Source: Pseudomonas sp. Marseille-Q3773 (GTDB lineage: Bacteria; Pseudomonadota; Gammaproteobacteria; Pseudomonadales; Pseudomonadaceae). From it: DNA of 64,000 bases. The stretch is taken from positions 4,774,001-4,838,000 of the forward strand of contig NZ_OU745390.1 in the NCBI RefSeq assembly GCF_916618955.1. Reading direction: 5' to 3'. Positions within the stretch are counted from its first letter, which is position 1. The number at the start of each line of letters is the position of its first letter. Shown here in pieces: positions 1 through 64,000 of the stretch. The translations under genes were made by a program, and so were the position numbers. The notes beneath the pieces are model-generated. The model was not told where the DNA came from, searched no databases, and was given only the letters and a program-made list of their open reading frames with translations.

Positions 1-1193
1 TCGTTGATGCGGTGCTCGAAGGCGTAGCCCAGCGCGTAGTAGGTGCGGTCGTAGAATTCGTAGTCAGGGTCACCGAGGTTCTTGTGGTGGGAGATCTTGC
101 CGAACGGCATGTCGATCTTGGTGCCCTGAATCGGCCGGAACTGGCTGGTGGCACCGGTATCGTCGCGGGTGAACTGGGTAAGGAAGGTCAGCGAGGTGTC
201 TTCGTCGATGTTCCAGGTCAGGCTCGGGGCGATGTTGTAGCGCTTGTCGTCGATATGGTCGATCTGCGTGCCACCGTCGCGGATGACCCCGCTGACGCCA
301 TACAGAAAGCGGCCTTCGTCATCGACCTTGCCGGTGCTGGCGAAGTTGATCTGGCGATGGTTGTCGCTGCCGTATTGCAGCTCGATTTCATGCTCGCTTT
401 GCGCTTGCGGGCGGCGGCTGACCATGTCCAGCAGGCCACCGGGCGGGGTCTGGCCATAGACCGACGAAGCCGGCCCGCGCAGCAAGGCAAGGCGGTCGAG
501 GTTCCAGGTTTCGGCTTTTGGGTTGGCGTATACGCCACGTGGCAGCGGCAGGCTATCGAGAAACTGGGTCGGCTCGAAGCCCCGCACGCGCATCCAGTCA
601 TAGCGTGTGTCACTGCCGAAGCTGGCCGACACGATACCCGGCATGTAGCGCACGGCATCGTCGAGGCTGTGTACGCCGCGGTCTTTCATTTGCTCGCGGG
701 TGGCGACGGAGACCGAACGCGGCAACTCGACCAGTGCGGTGTCGGTCTTGGTGCCGGCGGCGCTGCGCTTGGCCACGTAGCCTTCGACCGGGCCCCAGGC
801 GCTTTCGCTGATGCTGGCCGCTTCCACGGTGGTTGCCGGCAGCGCCAGGGTACCTTCCGGGACTGGCACCAGGCTGTAGCTGCCAATACTGCTCTGTTGC
901 AGCTGTAACCCTGTGCCGCGTAGGGCGGCCTGCAGCGCACCCAGGCCGTCGTACTGGCCGCTTACCGGGGCCGAGCTGCGGCCGCTGACCAGAGCCGGGT
1001 CGATGGCCAGGGCAATGCCGGCCTGGCTGGCGATCTGGTTGAGGGTGGCGGCCAGCGGGGCGCTGGGCAGGTCGTAGGCGCGCGCGGCGGATGGCTCGGC
1101 GGCGTACAGGGCAGGGCTGGCCAATGGCGCGGCTACCGCGATGGCCAGGGCGATCAGGCTGGGGCGCAGGATACGTTCAACAGCACGGGACAT
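1..1193 (-). CDS. TonB-dependent siderophore receptor with STN domain, partial
   Basis: Outer-membrane receptor for an Fe(III)-siderophore. The reading frame is open from an ATG at 1193 to the left edge, so only about the first 397 residues are present. I see a signal peptide (MSRAVERILRPSLIALAIAV..), then a secretin/TonB short N-terminal (STN) domain (AYDLPSAPLAATLNQIASQ.., about residues 39-105) that signals to an anti-sigma factor. A plug domain follows, with motifs such as VRGFEPTQFLDSLPLP and LRGPASSVYGQTPPGG (about 190-260), and the barrel begins after it. Downstream of fecIR-type genes on the same strand, it is the transducer of a FecA/FecR/FecI surface-signalling circuit. The ligand cannot be told; ferrichrome- or pyoverdine-type receptors are possible. 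Confidence 0.9.
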   Translation of the reverse strand, partial: MSRAVERILRPSLIALAIAVAAPLASPALYAAEPSAARAYDLPSAPLAATLNQIASQAGIALAIDPALVSGRSSAPVSGQYDGLGALQAALRGTGLQLQQSSIGSYSLVPVPEGTLALPATTVEAASISESAWGPVEGYVAKRSAAGTKTDTALVELPRSVSVATREQMKDRGVHSLDDAVRYMPGIVSASFGSDTRYDWMRVRGFEPTQFLDSLPLPRGVYANPKAETWNLDRLALLRGPASSVYGQTPPGGLLDMVSRRPQAQSEHEIELQYGSDNHRQINFASTGKVDDEGRFLYGVSGVIRDGGTQIDHIDDKRYNIAPSLTWNIDEDTSLTFLTQFTRDDTGATSQFRPIQGTKIDMPFGKISHHKNLGDPDYEFYDRTYYALGYAFEHRIN

Positions 1194-1329
1194 GCAGCGG
1201 CTCCTCGACGGGTAAGTGCTTACTGCTTCCTTGCCGAGCGAGATTGGAAAAGTGACAGGGCGAATCTGAAAAATATCGAGAATTATTTTGAATTGGCGGG
1301 CGTGAATCCGCTTCACACGGGCCGCCCGT

Positions 1330-2286
1330 CTATCTGGGCTTAACGGTCAGCCACCACGGGGTATGCCGCTCGATCTTCACCGGCAATACTGGCAGCAACG
1401 ACGCCAGGGCCAGGTCGGTGTCGGTCAGCGGGAAGCTGCCAGTCACCCGCAGGTCGGCGACCTTGTCATCCACACCGAGGTAACCGCTGCGGTACTGGCC
1501 CAGTGCGACCAGCAGGTCAGCCAGGCGCACGTTGTCCACCACCAGCATGCCGCGGGTCCAGGCGTCGGCACCGGCGGCTACCGCGCCGACCCGGCCAAGG
1601 CCGTTGGCGTTCATCAGCACTTGCTGGCCTTCGTGCAGCACCTGTTCATCAGCGCTATTCAGCGGCAGGGCTGCGACCGAGGCTTGCAACACTTCAAGGC
1701 GCGTACCCTTGGCTTCACGGCGCACCAGGAAGCGCGTGCCCAATGGACGCAGGCGCCCATCGTCGGTACTGACCAGCAATGGGCGCGGGTCCTGATGGCC
1801 GGTCTGAACCGAGATTTCGCCCTGGTGCAGGACGATGCTCCGTTGTTCGCCGGCGTAGTCGATATCCACGGCGGTATGGCTGTTCAGGCTCAGCAACGTG
1901 CCGTCTTCCAGGCGCAGGGTACGCAGCTCGCCGGTGGCGGTGCGCTGGTCGGCCAGCCAATAACTCGGCGCGAGCGACGGTGCGCCGACCCAGGCCAGCA
2001 GCGAGCCGAGCAGGAACATGCCGGCCAGCCCACTGCCAACCTTGCCGATACGCCGGCGCAGGCCGACGCGCGACTGCACCAGGGCCTGGCGTGCCGGGCC
2101 GGCTGCCGCGCCGACGCGCTGGTCCATCGCCCCCAGTTGGCGCCAGGCGCGGGCGTGCTCCTCGCTGGCAGCATGCCAGCGCATGAATTCGCTGCGCTCA
2201 TCGGGCGTGCCGCTGCCACCTTCGAGGCTGAGTTTCCAGGCAATCGCGGCTTCCAGCACGCGGGATGAAACCGGGACATTGCTCAC
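1330..2286 (-). CDS. FecR-family anti-sigma factor (iron transport regulator)
   Basis: Inner-membrane anti-sigma factor that relays siderophore binding from the TonB receptor to the ECF sigma factor. The chosen start is GTG at 2286, which overlaps the sigma-factor stop (GTGA), giving 318 aa (VSNVPVSSRVLEAAIAWKLS..); a start at 2316 would add 10 residues inside the upstream gene. Visible parts are the N-terminal DUF4880-type sigma-binding region (EAAIAWKLSLEGGSGTPDERSEF.., with MRWHAASEEHARAW), one membrane segment (GLAGMFLLGSLLAWVGA) and a periplasmic FecR domain (LRLEDGTLLSLNSHTAVDI). The C-terminus has an STN-like fold (LADLLVALGQYRSGYLGVDDKVADLRVTG). It is co-transcribed with the sigma factor upstream and probably controls the receptor downstream. 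Confidence 0.93.
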   Translation of the reverse strand: MSNVPVSSRVLEAAIAWKLSLEGGSGTPDERSEFMRWHAASEEHARAWRQLGAMDQRVGAAAGPARQALVQSRVGLRRRIGKVGSGLAGMFLLGSLLAWVGAPSLAPSYWLADQRTATGELRTLRLEDGTLLSLNSHTAVDIDYAGEQRSIVLHQGEISVQTGHQDPRPLLVSTDDGRLRPLGTRFLVRREAKGTRLEVLQASVAALPLNSADEQVLHEGQQVLMNANGLGRVGAVAAGADAWTRGMLVVDNVRLADLLVALGQYRSGYLGVDDKVADLRVTGSFPLTDTDLALASLLPVLPVKIERHTPWWLTVKPR

Positions 2287-2801
2287 GTTGGCTCCCCGTA
2301 CAGGGCCGTGTAGCACTGGCGCAGGCCCTGGGCGATGTACTGGCGCACCCGCGACACCGAAACGCCCAGGCGCTCGGCAATTTCGGCATGGCCCATGCCG
2401 TCCAGACGGTTGTACAGGAACGCCGCGCGAGCCTTGCTCGACAGCTTGCCCAGCAGGCGGTCGATGGCCTTGAGGTCCTCGAGAACCAGGTGTTGCACTT
2501 CCGGCGAAGGTTGCTCGGCTTCCGGCAGCAGGGCCAGCTCGGCCAGGTAGGCCTGTTCCAGCGCGGCGCGACGGAAGTGGTCGAACAACAGGCCCTTGGC
2601 CACGGCAGCGAGGAATGCCCGGGGTTCGCGGGGGGTGTCCAGTTGCGCGCGGCCGAGCAGGCGCACGAAGGTGTCCTGGCTGAGGTCTTCGGCACGTTGG
2701 CGGCAGGCCATGCTGCGTTGCAGCCAGGCGAGCAGCCAGCTGCGATGGTCGCGGTACAGCGCACCGACCAGATCGGCATGTGGACTCTGTGCAGAAGACA
2801 A
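2283..2801 (-). CDS. ECF sigma factor, FecI family
   Basis: Extracytoplasmic-function sigma-70 factor, 172 aa, the family's usual size. Region 2 is visible as LYRDHRSWLLAWLQRSMACRQRAEDLSQDTFVRLL and region 4 as KARAAFLYNRLDGMGHAEIAERLGVSVSRVRQYIAQGL (helix-turn-helix). It presumably directs RNA polymerase to the TonB-receptor promoter once its anti-sigma partner is signalled. It is the first gene of the sigma/anti-sigma pair, and a Fur-like box lies 29-47 bp upstream of its ATG, consistent with iron repression. Confidence 0.95.
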   Translation of the reverse strand: MSSAQSPHADLVGALYRDHRSWLLAWLQRSMACRQRAEDLSQDTFVRLLGRAQLDTPREPRAFLAAVAKGLLFDHFRRAALEQAYLAELALLPEAEQPSPEVQHLVLEDLKAIDRLLGKLSSKARAAFLYNRLDGMGHAEIAERLGVSVSRVRQYIAQGLRQCYTALYGEPT

Positions 2802-2829
2802 GCAGCGTCCCCCCGGAACGTATGCATTA

Positions 2830-2848
2830 ACTAACGATAATTATTCGC
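2830..2848. promoter_or_regulatory. candidate Fur box upstream of the FecI-type sigma gene
   Basis: The 19-bp stretch ACTAACGATAATTATTCGC matches the classical Fur consensus GATAATGATAATCATTATC at 13 of 19 positions, with an unbroken GATAAT core. It sits just upstream of the sigma gene start at 2801, where Fur repression is expected for iron-starvation sigma factors. Confidence 0.65.
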
Positions 2849-2929
2849 GATTGTTGCAGAGGCGGGGGGCAGGGCGCAATGGGCGCTTATCGGATGGCCA
2901 TCATGGAAAGGCCTGAGCTGCAAAAGCGA

Positions 2930-3640
2930 TTACAGGCCGTGACTCTGGACCTTGCGCCGCCGCCACCCGCGCAGCCGCTGCTCCAGTTGCAATGGGCTGT
3001 CCAGCTGCTGGCGCCGGGCCTGGCTGAACAGGATCAGCGCCAACTCGGCGGTCACCAGGGCGTCGGCACTGGCATGGTGGCGTTCTTCCACTTGCAGGCC
3101 GAACCGCGCCACCCAGTCATCGAGACCGGCCTCGCGCAGTACTGTGTCGGGGTTGAGCATCGGTGCCAGTTCGGCGATGTCGAGGAACGGCGACAGCAGG
3201 CGGTAGCCCAGGCTTTCCTTCAACGCGCGGGCCAGCATGCGCTGGTCGAAGGGGGCATGGAACGCCAGCACCGGGCTGCTACCGATGAACTCGAGCAAAT
3301 CGAGCAAGGCTTCGGCCGGATCGCAACCGGCAGCCAGGGCACTTGGGCCCAGGCCGTGGATCAGCACGCTGGCGTTGGTCTTCTGCGTTGGCCGGTGCAG
3401 GGTGCGTTCGAACTGCTGGGCAAAGTCGATGGCGCCGTCTTCGATGGCCACGGCGCCGATCGACAGCACCTGGTCACGGTTGAGGTTCAGGCCGCTGGTC
3501 TCCAGGTCCAGCACTACCCAACGCTGTTCGCGCAGGGTGCACACCCCCAGGGGGGCGGGCTTGGCCAGCCGGGCCAGGCGCTGGCGCGTGGCAACATCCA
3601 GTTCGGGCGCGCTGGGGCGCAACCAGGTGAACAGGCTCAT
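2930..3640 (-). CDS. DnaQ-family 3'-5' exonuclease
   Basis: DEDDh exonuclease of 236 aa, resembling the proofreading epsilon subunit of DNA polymerase III. Exo I is VVLDLETSGL (acidic residues near 45 and 47), Exo II lies in LAFHAPFDQRML, and Exo III is HHASADALVTAEL with the catalytic His and Asp. It lacks a clear polymerase-alpha binding tail and is longer at the N-terminus than a minimal exonuclease domain, so it is an epsilon-like paralogue rather than dnaQ itself. Its ATG overlaps the stop of the upstream CBS/DUF294 gene by 4 nt, implying translational coupling; this pairing is common in Pseudomonas. The nucleic-acid substrate in vivo is not known to me. Confidence 0.9.
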   Translation of the reverse strand: MSLFTWLRPSAPELDVATRQRLARLAKPAPLGVCTLREQRWVVLDLETSGLNLNRDQVLSIGAVAIEDGAIDFAQQFERTLHRPTQKTNASVLIHGLGPSALAAGCDPAEALLDLLEFIGSSPVLAFHAPFDQRMLARALKESLGYRLLSPFLDIAELAPMLNPDTVLREAGLDDWVARFGLQVEERHHASADALVTAELALILFSQARRQQLDSPLQLEQRLRGWRRRKVQSHGL

Positions 3641-5574
3641 AACTGGTACCGCAGGGCGAGGCTGCTTTGCAGGCGCTGAGCCTGGCGCAGGGATTCGCGC
3701 AGGATGCGCCGGTCAAGGTGATTGAGGCTGTCCGGGTCGAGCCGGTTGGAGTAGGGCAGGTTGTCGCGCGTCTGGCGCTGGTGCTGCTGCATGCGGGTTT
3801 GCTGAATGAAGTGGTAGGCCTCCTCATACGCCGCGCCGTCCTGCGCCTCGATGATGCCCTTGGCCACCAACTGACGCAGGCGTTCCAGGGTATTGCAGGC
3901 GCCGATGCCATTGGCCAGGGCCAGCAACCGGGCGCCATCGACGAAGGGCGTCAGGCCCTGGACCTTGAGGTCGAGGGTGGCTGCCTTGTCGTTGCCCTGG
4001 CGGGTCAGCACGAACTCGCGCAGGCGGCCAACCGGCGGGCGCTGGCGCAGGGCATTGTCAGCCATCAGGCGCTGGAACAGGCGGGTGTCGGCCCCTTGTT
4101 CGAGCAAGCCCTGGCGCAGTTGCTCGCAACCCTGCTCATCGCCCCACACCACACGCAGGTCGAAGTAGATGCTCGAGCCCAGCAGGTTTTCCGGGCTGGC
4201 TTCGCGGACAAAGCCGGCAAAGCGCCGCGCCCATTCGCTGCGCGACAGGCACAACTCCGGGTTGCCGGCCATGACGTTGCCCTTGCACAAGGTAAAGCCG
4301 CATTGGGCCAGGCATTGATTGATGTATTGCGCCAGCGGCAGCAGGCGGGTGCGGATGGCGTTGGCTTCGGCGCTGTCGGTTGCCTCGAAGAGGATGCCGT
4401 TGTCTTGGTCGGTGTGCAGGGTTTGCTCGCGGCGTCCTTCACTGCCAAAGCACAGCCAGCTGAACGGCACCCCGGGGTCGCCGCGCTCGGCCAGTGCCAG
4501 CTCGATCACCCGGCACACGGTGTGGTCGTTGAGCAGGGTGATGATCTGGGTTATCTGCGTGGACGACGCGCCATGGGCCAGCATGCGCTCGACCAACTGG
4601 CTGATTTCGCCGCGCAGCGAGACCAGGGTCTCCAGCCGGGGGGCATGGCGGATGGTGCGCGCCAGGTGCACCAGGTCGACCCGTTGCAGTGAGAACAGGT
4701 CGCGCTCCGAAACCACCCCGCACAGGCGGCGATTTTCCACCAGGCATACGTGGGCAATGTGTCGCTCGGTCATGGCCATGGCCGCGTCGAAGGCGCTGGC
4801 CTGGGGGCTGAGGTAGAACGGTCGGGCAGTCATATGCCGCTCGATCGGCGCGCCCAGCTCGGCATCGGCTGCGGCCACCACCTGGCGCAGGTCGCGCAGG
4901 GTGAAGATCCCGGTGGGGTAGCGCTGTGCATCGACCACCACGATGCTGCCTACCTGCTGCTCGTGCATCAGCCGCACGGCATCGCGCAGCGGGGTGTCGG
5001 CGCTGCACACCACCGGGTGGCGCATGGCCAGTTCACCCAGGGGGGTGTTGAGTGAATACTGGGTGCCGAGGGTTTCCACGGCGCGCTGGCGCACCTGCTG
5101 GTTCACCTGGTCGAGCAGGCTGCTGACTCCGCGCAGGGCAAAATCGCGAAACACCTCGGACATCGAGAACACGCGGATGAACGCTGCCTTGTTCAACTGC
5201 AGGCAGAAGGTGTCGTCACCGGCCAGGTGCTCGGTACGGGTCGCCCGCTCGCCGAGCAGGGCAGCCAGCGGGAAGCATTCGCCGCTGGTGATCTCGAACG
5301 TGGTCTCGACGCCGGGTTTGACCAGATGCTGGCGCTCGCCGACCACGCGGCCCTGCTTGACGATGTAGAAGTGCTCCACCGGCCCGTCGGCAGGTTTGAC
5401 AATGCTCTCGCCGCAGGCATAAAAGCGCAGCTGGCACTGCTCGACCAGGTAGGCCAGGTGGCTGTGTTCCATCTGGTTGAACGGCGGAAAGCGCTGCAGG
5501 AACTGCAGGGTACCCTGGATATTCTGCAGCACTGCTGTCCTGCCCGCCTGGCTGTAGGCGTCCTTTTTGCTCAT
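3637..5574 (-). CDS. cNMP-binding / CBS-pair / DUF294 nucleotidyltransferase-like protein
   Basis: 645 aa. The order of parts is: a cyclic-nucleotide-binding fold (about residues 30-150, FYACGESIVKPADGPVEHFYIV), a CBS pair (about 175-295, MRHPVVCSADTPLRDAVRLM and RHMTARPFYLSP), a DUF294 nucleotidyltransferase-like domain (about 320-460) with the motif CFGSEGRREQTLHTDQDNGI, and a DUF294_C helical domain. Proteins of this build are thought to be signal-sensing nucleotidyltransferases related to the GlnD fold; no substrate can be assigned. It is the first gene of a two-gene unit with the DnaQ-like exonuclease. A strong AT palindrome at 5601-5620 lies 27-46 bp upstream of the start. Confidence 0.9.
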   Translation of the reverse strand: MSKKDAYSQAGRTAVLQNIQGTLQFLQRFPPFNQMEHSHLAYLVEQCQLRFYACGESIVKPADGPVEHFYIVKQGRVVGERQHLVKPGVETTFEITSGECFPLAALLGERATRTEHLAGDDTFCLQLNKAAFIRVFSMSEVFRDFALRGVSSLLDQVNQQVRQRAVETLGTQYSLNTPLGELAMRHPVVCSADTPLRDAVRLMHEQQVGSIVVVDAQRYPTGIFTLRDLRQVVAAADAELGAPIERHMTARPFYLSPQASAFDAAMAMTERHIAHVCLVENRRLCGVVSERDLFSLQRVDLVHLARTIRHAPRLETLVSLRGEISQLVERMLAHGASSTQITQIITLLNDHTVCRVIELALAERGDPGVPFSWLCFGSEGRREQTLHTDQDNGILFEATDSAEANAIRTRLLPLAQYINQCLAQCGFTLCKGNVMAGNPELCLSRSEWARRFAGFVREASPENLLGSSIYFDLRVVWGDEQGCEQLRQGLLEQGADTRLFQRLMADNALRQRPPVGRLREFVLTRQGNDKAATLDLKVQGLTPFVDGARLLALANGIGACNTLERLRQLVAKGIIEAQDGAAYEEAYHFIQQTRMQQHQRQTRDNLPYSNRLDPDSLNHLDRRILRESLRQAQRLQSSLALRYQL

Positions 5575-5600
5575 GAAACTGACCGTATCGCTATGCCGAT

Positions 5601-5620
5601 CTATATATATCTATATATAG
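5601..5620. promoter_or_regulatory. AT-rich perfect palindrome in the promoter of the CBS/DUF294 gene
   Basis: CTATATATA-TC-TATATATAG gives 9-bp perfect arms in an otherwise GC-rich genome, at the position expected for a -10 region or operator of the leftward gene at 5574. It also lies 160 bp upstream of the rightward receiver gene. Confidence 0.4.
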
Positions 5621-5779
5621 GTGCCGACCATGTTGTTCTCTGCCTCCATGGTCGGCTTGCGGCGGGGTGGTGCCCATTGGACGTAAGTCTATGAGCGGCC
5701 CGTCAAAGACCCGACGAAAGGCGGGACGGGTTACGCAAGTTCTGTGGTCCTAATGCTGAAGCGGAGTTTTTTTGACGAG

Positions 5780-6229
5780 ATGACCATGCCTGAGCCCCAC
5801 GACATCCTGAGCGACGCCGAGCGCGAGGCGTTGGCCCTGGCCAATGCGCCGACGGCCGCCAAGCCACTGGTGCTGGTGGTGGATGACAACGCGGCCAACC
5901 GCGATGCGCTGATCTATTACCTGAAAAGCCGGGGTATCGACTGCGTGGGGGCGGACGGCGCCGAGGAAGCCAGGCTGTATCTGCATTATCAACCGCGCAT
6001 AGGCCTGATGATCACCGATTTGCGTATGCAACCCGAGGATGGTCTGGAGCTGATCCGGCAGATTCGCGAGTCGGAGCGGGCAGCGTTGTCGATCATCGTG
6101 GTGTCCGGCGACACCGATGTCGAAGAGGCGGTGGACGTGATGCACCTGGGGGTGGTGGATTTCCTGTTGAAGCCGGTGGACCTGGAGAGGCTGCTGGAAC
6201 TGGTGAGGAAAGAGTTGCAGATCCGCTGA
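5780..6229 (+). CDS. stand-alone response-regulator receiver protein
   Basis: 149 aa from the ATG at 5780 (upstream in-frame GTG 5744 and ATG 5753 have poorer leaders; 5786 is also possible). A single REC domain follows a 30-residue N-terminal extension: LVLVVDDNAANRDALIYYL supplies the acidic pocket, MITDLRMQPEDGLEL the phospho-acceptor Asp, IIVVSGDTDVEEAV the switch Thr/Ser region and FLLKPVD the conserved Lys. There is no output domain, so it probably acts by protein-protein contact or as a phosphate shuttle. No histidine kinase is adjacent. The gene is convergent with glcB and shares a bidirectional terminator with it. Confidence 0.9.
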   Translation: MTMPEPHDILSDAEREALALANAPTAAKPLVLVVDDNAANRDALIYYLKSRGIDCVGADGAEEARLYLHYQPRIGLMITDLRMQPEDGLELIRQIRESERAALSIIVVSGDTDVEEAVDVMHLGVVDFLLKPVDLERLLELVRKELQIR

Positions 6230-6237
6230 AGCAGTTT

Positions 6238-6256
6238 GGGGCCGCAAAGCGGCCCC
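6238..6256. terminator. bidirectional terminator between receiver gene and glcB
   Basis: GGGGCCGC-AAA-GCGGCCCC is a perfect 8-bp stem with a 3-nt loop between two convergent stop codons. The same 19 bases recur at 26719-26737, also between convergent genes. Confidence 0.8.
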
Positions 6257-6271
6257 GTATACAGATGCTGC

Positions 6272-8449
6272 TTACAACCCGTTACGCGCCTTGAACTCGC
6301 GGCGACGACGGTGCAGTACCGGCTCGGTGTAACCGTTCGGCTGCTTGCCACCTTCCAGCACCAGTTCCACAGCTGCCTGGAATGCGATGTTGTCGTCGAA
6401 GTTCGGCGCCATCGGCCGGTACAACGCGTCACCTGCGTTCTGCTGGTCGACCACCACGGCCATGCGCTTGAGGCTCTCGACCACCTGTTCCTGGCTGACC
6501 ACGCCGTGACGCAGCCAGTTGGCCAGCAGCTGGGCCGAGATGCGCAGGGTGGCGCGGTCTTCCATCAGGCCGACGTTGTTGATGTCCGGCACCTTCGAGC
6601 AACCCACGCCCTGGTCGATCCAGCGCACCACATAGCCGAGGATGCCCTGGGCATTGTTGTCCAGCTCGTTGCGGATCTCTTCGGCCGACCAGTTGGTGTT
6701 GGCCGCCAGCGGGATGGTCAGGATATCGTCCACCGATGCCGGGGTACGCGAGGCCAGTTCACGCTGGCGCGCCTGCACGTCAACCTTGTGGTAATGCAGG
6801 GCATGCAAGGTGGCGGCGGTCGGCGATGGCACCCAGGCGGTGTTGGCACCGGCCAGCGGGTGAGCGATCTTTTGCTCCAACATGGCCGCCATCAGGTCCG
6901 GCATGGCCCACATGCCTTTGCCGATCTGGGCTCGGCCTTGCAGGCCGGTGGCCAGGCCAACGTCGACGTTGTTGTTCTCGTAGGCACCGATCCACTTCTC
7001 GTTCTTCATGGCACCCTTGCGCACCACGGCGCCGGCTTCCATCGAGGTGTGGATCTCGTCGCCAGTGCGGTCGAGGAAGCCGGTGTTGATGAACACCACG
7101 CGCTCGGCGGCTGCCTTGATGCAGGCCTTGAGGTTGACCGTGGTGCGGCGCTCCTCGTCCATGATGCCGACCTTGACGGTGTTGCGCTTCATGCCCAGCA
7201 GGTCTTCGACGCGGCTGAAGATCTCGGCGGCGAAGGCAACTTCTTCCGGCCCGTGCATCTTCGGCTTAACGATGTACACGCTGCCGGTGCGGGTGTTCTT
7301 GCGGCTGGTGTTGCCGTTGAGGTTGTGCAGGGCGATCAGGTTGGTGAACAGGCCGTCCTGAATGCCTTCGGGGATTTCGTTGCCCTGGGCGTCGAGGATC
7401 GCCGGGTTGGTCATCAGGTGGCCGACGTTGCGCACGAACAGTAGCGAACGGCCGTGCAGGGTCACGCTGCCGCCGTTGGGCGCGGCGTACTCGCGGTCCG
7501 GATTCATGGTGCGGGTGAAGGTCTTGCCAGCCTTGCTGACGTTTTCTGCCAGGTCGCCTTTCATCAGGCCCAGCCAGTTGCGGTAGACGACCACCTTGTC
7601 GTCGGCATCGACAGCGGCGACCGAGTCTTCGCAGTCCATGATGGTGGTGAGTGCCGATTCCATCAGGATGTCCTTCACGCCGGCGGCGTCGGTGCTACCG
7701 ACCGGGGTGCTGGCATCGATCTGGATTTCGAAGTGCAGGCCGTTGTGCTTGAGCAGCACGGCAGTCGGCGCGCCGGCATCGCCGTGGAAGCCGATCAGCT
7801 GGGCGTCGTCCCGCAGGCCGCTGTTGCTGCCACCCTTGAGGGCAACAATCAGCTTGCCACCTTCGATGCGGTAGCCGGTGGAATCGACATGCGAGCCGGC
7901 TGCCAGTGGTGCGGCTTCATCAAGGAACGCGCGGGCAAAGGCGATGACCTTGTCACCGCGTACCTTGTTGTAGCCCTGGCCTTTCTCGGCTCCGCCTTCT
8001 TCGCTGATGGCATCGGTGCCGTACAGCGCGTCATACAGCGAGCCCCAGCGGGCATTGGCAGCGTTCAGGGCGAAGCGGGCGTTCATTACCGGTACGACCA
8101 GCTGCGGGCCGGCCATGTGGGCAATTTCTTCGTCCACGTTCTGTGTGGTGGCCTGGAAATCGTCAGCTTGTGGCAGCAGGTAGCCGATTTCCTGGAGGAA
8201 TGCTTTGTAGGCTGCGGCGTCGTGGGCCTGGCCTTTGCGTGCCTGGTGCCAGGCGTCGATCTTGGCTTGCAGCTCGTCGCGCTTGGCGAGCAGGGCTTTG
8301 TTCTTTGGAGCGAGGTCATTGATGATCTTTTCTGCACCGGCCCAGAACTGCTCGGCGACGATGCCAGTCCCGGGGATGGCTTCGTTGTTCACGAAGTCGT
8401 ACAGGACCTTGGCGACCTGAAGGCCACCGACTTGAACGTATCCAGTCAT
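6272..8449 (-). CDS. glcB: malate synthase G
   Basis: Condenses glyoxylate with acetyl-CoA to give malate in the glyoxylate bypass and glycolate utilisation; cytoplasmic, Mg-dependent. The ATG at 8449 ([20 protein letters not shown]) gives 725 aa, the normal length of the monomeric G isoform. Recognisable family stretches include [49 protein letters not shown] and the C-terminal [27 protein letters not shown]. It appears monocistronic, with a 450-bp leader/promoter region upstream. A close relationship to Pseudomonas GlcB is very likely. Confidence 0.97.
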
Positions 8450-8899
8450 TGCTTGCCTCACTCTGCTCAGCTATTTCGCTCTTCTGTATTAAGCCTGTAG
8501 CGCTTCTCTAAACACGGCACCAGTGCATGCACCCGGGGAAGCCCGAGCGCGGCTGGGTGCGGCCTGCCAGACCGGCTGGCAGACAGTGTGCGTATTTTCA
8601 CAGGCGCCTTGGCAGACATCCAAACGACGTTTTGTAGTCCGCGCCACGGGATACTACATGAAGCAGTAGGCGGGGCAAAATCAGACTAAAAGCGCCGTTA
8701 TGCGACCCGTTGGTCGCGTATGGTCACGCTGGGAGTGGGTATGTTCGCAAAAAACAGGTGGATTGTTCCAGATAAATCTTGAAACAGTACACGATTCGTT
8801 ATGCAAATTGCCCTGCGGCAGGTTGCCGCGCCTTGCCTATACTGAGTCGATCGCCTGATTTCCCGCCACCCGGCGCGGTCCGACAACGAGGAAGGGCTT
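8450..8899. other. 450-bp divergent intergenic region between glcB and the gcvR-like gene
   Basis: Holds the promoters of both divergent genes. An inverted repeat TGTAGT-N14-ACTACA sits at 8633-8658 and may be an operator, but the regulator is unknown. No convincing ORF or RNA gene was seen here. Confidence 0.5.
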
Positions 8900-9418
8900 G
8901 TGGATCATCTTGTACTGACTGTGATTGCCCCAGACAAGGCCGGCCAGGTCGAGCGTATTGCCCAGTGCATTGCCGACCACAGTGGCAACTGGCTGGAAAG
9001 CCGCATGTCGCGCATGGCCGGGCAGTTTGCCGGCATCCTGCGGGTGGCGGTGCCAGCAGAAAACTACGACGCGCTGGTGGCCTCGCTGCAGGAGCTGGTG
9101 CGGTATGACATTCGCGTGCTGATCGCCGAGAGCGGGATCGAGCCGTCATGTACCTGGAAACCGATTGCCATGGAGCTGGTGGGCAATGACCGGCCGGGTA
9201 TCGTGCGTGACATCACCCGGTTGCTGGCGGACCTGGGGGTGAACCTCGAACGCTTCACCACTGAAGTGAGCCCGGCGCCGATGAGTAGCGAGCCGCTATT
9301 CCATGCCGATGCGTTGCTGGCCATGCCGTTGACCCTTTCGCTGGATGAATTGCAGCAGAAGCTGGAGAGTCTGGCGGATGATTTGATGGTGGAATTGAAG
9401 CTGCGGCCGCAGGACTGA
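8900..9418 (+). CDS. GcvR-like protein with two ACT domains
   Basis: 172 aa from a GTG at 8900, preceded by a good GAGGAAGG ribosome-binding site. ACT domain 1 starts LVLTVIAPDKAGQVERIAQCIADHSGNWLESRMSRM and ACT domain 2 starts MELVGNDRPGIVRDITRLLADLGVNLERFTTEV. In E. coli, GcvR is an accessory repressor that binds glycine and antagonises GcvA at the glycine-cleavage operon; the family assignment is solid, but whether this copy controls gcv genes is inference. It is monocistronic, and convergent with rarD. Confidence 0.88.
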   Translation: MDHLVLTVIAPDKAGQVERIAQCIADHSGNWLESRMSRMAGQFAGILRVAVPAENYDALVASLQELVRYDIRVLIAESGIEPSCTWKPIAMELVGNDRPGIVRDITRLLADLGVNLERFTTEVSPAPMSSEPLFHADALLAMPLTLSLDELQQKLESLADDLMVELKLRPQD

Positions 9419-9458
9419 TGCAGCCCCTGCGGTTATCCCGATAACACGGGGAAGGCCC

Positions 9459-9580
9459 TGTGGATAACCTGGGGGTGTAACTCTTCAGCCCTCACGATCC
9501 GGGGCTCGCACAGCTTTGCTCAAAAAACACCCAAAAATCAGCAGCTTGTGCACAAAGCACGGGGACGAGGTTGTGGATAA
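9459..9580. promoter_or_regulatory. two perfect DnaA boxes in a convergent intergenic region
   Basis: TGTGGATAA occurs at 9459-9467 and 9572-9580; each is the exact reverse complement of the R1-type DnaA box TTATCCACA, same orientation, 113 bp apart. The flanking genes converge here, so no promoter is required in this gap; the boxes may bind or titrate DnaA. Confidence 0.55.
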
Positions 9581-9597
9581 CCTTTGGAGATGTCGCT

Positions 9598-9641
9598 GCA
9601 GGCCCCGAACCGCGAGGCCTGCAGGCTAATGGTCATTTTTT
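9598..9641 (+). terminator. probable terminator of the gcvR-like gene
   Basis: GCAGGCC (9598-9604) can pair with GGCCTGC (9616-9622) and a run of six T lies at 9636-9641. The loop is long and the T-run is 13 nt away, so this is a moderate call; it may also serve rarD on the other strand. Confidence 0.4.
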
Positions 9642-9643
9642 GT

Positions 9644-10531
9644 TCAACTACGCTTGCGCAAACTCAACCACGCATCGACGCTATACACCGCCAGCCCCGC
9701 CCAGATGAACATGAACGCCACCAATGTGCTCGACGACAGATGCTCGTCGAACAGCAGCACCGCCTGCAGCAGCACCAGGGTCGGCGCCAGGTACTGCAGG
9801 AAGCCCAGTGTGGTATACGGCAGGTGCCGTGCGGCAGCGTTGAAGCACACCAGCGGTATCAGCGTTACCGGCCCTGCGGCCATCAGCCACAACGCTTCGC
9901 TGCTGGTGTAGAACGCGCTCTGCGTACTCATTGCCGCCGGGTGCAGCAGCAACCAGCCAAGGGCCAGGGGTACCAGCATCCAGGTTTCCACCACCAGGCC
10001 CGGCAGCGCCGCTACTGGTGCCTGTTTGCGGATCAACCCGTAAAAGCCGAAGCTCAGTGCCAGCGCCAGCGACACCCATGGCAGGCTGCCCACCTGCCAC
10101 ACCTGCTGGGCCACGCCCACGGCGGCCATGGCCACGGCCAGCCATTGCAGGCGGCGCAAGCGCTCGCCAAGAATCAGCATGCCCAGCAGCACATTGACCA
10201 GCGGGTTGATGTAGTAACCCAGGCTGGCCTCGAGCATGCGGCCATTGTTTACCGACCATACATAGGTCAGCCAGTTGCCGGCTATCAGCGCCCCGCTGAG
10301 GGCGAGGATACCCAGCCGGCGCGGGTTGTCGCGTAGTTCGCGCCACCAGCCGGGGTGTTTCCACACCAGTAGCAGAAGCGAGCCGAACAGCGCCGACCAC
10401 AGCACCCGGTGAACGATGATTTCCACCGCCGGGACGCTCTGGATCGCCTTGAAGTACAGGGGAAACAGCCCCCAGATGATGTAGGCGCTCAGGCCCAGTA
10501 GGTACCCGCGACGCGGGTTTGCGGCGTGCAT
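9644..10531 (-). CDS. rarD: RarD-type EamA/DMT inner-membrane transporter
   Basis: 295 aa with about ten hydrophobic segments and the RarD N-terminus RRGYLLGLSAYIIWGLFPLYFKAI, followed by EIIVHRVLWSALFG. RarD belongs to the drug/metabolite transporter superfamily and was named in E. coli for a link to chloramphenicol sensitivity; its physiological substrate is not settled. The gene stands alone, converging with the gcvR-like gene across the DnaA-box region. Confidence 0.9.
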   Translation of the reverse strand: MHAANPRRGYLLGLSAYIIWGLFPLYFKAIQSVPAVEIIVHRVLWSALFGSLLLLVWKHPGWWRELRDNPRRLGILALSGALIAGNWLTYVWSVNNGRMLEASLGYYINPLVNVLLGMLILGERLRRLQWLAVAMAAVGVAQQVWQVGSLPWVSLALALSFGFYGLIRKQAPVAALPGLVVETWMLVPLALGWLLLHPAAMSTQSAFYTSSEALWLMAAGPVTLIPLVCFNAAARHLPYTTLGFLQYLAPTLVLLQAVLLFDEHLSSSTLVAFMFIWAGLAVYSVDAWLSLRKRS

Positions 10532-10595
10532 GCAGAATCCTTGCTTAGGTAGCTAAATGAAGCGACGCCTATTGTAGACAGAGGCGGGCGTGCTT

Positions 10596-11570
10596 CTAGA
10601 ACAATTTCAATGCCGGTTCATCCAGCGCCGCCAACTGTTCGCGTAATGCCAGGATCTGGTCGCCCCAGTAACGTGGCTGGCCGAACCAGGGGAAGCTGGG
10701 CGGGGAGGCCGGGTCGTCCCAGCGCCGCGCCAGCCAGGCGCTGTAGTGCAACTGACGCAGGGCACGTAGTGCTTCGATCAGGGCCAGTTCGCGCGGGTCG
10801 AAGTCGTGGAACTCGTTGTAGCCATCGATCAGTTCGGCCAGTTGCCCCAGGCGCTCCTCACGGCTGCCGGCCAGCATCATCCACAGGTCTTGCACGGCCG
10901 GGCCCATGCGGCAGTCGTCAAGGTCGACCACGTGGTACACCTCGTCGCGATGCATCAGGTTGCCGGGATGCAGGTCGCCGTGCAGGCGGATAAGGCGGTG
11001 CGGTGTACGGGCATAAATGTCTTCCACACGCTTGAGCAGGTCGCGGGCCACCGACTCGAAGGCTGGCAGCAGGTCACGAGGCACAAAAGCACCTTCCAAC
11101 AAGGTATTCAGCGAGGCGTGGCCAAAGTTTTCCACAGCCAGCGCTTCGCGGTGCTCGAACGGTTTGCTGGCGCCTACGGCATGCAGGCGGCCCAGCAACT
11201 GGCCAAGGCGGTAGAGCTGATCGAGATTGCCCGGCTCCGGGGCGTGGCCGCCACGGCGGGGGAACAGGGCGAAGCGGAAACCCTGGTGTTCGAACAAGCT
11301 GCGGCCCTCGTGCTGCATCGGTGCAACCACCGGGACCTCGCAGTCGGCCAGCTCAGCGGTGAAGCTGTGCTCTTCAAGGATGGCCGCATCGCTCCAGCGG
11401 CCTGGGCGGTAGAACTTGGCCACCAGCGGCTGCGCACCTTCGATACCTACCTGGTAGACGCGGTTCTCGTAGCTGTTCAGCGCCAGCACCCGGGCATCGC
11501 TGAGAAAGCCCAGGCTCTCCACGGCGTCGAGGACCAGATCGGGGGTGAGGGTGTCGAAGGGGTGGGACAT
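10596..11570 (-). CDS. srkA: stress response Ser/Thr protein kinase (YihE/RdoA)
   Basis: 324 aa from the ATG at 11570 (CGGAG leader, MSHPFDTLTPDLVLDAVES), close to the 328 aa of E. coli SrkA. It has the atypical APH/choline-kinase fold: ALNSYENRVYQVG forms the nucleotide loop, RLIRLHGDLHPGNLMH is the catalytic HGDLHPxN loop and VVDLDDCRMGPAVQDLW the metal-binding segment. In E. coli the enzyme protects cells from stress-induced death and often sits by dsbA; here it sits alone between rarD and the modE-like gene. Physiological targets are unknown. Confidence 0.92.
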   Translation of the reverse strand: MSHPFDTLTPDLVLDAVESLGFLSDARVLALNSYENRVYQVGIEGAQPLVAKFYRPGRWSDAAILEEHSFTAELADCEVPVVAPMQHEGRSLFEHQGFRFALFPRRGGHAPEPGNLDQLYRLGQLLGRLHAVGASKPFEHREALAVENFGHASLNTLLEGAFVPRDLLPAFESVARDLLKRVEDIYARTPHRLIRLHGDLHPGNLMHRDEVYHVVDLDDCRMGPAVQDLWMMLAGSREERLGQLAELIDGYNEFHDFDPRELALIEALRALRQLHYSAWLARRWDDPASPPSFPWFGQPRYWGDQILALREQLAALDEPALKLF

Positions 11571-11631
11571 GAGAGCTCCGGGGATAGGCGGCACAAGGCC
11601 CATGGTACCGCGTTATACCTGTGCCGGCCTC

Positions 11632-11651
11632 TTCGCGGGCGCACCCGCGAA
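11632..11651. repeat. REP-like half element downstream of the modE-like gene
   Basis: TTCGCGGG-CGCA-CCCGCGAA is the palindromic core typical of Pseudomonas REP sequences. It lies between srkA and the modE-like stop codon and may also act as a transcription terminator. Confidence 0.55.
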
Positions 11652-11671
11652 CCGCGCAACAAGCAGCCGGC

Positions 11672-12436
11672 CTACGCGGGAACCCCGATCAACACGTAAG
11701 ACGGATGAAACTGCACCCGTACCGTACTGCCATTCGCTACCCGGTGCTCAGCCAGCCAGGCCGCTTCGGCAAACGCACACAGCGTCTGCCCGTTGCCCAG
11801 CGCCAGCCGCACCTCGCTCGGCCCGTCAGCCTCCGCCAGCATACCCTCCACCGTCGCCTCCAGGCAGTTGTCACCCGTTTCGACCTCTTCCCCTGCCGCC
11901 AGCAACCGTACCCAACCGGCCTTGAGCAGCGCCACCACCATGGTCCCCAACGTCAGCTCCAGCCGCGCAGTGCTGTCGCGGGTGATCAGCGCCTCGATCT
12001 CCAGCCCGCCGCCCAGCGCCAGGCTGACGCGATCATGCCGCCCCTCCCGGCGCAGGCCACTGACCTGGCCCTGCAACTGGTTACGCGCACTGGTGCGCAG
12101 CATCAGGCGACCGAGCAGGTCGAGGTCACTGGATTGCTCGGCCGCTTCGAGCATTTGCGCCTGCAAGGCCTGCAGACGCTGATACAGGCGCAGCACCCGT
12201 TCGCCCTCCGGCGATAACCGTGCACCGCCGCCGCCTCGCCCGCCGGCGCTACGTTCGACCAGCGGTTGGCTGGCGAGGTTGTTGAGCTCGTCGATGGCGT
12301 CCCAGGCTGCCTTGTAACTGATGCCCGCAGCCTTGGCGGCGCGGGTGATCGAACCCTGTTCGGCAACGTGCTGCAGCAGCGCGATACGCTGGGGACGGCG
12401 GGCGATGTGCTGGGTAAGGAGGGTGGGCAGGGGCAT
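11672..12436 (-). CDS. ModE-family molybdate-responsive regulator
   Basis: 254 aa from the ATG at 12436 (MPLPTLLTQHIARRPQRIALLQHV). The N-terminus is a LysR-like winged helix (QGSITRAAKAAGISYKAAWDAIDELNNLASQPLVER, followed by a Gly/Arg-rich wing). The C-terminal half carries tandem TOBE/Mop molybdate-binding repeats (LMLRTSARNQLQGQVSGLRREG and VGDNCLEATVEGMLAEADGPSEVRLALGNGQTLCAFA-like stretches). E. coli ModE (262 aa) represses modABC when bound to molybdate. No mod transporter genes are adjacent, so the targets are elsewhere. Confidence 0.88.
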   Translation of the reverse strand: MPLPTLLTQHIARRPQRIALLQHVAEQGSITRAAKAAGISYKAAWDAIDELNNLASQPLVERSAGGRGGGGARLSPEGERVLRLYQRLQALQAQMLEAAEQSSDLDLLGRLMLRTSARNQLQGQVSGLRREGRHDRVSLALGGGLEIEALITRDSTARLELTLGTMVVALLKAGWVRLLAAGEEVETGDNCLEATVEGMLAEADGPSEVRLALGNGQTLCAFAEAAWLAEHRVANGSTVRVQFHPSYVLIGVPA

Positions 12437-12552
12437 GGTATCAGTCGTCACGAGGTTCAGATGGATAGTGTGTAGGACTGGCCTTGTGTCGCGAAAGGGG
12501 CGCGAGGCGGCTCCAGGGTTTTTCTGCCGTGGCAAATATCGTTGGGTCATGC

Positions 12553-13278
12553 TTACCCCGGTTTGGGCGTGCGTGCCAGGCAATAGACATCCACGCGCCG
12601 CGCACCGGCCTTGCGGAGCACTTGGGCGATGGTGTGCGCGGTTGCGCCTGTGGTCAGCACGTCATCGACAATGGCGACATGCTGGCCCGTCAACTCACCC
12701 GTGAAGGCAAACGCCTGACGCAAATTGCGCCGCCTTGCTCTGGCATCCAGTTGCTGCTGCGCGGGTGTTTCGCGTGTGCGCGTCAGCAACCGTTCGTCGC
12801 AACGTACCCCGAGCTGCGGCGACAACCAACGCGCCAACATTCCAGATTGGTTGAACCCACGCTCGCGCTGTCGACGCCTGGCCAGGGGCACCGGCAACAG
12901 CAGGTCGGGCCGTGCCACCCCCTCGGCGAAGCGATGCAGCAATCCATGGCCCAGCAATTCAGCCATCAGGCGTCCCAGCGGCCACTGGCGCTTGTGTTTG
13001 AAGCGGTTGATCAGCGTGTCTACCGGAAAGCCGAAGTGCCACAGCGCCACCACCTGCTCGAAAGCCGGCGCGCGGCGGCTGCATTGTGCGCAGGTCAGGC
13101 CAGACATCGGCATGGGCAACGCGCAGCGCAGGCATTGATCATCCAGCCAGGGCAGCGCCTGTTCGCAGGCGACGCACAACGGGTAGGCCTGCCCGGCACG
13201 CTCGTCGCAAAGCAAGCATGTCTGATTAATAATTGAGCACTTGTAAACCAGTCGCTTCCAGTGTGGTTGACAGTTCAT
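12553..13278 (-). CDS. comF: ComF-family amidophosphoribosyltransferase-like protein
   Basis: 241 aa from the ATG at 13278 (MNCQPHWKRLVYKCSIINQ). The N-terminus carries a double zinc-finger-like cluster (TCLLC, PLCVAC, CLRC, TCAQC) and the C-terminus a phosphoribosyltransferase loop, HVAIVDDVLTTGATAHT. ComF homologues take part in DNA uptake or restart of replication in competent bacteria. The gene diverges from bioB; its first codons overlap a BirA-type operator, so it may share biotin control. A later start would cut the first zinc-binding cysteines and is unlikely. Confidence 0.92.
   Translation of the reverse strand: MNCQPHWKRLVYKCSIINQTCLLCDERAGQAYPLCVACEQALPWLDDQCLRCALPMPMSGLTCAQCSRRAPAFEQVVALWHFGFPVDTLINRFKHKRQWPLGRLMAELLGHGLLHRFAEGVARPDLLLPVPLARRRQRERGFNQSGMLARWLSPQLGVRCDERLLTRTRETPAQQQLDARARRRNLRQAFAFTGELTGQHVAIVDDVLTTGATAHTIAQVLRKAGARRVDVYCLARTPKPG
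13241..13273 (+). promoter_or_regulatory. BirA operator over the bioB promoter
   Basis: TTGTAAACC-N15-GGTTGACAG matches the enterobacterial BirA operator (TTGTAAACC-N15/16-GGTTTACAA): 9/9 in the left arm and 7/9 in the right. The right arm contains TTGACA (13267-13272), a perfect -35 hexamer pointing to bioB, so bound BirA-biotinyl-AMP would block the promoter. The site lies within the first codons of the divergent comF gene. Confidence 0.8.
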
Positions 13279-13367
13279 AGGCCTTCCATGACTATGCGAG
13301 CTATCCGTGATGCGCTGGCGGGCTTTCCTGTCCCGGCGCCAGCTACAGCCTAAACAAGGAAACACCG

Positions 13368-14426
13368 ATGAGCGCCAGCACAACTGCAACAACACGTCAC
13401 GATTGGTCCCTGGCCGAGGTCAAGGCGCTGTTCCAGCAACCGTTCAATGACTTGCTGTTCCAGGCACAGACCGTGCACCGCGCGCACTTCGACCCGAACC
13501 GTGTGCAGGTATCGACCTTGTTGTCGATCAAGACCGGCGCCTGCCCGGAAGATTGCAAATATTGTCCACAGTCCGGCCACTACAACACCGGGCTGGAAAA
13601 ACAGAAGCTGATGGAAGTGCAGAAGGTGCTGGAAGAAGCCGCACGCGCCAAGGCCATCGGCTCCACCCGCTTCTGCATGGGCGCGGCCTGGAAGCACCCG
13701 TCGGCCAAGGACATGCCCTACGTGCTGGAAATGGTCAAAGGCGTGAAGGCCATGGGCCTGGAAACCTGCATGACCCTCGGCAAGCTCGACCAGGAGCAGA
13801 CCAAGGCCCTGGCCCAGGCCGGCCTGGACTACTACAACCACAACCTCGATACCTCGCCGGAGTTCTACGGCAGCATCATCACCACCCGCACCTACAGCGA
13901 GCGCCTGCAGACCCTGGCCTACGTGCGCGATGCCGGGATGAAGATCTGTTCCGGCGGCATCCTCGGCATGGGCGAGTCGCTGGACGACCGCGCCGGCCTG
14001 CTGATCCAGCTGGCCAACCTGCCAGAGCACCCGGAGTCGGTACCGATCAACATGCTGGTCAAAGTCGCTGGCACGCCGCTGGCCGAGGAAGAGGACGTCG
14101 ATCCGTTCGACTTCATCCGCATGCTGGCCGTGGCGCGTATCCTCATGCCCAAGTCGCATGTGCGCCTGTCCGCCGGCCGTGAGCAGATGAACGAACAGAT
14201 GCAGGCCCTGGCCTTCATGGCAGGCGCCAACTCGATCTTCTACGGTGAAAAACTGCTGACCACCGCCAACCCGCAGGCCGACAAGGACATGCAACTGTTC
14301 GCCCGCCTGGGTATCCAGCCCGAAGCCCGTGAGGAACACGCCGACGAAGTGCACCAGGCAGCCATCGAGCAGGCGCTGGTCGAGCAGCGCAGCAGCGAGA
14401 TGTTCTACAACGCCGCGTCGGCCTGA
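13368..14426 (+). CDS. bioB: biotin synthase
   Basis: Radical-SAM enzyme that inserts sulfur into dethiobiotin, the last step of biotin synthesis; 352 aa. The radical-SAM cluster motif is [14 protein letters not shown] and downstream family motifs include [37 protein letters not shown] and LSAGREQM, which frame the substrate pocket and the auxiliary 2Fe-2S ligands. First gene of bioBFHCD, with a good AAGGAA ribosome site. It is separated from the divergent comF by the BirA-type operator, so repression by biotinylated BirA is likely. Confidence 0.98.
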
Positions 14427-14427
14427 G

Positions 14428-15600
14428 ATGGCCTTCGACCTGGCCGCGCGCCTGGCCGAACGGCGCGCCGCAGACCTGTATCGGCAGCGGCCACTGCTGC
14501 AGAGCCCGCAGGGGCCGGAAGTGGTGGTCGACGGCCAGCCCTTGCTGGCCTTTTGCAGCAACGATTACCTGGGCCTCGCCAACCACCCGCAGGTGGTTGC
14601 CGCCTGGCAGGCCGGTGCCGAGCGCTGGGGTGTCGGTGGGGGCGCCTCGCACCTGGTGATCGGCCACAGTACCCCGCATCATCAGGTGGAAGAGGCCTTG
14701 GCCGAGCTCACCGGGCGCCCGCGTGCGCTGCTGTTCTCTACCGGCTACATGGCCAACCTGGGCGCCATTACCGCGCTGGTGGGGCAGGGTGACACCGTGC
14801 TGCAGGACCGTTTGAACCACGCTTCGCTGCTGGATGGCGGACTACTCAGCGGGGCCCGTTTCAACCGTTACCTGCACAACGACGCGGCCAGCCTGGCCAG
14901 CCGCCTGGACAAGGCGGTCGGCAATACCCTGGTGGTGACGGACGGCGTGTTCAGCATGGATGGCGACCTGGCTGACCTGCCGGCACTGGCCGCTGTCGCC
15001 AAGGCGCGCGGTGCCTGGCTGATGGTCGACGATGCCCATGGCCTGGGCACCCTCGGCAGCCATGGCGGCGGTGTCGTCGAGCACTTCGGCCTGGGTGTGG
15101 ATGAGGTCCCGGTACTGATCGGCACGCTGGGCAAGGCGTGCGGTACCGCCGGTGCTTTTGTCGCTGGCAGCGAAGAATTGATCGAGGCGCTGGTGCAATT
15201 CGCCCGCCCCTACATCTACACCACCAGCCAGCCACCGGCGCTGGCCTGCGCCACGCTGAAAAGCCTGGAACTGCTGCGCCGCGAGACCTGGCGCCGCGAG
15301 TACCTGGCGGCGCTGGTTCGCCAGTTTCGCGAAGGCGCACGGCAGATCGGCCTGCAACTGATGGACAGCCCGACGCCGATCCAGCCGATCGTCATCGGCG
15401 ACAGCGCGCAGGCCCTGCGCCTGTCGCGCATGCTGCGCGAGCGCGGCCTGCTGGTGACGGCCATTCGCCCACCCACCGTACCGGCGGGCAGTGCGCGCCT
15501 GCGGGTGACCTTGAGCGCCGCCCACAGTGAGGCGCAGGTGCAGCTATTGTTGAATGCATTGGCCGAGTGTTATCCACAGTTGGAGAACGCCGATGCGTAA
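14428..15600 (+). CDS. bioF: 8-amino-7-oxononanoate synthase
   Basis: PLP-dependent condensation of pimeloyl-ACP (or -CoA) with alanine. The ATG at 14428 lies 1 nt after the bioB stop, giving 390 aa ([22 protein letters not shown]). Alpha-oxoamine synthase motifs are clear: [48 protein letters not shown] and the PLP-lysine segment [15 protein letters not shown]. The stop overlaps the bioH start, indicating translational coupling along the operon. Confidence 0.97.
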
Positions 15601-16324
15601 TCGCCTTGTTCTATTGCCCGGCTGGGGCCTGGGCACTGCCTCCCTGGAGCCGCTGGCTGCCAGCCTGCGTGGCCAGGATGCGCGCCTGCAGGTAGAGCTG
15701 ATGCCTTTGCCGGAACTGCCACACAGCGATGTCCAGGCCTGGATCGAGCACCTCGATCGCAAGCTGCCGAACGATGTCTGGCTGGGCGGCTGGTCGTTCG
15801 GCGGGATGCTGGCCAGCGCCCTGGCGCACAAGCGTGGCGACCACTGCTGTGGCCTGCTGACCCTGGCCAGCAACCCCAGTTTCGTGGTGCGCCCGGGCTG
15901 GCCCCACGGCATGGCCGAAGATACCTTCGGCACCTTCCTCGACGGCTGCCGTAGCCATACCCAGGTCACCCTCAAGCGCTTCCGTACGCTATGCAGCGAC
16001 GGTGCCCAGCAACCCCGCACCCTGCTGCGCCAGCTGGGTATCGGCGTGCCGGACACTGACCCGTTGTACCTGGCCACCGGCCTGGAAGTACTGGCCAGGC
16101 TGGATACCCGCGAAGCCCTGCAGGCCTACGCCGGCCCGCAGCTGCACCTGTTCGCCGGCAGCGATGCACTGGTGCCGGCGGAAGCGGCAAAAGCCCTGAG
16201 CGAGCTGTTGCCCGATGTGGAAGTGGGCCTGGTCGAAGACAGTTCCCACGCGTTCCTGCTGGAGTACCCGCAGGAACTGGCGGCGGGCATCAAGAGTTTC
16301 CTGCATGAGAGTGGCGATGACTGA
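15593..16324 (+). CDS. bioH: pimeloyl-ACP methyl ester carboxylesterase
   Basis: Alpha/beta hydrolase, 243 aa, that removes the methyl group from pimeloyl-ACP methyl ester and so closes the BioC-BioH pathway. [21 protein letters not shown] gives the oxyanion region, WSFGGMLAS the nucleophile elbow (G-x-S-x-G), [10 protein letters not shown] the Asp and [11 protein letters not shown] the His. The start ATG at 15593 overlaps the end of bioF by 8 nt, and the stop overlaps bioC. Confidence 0.96.
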
Positions 16325-17135
16325 CCTTTCCCATCCGACCCTGCCTGGCGCACTGCCCGACAAGCGCCAGGTGGCGGCCTCGTTCTCCCGCGCTGCGGCC
16401 AGCTACGACAGTGTGGCGGCGCTGCAGCGTGCCGTGGGCCAGGACCTGCTGAGGCTGTTGCCGGAAGGCCTGCAGCCGTCGCGCTGGCTGGACCTGGGCA
16501 GCGGCACCGGCCACTTCAGCCGGGCGCTGGCCGGCCGTTTCGCCGCGGCCAGCGGCGTGGCGGTGGATATCGCCGAAGGCATGCTGCGCCATGCGCGCAA
16601 CGAGCAAGGTGGGGCGCACTATCACGTAGCCGGCGACGCCGAACGCTTGCCATTGCGTGATGCCAGCGTCGACCTGGTGTTTTCCAGCCTGGCGGTGCAG
16701 TGGTGCGGCCAGTTCGCCAGCGTGCTGGCAGAGGCGCAACGGGTACTGCGCCCGGGTGGTGTGATGGCTTTCAGCAGCCTGTGCGTGGGCACCCTGGCTG
16801 AACTGCGCGCCAGCTGGCAGGCGGTGGATGGCCTGGTGCATGTGAACCGCTTCCGCCGTTTCGAAGACTACCAGCGCCTGTGTGCTGCCAGCGGCTTCGA
16901 GCAGCTTGAGCTGCAGCGTTGCCCATACGTGCTGCACTACCCGGATGTGCGCAGCCTGACCCATGAACTGAAGGCGCTGGGTGCACACAACCTCAACCCA
17001 GGCCGGCCTTCCGGCCTGACCGGGCGGGCTCGCATGCAGGGCTTGCTGCAGGCCTACGAGGCGTTTCGCCAGGCCGAAGGGCTGCCAGCCACTTATCAGG
17101 TGGTCTATGGTGTGTTGCGCAAGCCACAGGCGTAA
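16317..17135 (+). CDS. bioC: malonyl-ACP O-methyltransferase
   Basis: SAM-dependent methyltransferase that esterifies the free carboxyl of malonyl-ACP, disguising it for fatty-acid elongation toward pimeloyl. 272 aa from the ATG at 16317 ([32 protein letters not shown]), overlapping bioH by 8 nt. SAM-binding motif I is [12 protein letters not shown], followed by [11 protein letters not shown] and [12 protein letters not shown]. The order bioB-F-H-C-D is normal for Pseudomonas. Confidence 0.96.
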
Positions 17136-17145
17136 GGGGAGCGAG

Positions 17146-17826
17146 ATGAGCCAGGCCTATTTCATTGCCGGTACCGATACCGACGTTGGCAAGACCACCA
17201 TCGCTGCCGGGCTGTTGCACGCGGCGCGCCTGCAGGGCTTGAGTACGCTGGGGGCCAAGCCGGTGGCTTCGGGTTGCACGATGACCGCGAAAGGGCTGCG
17301 CAACAGCGATGCCCAGGCACTGATCGACGAAAGTTCGATCAAGCTGCCCTACGAGCAGGTCAACCCGTTTGCCTTCGAACCGGCTATCGCCCCACATGTG
17401 GCGGCGCGTGAAGCGGGGGTGACCCTCGCGGTATCCGAGCTGCTCGCGGCGATGCGCAACGTGCTGCAACAGAATGCTGATTTCACCCTGATCGAAGGGG
17501 CTGGCGGCTGGCGCGTGCCGTTGTCGGGGCAGGCCAACCTGTCCGACCTGGCCATTGCCCTCAAGCTGCCGGTAATCCTGGTGGTGGGGGTGCGGCTGGG
17601 CTGTATCAGCCATGCCTTGCTCAGCGCCGAGGCGATTGCCCGCGACGGGCTGCAGCTGGCGGGGTGGGTGGCAAACATCATCGAACCCCGTACCTCGCGG
17701 CTGGAAGAGAACCTGGCCAGCCTGGCCGAACGGTTGCCGGCACCTTGCCTGGGGCGGGTGCCCAAGCTCAAGCAGGCCAGTGCCGACATGGTGGCTGAGC
17801 ATTTGCAACTGGATCTGCTGGATTAG
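17146..17826 (+). CDS. bioD: dethiobiotin synthetase
   Basis: ATP-dependent carboxylation of 7,8-diaminopelargonate to dethiobiotin. 226 aa from the ATG at 17146 with an AGGGGAGCGAG leader, 10 nt after bioC. The P-loop is AGTDTDVGKTTIAAG; GAKPVASGC and EGAGGWRVPLS are substrate and Mg sites. It is the last gene of the bio operon; bioA is not in the cluster, as usual for this genus. Confidence 0.97.
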   Translation: MSQAYFIAGTDTDVGKTTIAAGLLHAARLQGLSTLGAKPVASGCTMTAKGLRNSDAQALIDESSIKLPYEQVNPFAFEPAIAPHVAAREAGVTLAVSELLAAMRNVLQQNADFTLIEGAGGWRVPLSGQANLSDLAIALKLPVILVVGVRLGCISHALLSAEAIARDGLQLAGWVANIIEPRTSRLEENLASLAERLPAPCLGRVPKLKQASADMVAEHLQLDLLD

Positions 17827-17950
17827 CCGCAGCAGGAATACCCAAGGGCTATCAAGTGGCACCGGGCCATTAGGGATTTAAACGGGCCTTTTCACACCCG
17901 GCCTGCTTTAATTGGGCTTGTTCGTTATCCAGGGTCAATGGAGTCCTGAC

Positions 17951-18247
17951 ATGGAAATCACCGGTAGCTCCGCCTATTACGCGGGCCTGAGCGCAATCCA
18001 GACCGGCCAGAACCGCGTCGATCAGGCCGCCAGCCAGATCGCCAATACCACCGCCGAACGTACTGCCACCAGCCAGTCCAGCGACTTCCAGGCCGAGCGC
18101 CTGCGCGCGGTCGACCGCAGCCAGCAGATGGACCTGGCCACCAGCACGGTGCAGATGGCCATGGGCAAACATGAGGTCGAGCTTGGCGTGAAACTCGCCA
18201 AGGCATCCGACGAAATGCTCGGCCGGTTCATCGATACCTACGCCTGA
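17951..18247 (+). CDS. small conserved protein resembling flagellar rod/hook termini
   Basis: 98 aa from the ATG at 17951 with GGAG 7 nt upstream (MEITGSSAYYAGLSAIQTG). The N-terminal AIQTGQNRVDQAASQIANTT resembles the conserved N-terminus of axial flagellar proteins (A..AGL.AA..R.D..A.NIAN), and the C-terminus MAMGKHEVELGVKLAKASDEMLGRFIDTYA is a helix like their D0 tail. The middle domain is absent, so it looks like the two D0 helices joined. I recognise it as a conserved Pseudomonas hypothetical protein, function unknown. Confidence 0.75.
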   Translation: MEITGSSAYYAGLSAIQTGQNRVDQAASQIANTTAERTATSQSSDFQAERLRAVDRSQQMDLATSTVQMAMGKHEVELGVKLAKASDEMLGRFIDTYA

Positions 18248-18284
18248 CCGCCGGTATCCCCCTCCGTATCCACACCTGCGCCCC

Positions 18285-18368
18285 TGTGGGAGCGGGTTCA
18301 CCCGCGAATGCGTCAGCCCGGACCGCTGATTTCCAGGCCGGCTTTTTTCGCGGGTAAACCCGCGCCCA
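18285..18368. repeat. inverted pair of REP elements
   Basis: A REP unit TGTGGGAGCGGGTTCACCC.. (18285-18308) is followed by an inverted unit TTCGCGGGTAAACCCGCGCCC (18347-18368). The pair lies between the small conserved gene and the first acyl-CoA dehydrogenase and could terminate or stabilise the upstream mRNA. Confidence 0.8.
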
Positions 18369-18534
18369 CTGCTGTCGTGTCATGTCTTGGCGTATTTACC
18401 GTTTTTCGTGGCGCAAATGGCACCATAGTCCATTCTTGACATCCGGCGGAGCTAAACGTAAGTTTCAAACAACTGTTTGATCGATGCCGCACGGCGCCCG
18501 TCACCCCACAGAACTCACCTAGAGGTTCATCGCA

Positions 18535-20340
18535 ATGCCTGACTACAAAGCCCCCTTGCGTGATATCCGCTTCGTTCGCGACGAACTGCTCGGCTATGAG
18601 GCGCACTATCAGAGCCTGCCGGGTTGCCAGGACGCTACGCCCGACATGGTCGACGCGATCCTTGAAGAAGGCGCGAAGTTCTGCGAGCAGGTGCTGTCGC
18701 CGCTGAACCGTGTGGGTGACCAGGAAGGCTGTACCTGGAGCGAAGCGGGCGTGAAAACCCCGACTGGCTTCAAAGAGGCCTATCAGCAGTTCGTCGAAGG
18801 CGGCTGGCCGAGCCTGGCGCATGATGTCGAGCACGGCGGCCAGGGCCTGCCGGAGTCGCTGGGCCTGGCCCTGAGCGAAATGGTCGGCGGGGCGAACTGG
18901 TCGTGGGGCATGTACCCTGGCCTGTCCCACGGCGCGATGAACACCATTTCCGCGCACGGTACCCCTGAGCAGCAGCACACCTACCTGACCAAGCTGGTAT
19001 CCGGCGAGTGGACCGGCACCATGTGCCTGACCGAGCCGCACTGCGGTACCGACCTGGGCATGCTGCGCACCAAGGCCGAGCCTCAGGCCGACGGCAGCTA
19101 CAAGGTGTCGGGAACCAAGATCTTCATTTCGGCCGGTGAGCACGACATGGCCGACAACATTGTCCATATCGTCCTGGCCCGCCTGCCGGACGCACCGGCC
19201 GGCACCAAGGGCATCTCGCTGTTCATCGTGCCGAAGTTCCTGCCCAACGCCGAAGGTGGCGTGGGCGAGCGCAACGGCGTCAGCTGCGGCTCGATCGAAC
19301 ACAAGATGGGCATCCACGGCAACGCGACCTGCGTGATGAACTTCGACGGTGCCACCGGCTTCCTGATCGGCCCGGCCAACAAAGGCCTGAACTGCATGTT
19401 CACCTTCATGAACACCGCCCGCCTGGGGACCGCGCTGCAAGGCCTGGCTCACGCCGAGGTGGCCTTCCAGGGTGGCCTGAAATACGCCCGCGAGCGTCTG
19501 CAGATGCGTTCGCTGACTGGCCCGAAAGCACCGGACAAGGCAGCTGACCCGATCATCGTCCACCCTGACGTGCGTCGCATGCTGCTGACCATGAAGGCCT
19601 TCGCCGAAGGCAACCGGGCGATGGTGTACTTCACCGCCAAGCAAGTGGACATCGTGAAGTACAGCCAGGATGAAGAAGAGCGCAAGAAGGCCGATGCCCT
19701 CCTGGCATTCCTGACCCCGATCGCCAAGGCATTCATGACCGAAGTCGGCTTCGAGGCGGCCAACCATGGCGTGCAGATCTACGGTGGCCACGGCTTCATC
19801 GCCGAGTGGGGCATGGAGCAGAACGTGCGCGACAGCCGTATCTCCATGCTGTACGAAGGCACCACCGGTATCCAGGCCCTCGACCTGCTCGGCCGCAAGG
19901 TACTGATGACCCAGGGCGAAGCGCTGAAGGGCTTCACCAAGATCGTGCACAAGTTCTGCCAGGCGCAGGAAGGCAACGCTGCGGTGAAGGAGTTCGTCGA
20001 ACCGCTGGCGGCACTGAACAAGGAGTGGGGCGAGCTGACCATGAAAGTCGGCATGGCTGCCATGAAGGACCGTGAAGAAGTGGGCGCGGCCTCGGTCGAC
20101 TACCTGATGTACTCCGGCTATGCCTGCCTGGCCTACTTCTGGGCCGACATCGCCCGCCTGGCCGCCGAGAAGCTGGCTGCCGGCACTAGCGAAGAGGCGT
20201 TCTACACCGCCAAGCTGCAGACCGCGCGCTTCTACTTCCAGCGTATCCTGCCGCGTACCCGCACCCATGTGGCGGCGATGCTGTCCGGTGCCGACAACCT
20301 GATGGCGATGGACGAAGAAAGCTTCGGCCTGTCCTACTGA
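18535..20340 (+). CDS. acyl-CoA dehydrogenase (paralogue 1)
   Basis: FAD flavoprotein of 601 aa in the long FadE-like class with an extra C-terminal acetyl-CoA-dehydrogenase-like domain. [25 protein letters not shown] is the flavin/substrate signature; [16 protein letters not shown] follows; the catalytic Glu is in [19 protein letters not shown], near residue 440. It oxidises an acyl-CoA to the 2-enoyl-CoA. A P. putida homologue at this locus is, from memory, described as acting on phenylacyl-CoA substrates; that is recall, not derived here. It ends at a strong terminator and is closely related to the gene at 21925. Confidence 0.95.
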
Positions 20341-20360
20341 TTCATCGGTTGAAACCGAAA

Positions 20361-20393
20361 CCCGCCTGCCCTCACCGGCAGGCGGGTTTTTTT
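20361..20393 (+). terminator. strong terminator after acyl-CoA dehydrogenase 1
   Basis: CCCGCCTGCC-N6-GGCAGGCGGG is a perfect 10-bp stem followed by seven T. It separates this gene from the diguanylate cyclase and rules out very early start codons for the latter. Confidence 0.93.
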
Positions 20394-20517
20394 GTTTCAG
20401 GCCCGGCGCGATGCCTTTGCCGGAACGTTGCCTGATTCGAAATTCAACTGTTCATGTGCACTGCCGATGAAGTATGGGCACAATGCCACCATTGATCTGC
20501 CGGGTTGGAGATTACCC

Positions 20518-21801
20518 TTGCTTCGTCTTAACGCTGTTCGCGCGAGCCACTTCCTGCCTTCGCTGATCCTGTTGCTGGCAGGCCTCGCCGCGGCTTACGT
20601 GAGAGACCTCAGTGTCTTTTTCACATCGTTGTTCAATGTCCTGCCCACCTTGGTCCTGTTGCTGGGCGGTGCCTACTGCGCGGTGTACCGCCGCCAGCGC
20701 GAGCTGTTCCTGATGCTCACGGTGTATATCGCCTACTTCCTGCTCGACACCCAGACCGACTTCTACCGTGACCATGGCCGCGTGCGCGAAGATGCCGCGG
20801 TAATCTTCCATCTGGTGTGCCTGTTGTTGCCCACCCTGTTCGGGCTGTACGGTGCCTGGCAGGAGCGCACCCACCTGCTGCAGGACCTGGTTGCCCGTGG
20901 CGCCGTGCTGTTCGCCGTGGGCAGCGTGGCGGTGGCCCTCGAACAGAGCTACCCCGAAGCGCTGCTGACCTGGCTGGCGGAAATTCGCTGGCCGTCATTG
21001 CATGGCCAGTGGATGAGCCTTATCCAGATGGTCTACCCGTTGTTCCTCGGCGTGTTCATCCTGCTGGTGGTGCAGTACCTGCGCGCCCCGCGGCCGCTGC
21101 ACGCCGCGTTGATCTCGGGCCTGCTGGGGATTTTCTGGATGTTGCCGCAAACGTTCATCCTGCCATTCACCCTCAACATCATGTGCAGCCAGGTAATGCT
21201 GATGATCGCGGCGTCGGTGGCTCATGAGGCCTACCAGATGGCCTTCCGCGACGAGCTGACCGGCTTGCCGGGGCGCCGCGCGCTGAACGAGCGCATGCAG
21301 CGCCTGGGGCGCAACTACGTGATTGCGATGACCGACGTGGACCACTTCAAGAAGTTCAACGATACCCATGGCCACGACGTGGGCGACCAGGTGCTGCGCC
21401 TGGTCGCCAGCCGCCTGTCCAAGGTGACCGGCGGTGGCCGGGCCTACCGTTATGGCGGCGAGGAATTCGCCTTGGTATTCGCTGGCAAGACAGCCGAAGA
21501 ATGCGTGCCGCACGTGGAAGCCGTGCGTGAAGTGATCGCCAATTACGTGATGCACCTGCGCGACCAGCATAACCGTCCGCAGGACGACAGCGCCGGGCGC
21601 CAGCGACGGGCAGGCAGCGCGGGTGGGACGGTATCGGTCACCATCAGCATCGGCGTGGCCGAGCGCCAGGCCGATCATCGCAACCCCGAGGCAGTACTGA
21701 AATCCGCCGACCAGGCGCTGTACAACGCGAAGAGTGCAGGGCGCAATTGTGTCATGGTGCACGGGCAGCAATCGCAGCGTGGCGCAGTGCGCATGGCGTG
21801 A
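20518..21801 (+). CDS. membrane-bound diguanylate cyclase (GGDEF)
   Basis: Makes cyclic di-GMP. I place the start at TTG 20518, which has GGAG 7 nt upstream, giving 427 aa; an ATG at 20467 has no ribosome site, and earlier codons fall in the preceding terminator. Six or so membrane segments (SHFLPSLILLLAGLAAAYV through ALISGLLGIFWMLPQTFIL) precede the GGDEF domain (FRDELTGLPGRRALNERM, DVDHFKKFNDTHGHDVGDQVL, active-site YRYGGEEFALVF). No RxxD inhibitory site is visible before GGEEF. It sits between two paralogous acyl-CoA dehydrogenases in the same direction. Confidence 0.9.
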   Translation: MLRLNAVRASHFLPSLILLLAGLAAAYVRDLSVFFTSLFNVLPTLVLLLGGAYCAVYRRQRELFLMLTVYIAYFLLDTQTDFYRDHGRVREDAAVIFHLVCLLLPTLFGLYGAWQERTHLLQDLVARGAVLFAVGSVAVALEQSYPEALLTWLAEIRWPSLHGQWMSLIQMVYPLFLGVFILLVVQYLRAPRPLHAALISGLLGIFWMLPQTFILPFTLNIMCSQVMLMIAASVAHEAYQMAFRDELTGLPGRRALNERMQRLGRNYVIAMTDVDHFKKFNDTHGHDVGDQVLRLVASRLSKVTGGGRAYRYGGEEFALVFAGKTAEECVPHVEAVREVIANYVMHLRDQHNRPQDDSAGRQRRAGSAGGTVSVTISIGVAERQADHRNPEAVLKSADQALYNAKSAGRNCVMVHGQQSQRGAVRMA

Positions 21802-21924
21802 CCGAAACTGACTGCACGGTCTAGTGATGACCCTATGTCTCGTAAAAGTTGTTCGGTTACACTGCTCGTTACCCAGTGTCGCGGTTCCCCGAGACCGCCC
21901 CGACCCGACTAGCGAGAGGTTGTC

Positions 21925-23703
21925 ATGGCTGAATATAAAGCGCCTTTGCGCGACATGCGCTTCGTACTGAATGAAGTCTTCAACGTGGCCGAGCAGTGGG
22001 CGCAGTTGCCCGGGTTGGCCGAGGTTGTCGATGCCGACACAGCCATGGCGGTGCTGGAAGAGGCCGGCAAGGTCACCGCCAGGTCCATCGCGCCGCTCAG
22101 CCGGGCTGCCGATGAAGAGGGCTGCCACTGGGACCAGGGTGCCGTACGCACCCCGGCCGGTTTCATCGAGGCCTACAACACCTACGCCGAAGGCGGCTGG
22201 GTGGGCGTGGGCGGCGACCCACTGTTCGGCGGCATGGGCATGCCCAAGGCCATTTCGGCCCAGGTCGAGGAAATGGTCAACGCCTCCAGCCTGGCGTTCG
22301 GCCTCTACCCGATGCTGACCGCCGGTGCCTGCCTGTCGATCAATGCCCACGCCAGTGAGGCACTGAAGGAAAAGTATCTGCCGAACATGTACGCCGGTGT
22401 GTGGGCGGGCTCCATGTGCCTGACCGAGCCGCACGCCGGTACCGACCTGGGCATCATTCGCACCAAGGCCGAGCCCCAGGTGGACGGCAGCTACAAGGTC
22501 AGCGGTACCAAGATCTTCATCACCGGTGGCGAGCACGACCTGACCGAGAACATCATCCACCTGGTGCTGGCCAAGCTGCCGGATGCACCGGCAGGGCCGA
22601 AAGGCATTTCGCTGTTCCTGGTGCCGAAGTTCCTGGTCAATGAGGATGGCAGCCTCGGCGCGCGCAACTCTGCCACCTGTGGCTCGATCGAGCACAAGAT
22701 GGGTATCCAGGCTTCGGCCACCTGCGTGATGAACTTCGACGAAGCCGTTGGCTACATCGTCGGCGAGCCGAACAAGGGCCTGGCGGCGATGTTCACCATG
22801 ATGAACTACGAGCGCCTGGGTGTGGGTATCCAGGGCCTGGCCTCGGCCGAGCGCTCCTACCAGAACGCCGTGGAATACGCCCGCGATCGCCTGCAGAGCC
22901 GCGCCCCGACCGGGCCGCAAGCCAAGGACAAGGCCGCCGACCCGATCATCGTCCACCCGGATGTGCGCCGCATGCTGCTGACCATGAAGGCGCTGACCGA
23001 AGGTGGCCGGGCGTTCTCCACCTACGTGGCCATGCAACTGGACAGTGCCAAGTACAGCGAGGACGCCAGCGTGCGCAAGCGCAGCGAAGAGCTGGTGGCA
23101 TTGCTGACGCCGGTAGCCAAGGCCTTCCTCACCGACCTCGGCCTTGAGTGCACGGTGCATGGCCAGCAGGTGTTCGGCGGGCATGGCTACATTCGCGAGT
23201 GGGGGCAGGAGCAACTGGTGCGTGATGTGCGTATCACGCAGATCTACGAAGGCACCAATGGCATCCAGGCCCTGGACCTGATGGGGCGCAAGGTGGTGGC
23301 CAGTGGTGGGGTGTACTACCGCCTGTTCTCCGACGAGATCCGCCAGTTCATTGCCAGTGCAGGTAGCCAGCTGGAGGAATTTGCCAAGCCGCTGGCGGCC
23401 AGCCTCGACCAGCTGGACGGGCTGACCGAGTGGGTGCTGGAACAGGCCAAGGGCAACCCGAATGAAATCGGCGCGGCTTCGGTCGAGTACCTGCACGCCT
23501 TTGGCTACGTGGCCTACGCCTACATGTGGGCGTTGATGGCGCGAGCGGCGCAGGCAGGTGAAGGGGATGAGGCGTTCTACGCCGGCAAGCTGGGTACGGC
23601 GCGGTTCTACTTTGCGCGGTTGCTGCCACGGGTGGATTCGCTGGTGGCTGCGGTGATGGCGGGGAGTGAATCGCTGTACCTGCTTGATGCCGAGCAATTC
23701 TGA
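21925..23703 (+). CDS. acyl-CoA dehydrogenase (paralogue 2)
   Basis: 592 aa, the same architecture as the enzyme at 18535, starting MAEYKAPLRDMRFVLNEVFNV. Signatures are [42 protein letters not shown] and catalytic-base region ITQIYEGTNGIQALDLMGRK. Long shared blocks with paralogue 1 (for example [26 protein letters not shown]) indicate an old duplication with the diguanylate cyclase in between. Chain-length or aromatic preference cannot be read from the sequence. It ends just before a terminator and the rsmY promoter. Confidence 0.95.
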   Translation: MAEYKAPLRDMRFVLNEVFNVAEQWAQLPGLAEVVDADTAMAVLEEAGKVTARSIAPLSRAADEEGCHWDQGAVRTPAGFIEAYNTYAEGGWVGVGGDPLFGGMGMPKAISAQVEEMVNASSLAFGLYPMLTAGACLSINAHASEALKEKYLPNMYAGVWAGSMCLTEPHAGTDLGIIRTKAEPQVDGSYKVSGTKIFITGGEHDLTENIIHLVLAKLPDAPAGPKGISLFLVPKFLVNEDGSLGARNSATCGSIEHKMGIQASATCVMNFDEAVGYIVGEPNKGLAAMFTMMNYERLGVGIQGLASAERSYQNAVEYARDRLQSRAPTGPQAKDKAADPIIVHPDVRRMLLTMKALTEGGRAFSTYVAMQLDSAKYSEDASVRKRSEELVALLTPVAKAFLTDLGLECTVHGQQVFGGHGYIREWGQEQLVRDVRITQIYEGTNGIQALDLMGRKVVASGGVYYRLFSDEIRQFIASAGSQLEEFAKPLAASLDQLDGLTEWVLEQAKGNPNEIGAASVEYLHAFGYVAYAYMWALMARAAQAGEGDEAFYAGKLGTARFYFARLLPRVDSLVAAVMAGSESLYLLDAEQF

Positions 23704-23712
23704 CAGGTTTTT

Positions 23713-23731
23713 GGGGCCGCATGGCGGTCCC
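23713..23731 (+). terminator. terminator after acyl-CoA dehydrogenase 2
   Basis: GGGGCCGC-ATG-GCGGTCCC forms an 8-bp stem with one G-T pair, 10 nt after the stop codon. It is a variant of the terminators at 6238 and 26719. Confidence 0.6.
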
Positions 23732-23765
23732 GATTCCTAGGCCACGGGCGAAAAAATCTGGCCCG

Positions 23766-23783
23766 TGTAAGCCTTTTCCTACA
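23766..23783 (+). promoter_or_regulatory. GacA-binding upstream activating sequence of rsmY
   Basis: TGTAAG-CCTTTT-CCTACA matches the GacA box TGTAAG-N6-CTTACA at 11 of 12 fixed positions. It lies about 75 bp before the sRNA 5' end, as for Gac-controlled Rsm RNAs. Confidence 0.85.
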
Positions 23784-23787
23784 TAAC

Positions 23788-23805
23788 GTGGTGACTTTTC
23801 ACCAC
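23788..23805. promoter_or_regulatory. perfect inverted repeat between the GacA box and the rsmY -10
   Basis: GTGGTGA-CTTT-TCACCAC has 7-bp perfect arms and lies 5 bp downstream of the GacA box, in the place of a second operator. The factor is unknown. Confidence 0.5.
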
Positions 23806-23840
23806 TGTTATCACATTGGATCCACGGTTAATCTTTCCCA

Positions 23841-23968
23841 CATGGACGTTGCGCAGGAAGCGCAAAGTACAGATCAAGGAAGACAACGAAGGACCACCTG
23901 CCAGGATGGCGGGGCGATACGGATGTCACAGGGAAACAGTCTGGAAAACCCCGCTTAGGCGGGGTTTT
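23841..23968 (+). ncRNA. rsmY: RsmY small RNA (sequesters RsmA/RsmE)
   Basis: Non-coding RNA of the Gac/Rsm cascade that titrates the CsrA-type translational repressors. Seen in the sequence: a GacA box and a -10-like TTAATC at 23828, an estimated 5' end near 23841, eight GGA motifs, and hairpins that present them in loops, notably TTGCGC-AGGAA-GCGCAA and GCC-AGGAT-GGC. It ends in a 10-bp terminator (23945-23968). The segments GCGCAGGAAGCGCAA and CACAGGGAAACAGTCTG are familiar from Pseudomonas RsmY. The position, after an acyl-CoA dehydrogenase and before a LysR gene, also fits P. putida from memory. The exact 5' end is an estimate. Confidence 0.9.
23945..23968. terminator. intrinsic terminator of rsmY, shared with the LysR gene
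   Basis: AAAACCCCGC-TTAG-GCGGGGTTTT is a perfect 10-bp stem with a 4-nt loop and works on both strands; the convergent LysR gene stops at 23986. Confidence 0.93.
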
Positions 23969-23985
23969 CTTTGTGCGCGCGTTTT

Positions 23986-24909
23986 TCAGGCGAGCACATC
24001 CAGTGGCGATGCCCCCGACAGGCGGGCATCTGTCTCCTCCTCCAGCAGCGTGCGCAGCAGCTCCACAGAGGCCTGCTGGCGCTGGGCATCGCGAAATACC
24101 AAGCCAACCTTCAGCGGCACGCGCGGTTCGCTCAACGGCTTCCACAGCAGCGCCTGGTCTTCTTCGGCAGCCTCCTTGGCCCGGCCAGGCAGGATGGTAG
24201 CCAGCGCCGTGTGGGCGAGGCTGTCGAGTATCCCTGCCATGTTGTTCATCTCGGCCTGCACCTGCGGCCGACGCCCCTGGCTGGCCAGCTGCGCCTGCCA
24301 GATCTGGCGTATCTGGAATTCTTCACCCAGCATCAGCATGGGCAGCTCGGCGGCCTGGCGGATGGATACCTTCTTGAAGTCCTTCAGCGGGTGCGTCGCC
24401 GGGATGACCAACTGCAGCTCATCTTCGTACAACAACAGGCCATGCAGCCCCGGCTGGCGTGGCGGCAGGTAACTGATGCCAATGTCCAGGCTGCCGTTGA
24501 GCAGGCGCCGTTCGATTTCCAGCCCCGACAATTCGTAGATTTGCACCACAAGGTGCGGCTGTGCCCTGCGCAGGCGTTCGAGCAGTTGCGGCACCAGGCT
24601 GGGGCGCACGGTCTGCAGCACGCCGATGGCCAAGGTACGCAGCGACTGGCCCTTGAAGTTGCGCATGGCCTCGTGGGCGCGTTGCAGGCCGTCGAGCAGC
24701 GGCAAGGCGTGGTTGTACAGGGTATGCGCAGCCAGGGTCGGTAGCAGGCGCTTGTTGCTGCGCTCGAACAGGCTCAGGTCGAGGCTGTGCTCCAGCTGGC
24801 GGATCTGTTGGGAAAGCGCCGGTTGCGACAGTGACAGGCGCTCGGCGGCGCGGCCCACATGGCCCTCTTCATACACCGCGACGAAATAACGCAGTTGACG
24901 AAAATCCAT
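23986..24909 (-). CDS. LysR-family transcriptional regulator
   Basis: 307 aa from the ATG at 24909 (MDFRQLRYFVAVYEEGHVGRA); a GTG at 24918 is an alternative. The winged helix is AAERLSLSQPALSQQIRQLEHSLDLSLFERSNKRLLPT and the rest is a two-lobe effector-binding domain (LRTLAIGVLQTVRPSLVPQLLERLRRAQPHL and ISYLPPRQPGLHG). It is divergent from a class III aminotransferase gene, with a 9-bp inverted repeat between them at 24974-25002; regulation of that neighbour is the simplest inference. The effector is unknown. Confidence 0.92.
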   Translation of the reverse strand: MDFRQLRYFVAVYEEGHVGRAAERLSLSQPALSQQIRQLEHSLDLSLFERSNKRLLPTLAAHTLYNHALPLLDGLQRAHEAMRNFKGQSLRTLAIGVLQTVRPSLVPQLLERLRRAQPHLVVQIYELSGLEIERRLLNGSLDIGISYLPPRQPGLHGLLLYEDELQLVIPATHPLKDFKKVSIRQAAELPMLMLGEEFQIRQIWQAQLASQGRRPQVQAEMNNMAGILDSLAHTALATILPGRAKEAAEEDQALLWKPLSEPRVPLKVGLVFRDAQRQQASVELLRTLLEEETDARLSGASPLDVLA

Positions 24910-24973
24910 AAGTGTCACTTATCGAAAATGCTGGAAAAACGAAATGGTCGAAACCCCCTGCGGGGCCTAGTCT

Positions 24974-25002
24974 ATCGCTGTATTCCAAAGGGTTACAGCG
25001 AT
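24974..25002. promoter_or_regulatory. inverted repeat between LysR and aminotransferase genes
   Basis: ATCGCTGTA-N11-TACAGCGAT has 9-bp perfect arms in the 209-bp divergent intergenic region, a likely LysR-type operator. Confidence 0.6.
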
Positions 25003-25118
25003 GAATGGTTCGATTGTTACCCTGAATGAAAAACACTTTTGATAGGCAAGGCAAAATATCGAGTGACGGCATCCAGACCGCACCGAAACGCCTTCCACTG
25101 TGACTGGTTGGAGCCCTG

Positions 25119-26399
25119 ATGAACCTGTTCAAGCTGCGCCGCCCGGCCCTCGCCGCCGTCGCCGAGCCCAAGCGTGCGCCGGTGATCGTGCCGCAAGCGT
25201 CGCAGCTGTCGCATGAGCGGCTGATGCCTGGCAGCGAACGTGCAGCGCAGGTATTCGTACGTGGCCAGGGCTCCTGGCTGTGGGACAACGAAGGGCATGC
25301 CTACCTCGACTTCACCCAGGGTGGCGCGGTCAACAGCCTGGGGCACAGCCCCAGCGTGCTGGTCAAGGCACTGGGCAACCAGGCCCAGGCGCTGATCAAC
25401 CCGGGGGCAGGGTTCCACAGCCGTGGCCTGCTGGAGTTGGCCGACCGCCTGTGCCAGAGCACCGCCAGCGATCAGGCTTACCTGCTCAACAGCGGCGCCG
25501 AAGCGTGCGAAGGCGCAATCAAGCTGGCACGCAAGTGGGGCCAGCTGCACCGCAACGGCGCCTATCACATCATCACCGCCAGCCAGGCCTGCCATGGCCG
25601 TAGCCTGGGTGCGTTGTCGGCATCCGACCCACTGCCGTGCAATCGCTGCGAGCCCGGTTTGCCCGGCTTCAGCAAGGTGCCGTTCAATGACCTGGCGGCG
25701 CTGCACGCTGAGGTGGACTCACGCACCGTGGCGATCATGCTGGAGCCGATCCAGGGCGAGGCGGGTGTCATCCCGGCCACGCAGGAGTACCTCAAGGGCG
25801 TGGAAACCCTCTGCCGCGAACTGGGCATTTTGTTGATCCTTGATGAAGTGCAGACCGGTATCGGCCGCTGTGGTGCGCTGCTGGCCGAAGAAACCTATGG
25901 CGTGCGCGCCGATATCGTCACGTTGGGCAAAGGCCTGGGCGGTGGCGTGCCACTGGCAGCGTTGCTGGCCCGGGGCACGGCGTGCTGCGCCGAACCTGGC
26001 GAACTGCAAGGCAGCCACCACGGTAACGCGCTGATGTGTGCTGCGGGCCTGGCGGTGCTGGACGCTGTACTCGAGCCTGGTCTGCTTGCCCAGGTGCGGG
26101 ACAATGGGCGCCACCTGCGAGAAGGCCTGAGCCGCCTGGCCGGGCGTTACGGTCAGGGCGAAGTGCGTGGGCAGGGCCTGCTATGGGCGCTGCAACTGAA
26201 GGAAAACCTGGCCCGCGAGCTGGTGGCCGCAGCCCTGCATGAAGGCCTGCTGCTGAATGCCCCGCAGGCGGATGTGGTGCGCTTTTCGCCGGCCCTGACC
26301 GTGAGCAAGGGCAACATCGACGAAATGCTGCTGCGCCTGGCCCGCGCCTTTGCCCGCCTGCACACCCGGCAGCAGGCTCGCCGGGAAATGCCGGCATAG
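25119..26399 (+). CDS. class III PLP aminotransferase (acetylornithine aminotransferase-like)
   Basis: 426 aa. Fold-type I aminotransferase motifs: VNSLGHSPSVLVKAL, LLNSGAEACEGAIKLAR, the pyridine-ring Asp in LLILDEVQTGIGRCG and the PLP-lysine in DIVTLGKGLGGGVPLAAL; GSHHGNALMCAAGLAVL closes the site. It is closest in style to ArgD/AstC enzymes acting on omega-amino groups. An N-terminal extension of about 30 residues (MNLFKLRRPALAAVAEPK..) precedes the fold. The gene is monocistronic, divergent from the LysR regulator, and ends at a T-rich terminator. The substrate is unassigned. Confidence 0.88.
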   Translation: MNLFKLRRPALAAVAEPKRAPVIVPQASQLSHERLMPGSERAAQVFVRGQGSWLWDNEGHAYLDFTQGGAVNSLGHSPSVLVKALGNQAQALINPGAGFHSRGLLELADRLCQSTASDQAYLLNSGAEACEGAIKLARKWGQLHRNGAYHIITASQACHGRSLGALSASDPLPCNRCEPGLPGFSKVPFNDLAALHAEVDSRTVAIMLEPIQGEAGVIPATQEYLKGVETLCRELGILLILDEVQTGIGRCGALLAEETYGVRADIVTLGKGLGGGVPLAALLARGTACCAEPGELQGSHHGNALMCAAGLAVLDAVLEPGLLAQVRDNGRHLREGLSRLAGRYGQGEVRGQGLLWALQLKENLARELVAAALHEGLLLNAPQADVVRFSPALTVSKGNIDEMLLRLARAFARLHTRQQARREMPA

Positions 26400-26449
26400 C
26401 GTACTGGCGAAACCGAGAATTCTACGAACCGTCTGGCGTTCCTGCGCAT

Positions 26450-26489
26450 CGCCCCTGGCCTGTTTCATTCGGCCCGGGGCGTTTTTTTT
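26450..26489 (+). terminator. terminator after the aminotransferase
   Basis: CGCCCC-T-GGCC pairs with GGCC-C-GGGGCG across a 10-nt loop and is followed by eight T (26482-26489). Confidence 0.88.
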
Positions 26490-26551
26490 GCGGGTGGAAC
26501 CTCTGCGGCGGGTGGCTAGTCTGTGAGGTAACCCCTACAGGAGAGACTCGC

Positions 26552-26710
26552 ATGGACTTCATACGCATCATCATCGCCATCATCCTGCCGCCGCTGGGTG
26601 TATTCCTGCAGGTGGGGTTCGGCGGGGCGTTCTGGCTGAATATTCTGCTGACTTTGCTGGGGTACATTCCGGGGATCGTTCACGCGGTGTACATCATCGC
26701 CAAGCGCTGA
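26552..26710 (+). CDS. Pmp3/YqaE (UPF0057) small membrane peptide
   Basis: 52 aa (MDFIRIIIAIILPPLGVFLQ.., then a GFGGAFWLNILLTLLG segment and a C-terminal PGIVHAVYIIAKR). Two transmembrane helices separated by a short loop, with the family hallmarks PPLGVFLQVG and LGYIPGIVHA. Members are stress- or salt-responsive proteins that affect membrane potential in yeast and plants; the bacterial role is unclear. The ribosome site GGAGAG is 8 nt before the ATG. The gene is flanked by terminators on both sides and so is monocistronic. Confidence 0.93.
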   Translation: MDFIRIIIAIILPPLGVFLQVGFGGAFWLNILLTLLGYIPGIVHAVYIIAKR

Positions 26711-26718
26711 GCCCTTCT

Positions 26719-26737
26719 GGGGCCGCAAAGCGGCCCC
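26719..26737. terminator. bidirectional terminator between pmp3-like gene and S9 peptidase
   Basis: GGGGCCGC-AAA-GCGGCCCC, identical to the element at 6238-6256, between two convergent genes. Confidence 0.82.
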
Positions 26738-26742
26738 GAATC

Positions 26743-28563
26743 TCAGCCCCTCAACACCCGACAATAGAACTTCCACTCTTCTTCCAGCGCGTGCGCCAGG
26801 TTTTCGGCCTTGCGGAACCCGTGCCGTTCGCCTGCATAGAAGTGCCCTTCGGCATCGATCCCGCTAGCCTGCAACGCTGCCAGCATCGAGCGCGTCTGCT
26901 CCGGCACCACCACCGCATCCAGTTCGCCCTGGAAGAAAATCACCGGCACCTTGATCTGCCCGGCATGCAGCAGCGGCGTACGCTGGCGATAACGCTCGGC
27001 GTCCTGCTGCGGGTCACCGATCAACCAGTCCAGGTAGTCGCCCTCGAACTTGTGCGTGGCCCGGCCCAGCGCCAGCGGGTCGCTGACCCCGTACAGGCTG
27101 GCGCCGGCGCGGAACACATCATGAAACGCCAGGGCACACAACGTGGTATAGCCGCCGGCGCTACCGCCGCGGATAAACGCCTTGCTGCGGTCGATCAGGC
27201 CACGGCCGGCGAGGTATTCGACTGCCGCACAGGCATCGGCCACATCGCTTTCCCCCCAGCGCAGGTGCAAGGCCTGGCGGTAGTCCCGACCGTAGCCGGT
27301 GCTGCCCCGGTAATTGAGGTCGGCTACGGCGAAGCCGCGCTGGGTCCAGTACTGCACGCGCGGGTCGAGCACCGGATAACAGGCCGAGGTCGGGCCGCCA
27401 TGGATGAACACCACCAGCGGTGTGGCCCCTTGTGAGTGGGCTGCCGGGTAGAAGAAACCGTGCGCCTGGTGGCTGTCACTGCCATAGTGAATCGGCTGCG
27501 GCAGGCTGATCTGCGTGGCCGAAAGCACTTCGGCGCCACCGGCCAGTACGCTGACCTGGTGGTTGCTGCGGCTGATGCTGATGACCGCCGGCGGGCTGAT
27601 CGGCGATGCGGCGATGGCGTACAGGTGCTCGTCATCCATGGCCAGGCTGCGAAAGCGCGTATAGGCACTGGCGAATCGCTCCACGCCGTTGGCGCTGCGT
27701 AGCCCCAGCTGCCCGAAGCCGTCTTCGAACCAGCTCGCCAGGTAGCTTTGCGGGCCCAGCGCCAACCAGGTGCTCGCGCCCAGTTGCCAGGGCGCGGCGG
27801 CATGGTCTGCCGGCGCGGCAGGTAGCGCCTGCCAATGACCATCAACCTCGCCCCAGGGTTGCCAGAAGCCGTTACGGTCGGACAGGCAGTAAAGCCGGCC
27901 TTGTGCATCGAAGCGTGGCTGCTGCAGCGACTCATCGCCACCGGCTACGGACTGCGCGGGCCCCCATTGGCCGCTGTTGTCGCGCGTGCAACACATCAAC
28001 CGGGTGACCGTCCAGGGCTGTGCCGGGCGGTCCCACTCGATCCATGCCAGGCGCTGGCCATCGGCACTCACGGTAGGCGAGGCGTAGAAGTCGGCGCCTT
28101 CGGCCAGCACTTGCCGGCTGCGCTCAGCCAGTGCCACCAGCCGATGTTCGACCCATTCGCCATGCTGCTCCTCGACCGCCAGCACCAGGCCAGCGTGCCA
28201 CTGCAGGTCGCCGTAGCGGCAATTGGCGTGGTCGGTCAGGGCGCGTGGTGGCGTTGCTGCCAGGCCCTGGGTATACACCTGCTGGTCCTTCTCGTTGACG
28301 AACAGCACGCCGTCGCCACCCAGGCAGAAGCTGCCGCCGCCGTATTCATAGACGCGGCTGCGCACGCTGAAACCATCGGGGGTCAGGCAGCGGGCCTGTT
28401 GATGTTGCCAATGCCAGATGCGGCATGCGCCGTCGGCGGGGCGAAACTCGTTCCAGAACAGCCCGGCAGCGCTGACCTTGAGTTCGGCAAAGTCGGTGCC
28501 GGCGGCGACCGCCTGCGCCGCGCTGAACTCAGCCACGGGCGATGACACGGGAGTTTCGCTCAT
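26743..28563 (-). CDS. S9 prolyl-oligopeptidase-family protein of the PQQ cluster
   Basis: 606 aa. An N-terminal beta-propeller-like region (about 1-350) precedes an alpha/beta hydrolase domain: [15 protein letters not shown], nucleophile in [16 protein letters not shown], Asp in [14 protein letters not shown] and His in [14 protein letters not shown]. The ATG overlaps the pqqE end by 35 nt, so it belongs to the pqq transcript. Homologues next to pqqE are sometimes called pqqM; a role in processing the PqqA peptide or an unrelated peptidase are both possible. No signal peptide is visible, so it is likely cytoplasmic. Confidence 0.88.
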
Positions 28564-29689
28564 TGCGGAAGGTCATCTGTTCGATGGCGAGCTGGGCGCT
28601 TTCCGCCTCCTCGCGGGCCTTGAGGATGATGCCGTGGTCGGCCGACTTGGCGCACACCGGGTCGGCGTTGCTGGCATCGCCGGTAAGCATGAAGGCCTGG
28701 CAGCGGCAGCCGCCGAAGTCCTTTTCCTTTTCGTCGCAGGAACGGCACGGTTCGGGCATCCACTCATAGCCACGGAAGCGGTTGAAGCCGAACGAGTCGT
28801 ACCAGATGTGCCGCAGGTCATGGTCGCGCACGTTGGGGAACTGCACCGGCAACTGGCGCGCGCCGTGGCACGGCAGCGCGGTGCCGTCGGGGGTGATGGT
28901 GAGGAACAGGCTGCCCCAGCCGTTCATGCACGCCTTGGGGCGTTCTTCGTAGTAGTCCGGGGTGACGAAGATCAGCTTGCACGGGTTGCCTTCGGCCTTG
29001 AGCTTGTCGCGGTATTCGTTGGTGATGCGTTCGGCCCGTTCGAGTTGCGCACGGGTCGGCAGCAGGCCCAGGCGGTTGAGGTGGGCCCAGCCGTAGAACT
29101 GGCAGGTGGCAAGCTCGACGAAGTCCGCTTCCAGGGCGATGCACAGCTCTATGATGCGGTCGATCCTGTCGATGTTGTGCCGGTGGGTGACGAAGTTGAG
29201 CACCATCGGGTAGCCATGGGCTTTCACCGCGCGGGCCATTTGCAGTTTTTGCGCAAAGGCCTTTTTCGAACCGGCCAACAGGTTGTTCACCTGCTCGTCG
29301 CTGGCCTGGAAGCTGATCTGGATATGGTCCAGGCCAGCCTTCTTGAAGTCGGCGATGCGCGCCTCGGTCAAGCCGATGCCGGAGGTGATCAGGTTGGTGT
29401 AGTAACCCAGCCGACGCGCCTCGCCGATCAGTTCGGCGAGGTCCTGGCGCACCAGCGGCTCGCCGCCGGAAAAGCCGATTTGCGCGGCGCCCATTTCCCG
29501 CGCTTCGGCCATTACCTTGAACCACTGCGCGGTGCTCAGCTCCTGGCCCTGGGCGGCGAAGTCCAGCGGGTTGGAGCAGTACGGGCACTGCAGCGGGCAG
29601 CGGTAGGTCAGCTCGGCCAGCAGCCACAGCGGCAGGCCGACTGCGGGCGTGGGCGGTAATTCAGGCGAGGACGATCCAGTGTTCGGCAC
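28529..29689 (-). CDS. pqqE: PqqA peptide cyclase (radical SAM)
   Basis: Radical-SAM SPASM enzyme that links the Glu and Tyr side chains of PqqA, the first step of PQQ synthesis. I use GTG 29689 ([24 protein letters not shown]), which has GGAGG 6 nt upstream and gives 386 aa; no ATG lies nearby in frame. The radical-SAM motif is [14 protein letters not shown]; the C-terminal SPASM cluster includes [31 protein letters not shown] and ADPVC. It overlaps pqqD by 29 nt. PqqD delivers the PqqA substrate to it. Confidence 0.96.
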
Positions 29690-29936
29690 GGGCCACCTCC
29701 ATGAACTGCTCGATGTCGTCGGCCACTTGCGGGACACCGGGAAACTGTTGTTCGAGTTCGGCAATGATCGCAGCCACGTCGCGTTGGCCGTCGATAAGCC
29801 CGCCGATCAGGGCCGCGCTGTCGTTGAGCTTGATCATGCCTTCGGGGTACAGCAACACATGGCCCTTTTGCGCCGGTTCGTACTGGAAGCGGTAGCCGGG
29901 GCGCCAGTTCGGCACTTGCTTACGGTCGAAACTCAT
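29661..29936 (-). CDS. pqqD: PQQ biosynthesis peptide chaperone
   Basis: RiPP recognition element of 91 aa from the ATG at 29936 ([42 protein letters not shown]). It binds the PqqA leader and presents it to PqqE. Length and the motifs [11 protein letters not shown] and [21 protein letters not shown] are typical. It overlaps pqqC by 4 nt at its start and pqqE by 29 nt at its end, so it is tightly coupled. Confidence 0.96.
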
Positions 29937-30688
29937 AGGGTTATCCCTTTGTGCCACACCCGTTCCTGGGTGACGGAGTGATAGGGCGGGCGGTTCAGCT
30001 CGTAGGCCATGCTCATGGCGTCGAGCATGCTCCAGAGAATATCCAGCTTGAACTGCAGGATCTCCAGCATACGCTCCTGGCCCGCGCGGGTGGTGTAGTG
30101 CTGCAGGGTAATCGCCAGGCCGTGCTCCACGTCACGCCGGGCCTGGCCCAGGCGCGTGCGGAAGTATTCATAGCCGGCCGGGTCGATCCAGGGGTAGTGC
30201 TGCGGCCAGCTGTCCAGGCGCGACTGGTGGATTTGCGGGGCGAACAGCTCGGTCAGCGAGCTGCTGGCCGCTTCTTGCCAGCTGGCCCGCCGGGCAAAGT
30301 TGACGTAGGCGTCCACGGCAAAACGTACGCCGGGCAGCACCAGTTCCTGCGAGCGCAGTTGGTCCGGGTCCAGGCCCACGGCCTGGCCCAGGCGCAGCCA
30401 GGCTTCGATACCGCCGTCTTCGCCGGGCGCGCCATCATGGTCGAGCAGGCGCTGGATCCATTCGCGGCGTACTTCGCGGTCCGGGCAGTTGGCCAGGATC
30501 GCCGCGTCCTTCATCGGGATGTTGACCTGGTAGTAGAAGCGGTTGGCCACCCAGCCCTGGATCTGCTCGCGGGTAGCGCGGCCCTGGTACATCGCCACGT
30601 GGTAGGGGTGATGGATATGGTAATAGGCGCCCTTGGCGCGCAGGGCCTGCTCGAATTCGGCAGGGGACATCGGCAGTGCGTCGCTCAT
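29933..30688 (-). CDS. pqqC: pyrroloquinoline-quinone synthase
   Basis: Cofactor-free oxidase that performs ring closure and the final eight-electron oxidation to PQQ. 251 aa from the ATG at 30688 ([36 protein letters not shown]). Conserved active-site stretches [40 protein letters not shown] and [17 protein letters not shown] are present. It follows pqqB after a gap of 156 bp that holds an inverted REP pair, so the operon is interrupted by a structured spacer. Confidence 0.97.
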
Positions 30689-30732
30689 TCGGCTGGCTCC
30701 TGTATAGCTGAGTCTCGGCTCACCTCGCCCCT

Positions 30733-30817
30733 TGTGGGAGCGGGCATGCCCGCGAACACCGGCGAAGCCGGTGCCATACACCGTGTCGGATTTTTCGCGG
30801 GCATGCCCGCTCCCACA
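30733..30817. repeat. perfect inverted REP pair inside the pqq operon
   Basis: A 24-bp REP unit at 30733-30756 (TGTGGGAGCGGGCATGCCC..) is repeated exactly in inverse at 30794-30817, separated by 37 bp with its own small hairpin ACACCGGCGAAGCCGGTG. Transcribed from pqqB into pqqC it would form a long hairpin. Confidence 0.88.
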
Positions 30818-30844
30818 GGGTTTGTGTCACCTCAAAGGCTGTGC

Positions 30845-31756
30845 TTACAACTCGATACTCATGCCGTCGAAGGCCACCTCCACACCCCGGCGCAGCACTT
30901 CGGCGCGCTCGGGCGAGTCCTCGTCGAGGATGGGGTTGGTGTTGTTGATGTGGATAAGCACCTTGCGCTGGCGCGGGAAGCCCTCAAGTACCTCCAGCAT
31001 GCCGCCAGGGCCGTTCTGAGCCAGGTGGCCCATTTCACGCCCGGTACGGGTGCCCACGCCACGCCGTTGCATCTCGTCATCTTCCCACAGGGTGCCGTCG
31101 ACCAGCAGGCAGTCGGCGCCGTCCATCATCTTCAGCAACTTGTCGTCCACCTGGCCCAGGCCTGGGGCGTAGAACAGCTTGCCGCCGGTGCGGGTGTCCT
31201 CGACCAGCAAGCCAAGGTTGTCGCCCGGGTGCGGGTCGAAGCGGTGCGGCGAATACGGCGGCGCGGCGCTACGCAGGGGAAACGGGGTGAAGCGCAAGTT
31301 GGGGCAGGCATCGATCACGAAGCTGCCTTGCAGTTCGATGCGGTTCCACTGCAGGCCGCCGTTCCAGTGGCTGAGCATGTTGAACAGCGGGAAACCGGTG
31401 GTCAGGTCCTGGTGGACCATGTCGGTACACCATACCTGGTGCGGGCAGCCTTCGCGCAGGCTGAGCAGGCCGGTGGTGTGGTCGATCTGGCTGTCCAGCA
31501 GCACGATGGCATTGATGCCGGTATCGCGCAGGGCACGGGCCGGCTGCATCGGCGCAAAGGCCTGGAGCTGGGCGCGAATATCGGGCGAGGCATTGCACAG
31601 CACCCAGTGCACGCCGTCGTCGGACAGGGCGATCGACGACTGGGTGCGCGCCGTGGCCCGCAAGGTGCCGTCACGGTAGCCCTTGCAATTGACGCAGTTG
31701 CAGTTCCACTGAGGGAACCCGCCACCGGCGGCGGAACCGAGAACCTGGATATACAT
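30845..31756 (-). CDS. pqqB: PQQ biosynthesis hydroxylase, metallo-beta-lactamase fold
   Basis: 303 aa from the ATG at 31756 ([24 protein letters not shown]). Metallo-beta-lactamase fold protein that acts between PqqF and PqqC, proposed to hydroxylate the Glu-Tyr intermediate. [12 protein letters not shown] is the characteristic cysteine motif; [26 protein letters not shown] and [13 protein letters not shown] are family blocks. It lies 79 nt after pqqA with an intervening hairpin. Confidence 0.96.
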
Positions 31757-31795
31757 GGCCACTCTCTATGCAGAAAACCGTAGCGAATAAACGAA

Positions 31796-31819
31796 AACGC
31801 CCCGGCAGGCCGAGGCGTT
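31796..31819 (-). terminator. attenuator-like hairpin between pqqA and pqqB
   Basis: On the minus strand AACGCC-T-CGG pairs with CCG-G-GGCGTT followed by TTTT. Placed 16 nt after the pqqA stop, it would let pqqA be made in excess of pqqBCDE. Confidence 0.65.
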
Positions 31820-31835
31820 GAACCGTAAGCCAGGC

Positions 31836-31907
31836 TTAGCGGTTGGCGAAGTACATGGTGACTTCGAAGCCGATGCGAAGATCAGTGTAAGCAGGTTTGG
31901 TCCACAT
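31836..31907 (-). CDS. pqqA: PQQ precursor peptide
   Basis: 23 aa: [16 protein letters not shown] then TMYFANR. The Glu and Tyr in the EVTMY motif are the backbone of PQQ; PqqE cross-links them and PqqF/other peptidases release the product. The start is fixed by GGAGTAAT before the ATG at 31907. The gene order F-A-B-C-D-E is that of Pseudomonas. The promoter for the peptide is probably in the 160 bp between it and pqqF. Confidence 0.97.
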
Positions 31908-32067
31908 GGAATTACTCCTTCCGGATGAGGGTTGGGTTTGTCAGCTAATACTAGGGTACCGCCATGGGCTGGAGGTTCCCTTGGATTGGGATTGCGCTAT
32001 CTTACAAGAAATAGGTGTACCGAAAGGTTAATTATTAAGAAAAGTGCCCTTGCAGTTCGCGTAATAA

Positions 32068-34368
32068 TCACATGGTTGCGGTCAGCCAGGCGCCGTCTGG
32101 CGCGGCGGCATTGGCCAGGCACAGCCACTGACTGTCGCTGTCGGACAGGTAGCCCAGCAGGTACTCGAGGTCCGCCTGTTGCGTGCCCAGAATCGCCCCG
32201 CGCAGCGCATCCAGCCCCCCAGCTTGCGTAGCCAGGTATGTCTGCCATGCCCATTCGGCAACTTCCTCGTTGGCCATCGCGGGTTCCGCGAATTGCCCGG
32301 CCAGTGCCTGACGAGCGGCAGGGTCGAGTGCAACGCCCTGGCGTAGCAAGGTGAACAGGTGGTCGAGTACCTGTGCCTGGCTGGCGTGCGGCGACTGCAC
32401 GCCGAACAGCAGGCCGCCGAGCCCTTCGACCTGACGAAAGGCACTAAATACCGCATAGCCGAGTTGCAGTTCTACCCGCAGTCGTTGATAGACCGGCCCT
32501 TGCAGCAATTGGGCGAGCAGGCGGCCAGCGGCTTCCAACGCCGGCGGCAATGGGCAGAACAGCAGCAGGGCGTGTTCACTGCCAGGGACGTCGACCTGCT
32601 GCCAGCGGTGGCTGGCCCAGGCCGGCAGCGGGCCAGGCGCCGTGGCTTTACCAGGGCAATGTTGCAACGCCGCTGCCAAGGCATTCAGGGCGCTATCGTC
32701 GAAGCCAACCGCCAGGCCGTACCAGCGTGCGTTGTGCCAGAGGCTGTCGAGCTGAGGCCGCGCCAGCGTGGCGGGTAGAACAGGCGCAGGCAAGGCGCCC
32801 AGCACGCAATTCGGCAGTTGTTTGAGCAAGGCCCTGATCGGTATCAGCGGCGGAGGCGGGGGCGAAGGGGTGAGCCAGCTATCGTCCGGTGGCTCTACCA
32901 GCAGCATCAAAGCCTGTTCCAGGGTCCGCAGTACCGCAGCCGGCAGCCCGGCGCAGCGCAATTGCCAATACTCGCCAGCGGCGCTCAACTGCAACTGTAC
33001 CGACGCCCGCGCGCAGCGCTCCTGCAGGGGCTGCAAGGCGCGTTCGAGCACCGCGTACAGCGGCTGGCGCGAGGGGGCCGGGACCTGCCAGCGCAGGTAC
33101 AGCGTCGCGTACTGACGGGTGGCCGGCAGCTGGTCGCTGATCTTCAGGGCTGCTGGCAATGGTTGCGGCCTGGCAGCAGGCAGGTCGGCCGCCAGCAAGG
33201 GCTCTACAGCGGGCAAATGCCAATGCCCATGTACGCAGCTCGGCAGGCCCGCCAGCAGGGTACGGAAGGCCTGCAGGGTTGTTGTATCCAGGCCGCTGAA
33301 TGGCAGGCAGGCAGTGTCCCGGCGGGCCAGCTCAAGCGCGCTGGCGGTGCGTTCGCGGCTTTGCTGCAGCAAGGCGAACTCTGTGTTCAATTGCTCGGCT
33401 TCGGCCTGGCGGAGGAAGCCGAACCATCCTTGCAGCAGGGCATCCACCTCTTCCCGGCACGCGTCCTCGGTAAGCTGCAGGTCGATATGCCACAACAATT
33501 GCCCGGCGTATGCATACAACGCCTCGGCCTTGAAACCTTGCAGCCAGCCGTGTTGGCGAAGCGCAGCCAGCCAGGTGCCCGGGCGGCTGTCGCCAAGGCA
33601 ACTGATCAGCAGCTCCAGGGCTTGCTCGGCACCCGCCGGCAGGTGCGTGTGGCTGAATACGCGCGGCAGGGTCGCCGTGGCCAGCGGCGGTGGCAGGGCC
33701 TGAGGTACCCGTTCACCCGTTGTGAACTGCGCGGCATGCTGCCGGCCGAGCATTTCCAGTTCGTCCAGCGGCTGTGGACCGCACAGGCTCAAGGTAATCT
33801 GGCCGCCCTGGTAAAAGCGTTGATGAAAGCCCTGCAACGCCTGCTGGAAGGCCGGGTCGTGCAAGGCCAGGGTGTACCGGTTGCCGGCATGGAAAGCGCT
33901 TAGTGGATGGCCCGGCGCTGCGGCCTGCAACAAGGCGAACTGCTGCTGGGCCTGCGGGTTGCGCGACCAGGCAATGAACTCGGCGTGGATCACTTCACGC
34001 TCGCGGCGTTGGCGCTCGATGCCCAGGTCCGGTTCGGCGAGCATCTGGCACAAGCGCTCGAGCCCGCCCGCCAGGGCACTGGGCGGCACCTCGAAGAAAA
34101 AGTCGGTGGTGCGTTCCCGGGTGCTGGCATTGACCTGGCCACCCAGCGCCTGCACGTAGCGCATCAGGCCGTCTTCAAGCGGGAAGCGTGGGGTGCCGAG
34201 GAAGAACAGGTGTTCCAGAAAATGCGCAAGGCCGGGCCATTTGCCCGGGGCATCGTGACTGCCCGCGTGCACCCGCAGGGCAGCGGCCGAACGCTTCAGG
34301 CGCGGGGCGTGGCGCAGGGTCAGCTGCAGGCCGCTGGCGAGGGTCAGGTGGCGGATGGCGTCAGGCAT
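32068..34368 (-). CDS. pqqF: M16 zinc metallopeptidase of PQQ synthesis
   Basis: 766 aa insulinase-family peptidase thought to clip modified PqqA. The inverted zinc motif HFLEH is in WPGLAHFLEHLFFLGTPRFP (about residues 44-63), with the distal Glu in RQRREREVIHAEF. The C-terminal half is the inactive M16 repeat. The start is the ATG at 34368 (MPDAIRHLTLASGLQLTLRHAPRL). It is first in the pqq cluster; a REP-like hairpin separates it from the davA stop upstream. Confidence 0.94.
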   Translation of the reverse strand: MPDAIRHLTLASGLQLTLRHAPRLKRSAAALRVHAGSHDAPGKWPGLAHFLEHLFFLGTPRFPLEDGLMRYVQALGGQVNASTRERTTDFFFEVPPSALAGGLERLCQMLAEPDLGIERQRREREVIHAEFIAWSRNPQAQQQFALLQAAAPGHPLSAFHAGNRYTLALHDPAFQQALQGFHQRFYQGGQITLSLCGPQPLDELEMLGRQHAAQFTTGERVPQALPPPLATATLPRVFSHTHLPAGAEQALELLISCLGDSRPGTWLAALRQHGWLQGFKAEALYAYAGQLLWHIDLQLTEDACREEVDALLQGWFGFLRQAEAEQLNTEFALLQQSRERTASALELARRDTACLPFSGLDTTTLQAFRTLLAGLPSCVHGHWHLPAVEPLLAADLPAARPQPLPAALKISDQLPATRQYATLYLRWQVPAPSRQPLYAVLERALQPLQERCARASVQLQLSAAGEYWQLRCAGLPAAVLRTLEQALMLLVEPPDDSWLTPSPPPPPLIPIRALLKQLPNCVLGALPAPVLPATLARPQLDSLWHNARWYGLAVGFDDSALNALAAALQHCPGKATAPGPLPAWASHRWQQVDVPGSEHALLLFCPLPPALEAAGRLLAQLLQGPVYQRLRVELQLGYAVFSAFRQVEGLGGLLFGVQSPHASQAQVLDHLFTLLRQGVALDPAARQALAGQFAEPAMANEEVAEWAWQTYLATQAGGLDALRGAILGTQQADLEYLLGYLSDSDSQWLCLANAAAPDGAWLTATM

Positions 34369-34423
34369 GGGGGCTCCGTTTGCTGCATGCCATGCTAACC
34401 CATTTGTTGGCAGGCTCGGCCTC

Positions 34424-34445
34424 TTCGCGGGGTTCCCCCCGCGAA
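34424..34445 (-). terminator. REP-like hairpin after davA
   Basis: TTCGCGGGG-TTCC-CCCCGCGAA forms a 9-bp stem 7 nt after the davA stop. It may terminate the davBA transcript before pqqF. Confidence 0.6.
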
Positions 34446-34452
34446 AAGACCA

Positions 34453-35247
34453 TCAACCTTTGCGCAGATGCAGCTCCTGGCGCAGATCGGTCAGGTAGGG
34501 AAATGCCGCCCGACCCTGTACCACCCGCTCGTGCTCGAGTTCGGCCAGCAACTGGCACTCGTCATGCCCGGCCATCGCCAGCAGGCTGCCATCGGGGCCG
34601 ATGATGCTGCTCTGTCCGCAATACTGGATCTCGCCTTCCGCACCGCAGTAGTTGGCATACACCAGGTAGCACTGGTTCTCCTGTGCCCGCGCCCGCACGG
34701 TCACCTGGCAGACAAAGTCGTACGGCGTCATGTTCGCCGTCGGCACCAGGATCAGCTCGGCGCCGTCCAGCGCCAGACGGCGGGCATTCTCCGGGAACTC
34801 GATGTCGTAGCAGATCAGCAGGCCGACCTTCCAACCCTCCAGCTCCACCACGGGGAAGTGGTCGGGGCCTGCGCTGAACATCGAGCGGTCCAGTTCACCG
34901 AACAGGTGGGTCTTGCGGTAGTTGCCCAGGCTGCGCCCCTGGGCATCGATCAGTTGCACGCTGTTGTAGATCGCGCCGTCATCGCCGCGCTCCGGGTAGC
35001 CATAGACGATGGCGATGCGGTGCGCCTGGGCGATCTCCACCACCTCCAGGGCTGCTGGGCCATCGTCGGCCTCGGCCAGGCGTTCGACCTGGGCCAGGCC
35101 GATGTTGTAGCCGGTCAGGAACATTTCCGGACACACCAGCAACCGCGCGCCGCGCTCGGCCGCCAGTTGCGCCTGGTGGCGCAAGCGTTGCAGGTTGCCG
35201 GGCACGTCCAGTGGCTTGGGCGCGCCCTGGAACAGAGCGATGCGCAT
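34453..35247 (-). CDS. davA: 5-aminopentanamidase (nitrilase superfamily)
   Basis: Hydrolyses 5-aminopentanamide to 5-aminovalerate in lysine catabolism. 264 aa from the ATG at 35247 (MRIALFQGAPKPLDVPGNLQRLRHQA). The carbon-nitrogen hydrolase triad is visible as Glu in VCPEMFLTGYN, Lys in NYRKTHLFGELD and Cys in LLICYDIEFPENARRL. It lies 14 nt after the FAD monooxygenase gene; this pair is the davBA operon of P. putida. Assignment follows from the partner and family; substrate inference is strong but not proven here. Confidence 0.92.
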   Translation of the reverse strand: MRIALFQGAPKPLDVPGNLQRLRHQAQLAAERGARLLVCPEMFLTGYNIGLAQVERLAEADDGPAALEVVEIAQAHRIAIVYGYPERGDDGAIYNSVQLIDAQGRSLGNYRKTHLFGELDRSMFSAGPDHFPVVELEGWKVGLLICYDIEFPENARRLALDGAELILVPTANMTPYDFVCQVTVRARAQENQCYLVYANYCGAEGEIQYCGQSSIIGPDGSLLAMAGHDECQLLAELEHERVVQGRAAFPYLTDLRQELHLRKG

Positions 35248-35261
35248 GCTGCCTCCTTGTC

Positions 35262-36944
35262 TCAGTCCGCCAGGGCGATCGGGCCGATTTCGTTGAACAC
35301 GTCGCCTGGGCCAGGGTTTTCCGGGTGGGTGCGACCACCAAAGTGGTTCATGATACCCCACACCGCATTCAGTGAGGTCTGCACAGCGCCTTCGACCCAG
35401 GCAGGGGTCCAGGACACGTCGTCACCGGCGATGAAGATGCCACGCTGCTCGGCAGGCATGTCTTGCTGCATGAAGTGCGCATACATGCGCTGGTTGTAGC
35501 GGTAGTGGCCGGGCAGCGCGCCCTTGAAGGCGCCGAGGAAGTACGGGTCGGCTTCCCAGGAAACGGTGATCGGGTCGCCGATGATATGCCCGGCGATGTC
35601 GGTCTTCGGGTAGATCTTCTTCAACGCGTCCAGGGCCAGCTGCACGCGTTTTTCCACCGGGTGCGGCAACATCTTCAGGGCGTCGCTCATCCAGGCGTAG
35701 GACAGGCAGATCACCCCCGGCTTGTCGTCGCCGTTGTCGAACAGGTAGGTACCGCGGGTGAGACGATCGGTGAGGGTCATGCTCATCAGGTCGCGGCCGG
35801 TTTCCGGGTCCTTGTCCTTCCAGAATGGCCGGTCGACCATGACGAAAGTCTTCGACGACTGCATGTAGCGGGTGCGGTCCAGGGCCATCCACATCTTTTG
35901 CGAGAACAGCGATTCCTCGCAGTCGATCTGGGTGGTCAGCAGCCAAGTCTGGCAGGTGGCGAGCACGGCGCTGTAGTGCCGCGTGTCGCCCCAGTTGTCG
36001 GTGACCGCCAGGCGGCCATCGGCAGCGCGGGCGATGCGTTTGACCCCGGTACGCGGCGCGCCGCCATGCAGCGAACTCAGGCTGGTGCCCTCGGGCCAGT
36101 GCACGCAACGTTCCGGCACATGGCGCCAGATGCCTTGCGGCACCTGCTCGACCCCGCCGACCACCAGGTGCTGGTGGTCGTCGCAATTGGTCATGACCAC
36201 GCGGAAGATTTCCAGCATCGAGTTGGGGAAGTCCGAGTCCCAGCCGCCGGTGCCGAAGCCGACCTGGCCGAACACTTCACGGTGCTGGAAGCTCAGCTTG
36301 GCGAACGAGCGCGAGGTGGCCACGAAGTCGTAGAAGGTGCGGTCGTCCCACAGCGGTACCAGTTTGTTCCACAGTTCTTTCAGGCGCGGTACGTCACGGT
36401 CCCGGATGGCTTGCTGGATGTCGGCGAACTGCGCACCGCTTTCCAGCGCGTCGGCCCAGGCGTCGGCCACCTCCTGGAACAGCTTGGGCAGGTCGCCGGG
36501 GTTTTCGGCGTAGTAGGTCTGGCCTTCCAGGTCGATCACGGTGCTGCCCGAGGCCGGGGTCAGCGGGTTGGGGAAGGGCTTGGTTTCCAGGCCCAGCTTG
36601 TCCACATAGTGGTAGAAGGCGGTGGACGATACCGGGAAGCGCATGCCACCCAGTTCGGCGACGACCCCATCGGTACCGTTGAAGGCCTGCGAGCGCAGCC
36701 GGCCACCCAGTTTGGAGGCCTCGTACACCACCGGCTTGAGGCCCAGCTTCATCAGCTCGTAGGCCGCCACCAGCCCGGCGATACCGGCGCCCACGATGGC
36801 CACTTCCTCACCGTGGCGCTCGGCCGGGATGCTGCCCAGGCCTGCGGGGTGTTCCAGCCAGTCGTCGAAGGCGAAGGGGAAGTCCGGGCCGAAAATGGTG
36901 ATGGGCTTTTTGCCGTCGGCGGGGTGGCGGTTTTTCTTGTTCAT
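35262..36944 (-). CDS. davB: L-lysine 2-monooxygenase (FAD amine oxidase family)
   Basis: 560 aa flavin monooxygenase that turns L-lysine into 5-aminopentanamide with O2 and CO2 release. The Rossmann dinucleotide motif is VAIVGAGIAGLVAAYELMKLGLKPVVYEAS followed by GGRLRSQAF; the C-terminal FAD motif is IFIAGDDVSWTPAWVEGAVQTSLNAV. Older annotations call such proteins tryptophan 2-monooxygenase; the DavA-type amidase downstream argues for lysine. The start ATG 36944 is the first in the 5' region. Regulation might come from the nearby Lrp-type gene. Confidence 0.92.
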   Translation of the reverse strand: MNKKNRHPADGKKPITIFGPDFPFAFDDWLEHPAGLGSIPAERHGEEVAIVGAGIAGLVAAYELMKLGLKPVVYEASKLGGRLRSQAFNGTDGVVAELGGMRFPVSSTAFYHYVDKLGLETKPFPNPLTPASGSTVIDLEGQTYYAENPGDLPKLFQEVADAWADALESGAQFADIQQAIRDRDVPRLKELWNKLVPLWDDRTFYDFVATSRSFAKLSFQHREVFGQVGFGTGGWDSDFPNSMLEIFRVVMTNCDDHQHLVVGGVEQVPQGIWRHVPERCVHWPEGTSLSSLHGGAPRTGVKRIARAADGRLAVTDNWGDTRHYSAVLATCQTWLLTTQIDCEESLFSQKMWMALDRTRYMQSSKTFVMVDRPFWKDKDPETGRDLMSMTLTDRLTRGTYLFDNGDDKPGVICLSYAWMSDALKMLPHPVEKRVQLALDALKKIYPKTDIAGHIIGDPITVSWEADPYFLGAFKGALPGHYRYNQRMYAHFMQQDMPAEQRGIFIAGDDVSWTPAWVEGAVQTSLNAVWGIMNHFGGRTHPENPGPGDVFNEIGPIALAD

Positions 36945-37292
36945 GGAAGTGACCTTGCCAGAGGGGCTGCGCCGGGAGCGGAGCCTGAGTATAGGAGATG
37001 CCTGGGGCCATTTTAGGGAGTGGGGTGTTCGTTATTAAGGTGCATAGTGTTGTCCAAATGTCAGTTATTTCGTCTATATGACTGACAAATGATCATTTAA
37101 GACGAATCAGTTGAATGCCTTCCCAAGGCAGACGCCTTCCCTGTCGGCTTTGAATCGAGGGTGATCAGCCATTTCCTACACCCGGGCGGTGCTTTAAAGA
37201 ATTACCCTACGCCCGCTATAGCCTCGGTCTGGCTGCGTAGGAAACGCCTCATCGTTAACTTCACTGGGTCGCCGCACATCCGGCGATCGGGC
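36945..37292. other. davB upstream region
   Basis: About 350 bp without a gene. It contains the davB promoter, AT-rich sequence, and a 12-bp perfect palindrome AAATGATCATTT at 37087-37098 that could be an operator, for example of an Lrp-type protein. Two ACTGAC-like repeats flank it. Nothing else was recognised before the structured leader at 37293. Confidence 0.45.
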
Positions 37293-37393
37293 GTGAGAAC
37301 CCGCTGACCATTCTGGAGGCGCACTGCTATGGCAGCTGTGCGCGGGCAGGCTTTGCCTGGCCGGGATATGCCTCCAAGTTCGCCGGTTCTCAC
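37293..37393 (+). ncRNA. structured leader RNA candidate upstream of the DUF3077 gene
   Basis: GTGAGAACC (37293-37301) pairs with GGTTCTCAC (37385-37393). Inside it TGGAGGC (37314-37320) pairs with GCCTCCA (37370-37376), enclosing two hairpins: GCAC-TGC..GCA-GCT-GTGC at 37321-37341 and CAGGC-TTT-GCCTG at 37347-37359 extended by GG/CC. A three-way junction on a long stem results. It lies 82 nt upstream of the DUF3077 start. I do not recognise a named RNA family; it could also be a small MITE-like repeat. Confidence 0.5.
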
Positions 37394-37474
37394 CTCGTGC
37401 ATGGCTGCCACCCAATTCCCGTGAGAAGGATGCGATTGGCCGCCACCCATCCTAGGTGTTCTGGAGGCTATACC

Positions 37475-37765
37475 ATGACCAACCGCTTGCCCGACCAACC
37501 CGAAAAACTGAAACCCACCGCCGAAAAAACCTTCTGCGACTGCGAATCCAGCCACCCATCGCTGTTCGCCATCCGCCCCGGCATCGACGCCGCAGACGCC
37601 CTGGTCCACGCTTGTCTTCTGGCCCGTGGCCTCAACCAGATCGCCAGCGACTACGCCCAGCACCATGCCCCCGAGCACAGCCGTGACAGGGTCTGGTCGA
37701 TGCAGCATTGCGCCGAAAGCCTCTCGGCAATCCTGGAGGGCCTGCTCGACGGCCAGGAGGCCTGA
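37475..37765 (+). CDS. DUF3077 protein
   Basis: 96 aa from the ATG at 37475 with GGAGG 7 nt upstream (MTNRLPDQPEKLKPTAEKTFCDCESSHPSLFAIRPG). The body, RPGIDAADALVHACLLARGLNQIASDYAQ and SMQHCAESLSAILEGLLDG, is two or three helices typical of the DUF3077 family found mainly in Pseudomonas. No catalytic motif is visible and the function is unknown to me. The gene is convergent with the Lrp-type regulator and preceded by a strongly folded leader. Confidence 0.85.
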   Translation: MTNRLPDQPEKLKPTAEKTFCDCESSHPSLFAIRPGIDAADALVHACLLARGLNQIASDYAQHHAPEHSRDRVWSMQHCAESLSAILEGLLDGQEA

Positions 37766-37777
37766 CCGCCAGCTGGC

Positions 37778-38239
37778 TCAGAGCGGCTGCCCGCGGTCCA
37801 CCTTGCTGCTGAGGATGATCGACGTGGTGGTCTTCTCCACCCCGTCGAGACTGCCGATCTGGTCGAGCAACTGGTCCAGCTGTTCGGGCGAGTCGGTACG
37901 CAACCAGGCCACATAGTCGAACTCGCCGCTTACCGCACACAGCTGCTGCACCTGCCCCATGGCACTCAGGCGCCGCACCACCTCCTTGCCCGAGCGCGGC
38001 TGCACCTTGATACCCACATACGCCTGCAGCCCGCCGCCCAACACCCGCTGGCCCAGGCGCACACCATAGCCGGAGATGACCTTGTTCTTCTCCAGCCGCT
38101 CCAGGCGCGAGTTGACGGTAGTGCGGGCGATACCCAGCTGGCGGGCGAGGGTGGCGACGCTTTCGCGGGCGTTGATCTGCAGCAGGGCGATCAGCTGGCG
38201 ATCGATTTCATCCAGCGTGATGGAGCGGGAATCCGGCAT
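37778..38239 (-). CDS. Lrp/AsnC-family transcriptional regulator
   Basis: 153 aa. The helix-turn-helix is LDEIDRQLIALLQINARESVATLARQLGIARTTVNSRLERLEKNKVISGY and the C-terminal RAM/ACT ligand domain is AYVGIKVQPRSGKEVVRRLSAMGQVQQLCAVSGEFDYVAWLRTDS. Lrp-family members respond to amino acids; lying near davBA, a link with lysine catabolism is possible but unproven. The gene is convergent with the DUF3077 gene with a 12-nt gap. Confidence 0.92.
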   Translation of the reverse strand: MPDSRSITLDEIDRQLIALLQINARESVATLARQLGIARTTVNSRLERLEKNKVISGYGVRLGQRVLGGGLQAYVGIKVQPRSGKEVVRRLSAMGQVQQLCAVSGEFDYVAWLRTDSPEQLDQLLDQIGSLDGVEKTTTSIILSSKVDRGQPL

Positions 38240-38354
38240 GGCAAGTCTCTACGGTTGGCCTGCTAGCCTAGCCAGCCCTTGGCGATGAGGGCAAGGGCAG
38301 GCTTGTGTTGGCAAGATGCTGCGCGGCAGCAGGTGAGGCGTCGGGAGGTGTGAG

Positions 38355-39395
38355 TCAGGTGTTGGGGGTTTGGCCATCCGCACTTGCAGAAACCGAAGCG
38401 ACGGCGCCCTTGAGGAACGTCAGCAGTCCAGGATGGAGCCAGGTGCCGATGCGCAACTCTGGCTCCGACTCCTCGGCCCGTCGCATAGCCTGGAGGGCAG
38501 CGTCGTCCAGCGCGAGCTTGCGGCGCATGTCCAGCCACGACCTGGCGATAGCCTGTACGTCGGCGTTCGTGGTCGGACAACGAGCCTTGCGCAGGGCTTC
38601 CAACCTATCCAGCAGGCGCGGCCACTCGCGCATGACGTCGATGTAGGTGCGTCGCAGATGTCTATAGGCGTTGGCAGCCAGGTGCTTGCGATAAACCAGC
38701 AGGCGGTGCTCACAGAACGCACTGAGGATGTACTCCGCAAGTTGTGGAGAAAAACCTGTATTAGCCAGGTCGGCACTTTGCGAAGTCAGCAGATTATCGA
38801 CGCGCACGAACATTCCGGCGTTTGACTGCGTGTCCTTTTCCAACAGCGCCATCCAGTCGCGCGCGGCATGACGAGCAACCGATGCGCGTGGTGACACGCC
38901 CTTTGCAAGCAAAGCGCGAAGGCCATCAACCCGCCCCTGCCAGGCAGCCGCAAATTTTCCGTTGCTTCCCAGCAAAGGCAAACTGAGGTCGTCCTCGTTG
39001 AGGTGTTGGCGATAGCACGCCAGGGCTTCCAGCGTGCTCAGGCAAGCCGCCTCAGACGGTTCCTCTTCAAGTATTGCGCGCTGTAGACGTTCCAGGCTGG
39101 CGCGAAGCTTCTGCTGACGTGTTATTTCCGCATCGACACGGGCCAACTGCGCAGCGAGAACCGCTGGAGTTGAAAGCACGCCTCCCTCAAGGGTGTGGCG
39201 AATTTCATCCAGAGGAATGCCCAGCTCGCGAAGCACTAGGATCTTGCCGAGCCTTTGGATGTCTGCCGCGCCATAAAGTCGATAGCCGGCGTCAGAACGA
39301 ACGGACGGTTTGAGCAGCCCAAGGCTGTCATAGTGGTGCAGGGTGCGTACCGAGAGCCCCGACCGCCTGGCAAGTTCGCCGACTTTAAGCCGCAC
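38355..39395 (-). CDS. MerR-family transcriptional regulator with long C-terminal effector domain
   Basis: 346 aa from the GTG at 39395, preceded by GGAGGAGA 7 nt away; no ATG fits without losing the ribosome site. The winged helix reads LKVGELARRSGLSVRTLHHYDSLGLLKPSVRSDAGYRLY, then the dimerising helix LGKILVLRELGIPLDEIRHTL. The C-terminal ~230 residues are helical (LLGSNGKFAAAWQGRVDGLRALLAKG and CEHRLLVYRKHLAANAYRHL) and resemble a TipAS-type or other ligand pocket; the ligand is unknown. It is downstream of a methyltransferase gene in one transcript, in accessory DNA. Confidence 0.88.
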   Translation of the reverse strand: MRLKVGELARRSGLSVRTLHHYDSLGLLKPSVRSDAGYRLYGAADIQRLGKILVLRELGIPLDEIRHTLEGGVLSTPAVLAAQLARVDAEITRQQKLRASLERLQRAILEEEPSEAACLSTLEALACYRQHLNEDDLSLPLLGSNGKFAAAWQGRVDGLRALLAKGVSPRASVARHAARDWMALLEKDTQSNAGMFVRVDNLLTSQSADLANTGFSPQLAEYILSAFCEHRLLVYRKHLAANAYRHLRRTYIDVMREWPRLLDRLEALRKARCPTTNADVQAIARSWLDMRRKLALDDAALQAMRRAEESEPELRIGTWLHPGLLTFLKGAVASVSASADGQTPNT

Positions 39396-39433
39396 AGCAA
39401 TGTCTCCTCCTATAACCCGGTTGCGAATGTACG

Positions 39434-40303
39434 TTAACCGACGGTGGCCCTGTACAGGCGCAAACCGCCATCCAATGTCTGCAGGCCGTCTCGCCGGCGC
39501 ATGAAGTAGCGAGCGTTGATGGCTTCGGCATCCAGGCATTCCACCTCGCAGAACCCACTGCAAAGGAGCGTCGCCTTCAGTTCGGCGGGGTCAAACGCGC
39601 TTAGCCAAGGCTCGCCTGCGGCCGCGAATGAGCGTGCAGCCATATCGTCCATCCATTGCTCGACCGGTGACAGCAAACCGCGCGTAACGCGCGCATCGAA
39701 CACAATCTCGCTCTGGGACGGATAAAGGGCAACCTGGCGGACCATTGCCAAAGCGACGGACGTTTCCAGGTAGGGAAGTACGCCCAGGCAGCTGAAAAAG
39801 GTCGGGCGTTCCGGGTCGATTCCATGCTTATCGAGCACTGCTGGCAAAGAAACTTCAGCAAGGTCTGCGGTAACGAAGGCGACGTTGGACGGGATCGCGA
39901 CACCGCTCTCCTGCAAACGCTCCAGTTTCCATTGTTGGGTCTCTGCCTGATCCAGCTCAATGCATCTGACGCTGTCGGGAAGGCGGAGCGACAGCGTGTC
40001 CAGGCCGGCACCGAGGATCACGACCTGGCGAAGCCCAGCGTTTATGGCAAGGGCCACTCGGTCTTCTACCAGCTTGCTGCGTGCGACCACTGCCGCGCGC
40101 AGCGTACGGAGCATTGGCGCATTGTAGGCATAAGGGTCGACGACCGTTTGCCGTGCCAGGCTGCTGCCCAGTACGTCGAACGCGTGCCTGTCCTGCAATA
40201 GCGTAGGTTCATCAAGAAGTTGGTGGACCGCACGCGCAAGGGCCATGGTAAGCGCTGACCGGCGGCGAGGAATACCCTCGAGAAGGGGTTGCTGTTTCAT
40301 CAT
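39434..40303 (-). CDS. class I SAM-dependent methyltransferase (LCMT/Ppm1-like)
   Basis: 289 aa, starting MMKQQPLLEGIPRRRSALTMALARAVHQLL. SAM motif I is QVVILGAGLDTLSLRLP, followed by RCIELDQAETQQWKLERL and FVTADLAE, then FFSCLGVLPYLETSVALAMVRQVA; this is the leucine-carboxyl-methyltransferase-like family (TIGR00027-type) seen in polyketide and hypothetical clusters. It is first in a two-gene unit with the MerR regulator, 38 nt upstream. A MerR-type promoter precedes it, suggesting induction by the MerR ligand. Substrate unknown; the unit may be a resistance or detoxification device. Confidence 0.85.
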   Translation of the reverse strand: MMKQQPLLEGIPRRRSALTMALARAVHQLLDEPTLLQDRHAFDVLGSSLARQTVVDPYAYNAPMLRTLRAAVVARSKLVEDRVALAINAGLRQVVILGAGLDTLSLRLPDSVRCIELDQAETQQWKLERLQESGVAIPSNVAFVTADLAEVSLPAVLDKHGIDPERPTFFSCLGVLPYLETSVALAMVRQVALYPSQSEIVFDARVTRGLLSPVEQWMDDMAARSFAAAGEPWLSAFDPAELKATLLCSGFCEVECLDAEAINARYFMRRRDGLQTLDGGLRLYRATVG

Positions 40304-40328
40304 TGTCGTTACATCCCATCACGTCTGG

Positions 40329-40348
40329 TTGACCATACGCATGGTCAA
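40329..40348. promoter_or_regulatory. 20-bp palindrome in the MTase-merR promoter
   Basis: TTGACCAT-ACGC-ATGGTCAA has 8-bp perfect arms. It overlaps the -10/start-proximal part of the promoter. Confidence 0.55.
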
Positions 40349-40371
40349 GCCTCCCGTAGCGTGAGGGTCAA
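40341..40371 (-). promoter_or_regulatory. MerR-type promoter and operator
   Basis: On the minus strand TTGACC (-35) is followed after a 19-bp spacer by GACCAT. The spacer holds the dyad CCTCACG-CTA-CGGGAGG (40350-40366; one mismatch). A 19-bp spacer with a central dyad is the hallmark of MerR-activated promoters. Confidence 0.65.
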
Positions 40372-40454
40372 GTCTGCTTACGCTTATGTTGGTGCGGGGG
40401 CCATTGTTTTACGGCCTGATGAAGCAGTGCGGCAGTGGAGTGCGCTTCAACTGC

Positions 40455-41576
40455 TCAGCGTGTTATTTGATAGCGTGTGCTGCGCCCGCCACCGGGCAGC
40501 CGTTCGATACAGCCCTTTTCCAGCAAGTCGCTCAGGTGACGGGTCGCGGTGGCTTTGGATACCTTGGCCACCGCTTGGTACTGAGCGGCGCTGATGCCAT
40601 CTTCAAAGCCACGTTCTCCGCCGTCCAGCAGGCGATTGAGCACTTTGATCTGCTCTACCGACAACGCCTGGCTGCGATGCGCCTGCCAGAAGCGTGCCTT
40701 GGCCAGCACGCGGTCAATACGGGCAAGGGCCTGTTCCAGGCTTTTGAGCAACGTCGCGAGGAACCATTGCAGCCAGGCGGTGATGTCCAGGGAGCCTTTC
40801 TGGCTCGCCTCGAGGATGCGGTAGTAACCGGTGCGGTCATCGAGGATGCTTGCGGACATGGCGTAAAAGCGGATGGCCTGCTGCTCGCCCTGGGCCAATG
40901 CCAGGTCGGTGATTGCGCGCGTGAGGCGACCGTTGCCGTCATCGAAAGGGTGCAGGGTAACGAACCAGAAATGAGCGATGCCGGCGCGTACAAACGGGTC
41001 GAGGCTGGTCTCAGTGCGGCTGCGCTCGAACCAGGCGAGGAATTCCGCCAGTTGCACTTCCAGCCCTGCGCGAGGAGGGGCTTCGAAATGTGCGGTTGGG
41101 CGGTCGATCCGGCCTGATACGACCTGCATCGGCTCATCGCCACGCAGTGCGCCGATGTGTAATGGTCGAGCCAGCAATTGCTCATCGCTGGGGAATAACC
41201 AACGGTGCCAGGTGAACAGTCGCTGTTCGTCCAGCGGTTGCTGGTGGGCACGGGTGGCGTCGAGCAGGAGTTCCGCCAGGCCTTCGGAGCGTGAGGTGGT
41301 GCGGCCTTCCTCGTTCAGCCCCAAGCGCCGTGCCAGTGACGAGCGTACCGAACCGACATTCAGCTGCTCACCCTCGATGGCTGAAGAGGTGATGATGTTC
41401 TGCAGCATGGCATCCAGGCTGCTCTGAACTTCGGTGTCCTTCCCCACCGCGCCGAGCATGCCCAACAGACGTCCCTGGGCCTGACCGCAAGCGCGCAGCA
41501 GCGGTGCGAGCGCTTCGGCTTGCCAGCTGAAGTGTGGCCAGTCGAGCTGTTGCCAGATCCAGAGCGGGTCGTTCAT
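40455..41576 (-). CDS. Fic-domain protein (AMP-transferase) with N-terminal inhibitory helix
   Basis: 373 aa from MNDPLWIWQQLDWPHFSW; the longer start at 41615 would translate the operator. N-terminal DUF4172-type region (WIWQQLDWPHF), inhibitory motif in TSSAIEGE (S-x-x-x-E-G; class II Fic), catalytic loop LHPFDDGNGRLTRAITDLAL with the H-P-F-x-x-G-N-G-R motif, then a C-terminal winged helix (AVAKVSKATATRHLSDLLEKGCI). Fic enzymes usually AMPylate proteins on Thr/Tyr. The winged helix and two operator repeats upstream suggest it represses its own gene. It sits in accessory DNA next to a decayed hicAB pair. The target is unknown. Confidence 0.92.
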   Translation of the reverse strand: MNDPLWIWQQLDWPHFSWQAEALAPLLRACGQAQGRLLGMLGAVGKDTEVQSSLDAMLQNIITSSAIEGEQLNVGSVRSSLARRLGLNEEGRTTSRSEGLAELLLDATRAHQQPLDEQRLFTWHRWLFPSDEQLLARPLHIGALRGDEPMQVVSGRIDRPTAHFEAPPRAGLEVQLAEFLAWFERSRTETSLDPFVRAGIAHFWFVTLHPFDDGNGRLTRAITDLALAQGEQQAIRFYAMSASILDDRTGYYRILEASQKGSLDITAWLQWFLATLLKSLEQALARIDRVLAKARFWQAHRSQALSVEQIKVLNRLLDGGERGFEDGISAAQYQAVAKVSKATATRHLSDLLEKGCIERLPGGGRSTRYQITR

Positions 41577-41585
41577 AAGATTCGA

Positions 41586-41648
41586 TGAGCCGATTAACGA
41601 GCCTATTCGGCTCATGTGGTGAGCCGATAATGAAGGCTATTCGGCTCA
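41586..41648. promoter_or_regulatory. two tandem 29-bp operators upstream of fic
   Basis: TGAGCCGA-N13-TCGGCTCA occurs at 41586-41614 and at 41620-41648, 34 bp centre to centre. The cores are also alike (both contain CCTATTCGG/GCTATTCGG). Three helical turns between centres suggest cooperative binding, likely by the Fic protein's own winged helix. Confidence 0.75.
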
Positions 41649-41715
41649 CTGTCTATTTTTTGGGCAGGTTGTTTGGTTATGGCGTGTTGTGGATGACGTC
41701 CAAGTCATCGTGCGT

Positions 41716-42047
41716 TTGACGGTTGGAGTCTGGTAGGGATAAGAGGCAGTCACCACTACTTCCGGCATCCAACGAAGCCCGGGAGGTGGTGGTGCCCCAC
41801 CCGAAGATACAAATCCCGAAAGGCACCTTGAACAGCACCAGACTTTGCCGGGGGTGTTTGGGCCGTTGTCGATTTCGACATCACCACTTACTTGGGCAAG
41901 TCGGTGCGCTTCAATGCCACGTTGCCCGAGCACTTGCTGCAGCGAATCGATGACTACGTTGCGAACCATCCCGAGCAGAAAAGCCGATCTGGCTTCCTTG
42001 CTTCAGCAGCGCTCCGGGTGCTGTCGGCGGAAAAATCAGCCCACTGA
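41716..42047 (+). pseudogene. decayed hicAB toxin-antitoxin remnant
   Basis: Frames on the plus strand give HicA-like GWSLVGIRGSHHYFRHPTKP, then after a frameshift near 41780 VVVPHPKIQIPKGTLNS. A second shift leads to the HicB C-terminus DFAGGVWAVVDFDITTYLGK then SVRFNATLPEHLLQRIDDYV and a KSRSGFLASAALRVLSAEKSAH tail ending at 42047. A stop at 41829 and the missing HicB N-terminus mean neither protein is intact. HicA is normally an mRNA interferase and HicB its antitoxin/repressor. Confidence 0.7.
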
Positions 42048-42073
42048 GTGCAGTGGATGTGAACCCGAAGTGA

Positions 42074-42091
42074 GGGGGCCGAAAGGCCCCC
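42074..42091. terminator. hairpin after the hicB remnant
   Basis: GGGGGCC-GAAA-GGCCCCC, a 7-bp stem with a GNRA-like tetraloop followed by TTG; the original hicAB terminator. Confidence 0.7.
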
Positions 42092-42219
42092 TTGTCGCAT
42101 CTGGATCATACGCTGGCCATTCGTTGCAACACGCAGAAATGGCTGATGGCTTTGTGATATCGACCTGGAGCAGTACCATATGCAGCCACCCAACACATGA
42201 CAGGAACGTTGAAAGGATT

Positions 42220-42876
42220 ATGGGTAGCAGGGCTAGTTTTGATGTTGACGCCGCCTATTGCATTTCGCTTGAGGCACGTAGTGATAGGCGTCAACTGTTC
42301 AGGGATAGCATTGGAAAGCGGATTGGTAACCAGGTCATCTTCCACGTTGTGCAGAAGGCAGACGATCCGAAGCGTGGATGCTACGAATCTCACCAGCAGA
42401 TCGCTCAGATGGCTTTAGACCAGGGCCTGGAGCGCGTCCTGATCTTTGAAGACGACGTGAAGCCGTATGACTTCAACGTCACCAGAATTCGCTGGATCAA
42501 CCGCTTCATGCGTACACGACGATTTGAGGCCCTGCACCTGGGCTACTCGATGGGACGGACCTGGCTGACCTGGTTCCCGTTCATCGCCAGGGGGCGAGTT
42601 GTTGCGCTACACGCCTACGTGCTGTCCCGAGAGGGCTGCAGGATCCTGGCAGAGACGCCATACGATGGCACGCCGGTTGATGTGATGTTCAAGCATCGGA
42701 TTCGGCAACACTGCGTGTTCCCTATGATGTTCCGGCAGCATGCCGCCGCAGTCGCGGGCAGCGACCTGGAAGATGTGGTCAAGAATGAGGATGACTGGTG
42801 GGAGCGCAACTGGCGTAAGCACTGGCGCTCTCCACTCAAGAACCTCTGGCGCACCGCGCTCCGCCTGAACTTCTGA
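42220..42876 (+). CDS. glycosyltransferase family 25 (LPS-type) protein
   Basis: 218 aa from the ATG at 42220 with AAGG upstream (MGSRASFDVDAAYCISLEARSDRRQLF). GT25 signatures: a YCISLEARSDR start, GCYESHQQIAQMALDQGLERVLIFEDDVKP with the metal-binding E-D-D, LGYSMG and YVLSREGCRIL. The family adds galactose or glucose to lipooligosaccharide. Just before phage-like debris, it may be a lysogenic-conversion gene that changes surface sugars; that is inference. Its stop abuts the stop of a phage fragment on the other strand. Confidence 0.82.
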   Translation: MGSRASFDVDAAYCISLEARSDRRQLFRDSIGKRIGNQVIFHVVQKADDPKRGCYESHQQIAQMALDQGLERVLIFEDDVKPYDFNVTRIRWINRFMRTRRFEALHLGYSMGRTWLTWFPFIARGRVVALHAYVLSREGCRILAETPYDGTPVDVMFKHRIRQHCVFPMMFRQHAAAVAGSDLEDVVKNEDDWWERNWRKHWRSPLKNLWRTALRLNF

Positions 42877-43079
42877 TCACTGGGTGATCGGCTTCAACTG
42901 GGCCGATAACATATTGGTCGACGCGCCGGCGGCAGTGAATGCGCCGGCGTTGCTCGGTACCGGAGTTGGCCCGTGGGTGTGCCCGGCCAGCGCGGTGTTC
43001 ATCTGCTCGACGATGTCCAGAAGATCGCACAGTATCTTCAGCACGTTTACCCCTTCTGATCCCAACCAGGTCTTGGGCG
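42877..43079 (-). pseudogene. phage baseplate/spike C-terminal fragment
   Basis: The frame reads APKTWLGSEGVNVLKILCD through LAGHTHGPTPVPSN to SAQLKPITQ and stops at 42877. The APKTW(I/L)GSE...AGHTHG pattern is that of C-termini of P2 gpV/Mu gp45-like baseplate proteins. No start or N-terminal domain is present; the frame upstream has stops. A remnant of a prophage tail module. Confidence 0.6.
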
Positions 43080-43095
43080 CCTGCAGGCGCCGTGC

Positions 43096-43440
43096 TAGTC
43101 ATCGACAGCAGCCAGGCTGGCGGTACCACCTGACAGCAGCTTGAGCGCCCCCAGCTTCGATCTTCTTGAGACCGGTCAGGAACGCGAAAGCGCAGGCCTG
43201 TTTCCAGCCCCATCCAGTTCCAGTCGAAGTCGCCGATGTCGCTACCCAACTGAGCGCTGTAGACGACCTGGTGGGGGGGCAGGTAACCGCTGTTGTCGGC
43301 TGGAATCGCCTAGGTGCAGGCGTTCCTGCAGCCTGGCCACTGAGGTCGGTACTGGTGGTACCAGCTTCAAAGCCGGAACGGCAGGTACGCTGGGCGCTGA
43401 TACCGCAGGTTTCTCCGGCAGCGTGGCCACAGATGGCCAT
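43096..43440 (-). pseudogene. phage tail-fibre N-terminal fragment, frameshifted
   Basis: Reading leftward, one frame gives SVARLQERLHLGD and, after a shift near 43310, a second gives IPADNSGYLPPHQVVYSAQL then GSDIGDFDWNWMGL. This is the pattern of tail-collar fibre N-termini (Q..G.I.....VYSAQLGSD.GDFDWNW.GL). It then runs into SGGTASLAAVDD and a stop at 43095. No intact gene is present. Confidence 0.55.
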
Positions 43441-43555
43441 GACGCAGAAGTACGCTCACTTCAGTCCTGGGCACCTAGCCGATGTGGTCAATCTCAACCC
43501 TCTGGCAGGCATGCGTGGACACATTGTGGACACTTCCAAGGATTGTCAAAGCTGA
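43439..43555 (+). pseudogene. C-terminal end of a tyrosine integrase
   Basis: MTQKYAHFSPGHLADVVNL then NPLAGMRGHIVDTSKDCQS. The tyrosine motif (M.KYAHLSP.HL..AV..L) is that of phage integrase C-termini, but the R-H-H part is missing and replaced by phage fragments. It ends 62 bp before the left tRNA repeat, so it is the trace of an earlier element at the same attachment site. Confidence 0.65.
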
Positions 43556-43589
43556 TTGAGACGGGAAATGGCAGGGGCCAGAAACGACA

Positions 43590-43610
43590 AAGCCGCGCAG
43601 TGCGCGGCTT
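43590..43610 (-). terminator. former tRNA terminator at the left island edge
   Basis: AAGCCGCGCA-G-TGCGCGGCTT is followed leftward by T-rich sequence. It matches the hairpin at 55382-55402 except for a paired substitution (CA/TG versus TA/TA) and lies at the same distance from the tRNA repeat. Confidence 0.8.
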
Positions 43611-43616
43611 GTAAGC

Positions 43617-43662
43617 TGGTGGGCCCACACGGACTCGAACCGTGGACCAAAGGATTATGAGT
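43617..43662. repeat. island attachment repeat, left (partial tRNA 3' end)
   Basis: 46 bp identical to 55409-55454, namely the tRNA 3' end from CCA through the anticodon loop. This is the left junction of the integrated island; the 5' half of the tRNA is not present here. Confidence 0.92.
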
Positions 43663-43783
43663 TGCCGGGCGAAAATAATTAAAAAAACTAGCGTGTGTAA
43701 AGCTACCGTACCCTAAGTTAAATGAGAATAGCTGGCTCACGGTACACTGCCGTAGGCTAGCGAAAGCCAGAGAAGCTGACGCC

Positions 43784-43801
43784 TGTACCTGTACTGTACC
43801 T
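43784..43801. repeat. left pair of TGTACCT repeats
   Basis: TGTACCT-GTAC-TGTACCT, two heptamers 11 bp apart. The same pair, with AATT between, lies near the other island end at 55319-55336, so these may be integrase arm-type sites. Confidence 0.6.
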
Positions 43802-43849
43802 GGCAATAGCTCTGTCGCGAGAGGTAGCGAATCGCTACCCTCTTCGCTG

Positions 43850-44890
43850 TTAATTGGTTGCCGCAATTAGGTGCGGTACCGCTTGCGTAAGCTGGCGTCT
43901 GCACAGTGCTTTGGGTAGCTCGGATGTCACGAATTTTCCATGGTGCTCACTAAGTTCCCCCATCATGATTTCGACACCATCATCACTCAGAGGAAGAACG
44001 ATGGTTCCCGCACAGCAATGGTTTTTTGAGAAACCTTCTGAGTGCTTCACCAGCTTTCGATCAGATTGGCTGGGCAGTGCATCTGCGCAGTTTTTCGAAA
44101 GCTGAGTGCACGCTATGTAAGGTTGTTGAGCCGAAATTGCCTCCCGAGTGCCAGCAACAATTTCTGGTCTAGGAGTACCATGAGAACCTCTGCCCAAAGA
44201 AAACAGCACGAGCTTGGGTTGCACAGCAGAAACAAGATCTTTCGCGAAGGATCTATTGTCAGCGGCCCCACCCGTATGCCCTCCATGATGTGGAAATACT
44301 AATACCTGGGCACGCAAGTCTCTATTTTCGCTAAGCATTATATCCAGGCTATGACGACCGGAGTCCGCAGCTAGCAGACAGACCTGCTCTCCGTTGTGTT
44401 CAATTAACACAACGGCAGACATACTGTTTGCGTCGAGCTTGACGCCATCAGTATGCTCGCCTTCATTGGTCGCTAAACACATTTCCGGTGTTGGGTGGAG
44501 AACTCGAAGAGTTGTATTGGCTAATGTCAGGCTCTGTGGCTGATCAACATGCAATGATGAGTAAATCGCTGTGCCCTGACTCTTCCTAGCATCGCCTGCT
44601 GCAATTCTAAATTGAAACCAAGACTTGGTTTTTCTCAAATCTGGGTTGACATAAACTTGTCTGACTGGTCGATCAGGATTCATTAAGATAGGAATGGCAC
44701 CTGATAGATGATCGCTATCTGCATGTGATATGAGAAGCGCGTGGACCGATTGTATCTTTAGTTCATCTAAAATTTTTGCAACGATGGGACGACCTGGAGC
44801 GTCGATGATAATTGCTTCGTCGCCGTGCTTGATAATGGTGCAGTTTCCGTGTCCAACGTCGAGTATTATCAGCTCACTGCAAGCCATCAT
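43850..44890 (-). CDS. metallo-beta-lactamase-fold protein (ComEC/Rec2 C-terminal-like)
   Basis: 346 aa. It begins ACSELIILDVGHGNCTIIKHGDEAIIIDAPG, as in ComEC-type MBL domains (DVG.G...I). The metal motif is LLISHADSDHLSG (residues 56-61, H-x-D-x-D-H); a second metal site is LVFPHHGGHTGG. No membrane segments, so probably a soluble hydrolase such as a nuclease or phosphodiesterase. It is the last gene of the four-gene operon, overlapping the receiver gene by 17 nt. GC content is visibly lower than in the core genome. Its role in the operon may be that of effector; that is inference. Confidence 0.8.
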   Translation of the reverse strand: MMACSELIILDVGHGNCTIIKHGDEAIIIDAPGRPIVAKILDELKIQSVHALLISHADSDHLSGAIPILMNPDRPVRQVYVNPDLRKTKSWFQFRIAAGDARKSQGTAIYSSLHVDQPQSLTLANTTLRVLHPTPEMCLATNEGEHTDGVKLDANSMSAVVLIEHNGEQVCLLAADSGRHSLDIMLSENRDLRAQVLVFPHHGGHTGGAADNRSFAKDLVSAVQPKLVLFSLGRGSHGTPRPEIVAGTREAISAQQPYIACTQLSKNCADALPSQSDRKLVKHSEGFSKNHCCAGTIVLPLSDDGVEIMMGELSEHHGKFVTSELPKALCRRQLTQAVPHLIAATN

Positions 44891-45566
44891 CCCACTCCGG
44901 TTCTGGCGCGAGTTCTACATTTTCAAAGTACAGGTCGACCTTTTCAGATGTACTTACATTTGTAAGGGCGCTTAATATGCTAGAGCATGAAACTTTGCTT
45001 CGGTGCTCAGGTGAAACCAGTGAAAGCGGGAATCGTACGGTGTCTTTGGCGTTCCAGCCGTGCACTATTGCGTCAATAACCGTTACGCCACCAACATCTG
45101 AAACATCCATGACTTGCAGCAAGGTTCTGTGTAATTTTCGATCGTCGATTTTTCCACGTCGCAGTTCATTTTTACATCTTGCAAATGCGGCACGAAGCTC
45201 TTCAGGCTCATCAGCATCCTCCCGGCGAAGAACTACAGGTAAATTGCTTCGGTGACTTCGTATGGCGATGTCTGCATACTGGTCAAGATATTGGGTCACT
45301 AGCAACGTAGGATGCTTTCTCTCGACTAGTGCAGCTGCTAGCTCTGCGCCTGATATGTCTGCGAAGGCACCATGTCTAAGTCGATGATCGCAGACTGCTG
45401 CATCGGAATTCTTAATTATTAGCTCTGCCAGAGCTGCCAAGCTATCAGCAGCTTCTTGCCGATAAGGATTAAATCGACCGTCCTCTAGGGCATGAATGAT
45501 GGTCTGAGCAGCATCATCATCATCGTCTACAACCGCTACCGTCCTAATTGGTCTCATGGTATTCAT
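44874..45566 (-). CDS. receiver-like protein with unknown C-terminal domain
   Basis: 230 aa. The N-terminal ~125 residues are response-regulator-like: TVAVVDDDDDAAQTIIHAL is the acidic cluster (14-18), AAVCDHRL carries the candidate phospho-Asp near 60, and TLLVTQYLDQY has the switch Thr near 91. The conserved Lys of receiver domains is replaced by Arg in LPVVLRREDADEP. The C-terminal ~100 residues (DVGGVTVIDAIVHGWNAKDTVRFPLSLVSPEHR..) match no output domain known to me. Its ATG overlaps the stop of the ATPase gene (ATGA), and it overlaps the MBL gene. Confidence 0.75.
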   Translation of the reverse strand: MNTMRPIRTVAVVDDDDDAAQTIIHALEDGRFNPYRQEAADSLAALAELIIKNSDAAVCDHRLRHGAFADISGAELAAALVERKHPTLLVTQYLDQYADIAIRSHRSNLPVVLRREDADEPEELRAAFARCKNELRRGKIDDRKLHRTLLQVMDVSDVGGVTVIDAIVHGWNAKDTVRFPLSLVSPEHRSKVSCSSILSALTNVSTSEKVDLYFENVELAPEPEWDDGLQ

Positions 45567-47647
45567 ACGTTGGCTTGGTTTGTTAGTAGAGGGAAAACAA
45601 ATTTGAATTGCGCGCCTGATGTATCTACGTTTGATGCGCTGTATTTGCCGCCTAAATCTAGAACAGAGTCTTTTACAATAGTAAGGCCGAAGCCGGTCCC
45701 TTCTTGTCGAGTCGTTCTTCCAGGAAGCCAGATTTCATTGATGTCCATGTTTATGCCTGGACCATTGTCCTCGATGTCGATTGCCACAGTGTTGCCTTCA
45801 ATGCTCACCATGATTTTTATCTGGCGGTCCTTTGTCCGTGCCCCTGAGCGTTCGAAGGCGCTAACCGAGTTTGTGAGGCAATTTGTAATAATCGTCTCTA
45901 CAAGAGCTTCAGCGCCAAAAATTAGAGCGTCATCAGTTTTGTATGGCGTAAGCAAGAGTTCAATTTTTGCCTGTTCGAGTATAGGGCGCCATAGATCGTG
46001 GAGAGTTTGGATTACCTTGTTAATGTTGACAGCGCCATGACGTCTTTTTTCACGCTTCAAAAAGTCAATTTGCATGGAAGCAAAGCGAGTAAGTCGCTCT
46101 GAACCATTCGCAATGAGGTCAAGAGATGGCTCAATCTGTGATACTACTTCTTCGCCACAGTACTTCTTCACCCTTCGGCGTATCGTCTTTTCGCCCCCGG
46201 CGATTGTCCTTATAGGTTTTCCAATCTCGTGCGCGAATACCGCTGCCGTAGTGCCTGCGGTGGCTAGGGAGCGATAGAGGACTAAATCCTCCCGCGTCGC
46301 ACGGAGTTCCTTCTGAAAATTCTGCTCAAGTCTATCAAGGGCTTTGATTGCCTTTTCTTTCTCTGGCGCTGGCAGAGACTGGGCGATAGTGTCCAGTAAG
46401 TCGGAGCGAGCTTTAGCCGGCTCTTCGCCGGACTGCTGCTTTTGCAAATCCCGGCGAGCTTCAGCATCGCGCAAGCGACGGCGAGCTAGCCAATCCAGTG
46501 CATCTTTTGCGAAGCGACGAATTTCAAAAAATTCATCACTTTCGATGAATCCGAATCGGTCAGTCTTTTGTTTCAGCACACCCTCAGGGTCATCTACAAT
46601 CATCCGGCCGACACTTGTATTAGTCGAGGGGCGCTCCTCTGGGCTTCGGGCTCGCGAAAGGTTCATATCCAACCAGTCGTGTCCAGGGTCACCATATGGT
46701 GGCACCCTGAATTGGCGGTGGTAAAAATGCACGCCCCCAATAACCTTAAGCCAATTTTTGACCTCGCCAATCGTAGAACCACGACCAGCAAAGGCGTTCT
46801 TGTTAAAGATAAAGCTGTAAAGCTCAAAAGTTGCTGGTGGGGCGTTGTACTTTGTTGGGTTCTTTGGTTTTTTTGTGGGCCACTCGTCAGAGTGAGCGCT
46901 GTAAAGCACATCACCCTTGAAATCGAGAACTTCTGCATAGCCCGAGCCATCAGCACGCAGGTTAGCCCTTAAAATATATTCTGCTTCGTCGAGATAGCCA
47001 TTTCTGACCCGGGCTTCCAGTTCAGGAAAGTCTGGCGCTATTAAATTGACCTTGAAGTCGCTTTGTCCACTAAACGGACTAGTAAGCAGAACGATACTTC
47101 GGCCCAATCGGTCGGTTTCGCTTTTCCCAAGAGTACGCTTTATACCTTTCAAGGTCGTCGTAGTTCCTGGTTCGGTTCGACTACTTTTTTCTAAAGGAAG
47201 GCCGACTTCCTCTACGACTTTGGCGTTGTCGTACTTGCTCCATTCGATAGTTATTGAATACGCTTCATCTGTTGGCGAGTCTTCATGTCTCGTCACCATC
47301 TCAACAGAGGAACCTGCTCTCAACGCAGCGAGCCTTCCCAGCCCTTTATCCCCTACAGTACGTCGGCCTTTGGGCGTAAGCTTAGTGCTTTCTTTAGAAG
47401 ATCCACCCAGCACTAACCAGTTATTAAGTATCTGCTGAGAAGTCATTCCTGAACCATTGTCGGAAATAACTATGGTGCCGCCGTTGGCTTTGTCAAGCTT
47501 AATCTCGACAGTGCATTCTTTAGCATCAGCATCGTAAGAATTACGAATGAGCTCAATAATTGCTTGGTCGAGGTTAGGAACCAGCTCCTCGCCTAATCGC
47601 ACAAGAATAGATGGGGCAAATCTAAATCCTAGTGGTGGCGACTCCAT
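45563..47647 (-). CDS. dual GHKL ATPase: Hsp90/MORC-like plus histidine-kinase-like
   Basis: 694 aa with two ATP-binding modules. Module 1 (about 1-330): N-box IIELIRNSYDADAKECTV (Asn 36), DNGSGM (63-68) and GDKGLGRLAAL (99-109), as in Hsp90, MutL and MORC proteins. Module 2 (about 440-694): a coiled-coil, H-box AVFAHEIGKPI (His near 473), N-box IITNCLTNSVSAF, G1 IEDNGPGI (627-632) and G2 GTGFGLTIV (near 650), as in histidine kinases. No membrane segment, so cytosolic. 15 nt after the methyltransferase gene and overlapping the receiver gene by 4 nt. The pairing suggests an ATP-gated sensor that phosphorylates or controls the receiver protein. Confidence 0.82.
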   Translation of the reverse strand: MESPPLGFRFAPSILVRLGEELVPNLDQAIIELIRNSYDADAKECTVEIKLDKANGGTIVISDNGSGMTSQQILNNWLVLGGSSKESTKLTPKGRRTVGDKGLGRLAALRAGSSVEMVTRHEDSPTDEAYSITIEWSKYDNAKVVEEVGLPLEKSSRTEPGTTTTLKGIKRTLGKSETDRLGRSIVLLTSPFSGQSDFKVNLIAPDFPELEARVRNGYLDEAEYILRANLRADGSGYAEVLDFKGDVLYSAHSDEWPTKKPKNPTKYNAPPATFELYSFIFNKNAFAGRGSTIGEVKNWLKVIGGVHFYHRQFRVPPYGDPGHDWLDMNLSRARSPEERPSTNTSVGRMIVDDPEGVLKQKTDRFGFIESDEFFEIRRFAKDALDWLARRRLRDAEARRDLQKQQSGEEPAKARSDLLDTIAQSLPAPEKEKAIKALDRLEQNFQKELRATREDLVLYRSLATAGTTAAVFAHEIGKPIRTIAGGEKTIRRRVKKYCGEEVVSQIEPSLDLIANGSERLTRFASMQIDFLKREKRRHGAVNINKVIQTLHDLWRPILEQAKIELLLTPYKTDDALIFGAEALVETIITNCLTNSVSAFERSGARTKDRQIKIMVSIEGNTVAIDIEDNGPGINMDINEIWLPGRTTRQEGTGFGLTIVKDSVLDLGGKYSASNVDTSGAQFKFVFPLLTNQANV

Positions 47648-47662
47648 GTGGTTTGCTCCAAT

Positions 47663-48952
47663 TCAATCTACGGTCCAGGGTAGGCTCTTAATTGCACCTA
47701 CAGTCAAGTGACGACATCTGATACGATGATTCAGCCATGCGTCGGTACGGTTATCATCTAATACGTTCAAGAGTAGGCGACATGTTGATATCTTTTTGTC
47801 CTTTGGCCTGAGGATCAAAAGGTGATTCTCTACCAAGACTTCCTCTCGCGAGGCGAATAATGTGCTTCTTGCTCTTTTTTTGTCAGAAGGGCTAGAGGTT
47901 CGGCGCACTATCACAAAAGGACCACGCTCCACTCGGCAATTATATGTCGCAAACTCTGATGCTGCTTTTATTTCTTCGCCAACAACTGCATTTTTGGCAG
48001 TTAGATAGCCATAAAGCTTACCGTTGGTGGGGGTTCGGTGAGGCACTACAGGTCCGACAGATACTGAGAAAAAGTCTTCTACGCATTGCTCGCTGCAGAC
48101 TTCTTGTTCGGGCTCTATCAGGACATCCTCGGGGAGTTTCGATGTGGCGACAAGTATGGCTACGTCAATGTCAGCTTGAGTGCCAAAGGCGCCAAATGGC
48201 TCGAAAGAAGTAACATTAACTAAATTTGTTAATTCGGTTCTGAATTTAGCGTAGGAGCTGCCACTTCTCAGTACATCCGGAATCAATGCGAAGATGCCCA
48301 CTCCAGGCGGAGCGATCCGTGTAATATGTTCTAGGTGAAGTGCCGCTGCTGACCGTTTTCCTTTTCCGGTAAAGCTATTTTCAGGTGCCTGGATTCGCTG
48401 GTAAGGCGGGTTCATGACTACACAGTCGTTGGGCATCAGCTGGAGATCAGTTTCAAGTGCGTCTCCGACTAGAAAACTATTCGGGAGCTCTTTAAAAAGA
48501 ATCTTATTGGATTGTCCCTTTTCAGCAGCGTGGCGGTGAAAGGCGAGAGCTTGAATTCTCATCCAAGCTATATCTAAGAATGATTTTCTTAAATCGACGG
48601 CAACTAGCCTTTCCGCCCAGTCCCTAATCGTTTCGCTAGCGGTTTTTTTCAGCGGCAAAGAGCGACATGCTTCAAGAAGTAAGTCACCAACACCAACACT
48701 TGGATCAACGAAACGTTGCCAGCCAGTGAGATCATGTCCTGCCAAAATTTTCTTCGCCCACGAGGCGCCTGAGAAGAAGACTCCGTGCCTGCGTCGGTCA
48801 GACAATGACAAGGTGCTGTAGACGAAATCGGTCGCGTGGCCATTCATGAGGTCGCTTACCAGCTTCTCAGGGCACAACGTCCCTTCATCCAGGTCGCCTG
48901 CCGTCATCAGCGCGGTGGCAAAGGAGGAGAGGGGGATTTCGCCGTTCATCAA
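47663..48952 (-). CDS. N6-adenine DNA methyltransferase
   Basis: 429 aa. The order is RRRHGVFFSGASWAKKIL (motif X-like), SAM motif I FVDPSVGVGDLLLEAC (82-96), LVAVDL acidic motif II, and catalytic motif IV CVVMNPPYQRI (NPPY 181-184), which marks gamma-class N6-adenine enzymes. The C-terminal half (about 220-429) could be target recognition. No restriction endonuclease or specificity subunit gene is nearby. It is the first gene of a four-gene unit, and a 640-bp leader with repeated palindromes lies upstream. It could mark self DNA for the downstream ATPase/receiver/MBL system. Confidence 0.82.
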   Translation of the reverse strand: MMNGEIPLSSFATALMTAGDLDEGTLCPEKLVSDLMNGHATDFVYSTLSLSDRRRHGVFFSGASWAKKILAGHDLTGWQRFVDPSVGVGDLLLEACRSLPLKKTASETIRDWAERLVAVDLRKSFLDIAWMRIQALAFHRHAAEKGQSNKILFKELPNSFLVGDALETDLQLMPNDCVVMNPPYQRIQAPENSFTGKGKRSAAALHLEHITRIAPPGVGIFALIPDVLRSGSSYAKFRTELTNLVNVTSFEPFGAFGTQADIDVAILVATSKLPEDVLIEPEQEVCSEQCVEDFFSVSVGPVVPHRTPTNGKLYGYLTAKNAVVGEEIKAASEFATYNCRVERGPFVIVRRTSSPSDKKRARSTLFASREEVLVENHLLILRPKDKKISTCRLLLNVLDDNRTDAWLNHRIRCRHLTVGAIKSLPWTVD

Positions 48953-49158
48953 TATGCTTCACGTGGGTGGATAACCGACAGAGTCTGCAGACTGCAAGCC
49001 CTCACGGCAAGCGGAATCGACAGCAATGCTGTACCAAGGCTTTACCCGGGGCGCGACAGAGGATGGAGCAGAGCCCCCAGGGCATCTGGATGATATCACG
49101 TTGACATCTTCAACCGAACTTCGACTGAAGCGAGCGTGCGCACATTGGACCGGTGGTC

Positions 49159-49219
49159 TGCCTATCCTGCGGTAGCTCTCACCTCGCCAATAGGGGTCGG
49201 TTTTTTCGTCATGACGAAA
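49159..49219. promoter_or_regulatory. repeat unit 1: TGCCTATCCTGC plus TTTCGTCATGACGAAA
   Basis: The direct repeat TGCCTATCCTGCGGTAG (49159-49175) is followed 28 bp on by a perfect 16-bp palindrome TTTCGTCA-TGACGAAA (49204-49219). Confidence 0.65.
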
Positions 49220-49270
49220 TTCTTTTTCTGTGCGTGAACCGTATGGCTGTATGACGGAGTTACGGTGCTT

Positions 49271-49321
49271 TGCCTATCCTGCAGTAGTCCCCCCTAAAGA
49301 TAAGAGTTTCGTCATGACGAA
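49271..49321. promoter_or_regulatory. repeat unit 2: TGCCTATCCTGC plus TTCGTCATGACGAA
   Basis: A second copy of the direct repeat, TGCCTATCCTGCAGTAG (49271-49287), is followed by the palindrome TTCGTCA-TGACGAA (49308-49321). Duplicated operators in an island control region suggest a dedicated repressor. Confidence 0.65.
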
Positions 49322-49596
49322 GAAATTGGATGTACGGCACGCCAAGAGATAAAGCCACAATGGGATAATTAATTTTGCCGATGTATAATATTTTGGTTAA
49401 TTAAACGAGCGCTGCAACCGCCTCGCTGATGCTTTGCGCATTATGGGCGCGGCCCTTAAAAGACGGGGCCTACACCGGGTAAGACTGGCGCATAGTCACC
49501 CCAAGAACGGTGCAGCCGTGCTGGGTGCGATTCCTAAACAGATCGACAGGCCGGACAGACGGCCCAGTGTTCACCATGTCCAATGGAGAGGTGACT

Positions 49597-50361
49597 ATGG
49601 GTCTGTTCAAGCGTCTCGCCTTCAAAGGCGTCCGGCCATTTAGTTTCGCGACCACGCTCGCGTTGGTGCTCGGCTCGCAGCAGGGATACGCGCAAATCCC
49701 TGTAACCGTTACTACCCAAGTGACGGATTCCCCCATGACTGTTGCAGAGTTCGCATCTAACGCGACTCGCTGGGCCCAACAGGTTCAGCAGATGACATCT
49801 CAAATTGATCAGATGAAGCAGCAGTACGGCGCGCTCACGGGGTCGCGTGGGCTCGGTCGAGTATTCGATGACCCGCAGCTGCGAGATTATCTGCCTCAGG
49901 ACTGGCAGGCTGTGTATGACGCAGTGAAGCGTGGCGGCTATTCAGGCCTGAATGGTCGTGCTGGCTCGATCTACGCGGACAACAAGGTGTTCGATGCCTG
50001 CGAAAGCCTGGTTCAGGATCAGCAGCGCGATGCTTGCCGAGCACAGGCGGTGAAGCCTTCGCAAGATAAAGCGTTTGCGCTGGAAGCCTATGAGCAGGCT
50101 GCAGCCCGACTACGCCAGATTGACCAGCTGATGGGACAGATCAATCAAACGCAAGATCCCAAAGGGATCGCAGAGCTGCAAGGTCGCATCGCGGCAGAGC
50201 AAGCGATGATCCAGAACGAGCAGACCAAATTGCAGATGTTCCAAATGGTCGCTGAGGCTGAGGGCAAGATCCAGGAGCAGCGACAACGGGAATTGAATGC
50301 CCAGGTGCTCGACAAGAGGGGCTACAAGAATCGCGAAGTGCTGAACCTGGGAGGCAACTGA
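49597..50361 (+). CDS. VirB5-family T4SS protein
   Basis: 254 aa from the ATG at 49597 with GGAGAG 6 nt upstream. A signal peptide (GLFKRLAFKGVRPFSFATTL..GYAQ) is followed by a long coiled-coil (VAEFASNATRWAQQVQQMTSQIDQMKQQYGALTG), as in minor pilin VirB5/TrbJ proteins. The C-terminal part is again coiled-coil (LRQIDQLMGQINQ to EGKIQEQRQRELN). Its last 17 residues, LDKRGYKNREVLNLGGN, resemble the tail of the EexN-like protein two genes on. First gene of an operon of four T4SS-related genes; no VirB4/B8/B9/B10 follow. Confidence 0.82.
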   Translation: MGLFKRLAFKGVRPFSFATTLALVLGSQQGYAQIPVTVTTQVTDSPMTVAEFASNATRWAQQVQQMTSQIDQMKQQYGALTGSRGLGRVFDDPQLRDYLPQDWQAVYDAVKRGGYSGLNGRAGSIYADNKVFDACESLVQDQQRDACRAQAVKPSQDKAFALEAYEQAAARLRQIDQLMGQINQTQDPKGIAELQGRIAAEQAMIQNEQTKLQMFQMVAEAEGKIQEQRQRELNAQVLDKRGYKNREVLNLGGN

Positions 50362-50362
50362 A

Positions 50363-50854
50363 ATGATCTCGTACGCTCATATCCTCCCCTTGGTCGTGTG
50401 CTTCTTCATCCTCACTTCCTTACGACGATTCTGGATTTGCATCGGCCGGTTCGGGGCTCTGAAAGAGGTGTCACGACGTGCACCTGAGTTGATCCAGAGC
50501 GATCTCCTGGCTGCGTCGGCCGCGATCATGCCTTTTGTACTGGCGCTTGCCGATTGGTTGCAGATAGTGCCGCCCCGAGCAACAGGTCCAATCTCCTCAA
50601 CGCTCGCCGTTTTGATCTCGTTCGCATGTGCACTGGGTTCGTCTCTATTGATTTCGAGGTCCGAATCCCGCATCGCGGGTAGTTGGGCAGGGACAAGGGA
50701 AAGCGCGTTGAGAACGCTTGCAGCACTTCAGATTATCAACGCTGCTGAGCTGGCCTATTCGCTGAAATTTGCTGGGGAATTCCGCACGGAGGCGGAGCAT
50801 GTGCTGCCTCGTGAAGTGAATGGGGCGGATCAGAATCGGGAGGGCCGGAAATGA
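50363..50854 (+). CDS. membrane protein of the T4SS fragment
   Basis: 163 aa with three hydrophobic segments (YAHILPLVVCFFILTSL, DLLAASAAIMPFVLALADWL, SSTLAVLISFACALGSSLLI) and a charged C-terminus. It starts 1 nt after the virB5-like stop and overlaps the eexN-like start by 4 nt, so it is part of that operon. I do not recognise its family; position suggests a role in conjugation or exclusion. Function unknown. Confidence 0.72.
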   Translation: MISYAHILPLVVCFFILTSLRRFWICIGRFGALKEVSRRAPELIQSDLLAASAAIMPFVLALADWLQIVPPRATGPISSTLAVLISFACALGSSLLISRSESRIAGSWAGTRESALRTLAALQIINAAELAYSLKFAGEFRTEAEHVLPREVNGADQNREGRK

Positions 50855-51105
50855 CAGCCTCTCGTTTCTCAATTGCCGTTTTGTTTCTGCTCACTGGCTG
50901 CGGGGCGGATGAACCGGTCCATTCTGTCGATTGGTACAAAGCCCACAGCTCGGAAAGGGATATCCGAATATTGGAGTGCGAGCGACATGCCGGGACTCTG
51001 GCCCTTACGCCGAACTGCGTTAATGCCAAGCAGGCCAGGAATGAGCAGCAGCTTGATCAGCGCGGCTATCGGAAGCGCGAAATGCTGAATTTGGAGGGGC
51101 AATGA
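50851..51105 (+). CDS. EexN-like entry-exclusion lipoprotein
   Basis: 84 aa. A lipoprotein signal (SRFSIAVLFLLTGCGAD) with the lipobox LTGC; the mature part VDWYKAHSSERDIRILECERHAGTLALTPNCVNAKQAR follows the EexN pattern (.YY.AHP.ERA..L..C..NPGEL..TPNC.NA). EexN-type proteins block entry of related conjugative elements in recipient cells. The C-terminal LDQRGYRKREMLNLEGQ resembles the VirB5-like protein's tail (11 of 17 identical). Translationally coupled to its neighbours (ATGA overlaps on both sides). Confidence 0.8.
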   Translation: MTASRFSIAVLFLLTGCGADEPVHSVDWYKAHSSERDIRILECERHAGTLALTPNCVNAKQARNEQQLDQRGYRKREMLNLEGQ

Positions 51106-52187
51106 CCATGGAGTCCAATTTTTACGAATGGGTAGGTGGCTCAATCGACTCGGTGTTGAACGGCTACGTGCAACTCATGGCACATAGTGTCATTGATAAC
51201 TCCTCGGGCTTGTTCGTTGCTAGCGGCGGCCTTTTCTTCATGATCCTGGGCCTTCTGTCCGTCGGTGGCTTCATCGAGCATCCTCTCCCGCATGTCTTCA
51301 AGCTCATGTTGAAATGGGTATTCATCGGCGCATTGGCACTCAATGCTGATACGTACCTTGGTTGGGTCGTGGAAGCGATTCGCGGCCTGGAGGTTGGCTT
51401 GGCAGATGCGTTCTCGCCAAATGGCAAAGGTGTGGCTGCCACATCGGTGTATCAGGTGATTGATAGAGCCATGACCGATGGATTTGATATCGCTTCCGAT
51501 CTGATTGCTCGCGCCGGACGTCGTGGCATGACCGAGATAGGCATGATTCTTTATGACTGGCTTATTGCAGGAACGATGATCATCGCAACATTCCTGATTA
51601 CGCTGCCCGCTGGAGCGATGATCATCACGGCCAAGGTGCTGTTGGCGTTTTTGCTGGGGTGCGGACCACTGTTCATCGCACTGCTGCTGTTTGGGCAGAT
51701 GACCAGCAAGTGGTTCGATCAATGGTTCGCCCAGGTGATGACCTACATCATTCAATGCGCAGCGATCACCTCAGTGCTTACGCTGGGGATGAAGTTCTTT
51801 TCGAAAATGCTGGCCGATGTGCAGCCCACCGCTGGAAACGGCCCAGCGACCGACATGCTGGAGATCCTCGCGTTGAGTGGAATCGTGCTCTATATGGTTT
51901 ATCAGGCTTACTCATTGGGAGGTCAGCTTGCAGGTGGTCTGTCGTCCAGTGCGATCACATTGCGGCAGATGACTCAGGCTGCGTTAAACCCAGCCAAGGC
52001 GGTCTTCAACACAGTTAATCCGATGTCAACGCGTCGTGACCTGCAGTCGGGCATGATGACGACTGCGAGAGGTTTGAATCATGTGATCGCAGGGAACAGT
52101 GTTTGGAATCCCGCCTACCGGCAGCATGTCATGCAGAACCTGGGCAAGAACTGGGGTAGGGCGAGAGGAGGGAAGGTCGGCAGTTAA
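51102..52187 (+). CDS. VirB6/TrbL-family inner-membrane T4SS protein
   Basis: 361 aa polytopic protein: SSGLFVASGGLFFMILGLLSVGGFI, LMLKWVFIGALALNAD, WLIAGTMIIATFLITLPAGAMIITAKVLLAFLLGCGPLFIALLLFGQ, IIQCAAITSVLTLGMKFF and LEILALSGIVLYMVYQAY. The block of hydrophobic segments around LLGCGPLFIALLLF with a following conserved W (SKWFDQWFAQ) is VirB6-like. It forms part of the translocation pore with VirB8/B10, which are absent here. Start ATG 51102 overlaps eexN (ATGA); 51108 is possible. Confidence 0.85.
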   Translation: MTMESNFYEWVGGSIDSVLNGYVQLMAHSVIDNSSGLFVASGGLFFMILGLLSVGGFIEHPLPHVFKLMLKWVFIGALALNADTYLGWVVEAIRGLEVGLADAFSPNGKGVAATSVYQVIDRAMTDGFDIASDLIARAGRRGMTEIGMILYDWLIAGTMIIATFLITLPAGAMIITAKVLLAFLLGCGPLFIALLLFGQMTSKWFDQWFAQVMTYIIQCAAITSVLTLGMKFFSKMLADVQPTAGNGPATDMLEILALSGIVLYMVYQAYSLGGQLAGGLSSSAITLRQMTQAALNPAKAVFNTVNPMSTRRDLQSGMMTTARGLNHVIAGNSVWNPAYRQHVMQNLGKNWGRARGGKVGS

Positions 52188-52202
52188 AGGTTTATTGGTG
52201 CC

Positions 52203-52416
52203 GTGGAGCATGCTGCGCGCCCTGGCGGGCTTACCCAAAGGGGCTCTGCCCCTCTGGACTTCCCGCCCTCGCCGGTAGCAGGGGCCGCTGGGAAAGGCAT
52301 CCAGCAGCCCCCGCATGTAGGATTGGAGGTGCGCAGCGTCAAGGGTTCGCTTCGCCGTCATCCTCGCCCGGTCCCGTTTCACGGGCTGCGGCCTCCGGTG
52401 ACGCCCTTGACCTTCG
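52203..52416. repeat. GC-rich element A (inverted relative to element B)
   Basis: No ORF is convincing. Read on the minus strand it begins GGTCAAGGGCGTCACCG, contains GGGCGAGGATGA and ACCCTTGACGC, and ends near GCGCGCAGCATGC. The same ordered blocks occur on the plus strand in element B at 52677-52910. Confidence 0.6.
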
Positions 52417-52474
52417 TTTATCTGTTCAGCGCTGAAATTGTCTTGCTTTAGTCACCGACACGAGGGGAAAGCCC

Positions 52475-52666
52475 GTGAATACTTCGGAGAGCATCATCAC
52501 CACGAGTGCTGAGCGGGAGCGGCGTCGGAAGGCTGTCGAGTATGCTTGCGCGTCAATCGGGCTCGAGGGCTTTGTAATGAGCGTTGAAGAAAAGCGACGC
52601 GCTCAAGCTTTTGTGGACGGGAAGCTCACCTTGACCGAATTTGTTTCAGCCAGCATCCACGAATAG
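52475..52666 (+). CDS. VbhA-family antitoxin, without a neighbouring Fic toxin
   Basis: 63 aa from a GTG at 52475 preceded by GAGGGGAAAG. The segment ERRRKAVEYACASIGLEGFVMSVEEKRRAQAFVDGKLTLTEFV follows the VbhA antitoxin family, with the inhibitory motif S-I-G-L-E-G at residues 27-32 ((S/T)xxxE(G/N)) that blocks the ATP site of a Fic toxin. In Bartonella VbhA is paired with the Fic toxin VbhT near T4SS genes. Here no Fic gene follows; the only Fic in the window (40455-41576) has its own inhibitory helix. Placed between two inverted GC-rich elements. Confidence 0.78.
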   Translation: MNTSESIITTSAERERRRKAVEYACASIGLEGFVMSVEEKRRAQAFVDGKLTLTEFVSASIHE

Positions 52667-52676
52667 CTGGAAGCTG

Positions 52677-52910
52677 GGTCAAGGGCATCACCGCAAGCCG
52701 CAGCGGAGCGCAGCCCGGAGGGCGAGCACCGAACGGGTGAGGATGATGGGCGTAGCAGTACCCTTGATGCAGCTGTAAGCGACCAAGCCTAGCGACAGGG
52801 GGAGGAACAAGGCGAAGCCGCCGGACCTGCCCCTGCCGCCCGTCCGGCAAGGATAGGACGCGGGATGCAACCGAAGGGGTTGCCCAAGCGAAGCGCGGAG
52901 CATCTGGATG
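52677..52910. repeat. GC-rich element B
   Basis: Begins GGTCAAGGGCATCACCG, contains GGTGAGGATGATGGGCG and ACCCTTGATGC, then AAGGGGTTGCCCAAGCG and GCGCGGAGCATCTGG. The blocks follow the same order as element A on the other strand, with indels. Small arginine/proline-rich frames in it look spurious. Such sequences are familiar from Pseudomonas plasmids; their function is unknown to me. Confidence 0.6.
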
Positions 52911-52920
52911 CATGGCGTAT

Positions 52921-53787
52921 CTAAAAACTGATTTTCGATCCTGAAGTAACTCCGTGTTTAATGTGCTGCCACCGTGCTCTTTTTTCTGCATCTGAAATGG
53001 TCGAGGTTGGTTGATCCAACTGATCATTTGGCTTGGGCGTGTTGATGTCTAGTCTTCGTCGATTGCGTTTTTCTGCCACAGCTAAGCCTGCATTCGCTAC
53101 GAATGTGCCTTTTCTGAACTTACTAATTATCCCCCTCATCCATCTGCTTGGGCTGGTTTTGATGCTGTGCGTAGCCAGTGCACCTTGCAGCTCGTCCAAC
53201 AGCGTTTGTGCTGTCGTGTGTTCGAAACTTTCCATCATTTCCATGATTACCTTCTTCTCTGAACGGGAGGTGAGCATGTGAGGCCAGATTAGTTGACTTT
53301 CGGTAGTTTCCCCATGTTCGCTGTAATTCACGGGATCACAATCGCCGTGTAGATTGCCCTTCGGTAGTTGTTGTGGTGATTCTTTATTTGGATTCTCTGT
53401 AGGTTTATGGGGTGACAACATCTTGTCATCCCCCGGTGACATATGTGGCACCGGGGGAGAGACGCTCTGGTCGGTGGCCGGTGTCTTCCTGACGGGGGGA
53501 GGGTCACATTTTGTCAGGGGGGTGAAAATTTCGAGCGTGTATCTATTCGAGCTCTGTCCGCCATCACTTCTGAACTGCTTGCTCACTGTCACGAATTTCT
53601 TTGCTTCGAGCTCCTTTAGTACCCTTTGTACAGTTCGCTCCGAAGTACAGCATTTTCTCGCTATGATGCTGATTCTCGGCCAGCAAACACCTAGGTCGTC
53701 AGCGGCATCCGCCAAGGCCATTAAAACAATTTTTGACGATGGCGGAAGGTGCTGATCCCATGCCCAGTTTGAGGCTTTGATGCTCAT
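52921..53787 (-). CDS. HTH replication-initiator-like protein
   Basis: 288 aa. The N-terminus is a HTH_36-type winged helix (MSIKASNWAWDQHLPPSSKIVLMALADAADDLGVCWPRISIIARKCCTSERTVQRVLKELEAKKFV), common in plasmid and phage replication proteins (O protein-like). A low-complexity Pro/Ser linker (about 105-150) leads to a helical C-terminus. Overlaps by 4 nt the AlpA-like gene upstream of it. It probably acts in replication or control of the island; exact function not known. Confidence 0.72.
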   Translation of the reverse strand: MSIKASNWAWDQHLPPSSKIVLMALADAADDLGVCWPRISIIARKCCTSERTVQRVLKELEAKKFVTVSKQFRSDGGQSSNRYTLEIFTPLTKCDPPPVRKTPATDQSVSPPVPHMSPGDDKMLSPHKPTENPNKESPQQLPKGNLHGDCDPVNYSEHGETTESQLIWPHMLTSRSEKKVIMEMMESFEHTTAQTLLDELQGALATHSIKTSPSRWMRGIISKFRKGTFVANAGLAVAEKRNRRRLDINTPKPNDQLDQPTSTISDAEKRARWQHIKHGVTSGSKISF

Positions 53788-54008
53788 CCCAGAGCACCAT
53801 CTAACTCCAGTACATCGTTAACTTGTATGGTTCGGAAAAACACTCGTCGCCCAACGCGAACTACAGTTGGCTTTAGCTTTTGTGCCAGATCCGAATTGTT
53901 GTACATGGCGACTCTGAACCCGGCTGGAGACTTGCCGAGCAAGCTTGCTACCTGGGCTAGACTCATCAGCGGGCCAAATCGGTCGAGGAGGTATTCTTCT
54001 GCAGTCAT
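53784..54008 (-). CDS. small AlpA-like DNA-binding protein (excisionase candidate)
   Basis: 74 aa (MTAEEYLLDRFGPLMSLAQVASLLGKSPAGFRVAMYNNSDLAQKLKPTVVRVGRRVFFRTIQVNDVLE). The MSLAQVASLLGKSPAGFRVAM helix-turn-helix followed by RVGRRVFFRTIQVNDVLE wing is typical of MerR/AlpA/Xis-like regulators on islands. The ribosome site GGAGAAG is 7 nt before the ATG. It sits between integrase and the replication-like gene; an excisionase or island activator is plausible. A 10-bp inverted repeat lies 68 bp upstream. Confidence 0.75.
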   Translation of the reverse strand: MTAEEYLLDRFGPLMSLAQVASLLGKSPAGFRVAMYNNSDLAQKLKPTVVRVGRRVFFRTIQVNDVLELDGALG

Positions 54009-54075
54009 GGGCTTCTCCGTGCTTACGTTGATTAACGTCTCGTTGCAAGTACGGCTGAAGCTATCAGTATATTTT

Positions 54076-54115
54076 GGTGACAGTAAAGATGCAGATTTCT
54101 AGGGCTACTGTCACC
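54076..54115. promoter_or_regulatory. inverted repeat upstream of the AlpA-like gene
   Basis: GGTGACAGTA (54076-54085) and TACTGTCACC (54106-54115) form perfect 10-bp arms with a 20-nt spacer: an operator or a terminator for int on the minus strand. Confidence 0.55.
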
Positions 54116-54136
54116 AATTTCGAGTTTAGGCCCTCT

Positions 54137-54212
54137 GGAAAACAACTCGGAAAACAATTTGAAAACACGTTGACAACAGTGTGGCAACAGAAAGAAAACA
54201 ATAGGAAAACGA
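54137..54212. repeat. cluster of GAAAACA-type repeats downstream of int
   Basis: GGAAAACAA, GGAAAACAA, GAAAACAC, GACAACAG, GGCAACAG, GAAAACAAT and GGAAAACGA occur within 76 bp. An iteron-like or recombination-protein binding array is possible. Confidence 0.5.
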
Positions 54213-54220
54213 AGTGGAGG

Positions 54221-55282
54221 TTATTTAGTTCCTAGTTTGTCTAGCTTGTGAACTAACTCTTCAGCCCGCAGATGAGTGTAACGCTTGAGCATCTGCATCG
54301 ATTTATGCCCGCTGATTGCCGAGACTTCTTGATCTGAAAGGCCGCCCTCAACCAGTCTACTCACGGCTTCGTGCCGCAGATCGTGAAAACGGAAGTCCGG
54401 CACGCCAGCCTTTTCCTTGATGGCGGCCCAGATCTTGGTGAACGCATAGGGGCGACGCTTTCCATCACGCCCGGGCTCACCGAAAAAAACCAGATCGCAG
54501 TCAATTGGCCGCACGGGATTCGCCAAGGCGACGCGGAAAACCTCGGTAGCGAGCTTCGTCAACGGAACCGTGCGAGCACTATCATTTTTTGTATCCGACA
54601 GCCGGACGATCCGTTTTTGGACATCCACCTGTGATCGGCGCAGGCCTGCGATCTCTGATGCGCGCATACCCGTTGCCAAGGCTATCTGGACGATCCAGCC
54701 CAGCATTGGATTGCTGTGCTTGCCCACAGCGGCCATAAGGCGCTTTTCCTCGTCAGCCATCAGGCGCCTGTTACGACCTTCACCGGGGCTCGGTTTTCGA
54801 ATGTTGAGCACTGGGTTAAAGGTGAGGCCAAGTCCCCACTCCTGAATTGCGACTGTGAACAGGTGGCTGAGTAGGGCAAGCTCCAGCCGCACAGTGTTAT
54901 TACTCGTGGGTTGGCCGCGGTTGGTCAGCGAGCCCAGACGTGTATCGCGATAATTGGCGATCACCTCGGATGACAGAGCTGCAAGCGAATACTTTCCCAG
55001 GTGCTGGATCAGCTGCTGAGCCTTGGTCGCCTCGGCCTTCTGCGTGGTGGGCTTCTTGGTAGGGCTAACTTCGCGCAGATATCGCTGCAGCGCATTTTCG
55101 AGTGTAAGTCGCTCGGACCCGCTGCGCTGGATATAGACACCCCGCACCATTTCATCTTCGGTGCGTCGTGACCAATCCTCGGCGTCACGTTTGGTACGGA
55201 AGGTTTTGGCGTTGGTCGGCCATCCGGTCTTGCGGATGACGGCCTTCCAGGTGCCGGCAGGGGTTTTAACGATTGTGGCCAT
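54221..55282 (-). CDS. int: tyrosine recombinase (island integrase)
   Basis: 353 aa from the ATG at 55282 (MATIVKTPAGTWKAVIRKTGWPTNAKTF). The arm-binding and core-binding domains occupy about 1-160; the catalytic domain shows Arg in ALATGMRASEIAGLR, the H-x-x-R box FHDLRHEAVSRL, His in ISGHKSMQML and the Tyr nucleophile in KRYTHLRAEEL. It lies 127 bp from the tRNA repeat it presumably uses, its start beside a TGTACCT pair. It carried the 11.8-kb island into the tRNA 3' end. All catalytic residues are intact. Confidence 0.93.
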   Translation of the reverse strand: MATIVKTPAGTWKAVIRKTGWPTNAKTFRTKRDAEDWSRRTEDEMVRGVYIQRSGSERLTLENALQRYLREVSPTKKPTTQKAEATKAQQLIQHLGKYSLAALSSEVIANYRDTRLGSLTNRGQPTSNNTVRLELALLSHLFTVAIQEWGLGLTFNPVLNIRKPSPGEGRNRRLMADEEKRLMAAVGKHSNPMLGWIVQIALATGMRASEIAGLRRSQVDVQKRIVRLSDTKNDSARTVPLTKLATEVFRVALANPVRPIDCDLVFFGEPGRDGKRRPYAFTKIWAAIKEKAGVPDFRFHDLRHEAVSRLVEGGLSDQEVSAISGHKSMQMLKRYTHLRAEELVHKLDKLGTK

Positions 55283-55318
55283 CTGAAGGACTCCAAAGGC
55301 GTGCAAGCGAAGCCGCAC

Positions 55319-55336
55319 TGTACCTAATTTGTACCT
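55319..55336. repeat. right pair of TGTACCT repeats
   Basis: TGTACCT-AATT-TGTACCT, with the same 11-bp period and orientation as the pair at 43784-43801. It overlaps the int promoter region. Confidence 0.6.
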
Positions 55337-55381
55337 TCGGACCATAGGACTGATCCGGCTGCCACAAACCCAAAAAGCCGA

Positions 55382-55402
55382 AAGCCGCGTAATACGCGGC
55401 TT
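55382..55402 (-). terminator. tRNA terminator
   Basis: AAGCCGCGTA-A-TACGCGGCTT followed on the minus strand by a T-rich stretch; 6 nt beyond the tRNA CCA end. Confidence 0.85.
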
Positions 55403-55408
55403 CAAGGT

Positions 55409-55454
55409 TGGTGGGCCCACACGGACTCGAACCGTGGACCAAAGGATTATGAGT
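55409..55454. repeat. island attachment repeat, right (inside the intact tRNA)
   Basis: 46 bp identical to 43617-43662, forming the 3' half of the complete tRNA. Right junction of the island. Confidence 0.92.
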
Positions 55455-55485
55455 CCTCTGCTCTAACCGACTGAGCTATAGGCCC
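55409..55485 (-). tRNA. tRNA with CAT anticodon (Ile2 or elongator Met)
   Basis: 77 nt on the minus strand, GGGCCTA..TGGGCCC-ACCA, with an encoded CCA. The D-arm GCTCAGTCGGTTAGAGC, anticodon loop CTCATAA (CAT) and T-arm GGTTCGAGTCC fold normally. The acceptor and anticodon stems look more like tRNA-Ile2 (lysidine-modified CAU) than elongator tRNA-Met; both are called for this locus in databases, as I recall. The 3' half is the island's attachment site and has been restored by the insertion. Confidence 0.93.
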
Positions 55486-55501
55486 TCAGTAAGTGGCCGG
55501 A

Positions 55502-58500
55502 TTATAACGAGGGTTTCGCACCTGTGCCATCTGAAAGATCCGATAGTGCTATGCGAAGGAAACCGGCCGCAAACTCCTCCGGTGGCAGCGGCAGGCTGAC
55601 GATGTAGCCCTGGATCTGCTCGCACCCTTCAGCTGCCAGAAAACGCTGCTGGGCCTGGTTTTCCACGCCTTCGGCAATGATGGTCAGCTGCATGCTGCGG
55701 CCCAGGGCGATGATCGCGCGGGCGATGGCGGCGTCGTGTGGGTCGTCGGGCAGGCCGCGGATGAACGACTTGTCGATCTTCAGGATGTCCAGCGGCAGGC
55801 GCTTGAGGTAGCTCAGCGAGGAGTACCCGGTGCCGAAGTCGTCAATGGCCAGTTGCACCCCCAGTTTCTTCAGCTGATACAGCACGGCCAGGGCTTCTTC
55901 TGCCTGGCTCATGATGAAGTTCTCGGTGATTTCCAGCTGCAGGTCGCCGGCTCTCAACTGGTAGTGCTTGAGCAATTGTTCGATACGCCGGGCCAGGTGC
56001 GGGTGGCGCAGCTGCGCGCCGGCCAGGTTGATCGACAGCGGGCCGAAAGGCTCGTAGTGCTGCTTCCAGGCCTGCATCTGGCTGCAGGCCTGCTCCAGCA
56101 CCCAGTCGCCAAGCTGGAGAATGGTGCCGTTCTCTTCCGCCAGGTGGATGAAGTGCTCCGGCGGTACCTCACCGAAGGTCGGGTGGCTCCAGCGGATCAG
56201 TGCTTCGGCACCCACCAGGTTCTGGGTCTTGAGGCTGAGCTTGGGCTGGAAGCACAGGCTCATTTCGTTGCGTTCGATGGCGCGGCGCAGCTCATGCTCC
56301 AGGGCGATGCGTTCGCTGGCCTGGGCGGTGAGGTCGACGGTATAGGCTTCGACGCGGTTGCGGCCCTTGGCCTTGGAGCGGTACATGGCTGCGTCGGCAT
56401 TGCGTATCAGGGTGGAAACGTCAGTGCCGTCCTGTGGATAAAGGCTGATGCCGATGCTGGCACTGGTGAAGAACTCATGCTCGCCGGCCTGGAAAGGCGC
56501 GTTGAAGCAGGCCAGCAGCTTGTTGGCGATGGTGCTGGCGTCGCTGGGTTTGTGCAGGCCGGGCAGCAGGATGATGAATTCGTCACCGCCCAGGCGGGCC
56601 ACGGTGTCGACGTCGCGTACCTGCTCCTTCAGGCGTTGGGCGATGCCCTTGAGCAGCAGGTCACCGACCGGATGGCCAAGGCTGTCATTGATGTGCTTGA
56701 AGCGGTCGAGGTCGAGGAACAGCACTGCACCCTGGCGGTTGGACTGCTGTTCACTGGTGAGCACGGCCTGCAGGCGACTCTCGAACAGGGCGCGGTTTGG
56801 CAGGCCGGTGAGCGGGTCGTGGTGGGCCTGGTAGTCCAGCTTGGCCTGGGCGTGCTTGAGACTGGAGATGTCGGCGAACACGGCGACAAAGTGGGTAATC
56901 TCGCGCTCGCTGTTGCGCACGGCGCTGATAGTCAGCCAGCCAGGGTACAGTTCGCCATTCTTGCGTTTGTTGTAGATCTCGCCTTGCCAGTGGCCTTCGG
57001 CGGTCAGCTGGTGCCACATGGCGGCATAGAAGGCGCTGTCGTGCTGGCCGGAGGCGAGCAGGCGCGGGGTCTGGCCGAGCGCTTCGATCTCGCTGTAGCC
57101 GGTAATTTCGCTGAAGGCGCGGTTGACGGCACTGATGCGCTGGTCGATGTCGGTGATCAGCACGCCTTCGGCGGTGTTCTCGAACACGGTGGCGGCCAGC
57201 TGCAGTTTTTCCTGCATCAGGTAGCGCTCGGTGATGTCGCGGGCGATGGTCAGCATACAGTCGACGCCGGCAATCGGCAGGGGCCGCGCGGACAGTTCAC
57301 AAAGGCGGATCTGCCCGTCGCTACGGCGAATGTGGCAGGTGAAGTCGCGCACGAAACCGTCGCGGTTGAGCTGGTCGACCAGGCGCTTGCGTTCGTTGAG
57401 GTCCACCCAGATGCCCAGGTCCAGCGAGGTCTGGTCGAGGGGCGGGTGAAGGTCGTAACCGGTCAGGCGGCAGAAGCCCTCGTTCACTTCAAGCAGCAGG
57501 CCGTCGGCCTGGCGCGACAGCAGCAGGCCGTCGGGGGAGGCATGGAAGGCCTTGGCGAATTTTTCTTCCGAGGTTTGCAGCTGCTCCTGGGTTTCCTTGA
57601 GCTGGCTGATGTCGCGTACCGCAACCACCAGCGCCGGGGTACCGTCGAGCTCAAAGGTTTCGGCCGAGGTCAGGCCGGTGAACAGCTGGCCGTTGCTGCG
57701 CCGGAAGCTCATTTCCAGGTTGCGGATGCCGCCCTGGTGCAAGCGTTCGAGCAGGCGCGGGCCGCTGCCTTCGAGGCCCCACAGGTTCAGGTCGGTGGCA
57801 GTGCGGCCGATCACCTGGTCCGGGGTGAGGCCGATCTGCTCTTCGAACGCTTCGTTCACTTCCAGCAGGCAGCCATCGCTGTGGCGGGCAATCAGCAATA
57901 TATCGGGGCACTGCTGGAACACCGAGGCGAACTTCTGTTCCGACAGGCGCAGGGCATTCTCGGTGCGCTTGGTTTCGCTGATGTCGATCATCAGCCCACG
58001 CATCACCGGCTTGTGGCCATGCTCGATCATGCTGACGATGTTGCGTACCCACAGCGGCTGGCCATCGGCCCGGATCACCCGATAGTCCAGGCTGTGGTCA
58101 CGTCTGGCCGCCGTTTCGCTGTCGCAATAGGCCTGGGCCCACAGGGCATCATCCGGGTGCAGGATACTGCGCCAGAAGCCGGGCTTTAACCAGTCGCTCA
58201 GCGGATAGCCCAGCAGGTCTTCGGCGTGAGGTGACACGTAGCTGTAGACGAAGTCGTTGGCGTCGGCCTCCCAGGCTATGGCGGAGAGGCCCTCGACCAG
58301 GCTGCGGTAGCGATATTCGCTGCTGCGCAGCTCCTGTTCGAGGGCGATGCGCCGGGAAATCTCCGAGCTGAGGCGGCGGTTGATGCGAATGACCACTGCC
58401 AGCACCGCCATCAATATCAGTACCGCTGGCAGGCCATACACCACCAGGTCGGACCAGAACATCCGTTGGTCGACCACATTGCCCACCCAGCGTTGCTGGA

Positions 58501-59245
58501 TCTGGCTGACTTCGCCGCTGCTCATGTCAGCCATCACCTTGTCCAGAATGCCAACCAGTACCTTCTTGTCGCGTGGTGCGGCCATGGCCAACTGGTAGCG
58601 GTAGGGCGTCTCGCCACTGACATAGAGACCGTCCAGCTTGAGCTGGCGCAGGCTCCAGATACTCGACGCGAGGTCACCGACCACGGCGTCCACCTCATCG
58701 GTGGCCAGGGCCTGCAGGGTGGAGCTGACATTGGGCAGCGCCACTAGGTTGAGGTCTGGGTGATGCGTGCGCAGCAATTCGTGAGGGGCGTAATTTTCCA
58801 CCACGGCCACCTTCAGGCCGTACAGTTCGTCGAGGTTGCGCGGCTGTGCTCCGCCCTTGTGGGCAAGGATGACGATGGGGAAGTCGAGGTACGGGCGGGT
58901 GAAGGCCAGGTAGGCCTGGCGCTCGGGGGTGGACATGATGCCGGGCAGCAGGTCGATGCGGTTTTCCTGCGCCAGCGTCAGTACTTCGGTCCAACTGTGC
59001 GGTTCGACCGGTTTGAGCGCCACCTCCAGGCGTTGCTGGATGGTGGCGATGTAATCGGCGGCCAATCCCTGGTAGCGGCCCTCCTGGTCGCGAAACTCGA
59101 ACGGTGGCCAAGAGGCGTCTACACCCAGGCTCAGCTGCGGGTGGGCAGCCAGCCAGGCCTTCTCCTCATCTGTCAGGGTCAGGGCGCCGGCCGTTGTGTT
59201 CCACAAAGCCAGGAACATCAACAGGATGGCCGGCAACAGGGACAT
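55502..59245 (-). CDS. periplasmic-sensor PAS-GGDEF-EAL cyclic-di-GMP protein
   Basis: 1247 aa from the ATG at 59245 (MSLLPAILLMFLALWNTTAGALTL); upstream ATGs run through the rpoD terminator. Order: signal peptide, a periplasmic amino-acid-binding (SBP_bac_3) domain (LSLGVDASWPPFEFRDQEGRYQGLAADYIATI), one membrane segment (LVVYGLPAVLILMAVLAVVI, near 270), four PAS/PAC units (about 310-800), GGDEF (LFLDLDRFKHINDSLGHPVGD, active-site RLGGDEFIILL) and EAL (GAEALIRWSHP, IDDFGTGYSSLSYL) domains. Both output motifs are intact, so either activity is possible. Ligand unknown. Alone between the tRNA and rpoD. Confidence 0.94.
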   Translation of the reverse strand: MSLLPAILLMFLALWNTTAGALTLTDEEKAWLAAHPQLSLGVDASWPPFEFRDQEGRYQGLAADYIATIQQRLEVALKPVEPHSWTEVLTLAQENRIDLLPGIMSTPERQAYLAFTRPYLDFPIVILAHKGGAQPRNLDELYGLKVAVVENYAPHELLRTHHPDLNLVALPNVSSTLQALATDEVDAVVGDLASSIWSLRQLKLDGLYVSGETPYRYQLAMAAPRDKKVLVGILDKVMADMSSGEVSQIQQRWVGNVVDQRMFWSDLVVYGLPAVLILMAVLAVVIRINRRLSSEISRRIALEQELRSSEYRYRSLVEGLSAIAWEADANDFVYSYVSPHAEDLLGYPLSDWLKPGFWRSILHPDDALWAQAYCDSETAARRDHSLDYRVIRADGQPLWVRNIVSMIEHGHKPVMRGLMIDISETKRTENALRLSEQKFASVFQQCPDILLIARHSDGCLLEVNEAFEEQIGLTPDQVIGRTATDLNLWGLEGSGPRLLERLHQGGIRNLEMSFRRSNGQLFTGLTSAETFELDGTPALVVAVRDISQLKETQEQLQTSEEKFAKAFHASPDGLLLSRQADGLLLEVNEGFCRLTGYDLHPPLDQTSLDLGIWVDLNERKRLVDQLNRDGFVRDFTCHIRRSDGQIRLCELSARPLPIAGVDCMLTIARDITERYLMQEKLQLAATVFENTAEGVLITDIDQRISAVNRAFSEITGYSEIEALGQTPRLLASGQHDSAFYAAMWHQLTAEGHWQGEIYNKRKNGELYPGWLTISAVRNSEREITHFVAVFADISSLKHAQAKLDYQAHHDPLTGLPNRALFESRLQAVLTSEQQSNRQGAVLFLDLDRFKHINDSLGHPVGDLLLKGIAQRLKEQVRDVDTVARLGGDEFIILLPGLHKPSDASTIANKLLACFNAPFQAGEHEFFTSASIGISLYPQDGTDVSTLIRNADAAMYRSKAKGRNRVEAYTVDLTAQASERIALEHELRRAIERNEMSLCFQPKLSLKTQNLVGAEALIRWSHPTFGEVPPEHFIHLAEENGTILQLGDWVLEQACSQMQAWKQHYEPFGPLSINLAGAQLRHPHLARRIEQLLKHYQLRAGDLQLEITENFIMSQAEEALAVLYQLKKLGVQLAIDDFGTGYSSLSYLKRLPLDILKIDKSFIRGLPDDPHDAAIARAIIALGRSMQLTIIAEGVENQAQQRFLAAEGCEQIQGYIVSLPLPPEEFAAGFLRIALSDLSDGTGAKPSL

Positions 59246-59372
59246 AGCGGCCTCGCATTCAGGATGACTGAATCGAGTGTAGACGGGCATTGCTGCCGGC
59301 GTGGGGCGAAAGGTGGAGTCTTTCGTCGAGGCCTGCACGATCCATGTGGGCGTTTCCAGGAGCAGAAAGAAA

Positions 59373-59399
59373 AAACCCCGGCCTGCTGGGCCGGGGTTT
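59373..59399 (-). terminator. rpoD terminator
   Basis: AAACCCCGGCC-N5-GGCCGGGGTTT, an 11-bp perfect stem 5 nt from the rpoD stop, followed on the minus strand by a T-run (TTTTTCTTTC). Confidence 0.9.
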
Positions 59400-59403
59400 G
59401 TCA

Positions 59404-61254
<1,851 letters not shown>

Positions 61255-61321
61255 AACACCCTATCCACTGAAGGTCTTGGCGGGCAAAAAACAAGCCGAG
61301 GATTATACCCGAGCATGGGCC

Positions 61322-63304
61322 TCACGCGCCAGATGAGGTCGGCGTTTGTGCGGGAACATTCCGGCTCAGCAGGGCGAGGAGCTGGGATTTTTCCTCGCTG
61401 GTCAATTCGCTTTGACGTGATTTCCTGAGCAGTTGTTCCAGGCTGCGCTCGCGTTGGCGGGCGGACAAGCTAGTTATAGTGTCGAAAAACTGTTGTTCAA
61501 GGTTGTCGGCCACGATCAGCCATTCCTTTTCCGCCAGCGCCCGTAGCAGACGGCCCTGTTCGGTGCCGTGCCAACGTGCGATCAACTGCATTGAGCTTAG
61601 CCCAGGATTTTTCTGCGCGGCTTCGATCAGGGCCACCAGCAGCTGGCTGTACAGGTGTTCTTCGTCGGCGAAGTGGCTGGCGTCTTCCACCTTGCCGGCC
61701 AGCAACGGATGGTGCAGCAGGGTACGCAGGGCAGCCAGGGTCGGCGGTTCGACCGGGGCCGGCACGCGCGGTGGTGCTTCGTCACGTTGTTGCCAGGGTT
61801 TGCCGCCCTTGCGGTTCTTGTCCCAGGGCTTGTCGCTCCATGGCTTCTTGCCGCTGCCCTTGTTCGGTTTCCATGCCTGCTCCTGATGGGCGGCGGCGTA
61901 GTCGTGCTGCGGCATGTCGCCGTAGTCGGGGGTGTAGCTGGCCATGGCATCGTAATCGTAGCCAGGGTCATAGTCCGGCACGTTGCCGGGGGCCGGGGCG
62001 TGTTGCGCCAATTGCTCGACCTGCTGCGGGTCGAGGCCGGTGATCTCGCGCAGGCGGTTGCGCATCAGCTGGCGCAGGTTGGCGCCGGGGATCTTTTCGA
62101 TCAGCGGTGCTGCCAGGGTCGCCATGTGCGCCTTGCCTTCCAGCGAGCGCGGGTCGGCTTCGACGCCCAGTTGCTCGAAGAAGTAGTCGGCCAGCGGCTG
62201 GGCGTGCTGGTTGATGCGGGCCATGAAGGCATCGGTGCCTTCGGCGCGCACCAGGCTGTCCGGGTCCTCGCCTTCGGGCAGGAACAGGAAGCGCGCACGG
62301 CGGCCGTCCTGCAGGTTCGGCAGGGTCGACTCCAGGGCACGCCAGGCGGCCTTGCGCCCGGCCTGGTCGCCGTCGAAGCAGAACAGCACGCTGGGCACAA
62401 CGCGGAACAGGCGCTTGAGATGCTCTTCGCTGGTGGCGGTGCCGAGGGTGGCCACGGCATTGCGCAGGCCCTGCTGGGCCAGGGCGATGACGTCCATGTA
62501 GCCCTCGACGACGATGATTTCGTCGAGGTTGCGGTTATGCTTGCGCGCCTCGTACAGGCCGTACAGTTCCTGGCCCTTGTGAAATACCGGGGTTTCCGGG
62601 GAGTTCAGGTACTTCGGCTTGTCGTCGCCGAGCACCCGGCCACCGAAGGCGATGATGCGCCCGCGGCTGTCACGGATCGGGAACATCACCCGGTCGCGGA
62701 AGCGGTCGTAGCGCTTGCCGGTTTCGGCGTTTTCGATCAGCAGGCCGGCGTCGATCATCACCTTCTGCTGCAGGCTGTCGGCACCCAGGTGCTTGAGCAG
62801 GTTGTCCCAGCCAGGTGGGGCGAAGCCCAGGCCGAAATCGCGGGCGATCTCGCCGGATAGGCCGCGGCCCTTGAGGTAGTCCACCGCCGCCTTGCGGGTC
62901 GGGTGGCTGCGCAGTGCCTGGCGGTAGAACTCCGAGGCCGCGTCCAGTAGCGGGTACAGCGGCGAATCGGTGGGCTGGCGCGGCTTGTGGTCGCGGCGGC
63001 CTTGCTCGCGGGGTACTTCCATGCCGGCGGCGCGGGCCAGCTCCTCGACTGCCTGGGGAAAGTCCAGGTTGTCGTGGTCCATGACGAAGCCCAGGGCGTT
63101 GCCACCGGCACCACAGCCGAAACAGTAATAGAACTGCTTGTCGGGGCTGACCGTGAAGGAAGGGGTCTTTTCCTTGTGGAACGGGCAGCAGGCAGAGTAG
63201 TTCTTGCCGGTCTTTTTCAGCTGGACGCGCGAACTCACCACATCGACGATGTCGAGGCGGTTGATCAGGTCGTCAATGAAACTCTGGGGAATCAGCCCGG
63301 CCAT
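61322..63304 (-). CDS. dnaG: DNA primase
   Basis: 660 aa from the ATG at 63304 (MAGLIPQSFIDDLINRLDIVDVV). The N-terminal zinc finger is SACCPFHKEKTPSFTVSPDKQFYYCFGCGAGGNA, the TOPRIM domain carries IVVEGYMDVIALAQQGLRNAVATLGTA and LFCFDGDQAGRKAA, and a variable Gly/Lys/Trp-rich linker (about 470-530) leads to the helicase-binding C-terminus. It makes RNA primers for replication. Middle gene of the rpsU-dnaG-rpoD cluster. Confidence 0.98.
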   Translation of the reverse strand: MAGLIPQSFIDDLINRLDIVDVVSSRVQLKKTGKNYSACCPFHKEKTPSFTVSPDKQFYYCFGCGAGGNALGFVMDHDNLDFPQAVEELARAAGMEVPREQGRRDHKPRQPTDSPLYPLLDAASEFYRQALRSHPTRKAAVDYLKGRGLSGEIARDFGLGFAPPGWDNLLKHLGADSLQQKVMIDAGLLIENAETGKRYDRFRDRVMFPIRDSRGRIIAFGGRVLGDDKPKYLNSPETPVFHKGQELYGLYEARKHNRNLDEIIVVEGYMDVIALAQQGLRNAVATLGTATSEEHLKRLFRVVPSVLFCFDGDQAGRKAAWRALESTLPNLQDGRRARFLFLPEGEDPDSLVRAEGTDAFMARINQHAQPLADYFFEQLGVEADPRSLEGKAHMATLAAPLIEKIPGANLRQLMRNRLREITGLDPQQVEQLAQHAPAPGNVPDYDPGYDYDAMASYTPDYGDMPQHDYAAAHQEQAWKPNKGSGKKPWSDKPWDKNRKGGKPWQQRDEAPPRVPAPVEPPTLAALRTLLHHPLLAGKVEDASHFADEEHLYSQLLVALIEAAQKNPGLSSMQLIARWHGTEQGRLLRALAEKEWLIVADNLEQQFFDTITSLSARQRERSLEQLLRKSRQSELTSEEKSQLLALLSRNVPAQTPTSSGA

Positions 63305-63558
63305 GGCAGTCTCGTCATCTGGCAACTGGCAAGTCTAATCGCTCACGCGCCGAATGGGGCGGGTGCCGCTTGGAGAAGTACGAGGGAAAATGTGCTCGTC
63401 GCCAGCCCTGGAGGGCCCGTCAGTCGGACGTGCACGTCTGGTCATACAACAAGGAAGACCAGCTCTGACGTTTCAGGCAGGTTGCCCATGTGCAGTTCGC
63501 AAGAAGCTTGTGCTGGGCCTTGAGCTAGCTGCTCAAGTGTGAAGCGACCACTGCCATC

Positions 63559-63577
63559 GCCCGGCGGTTAGCCGGGC
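63559..63577 (-). terminator. hairpin after rpsU
   Basis: GCCCGGC-GGTTA-GCCGGGC, a 7-bp stem 30 nt past the rpsU stop. It probably attenuates read-through into dnaG as in other rpsU-dnaG-rpoD operons; the remaining 250 bp before dnaG show nothing else I can name. Confidence 0.7.
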
Positions 63578-63607
63578 AGGGCAGAAGCTTTGCGTAGAAC
63601 GCCTGTA

Positions 63608-63823
63608 TTAGTACAGACGAACGGCGCGGCGCTGTTCGCGCTGAACTTTCTTGGCGTGACGCTTAACAGCAGCAGCTGCTTTGCGCTTACGCTCGGCGGT
63701 CGGCTTCTCGTAAAACTCGCGGCTACGAACTTCAGCCAGTACACCGGCTTTTTCGCAGGAGCGCTTGAAACGACGCAGAGCTACGTCGAAGGGTTCGTTC
63801 TCTTTAACTTTGACGGCTGGCAT
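63608..63823 (-). CDS. rpsU: ribosomal protein bS21
   Basis: 71 aa ([20 protein letters not shown]..), the standard size. The family motif [36 protein letters not shown] and the basic tail [18 protein letters not shown] are intact. It is a small-subunit protein needed for translation initiation. First gene of the cluster; the promoter lies in the final 180 bp of the window. Confidence 0.98.
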
Positions 63824-64000
63824 CCAGGGCTACCTTAATTCATTACCGGGGTAGACGTGCTCCTGGCAAAACAAAGGTGTGCTGGAGAACGTCGGTTTTC
63901 AAGGGTTGCGGATGTTAACCCTTAGCAAGCCGGAATGCAAAGCCTCTGATCGAAAACCGCTGGTCGGCATCCGACACGGGGACTATCATGCGCGGCTTCG
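63824..64000. other. rpsU upstream region
   Basis: Promoter and leader of rpsU. An AAGGGTT-N9-AACCCTT dyad at 63903-63925 is visible; no gene is seen before the window ends. Confidence 0.4.

Follow-up and report, generated by a model that had tools for sequence, protein, structure and literature searches.

A mobile four-gene set of Pseudomonas sp. Marseille-Q3773: probable bacterial immunity of an undescribed kind, built on a predicted His-Asp phosphorelay

What might a mobile island of a Pseudomonas genome gain from a four-gene set that joins an N6-adenine DNA methyltransferase (MTase) and a ComEC-type MBL hydrolase to a receiver protein and a histidine kinase with two ATPase modules? We addressed this question in a window of 64,000 nt from Pseudomonas sp. 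Marseille-Q3773 (GCF_916618955.1, NZ_OU745390.1, 4,774,001-4,838,000 of the forward strand), which is the whole stretch of DNA analysed here and in which all positions below are counted. Judged by comparative sequence analysis, the set is likely to be a form of bacterial immunity as yet undescribed, because the same set occurs in distant bacteria and in several cases lies beside known anti-virus genes. The features on which the argument draws are these:

43617-43662, no strand: attachment-site copy that marks the distal end of the island; its 46 nt match the 3' part of tRNA-Met exactly
43850-44890, minus: ComEC-type MBL hydrolase, 346 aa; putative nuclease effector
44874-45566, minus: receiver protein, 230 aa; CheY-like domain and a small C-terminal part
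45563-47647, minus: histidine kinase, 694 aa; two GHKL-type ATPase modules and an H-box
47663-48952, minus: N6-adenine DNA methyltransferase, 429 aa; TTG start as called, ATG at 48949 likelier
49510-50361, plus: T4SS family PF07996 gene, conjugation; inside the island
51102-52187, plus: TrbL/VirB6 gene, conjugation; inside the island
54221-55420, minus: tyrosine integrase PF00589, adjoining tRNA-Met; longest ORF, start probably further in
55409-55485, minus: tRNA-Met, integration site; proximal island boundary

Open reading frames and domain profiles place the four genes on the minus strand from 48952 to 43850, in the order MTase, kinase, receiver, MBL, with a 15-nt gap between MTase and kinase, a 4-nt overlap between kinase and receiver and a 17-nt overlap between receiver and MBL. 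An earlier note on this DNA had proposed these places and junctions and had named the families as N6-adenine MTase, dual-ATPase kinase, receiver and ComEC-like MBL; the former proved correct and the latter are matched by domain profiles. It had also described the genes as AT-richer than the core and as part of a tRNA-borne island, and both descriptions hold. GC content per 1-kb window is 47-50% at 44-49 kb against 58-68% at 1-37 kb, and the set is held in an 11.8-kb island at tRNA-Met, which has a tyrosine integrase and is flanked by an 85-nt direct repeat of 86% identity (43578-43662 and 55370-55454; final 46 nt identical), the latter copy overlapping tRNA-Met at 55409-55485. The conjugation genes at 49510-52187 are mobile context and lie outside the four-gene system.

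The MTase is Eco57I-type by Pfam (E=6.6e-4, under Pfam's cutoff). Its motifs include DPSVGVGDLL, which we take to be motif I, and NPPY, presumably motif IV, the N-P-P of which is invariant in 21/21 aligned sequences. The alignment also reveals conserved C-terminal motifs (RRTSxP, ENH and IRCRHLT), so that this region is well conserved and not variable, unlike a typical specificity region, a feature that counts against the explanation we favour. The kinase consists of an N-terminal GHKL ATPase (HATPase_c_3, residues 26-149), an alpha/beta middle (~175-365), a long helical stretch carrying the H-box His473, and a C-terminal ATPase (HATPase_c, 580-687). Confidence in its predicted model is middling (pLDDT 72), and structure comparison effectively spans the core at 465-690. 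E32, N36, D63, His473, N589, N593 and D627 are kept in all 37 clade sequences; G629 is changed in 6/37, which also counts against our best explanation.

The receiver protein has a CheY-like part (~1-137, with Asp14/15, phospho-acceptor Asp60 and Thr91) and a beta-rich C-terminal part (strands 146-219). Its Pfam match is weak (Response_reg PF00072, E=4.7e-4, under the cutoff), and the predicted fold agrees in a comparison that effectively spans residues 4-137. Asp60 is kept in 37/37 clade sequences and lost in 4/54 of the wider homologue set, Thr91 is Ser in 15/37, and position 115, where a conserved Lys would be expected, has Arg in 17, Lys in 9 and other residues in 11 of the 37 sequences; these departures likewise weigh against the favoured explanation. 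The hallmarks of a phosphorelay (H-box His, N-box and receiver Asp) are present in 37/37 clade sequences. An apparent receiver-MBL fusion at one locus (L011, a 525-aa ORF) was considered as proof of contact between the two proteins and rejected, since the portion that precedes the MBL start resembles sequence out of frame and is overlapped by a 232-aa receiver ORF in another frame.

Lactamase_B is the sole Pfam domain of the MBL protein (E=3e-8). The metal-site residues H56-x-D58-x-D60-H61, D176 and H201 are all kept in 26/26 sequences, and the family has four invariant C-terminal cysteines (261, 268, 293 and 330). By sequence, its best relatives of solved structure are ComEC chains (E=1.6e-19), and the MBL domain of ComEC is a DNase according to the accessible text of PMC12455585. 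The protein here shares the MBL motifs of that domain and differs from ComEC in being a stand-alone protein of 346 aa.

Co-occurrence of the genes in order in other genomes, a point raised by the earlier note, holds across phyla. Around the 35 closest kinases, genes of the receiver and MBL families are found within 3.5 kb at 31 loci, and at 21 of these 31 the cognate MTase is present as well. Protein distances are correlated between kinase and receiver (r 0.915), kinase and MBL (0.913) and receiver and MBL (0.91), values matched by 0/999 permutations, and between kinase and MTase (0.78). Together, the 31/35 neighbourhoods and the distance correlations place the linkage beyond chance. Counting against a conserved unit are two loci (L031 and L034) in which a close kinase stands without receiver or MBL. 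All four genes are found in five viral-contig loci, two of which (L083 and L084) share 99% identity across the system, and on two plasmids, from Burkholderia and Hymenobacter. The set is rare: at E<=1e-80 the kinase occurs in 1/398 genus genomes, the source genome alone, and the INPHARED phage set contains two records with distant kinase relatives. The kinase query matches 756 plasmid records, nearly all of them distant, and three at ~40% identity were examined; a group of Campylobacter plasmids shows ~24% identity to the query.

The company kept by the kinase in more distant loci bears on the role of the MBL protein. A sister branch combines the same MTase family with an equivalent kinase and receiver and has an HNH nuclease gene in the MBL position, as is the case in 8/8 distant-kinase loci with this MTase family; the two HNH proteins tested both resemble PtuB. 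A third type, found elsewhere in the source genome (L163), pairs an AspBHI/Mrr nuclease with an equivalent kinase and has a C5 MTase adjoining. The sequence match to ComEC and these nucleases beside equivalent kinases agree with the earlier suggestion that the MBL protein is a nuclease effector, which is how we read it here. One locus (L030) carries a PIN gene, tentatively a further effector swap, which could be a stray toxin gene. Defence genes are also enriched around the set. Its flanks include CBASS cyclase, HerA and PD-T4-6, the CBASS-type and HerA genes being neighbours at some loci, and 91 flanking proteins matched 136 PADLOC families at E<=1e-15 as against 2 for 91 control proteins drawn from a narrower range of taxa. 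Scanned singly, 7/10 flanking proteins had no PADLOC match at 1e-10.

Less straightforward is the proposal that the MTase marks self. Its catalytic motif is present, as expected, but universal pairing is not found: a cognate MTase is missing beside 9 of the 31 kinase-receiver-MBL loci, namely eight cyanobacterial loci and one of Marinomonas (L009 has 179 nt of upstream sequence only). Nor did a dedicated enzyme of this MTase family turn up elsewhere: a search of those nine genomes and that of L032, several of them drafts or MAGs, yielded no strong family member, the best match scoring 40 bits where members reach 412-568 bits with a similar profile. Self-methylation by this MTase therefore cannot be essential everywhere, and on gene content the MTase-less loci weaken a simple self-methylation model.

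Among the papers listed by searches of open-licence PMC, none was recognised as treating the four-gene set. A PADLOC 2.0 (2023) scan of the four proteins gave weak partial matches only, the best at 40.6 bits, and the receiver had no match at E<=1, in line with the earlier note, which could not assign the set to a named system. Like Detocs, the set encodes a sensor kinase, a receiver and an effector together. The best-described Detocs effector is PNP, which destroys ATP, whereas the effector candidate here is a ComEC-type MBL protein and not a PNP; the presumed sensor of our set, unlike that of Detocs, is an Hsp90/MutL-type ATPase, and we know of no DNA methyltransferase in Detocs. The available text of PMC11249213 presents Detocs as a three-gene defence family named for the two-component system. 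Another close relative is the HEF_HK/Response_reg_2 two-component set, predicted in 2021 near restriction-modification genes (PMC8011034). From the portions of that paper available, in both sets a soluble kinase combines HATPase_c_3 at the N-terminus with DHp and a C-terminal HATPase_c, a receiver-like gene adjoins it, and methyltransferase and nuclease genes are linked; a figure legend lists C5 and N6/N4 MTase, HNH and Vsr as neighbours. The same paper emphasises C5-cytosine methylases (common, not universal), in place of the N6 Eco57I-type MTase found here, and its main text does not use the words 'lactamase', 'metallo' or 'phage'. At E<=1 our kinase does not match PF19191 (HEF_HK), a profile with no match genome-wide and none in 14 control genomes either, and our receiver does not match PF19192 (Response_reg_2), run without a positive control, PF00072 being its sole match. 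The L163 set is nearer to HEF_HK in gene content, yet has no PF19191 or PF19192 match at E<=0.01.

Parallels with other systems are partial. MBL nucleases act as defence effectors, and trypsin-MBL modules, whose nuclease resembles DNA-uptake nucleases as the predicted one does here, occur in Hachiman, AVAST, Lamassu and DRT; HamM is inactive until triggered (PMC12799240, in the text available). In those modules the nuclease gene lies upstream of a trypsin-like protease fusion and activation is by the protease, in place of which we find a putative phosphorelay, four invariant C-terminal cysteines in the MBL and no protease domain by Pfam in any of the four proteins. MORC/paraMORC proteins are likewise GHKL ATPases tied genomically to DNA methylases and nucleases, but helicases, Vsr and RE-fold nucleases are prominent around their genes, and the accessible text does not mention 'receiver' or 'metallo' (PMC2292703). 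No match to the set appears in the available parts of PMC12137116, PMC12839542 and PMC10952713. As far as these sources extend, HEF_HK/Response_reg_2 and Detocs are the closest published relatives and neither has this composition. The earlier label 'undescribed' calls for some qualification, since a kinase of the same layout plus receiver near restriction genes had already been predicted (PMC8011034) and Detocs had been described (PMC11249213).

We consider it somewhat more probable than otherwise that the set is a mobile anti-phage or anti-plasmid system whose nuclease is under the control of a His-Asp phosphorelay. The N-terminal Hsp90/MutL/MORC-like ATPase would sense invading nucleic acid in the manner of a clamp and might read its methylation state; sensing would lead to phosphorylation of His473, and the phosphate would move to Asp60 of the receiver, the beta-rich C-terminal part of which may then directly activate the MBL protein to degrade DNA, either the invader's or that of the whole cell. 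Where present, the MTase would shield host DNA or keep the sensor off. Phosphorylation could instead turn the MBL off. Such reversed logic, in which a healthy-cell kinase keeps the receiver phosphorylated and the nuclease off until infection (through an ATP drop, kinase inhibition or MTase loss) frees it for abortive infection, is in our view unlikely, although two conserved ATP-binding modules would confer sensitivity to nucleotide state and the MTase-less core suits a guard or toxin-antitoxin arrangement better than self/non-self discrimination by methylation. Retention of the cognate MTase at 21/31 loci argues against it, as do sister effectors (HNH, PtuB-like where tested, and AspBHI/Mrr of methyl-directed restriction type) that suit DNA targeting.

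The names used in the source annotation ('sensor histidine kinase', 'CheY-like chemotaxis protein', 'MBL fold metallo-hydrolase' and 'ComEC/Rec2 family competence protein') would fit an accessory regulatory two-component system unrelated to immunity, in which the MTase and MBL genes would simply be regulated targets or serve metabolism, the MBL for instance as a phosphodiesterase or small-molecule hydrolase. MBL folds do accept many substrates, and the weak PDB matches include Apyc1, which we take to be a nucleotide-cleaving enzyme. We nevertheless hold this to be very unlikely, given that Pfam finds no DNA-binding output domain in the receiver, that the rare set resides on an integrated island, viral contigs and plasmids, and that it has flanking defence genes and sister systems with nucleases in the same position. 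More improbable still is a variant type II restriction-modification system in which the GHKL protein itself, like BbrUII/HgiDII, recognises or cuts DNA with the MTase, leaving receiver and MBL as accessories. A DNA methyltransferase with its catalytic motif is indeed present, and the kinase N-terminus matches both NF050001 (E=5.5e-21, residues 14-185) and PADLOC REase_II models; the former match covers the N-terminal ATPase only, at 74.8 bits against a family cut-off of 550, and Pfam finds no nuclease domain in the kinase. A type II system would also call for an MTase always paired with a sequence-specific endonuclease that its methylation blocks; here the nuclease is a predicted MBL enzyme, 9 of the 31 loci have no cognate MTase beside them, and the genes that stay together are those for kinase, receiver and MBL, not the kinase-MTase pair.

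Phosphorelay-gated, restriction-like defence with interchangeable nucleases is, on present comparisons, our best reading. It is possible, if slightly doubtful, that it marks a distinct class of immunity in which a MutL/MORC-like clamp reads DNA state, phosphotransfer follows and the receiver directly arms the nuclease, with MTases (N6 or C5) and nucleases (MBL, HNH, AspBHI/Mrr and perhaps PIN) swapped between lineages. If true, a classical two-component switch would control restriction-like immunity through a nuclease and not through transcription, and Detocs-type signalling, methylation of the restriction-modification kind and MBL nuclease effectors would be joined in one modular system. This would provide a testable function for the dual-ATPase kinase family that the accessible text of PMC8011034 describes computationally, and the sister systems would let nature itself show how effectors can be exchanged while the signalling core stays the same.

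The four genes are AT-rich and lie, as the earlier note had claimed, on the same strand in a tRNA-borne island, and the set is real. A 15-nt gap and then overlaps of 4 and 17 nt separate the successive genes, GC content is 47-50% over 44-49 kb versus 58-68% in the first 37 kb of the window, and the island is marked by a direct repeat and an integrase at tRNA-Met:

47663-48952, minus strand: N6-adenine methyltransferase (MTase)
45563-47647, minus strand: dual-ATPase histidine kinase
44874-45566, minus strand: CheY-like receiver
43850-44890, minus strand: ComEC-type MBL hydrolase
43578-43662 and 55370-55454: 85-nt direct repeat forming the island ends, last 46 nt identical
55409-55485: tRNA-Met, its 3′ part overlapped by the second repeat copy

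The tyrosine integrase directly adjoins the tRNA gene and the four-gene system sits at the far end of the island, with two conjugation-type genes (PF07996 and TrbL/VirB6) in between. Just beyond the island lies a gene for a Fic-domain protein with DUF4172 (40455-41615, minus strand).

The system is a rare accessory set and not a group of unlinked housekeeping genes. Using one genome per species, the kinase was found at E<=1e-80 in a single one of 398 genus genomes and, with the five best candidates scored per genome, the MBL protein at E<=1e-25 in one of 398 phylum genomes; in both cases this was the window's own. The host looks Pseudomonas-like from its matches, among them a P. monteilii kinase at 98%, and the protein database also lists close kinases of other Pseudomonas, such as P. 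aeruginosa, P. viridiflava and P. gingeri.

The linked set recurs elsewhere. A kinase-alignment scan, again with one genome per species, retained the best 80 of a larger number of loci. Among these, receiver and MBL genes are present in 31 of the 35 closest loci (L003-L037, at least 36% identity), and neither profile reaches 30 bits within 3.5 kb in any of the 45 more distant genome loci. Judged by record titles, the loci span Pseudomonadota, actinobacteria, Dehalococcoidia, Phycisphaerae, Armatimonadetes, cyanobacteria and Geomonas. The four exceptions comprise a contig that stops after the kinase (L033), two actinobacterial kinases without receiver or MBL (L031 and L034), each with a similar upstream pair (508 or 521 aa with a weak MTase match of 54 or 58 bits, then 326 or 361 aa), and L030, in which a PIN-domain gene (L030:11875-12282; PF13470, E=1.6e-18) overlaps the receiver gene by 4 nt in the place of MBL, possibly a further effector swap in a single case. 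All four genes occur in order on a Burkholderia plasmid (MTase 493, kinase 748, receiver 133 and MBL 375 bits) and a Hymenobacter plasmid (429, 782, 160 and 379 bits), and all four are found at five loci on viral contigs, where L083 and L084 are 99% identical over the system. The viral locus L085 retains receiver and MBL, the frames of its kinase and receiver being broken, and a Pseudanabaena plasmid has kinase and receiver together with an MBL gene that an IS982 transposase gene interrupts (L187:9824-11777). On many Campylobacter plasmids there is a full-length but distant (~24%) relative of the kinase, annotated together with a response regulator.

Kinase residues E32, N36, D63, His473, N589, N593 and D627 are invariant in 37 of 37 sequences, as is receiver Asp60, and kinase G629 is kept in 31; only 9 of the 37 have Lys at receiver position 115. 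A wider homologue set retains Asp60 in 50 of 54 members. The MBL C-terminus (window 43850-44110) holds four cysteines (C261, C268, C293 and C330), invariant across all 26 MBL proteins aligned; these cysteines fall outside the stretch aligning to ComEC and possibly form a second metal site.

Related systems show other arrangements:

L039, L046, L060, L081 and L089-L092 (four genome and four viral loci): MTase of the same family (412-523 bits), kinase 25-27% identical, receiver of ~210 aa, HNH-type gene in MBL's place (clipped by the contig end in L046)
L163:3600-9360 (C1:2243599-2249359 of the window's own genome): C5 MTase, dual-ATPase kinase, 435-aa gene lacking any Pfam or PADLOC match where the receiver would be, divergently oriented AspBHI/Mrr restriction enzyme of methyl-directed type

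By HMMs built from the eight HNH-type loci, which the counts include, 12 of the 45 distant genome loci and 9 of the 74 distant viral ones have an HNH gene next to the kinase; a C5 MTase relative (at least 25 bits) is nearby in 24 and 27, respectively. Two of the eight HNH proteins were scanned against PADLOC, and both are similar to the Septu protein PtuB, with best E-values of 2.1e-11 and 1.5e-13. The slot adjoining the kinase-receiver core is thus occupied repeatedly by nucleases, and it is chiefly for this reason that we read the MBL protein as one. The eight loci form a single clade in the kinase tree (support 1.0, midpoint root) but not in the MTase tree, whose deep branches are short; this suggests an exchange of MTases between MBL- and HNH-type systems.

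The pairwise distances within the kinase, receiver and MBL families are mutually correlated at 0.91, and those of kinase and MTase at 0.78. A cognate MTase accompanies 21 of the 31 kinase-receiver-MBL loci (16 upstream on the same strand, three divergent upstream, two downstream); it is not adjacent in nine (eight cyanobacteria and Marinomonas), a count that includes L009, where 179 nt of upstream sequence is too little to judge adjacency. L032 is a possible case of MTase replacement: another type II MTase (L032:7062-8813; PADLOC E=1.8e-169) lies directly upstream and scores only 50 bits with the window-MTase profile. When the nine genomes and that of L032 were searched using the MTase alignment, eight of the ten had matches, none above 40 bits; several of these genomes are drafts, and a different MTase could take over the role. 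The MTase-free branch argues against a simple restriction model, and the MTase may therefore modulate the system or act as an antidote instead of being an obligatory self-mark.

Some flanks of the related loci contain defence genes. Flanking proteins of 200-900 aa numbered 165 from 36 loci; the 91 scanned, from 21 loci (leaving out 15 cyanobacterial and actinobacterial loci and five proteins of included ones), count the L032 MTase, possibly part of the system, and match 136 PADLOC families at E<=1e-15, a figure that counts overlapping families and not proteins. The 25 families listed include an oligonucleotide cyclase, PD-T4-6, SoFic (two of the 91), PDC-S28, PDC-S01, type II MTases and the DISARM models DrmMI/DrmMII, which may reflect a match to a general MTase. 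As a control, 91 random proteins (of 94, from 20 arbitrarily chosen stretches in ten single-contig genomes of the window's genus, family or order, taxonomically narrower than the flank set) matched two families, mad3 (three members) and dGTPase (one). Of ten flanking proteins scanned singly at 1e-10, seven gave no match and three did: the L032 MTase, and a cyclase and PDC-S28 on opposite sides of the Dehalococcoidia system. On the Burkholderia plasmid, a gene whose annotation reads anti-phage HerA helicase lies ~6.5 kb away with an integrase in between; on the Hymenobacter plasmid, a patatin phospholipase adjoins the system and a ThiF-family gene lies ~5 kb off, and these two may be CBASS parts.

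A defence role is likely, and its wiring a strong hypothesis. The N-terminal kinase ATPase would act as sensor, a phosphate signal would pass presumably from kinase to receiver, the receiver would contact the MBL protein, and the latter would act on DNA, with methylation playing a putative part. The ComEC MBL domain is described as a Mn-dependent DNase (PMC12455585), and PMC12799240 reports repeated uptake of MBL nucleases as defence effectors and that HamM requires proteolytic activation. A PADLOC 2.0 scan of the set gave only weak partial matches. The nearest published description found is the 2021 HEF_HK and Response_reg_2 prediction (PMC8011034), which shares the kinase architecture, receiver neighbour and restriction-modification context but mainly has C5 methylases as neighbours, with HNH and N6/N4 MTases named in a legend; a search of its text gave no MBL term. 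Detocs (PMC11249213) is the nearest tested logic. Searches limited to open PMC listed no publication recognisably treating the four-gene set, which does not prove that none exists. There is a real chance that the system founds a class of phosphorelay-gated restriction.
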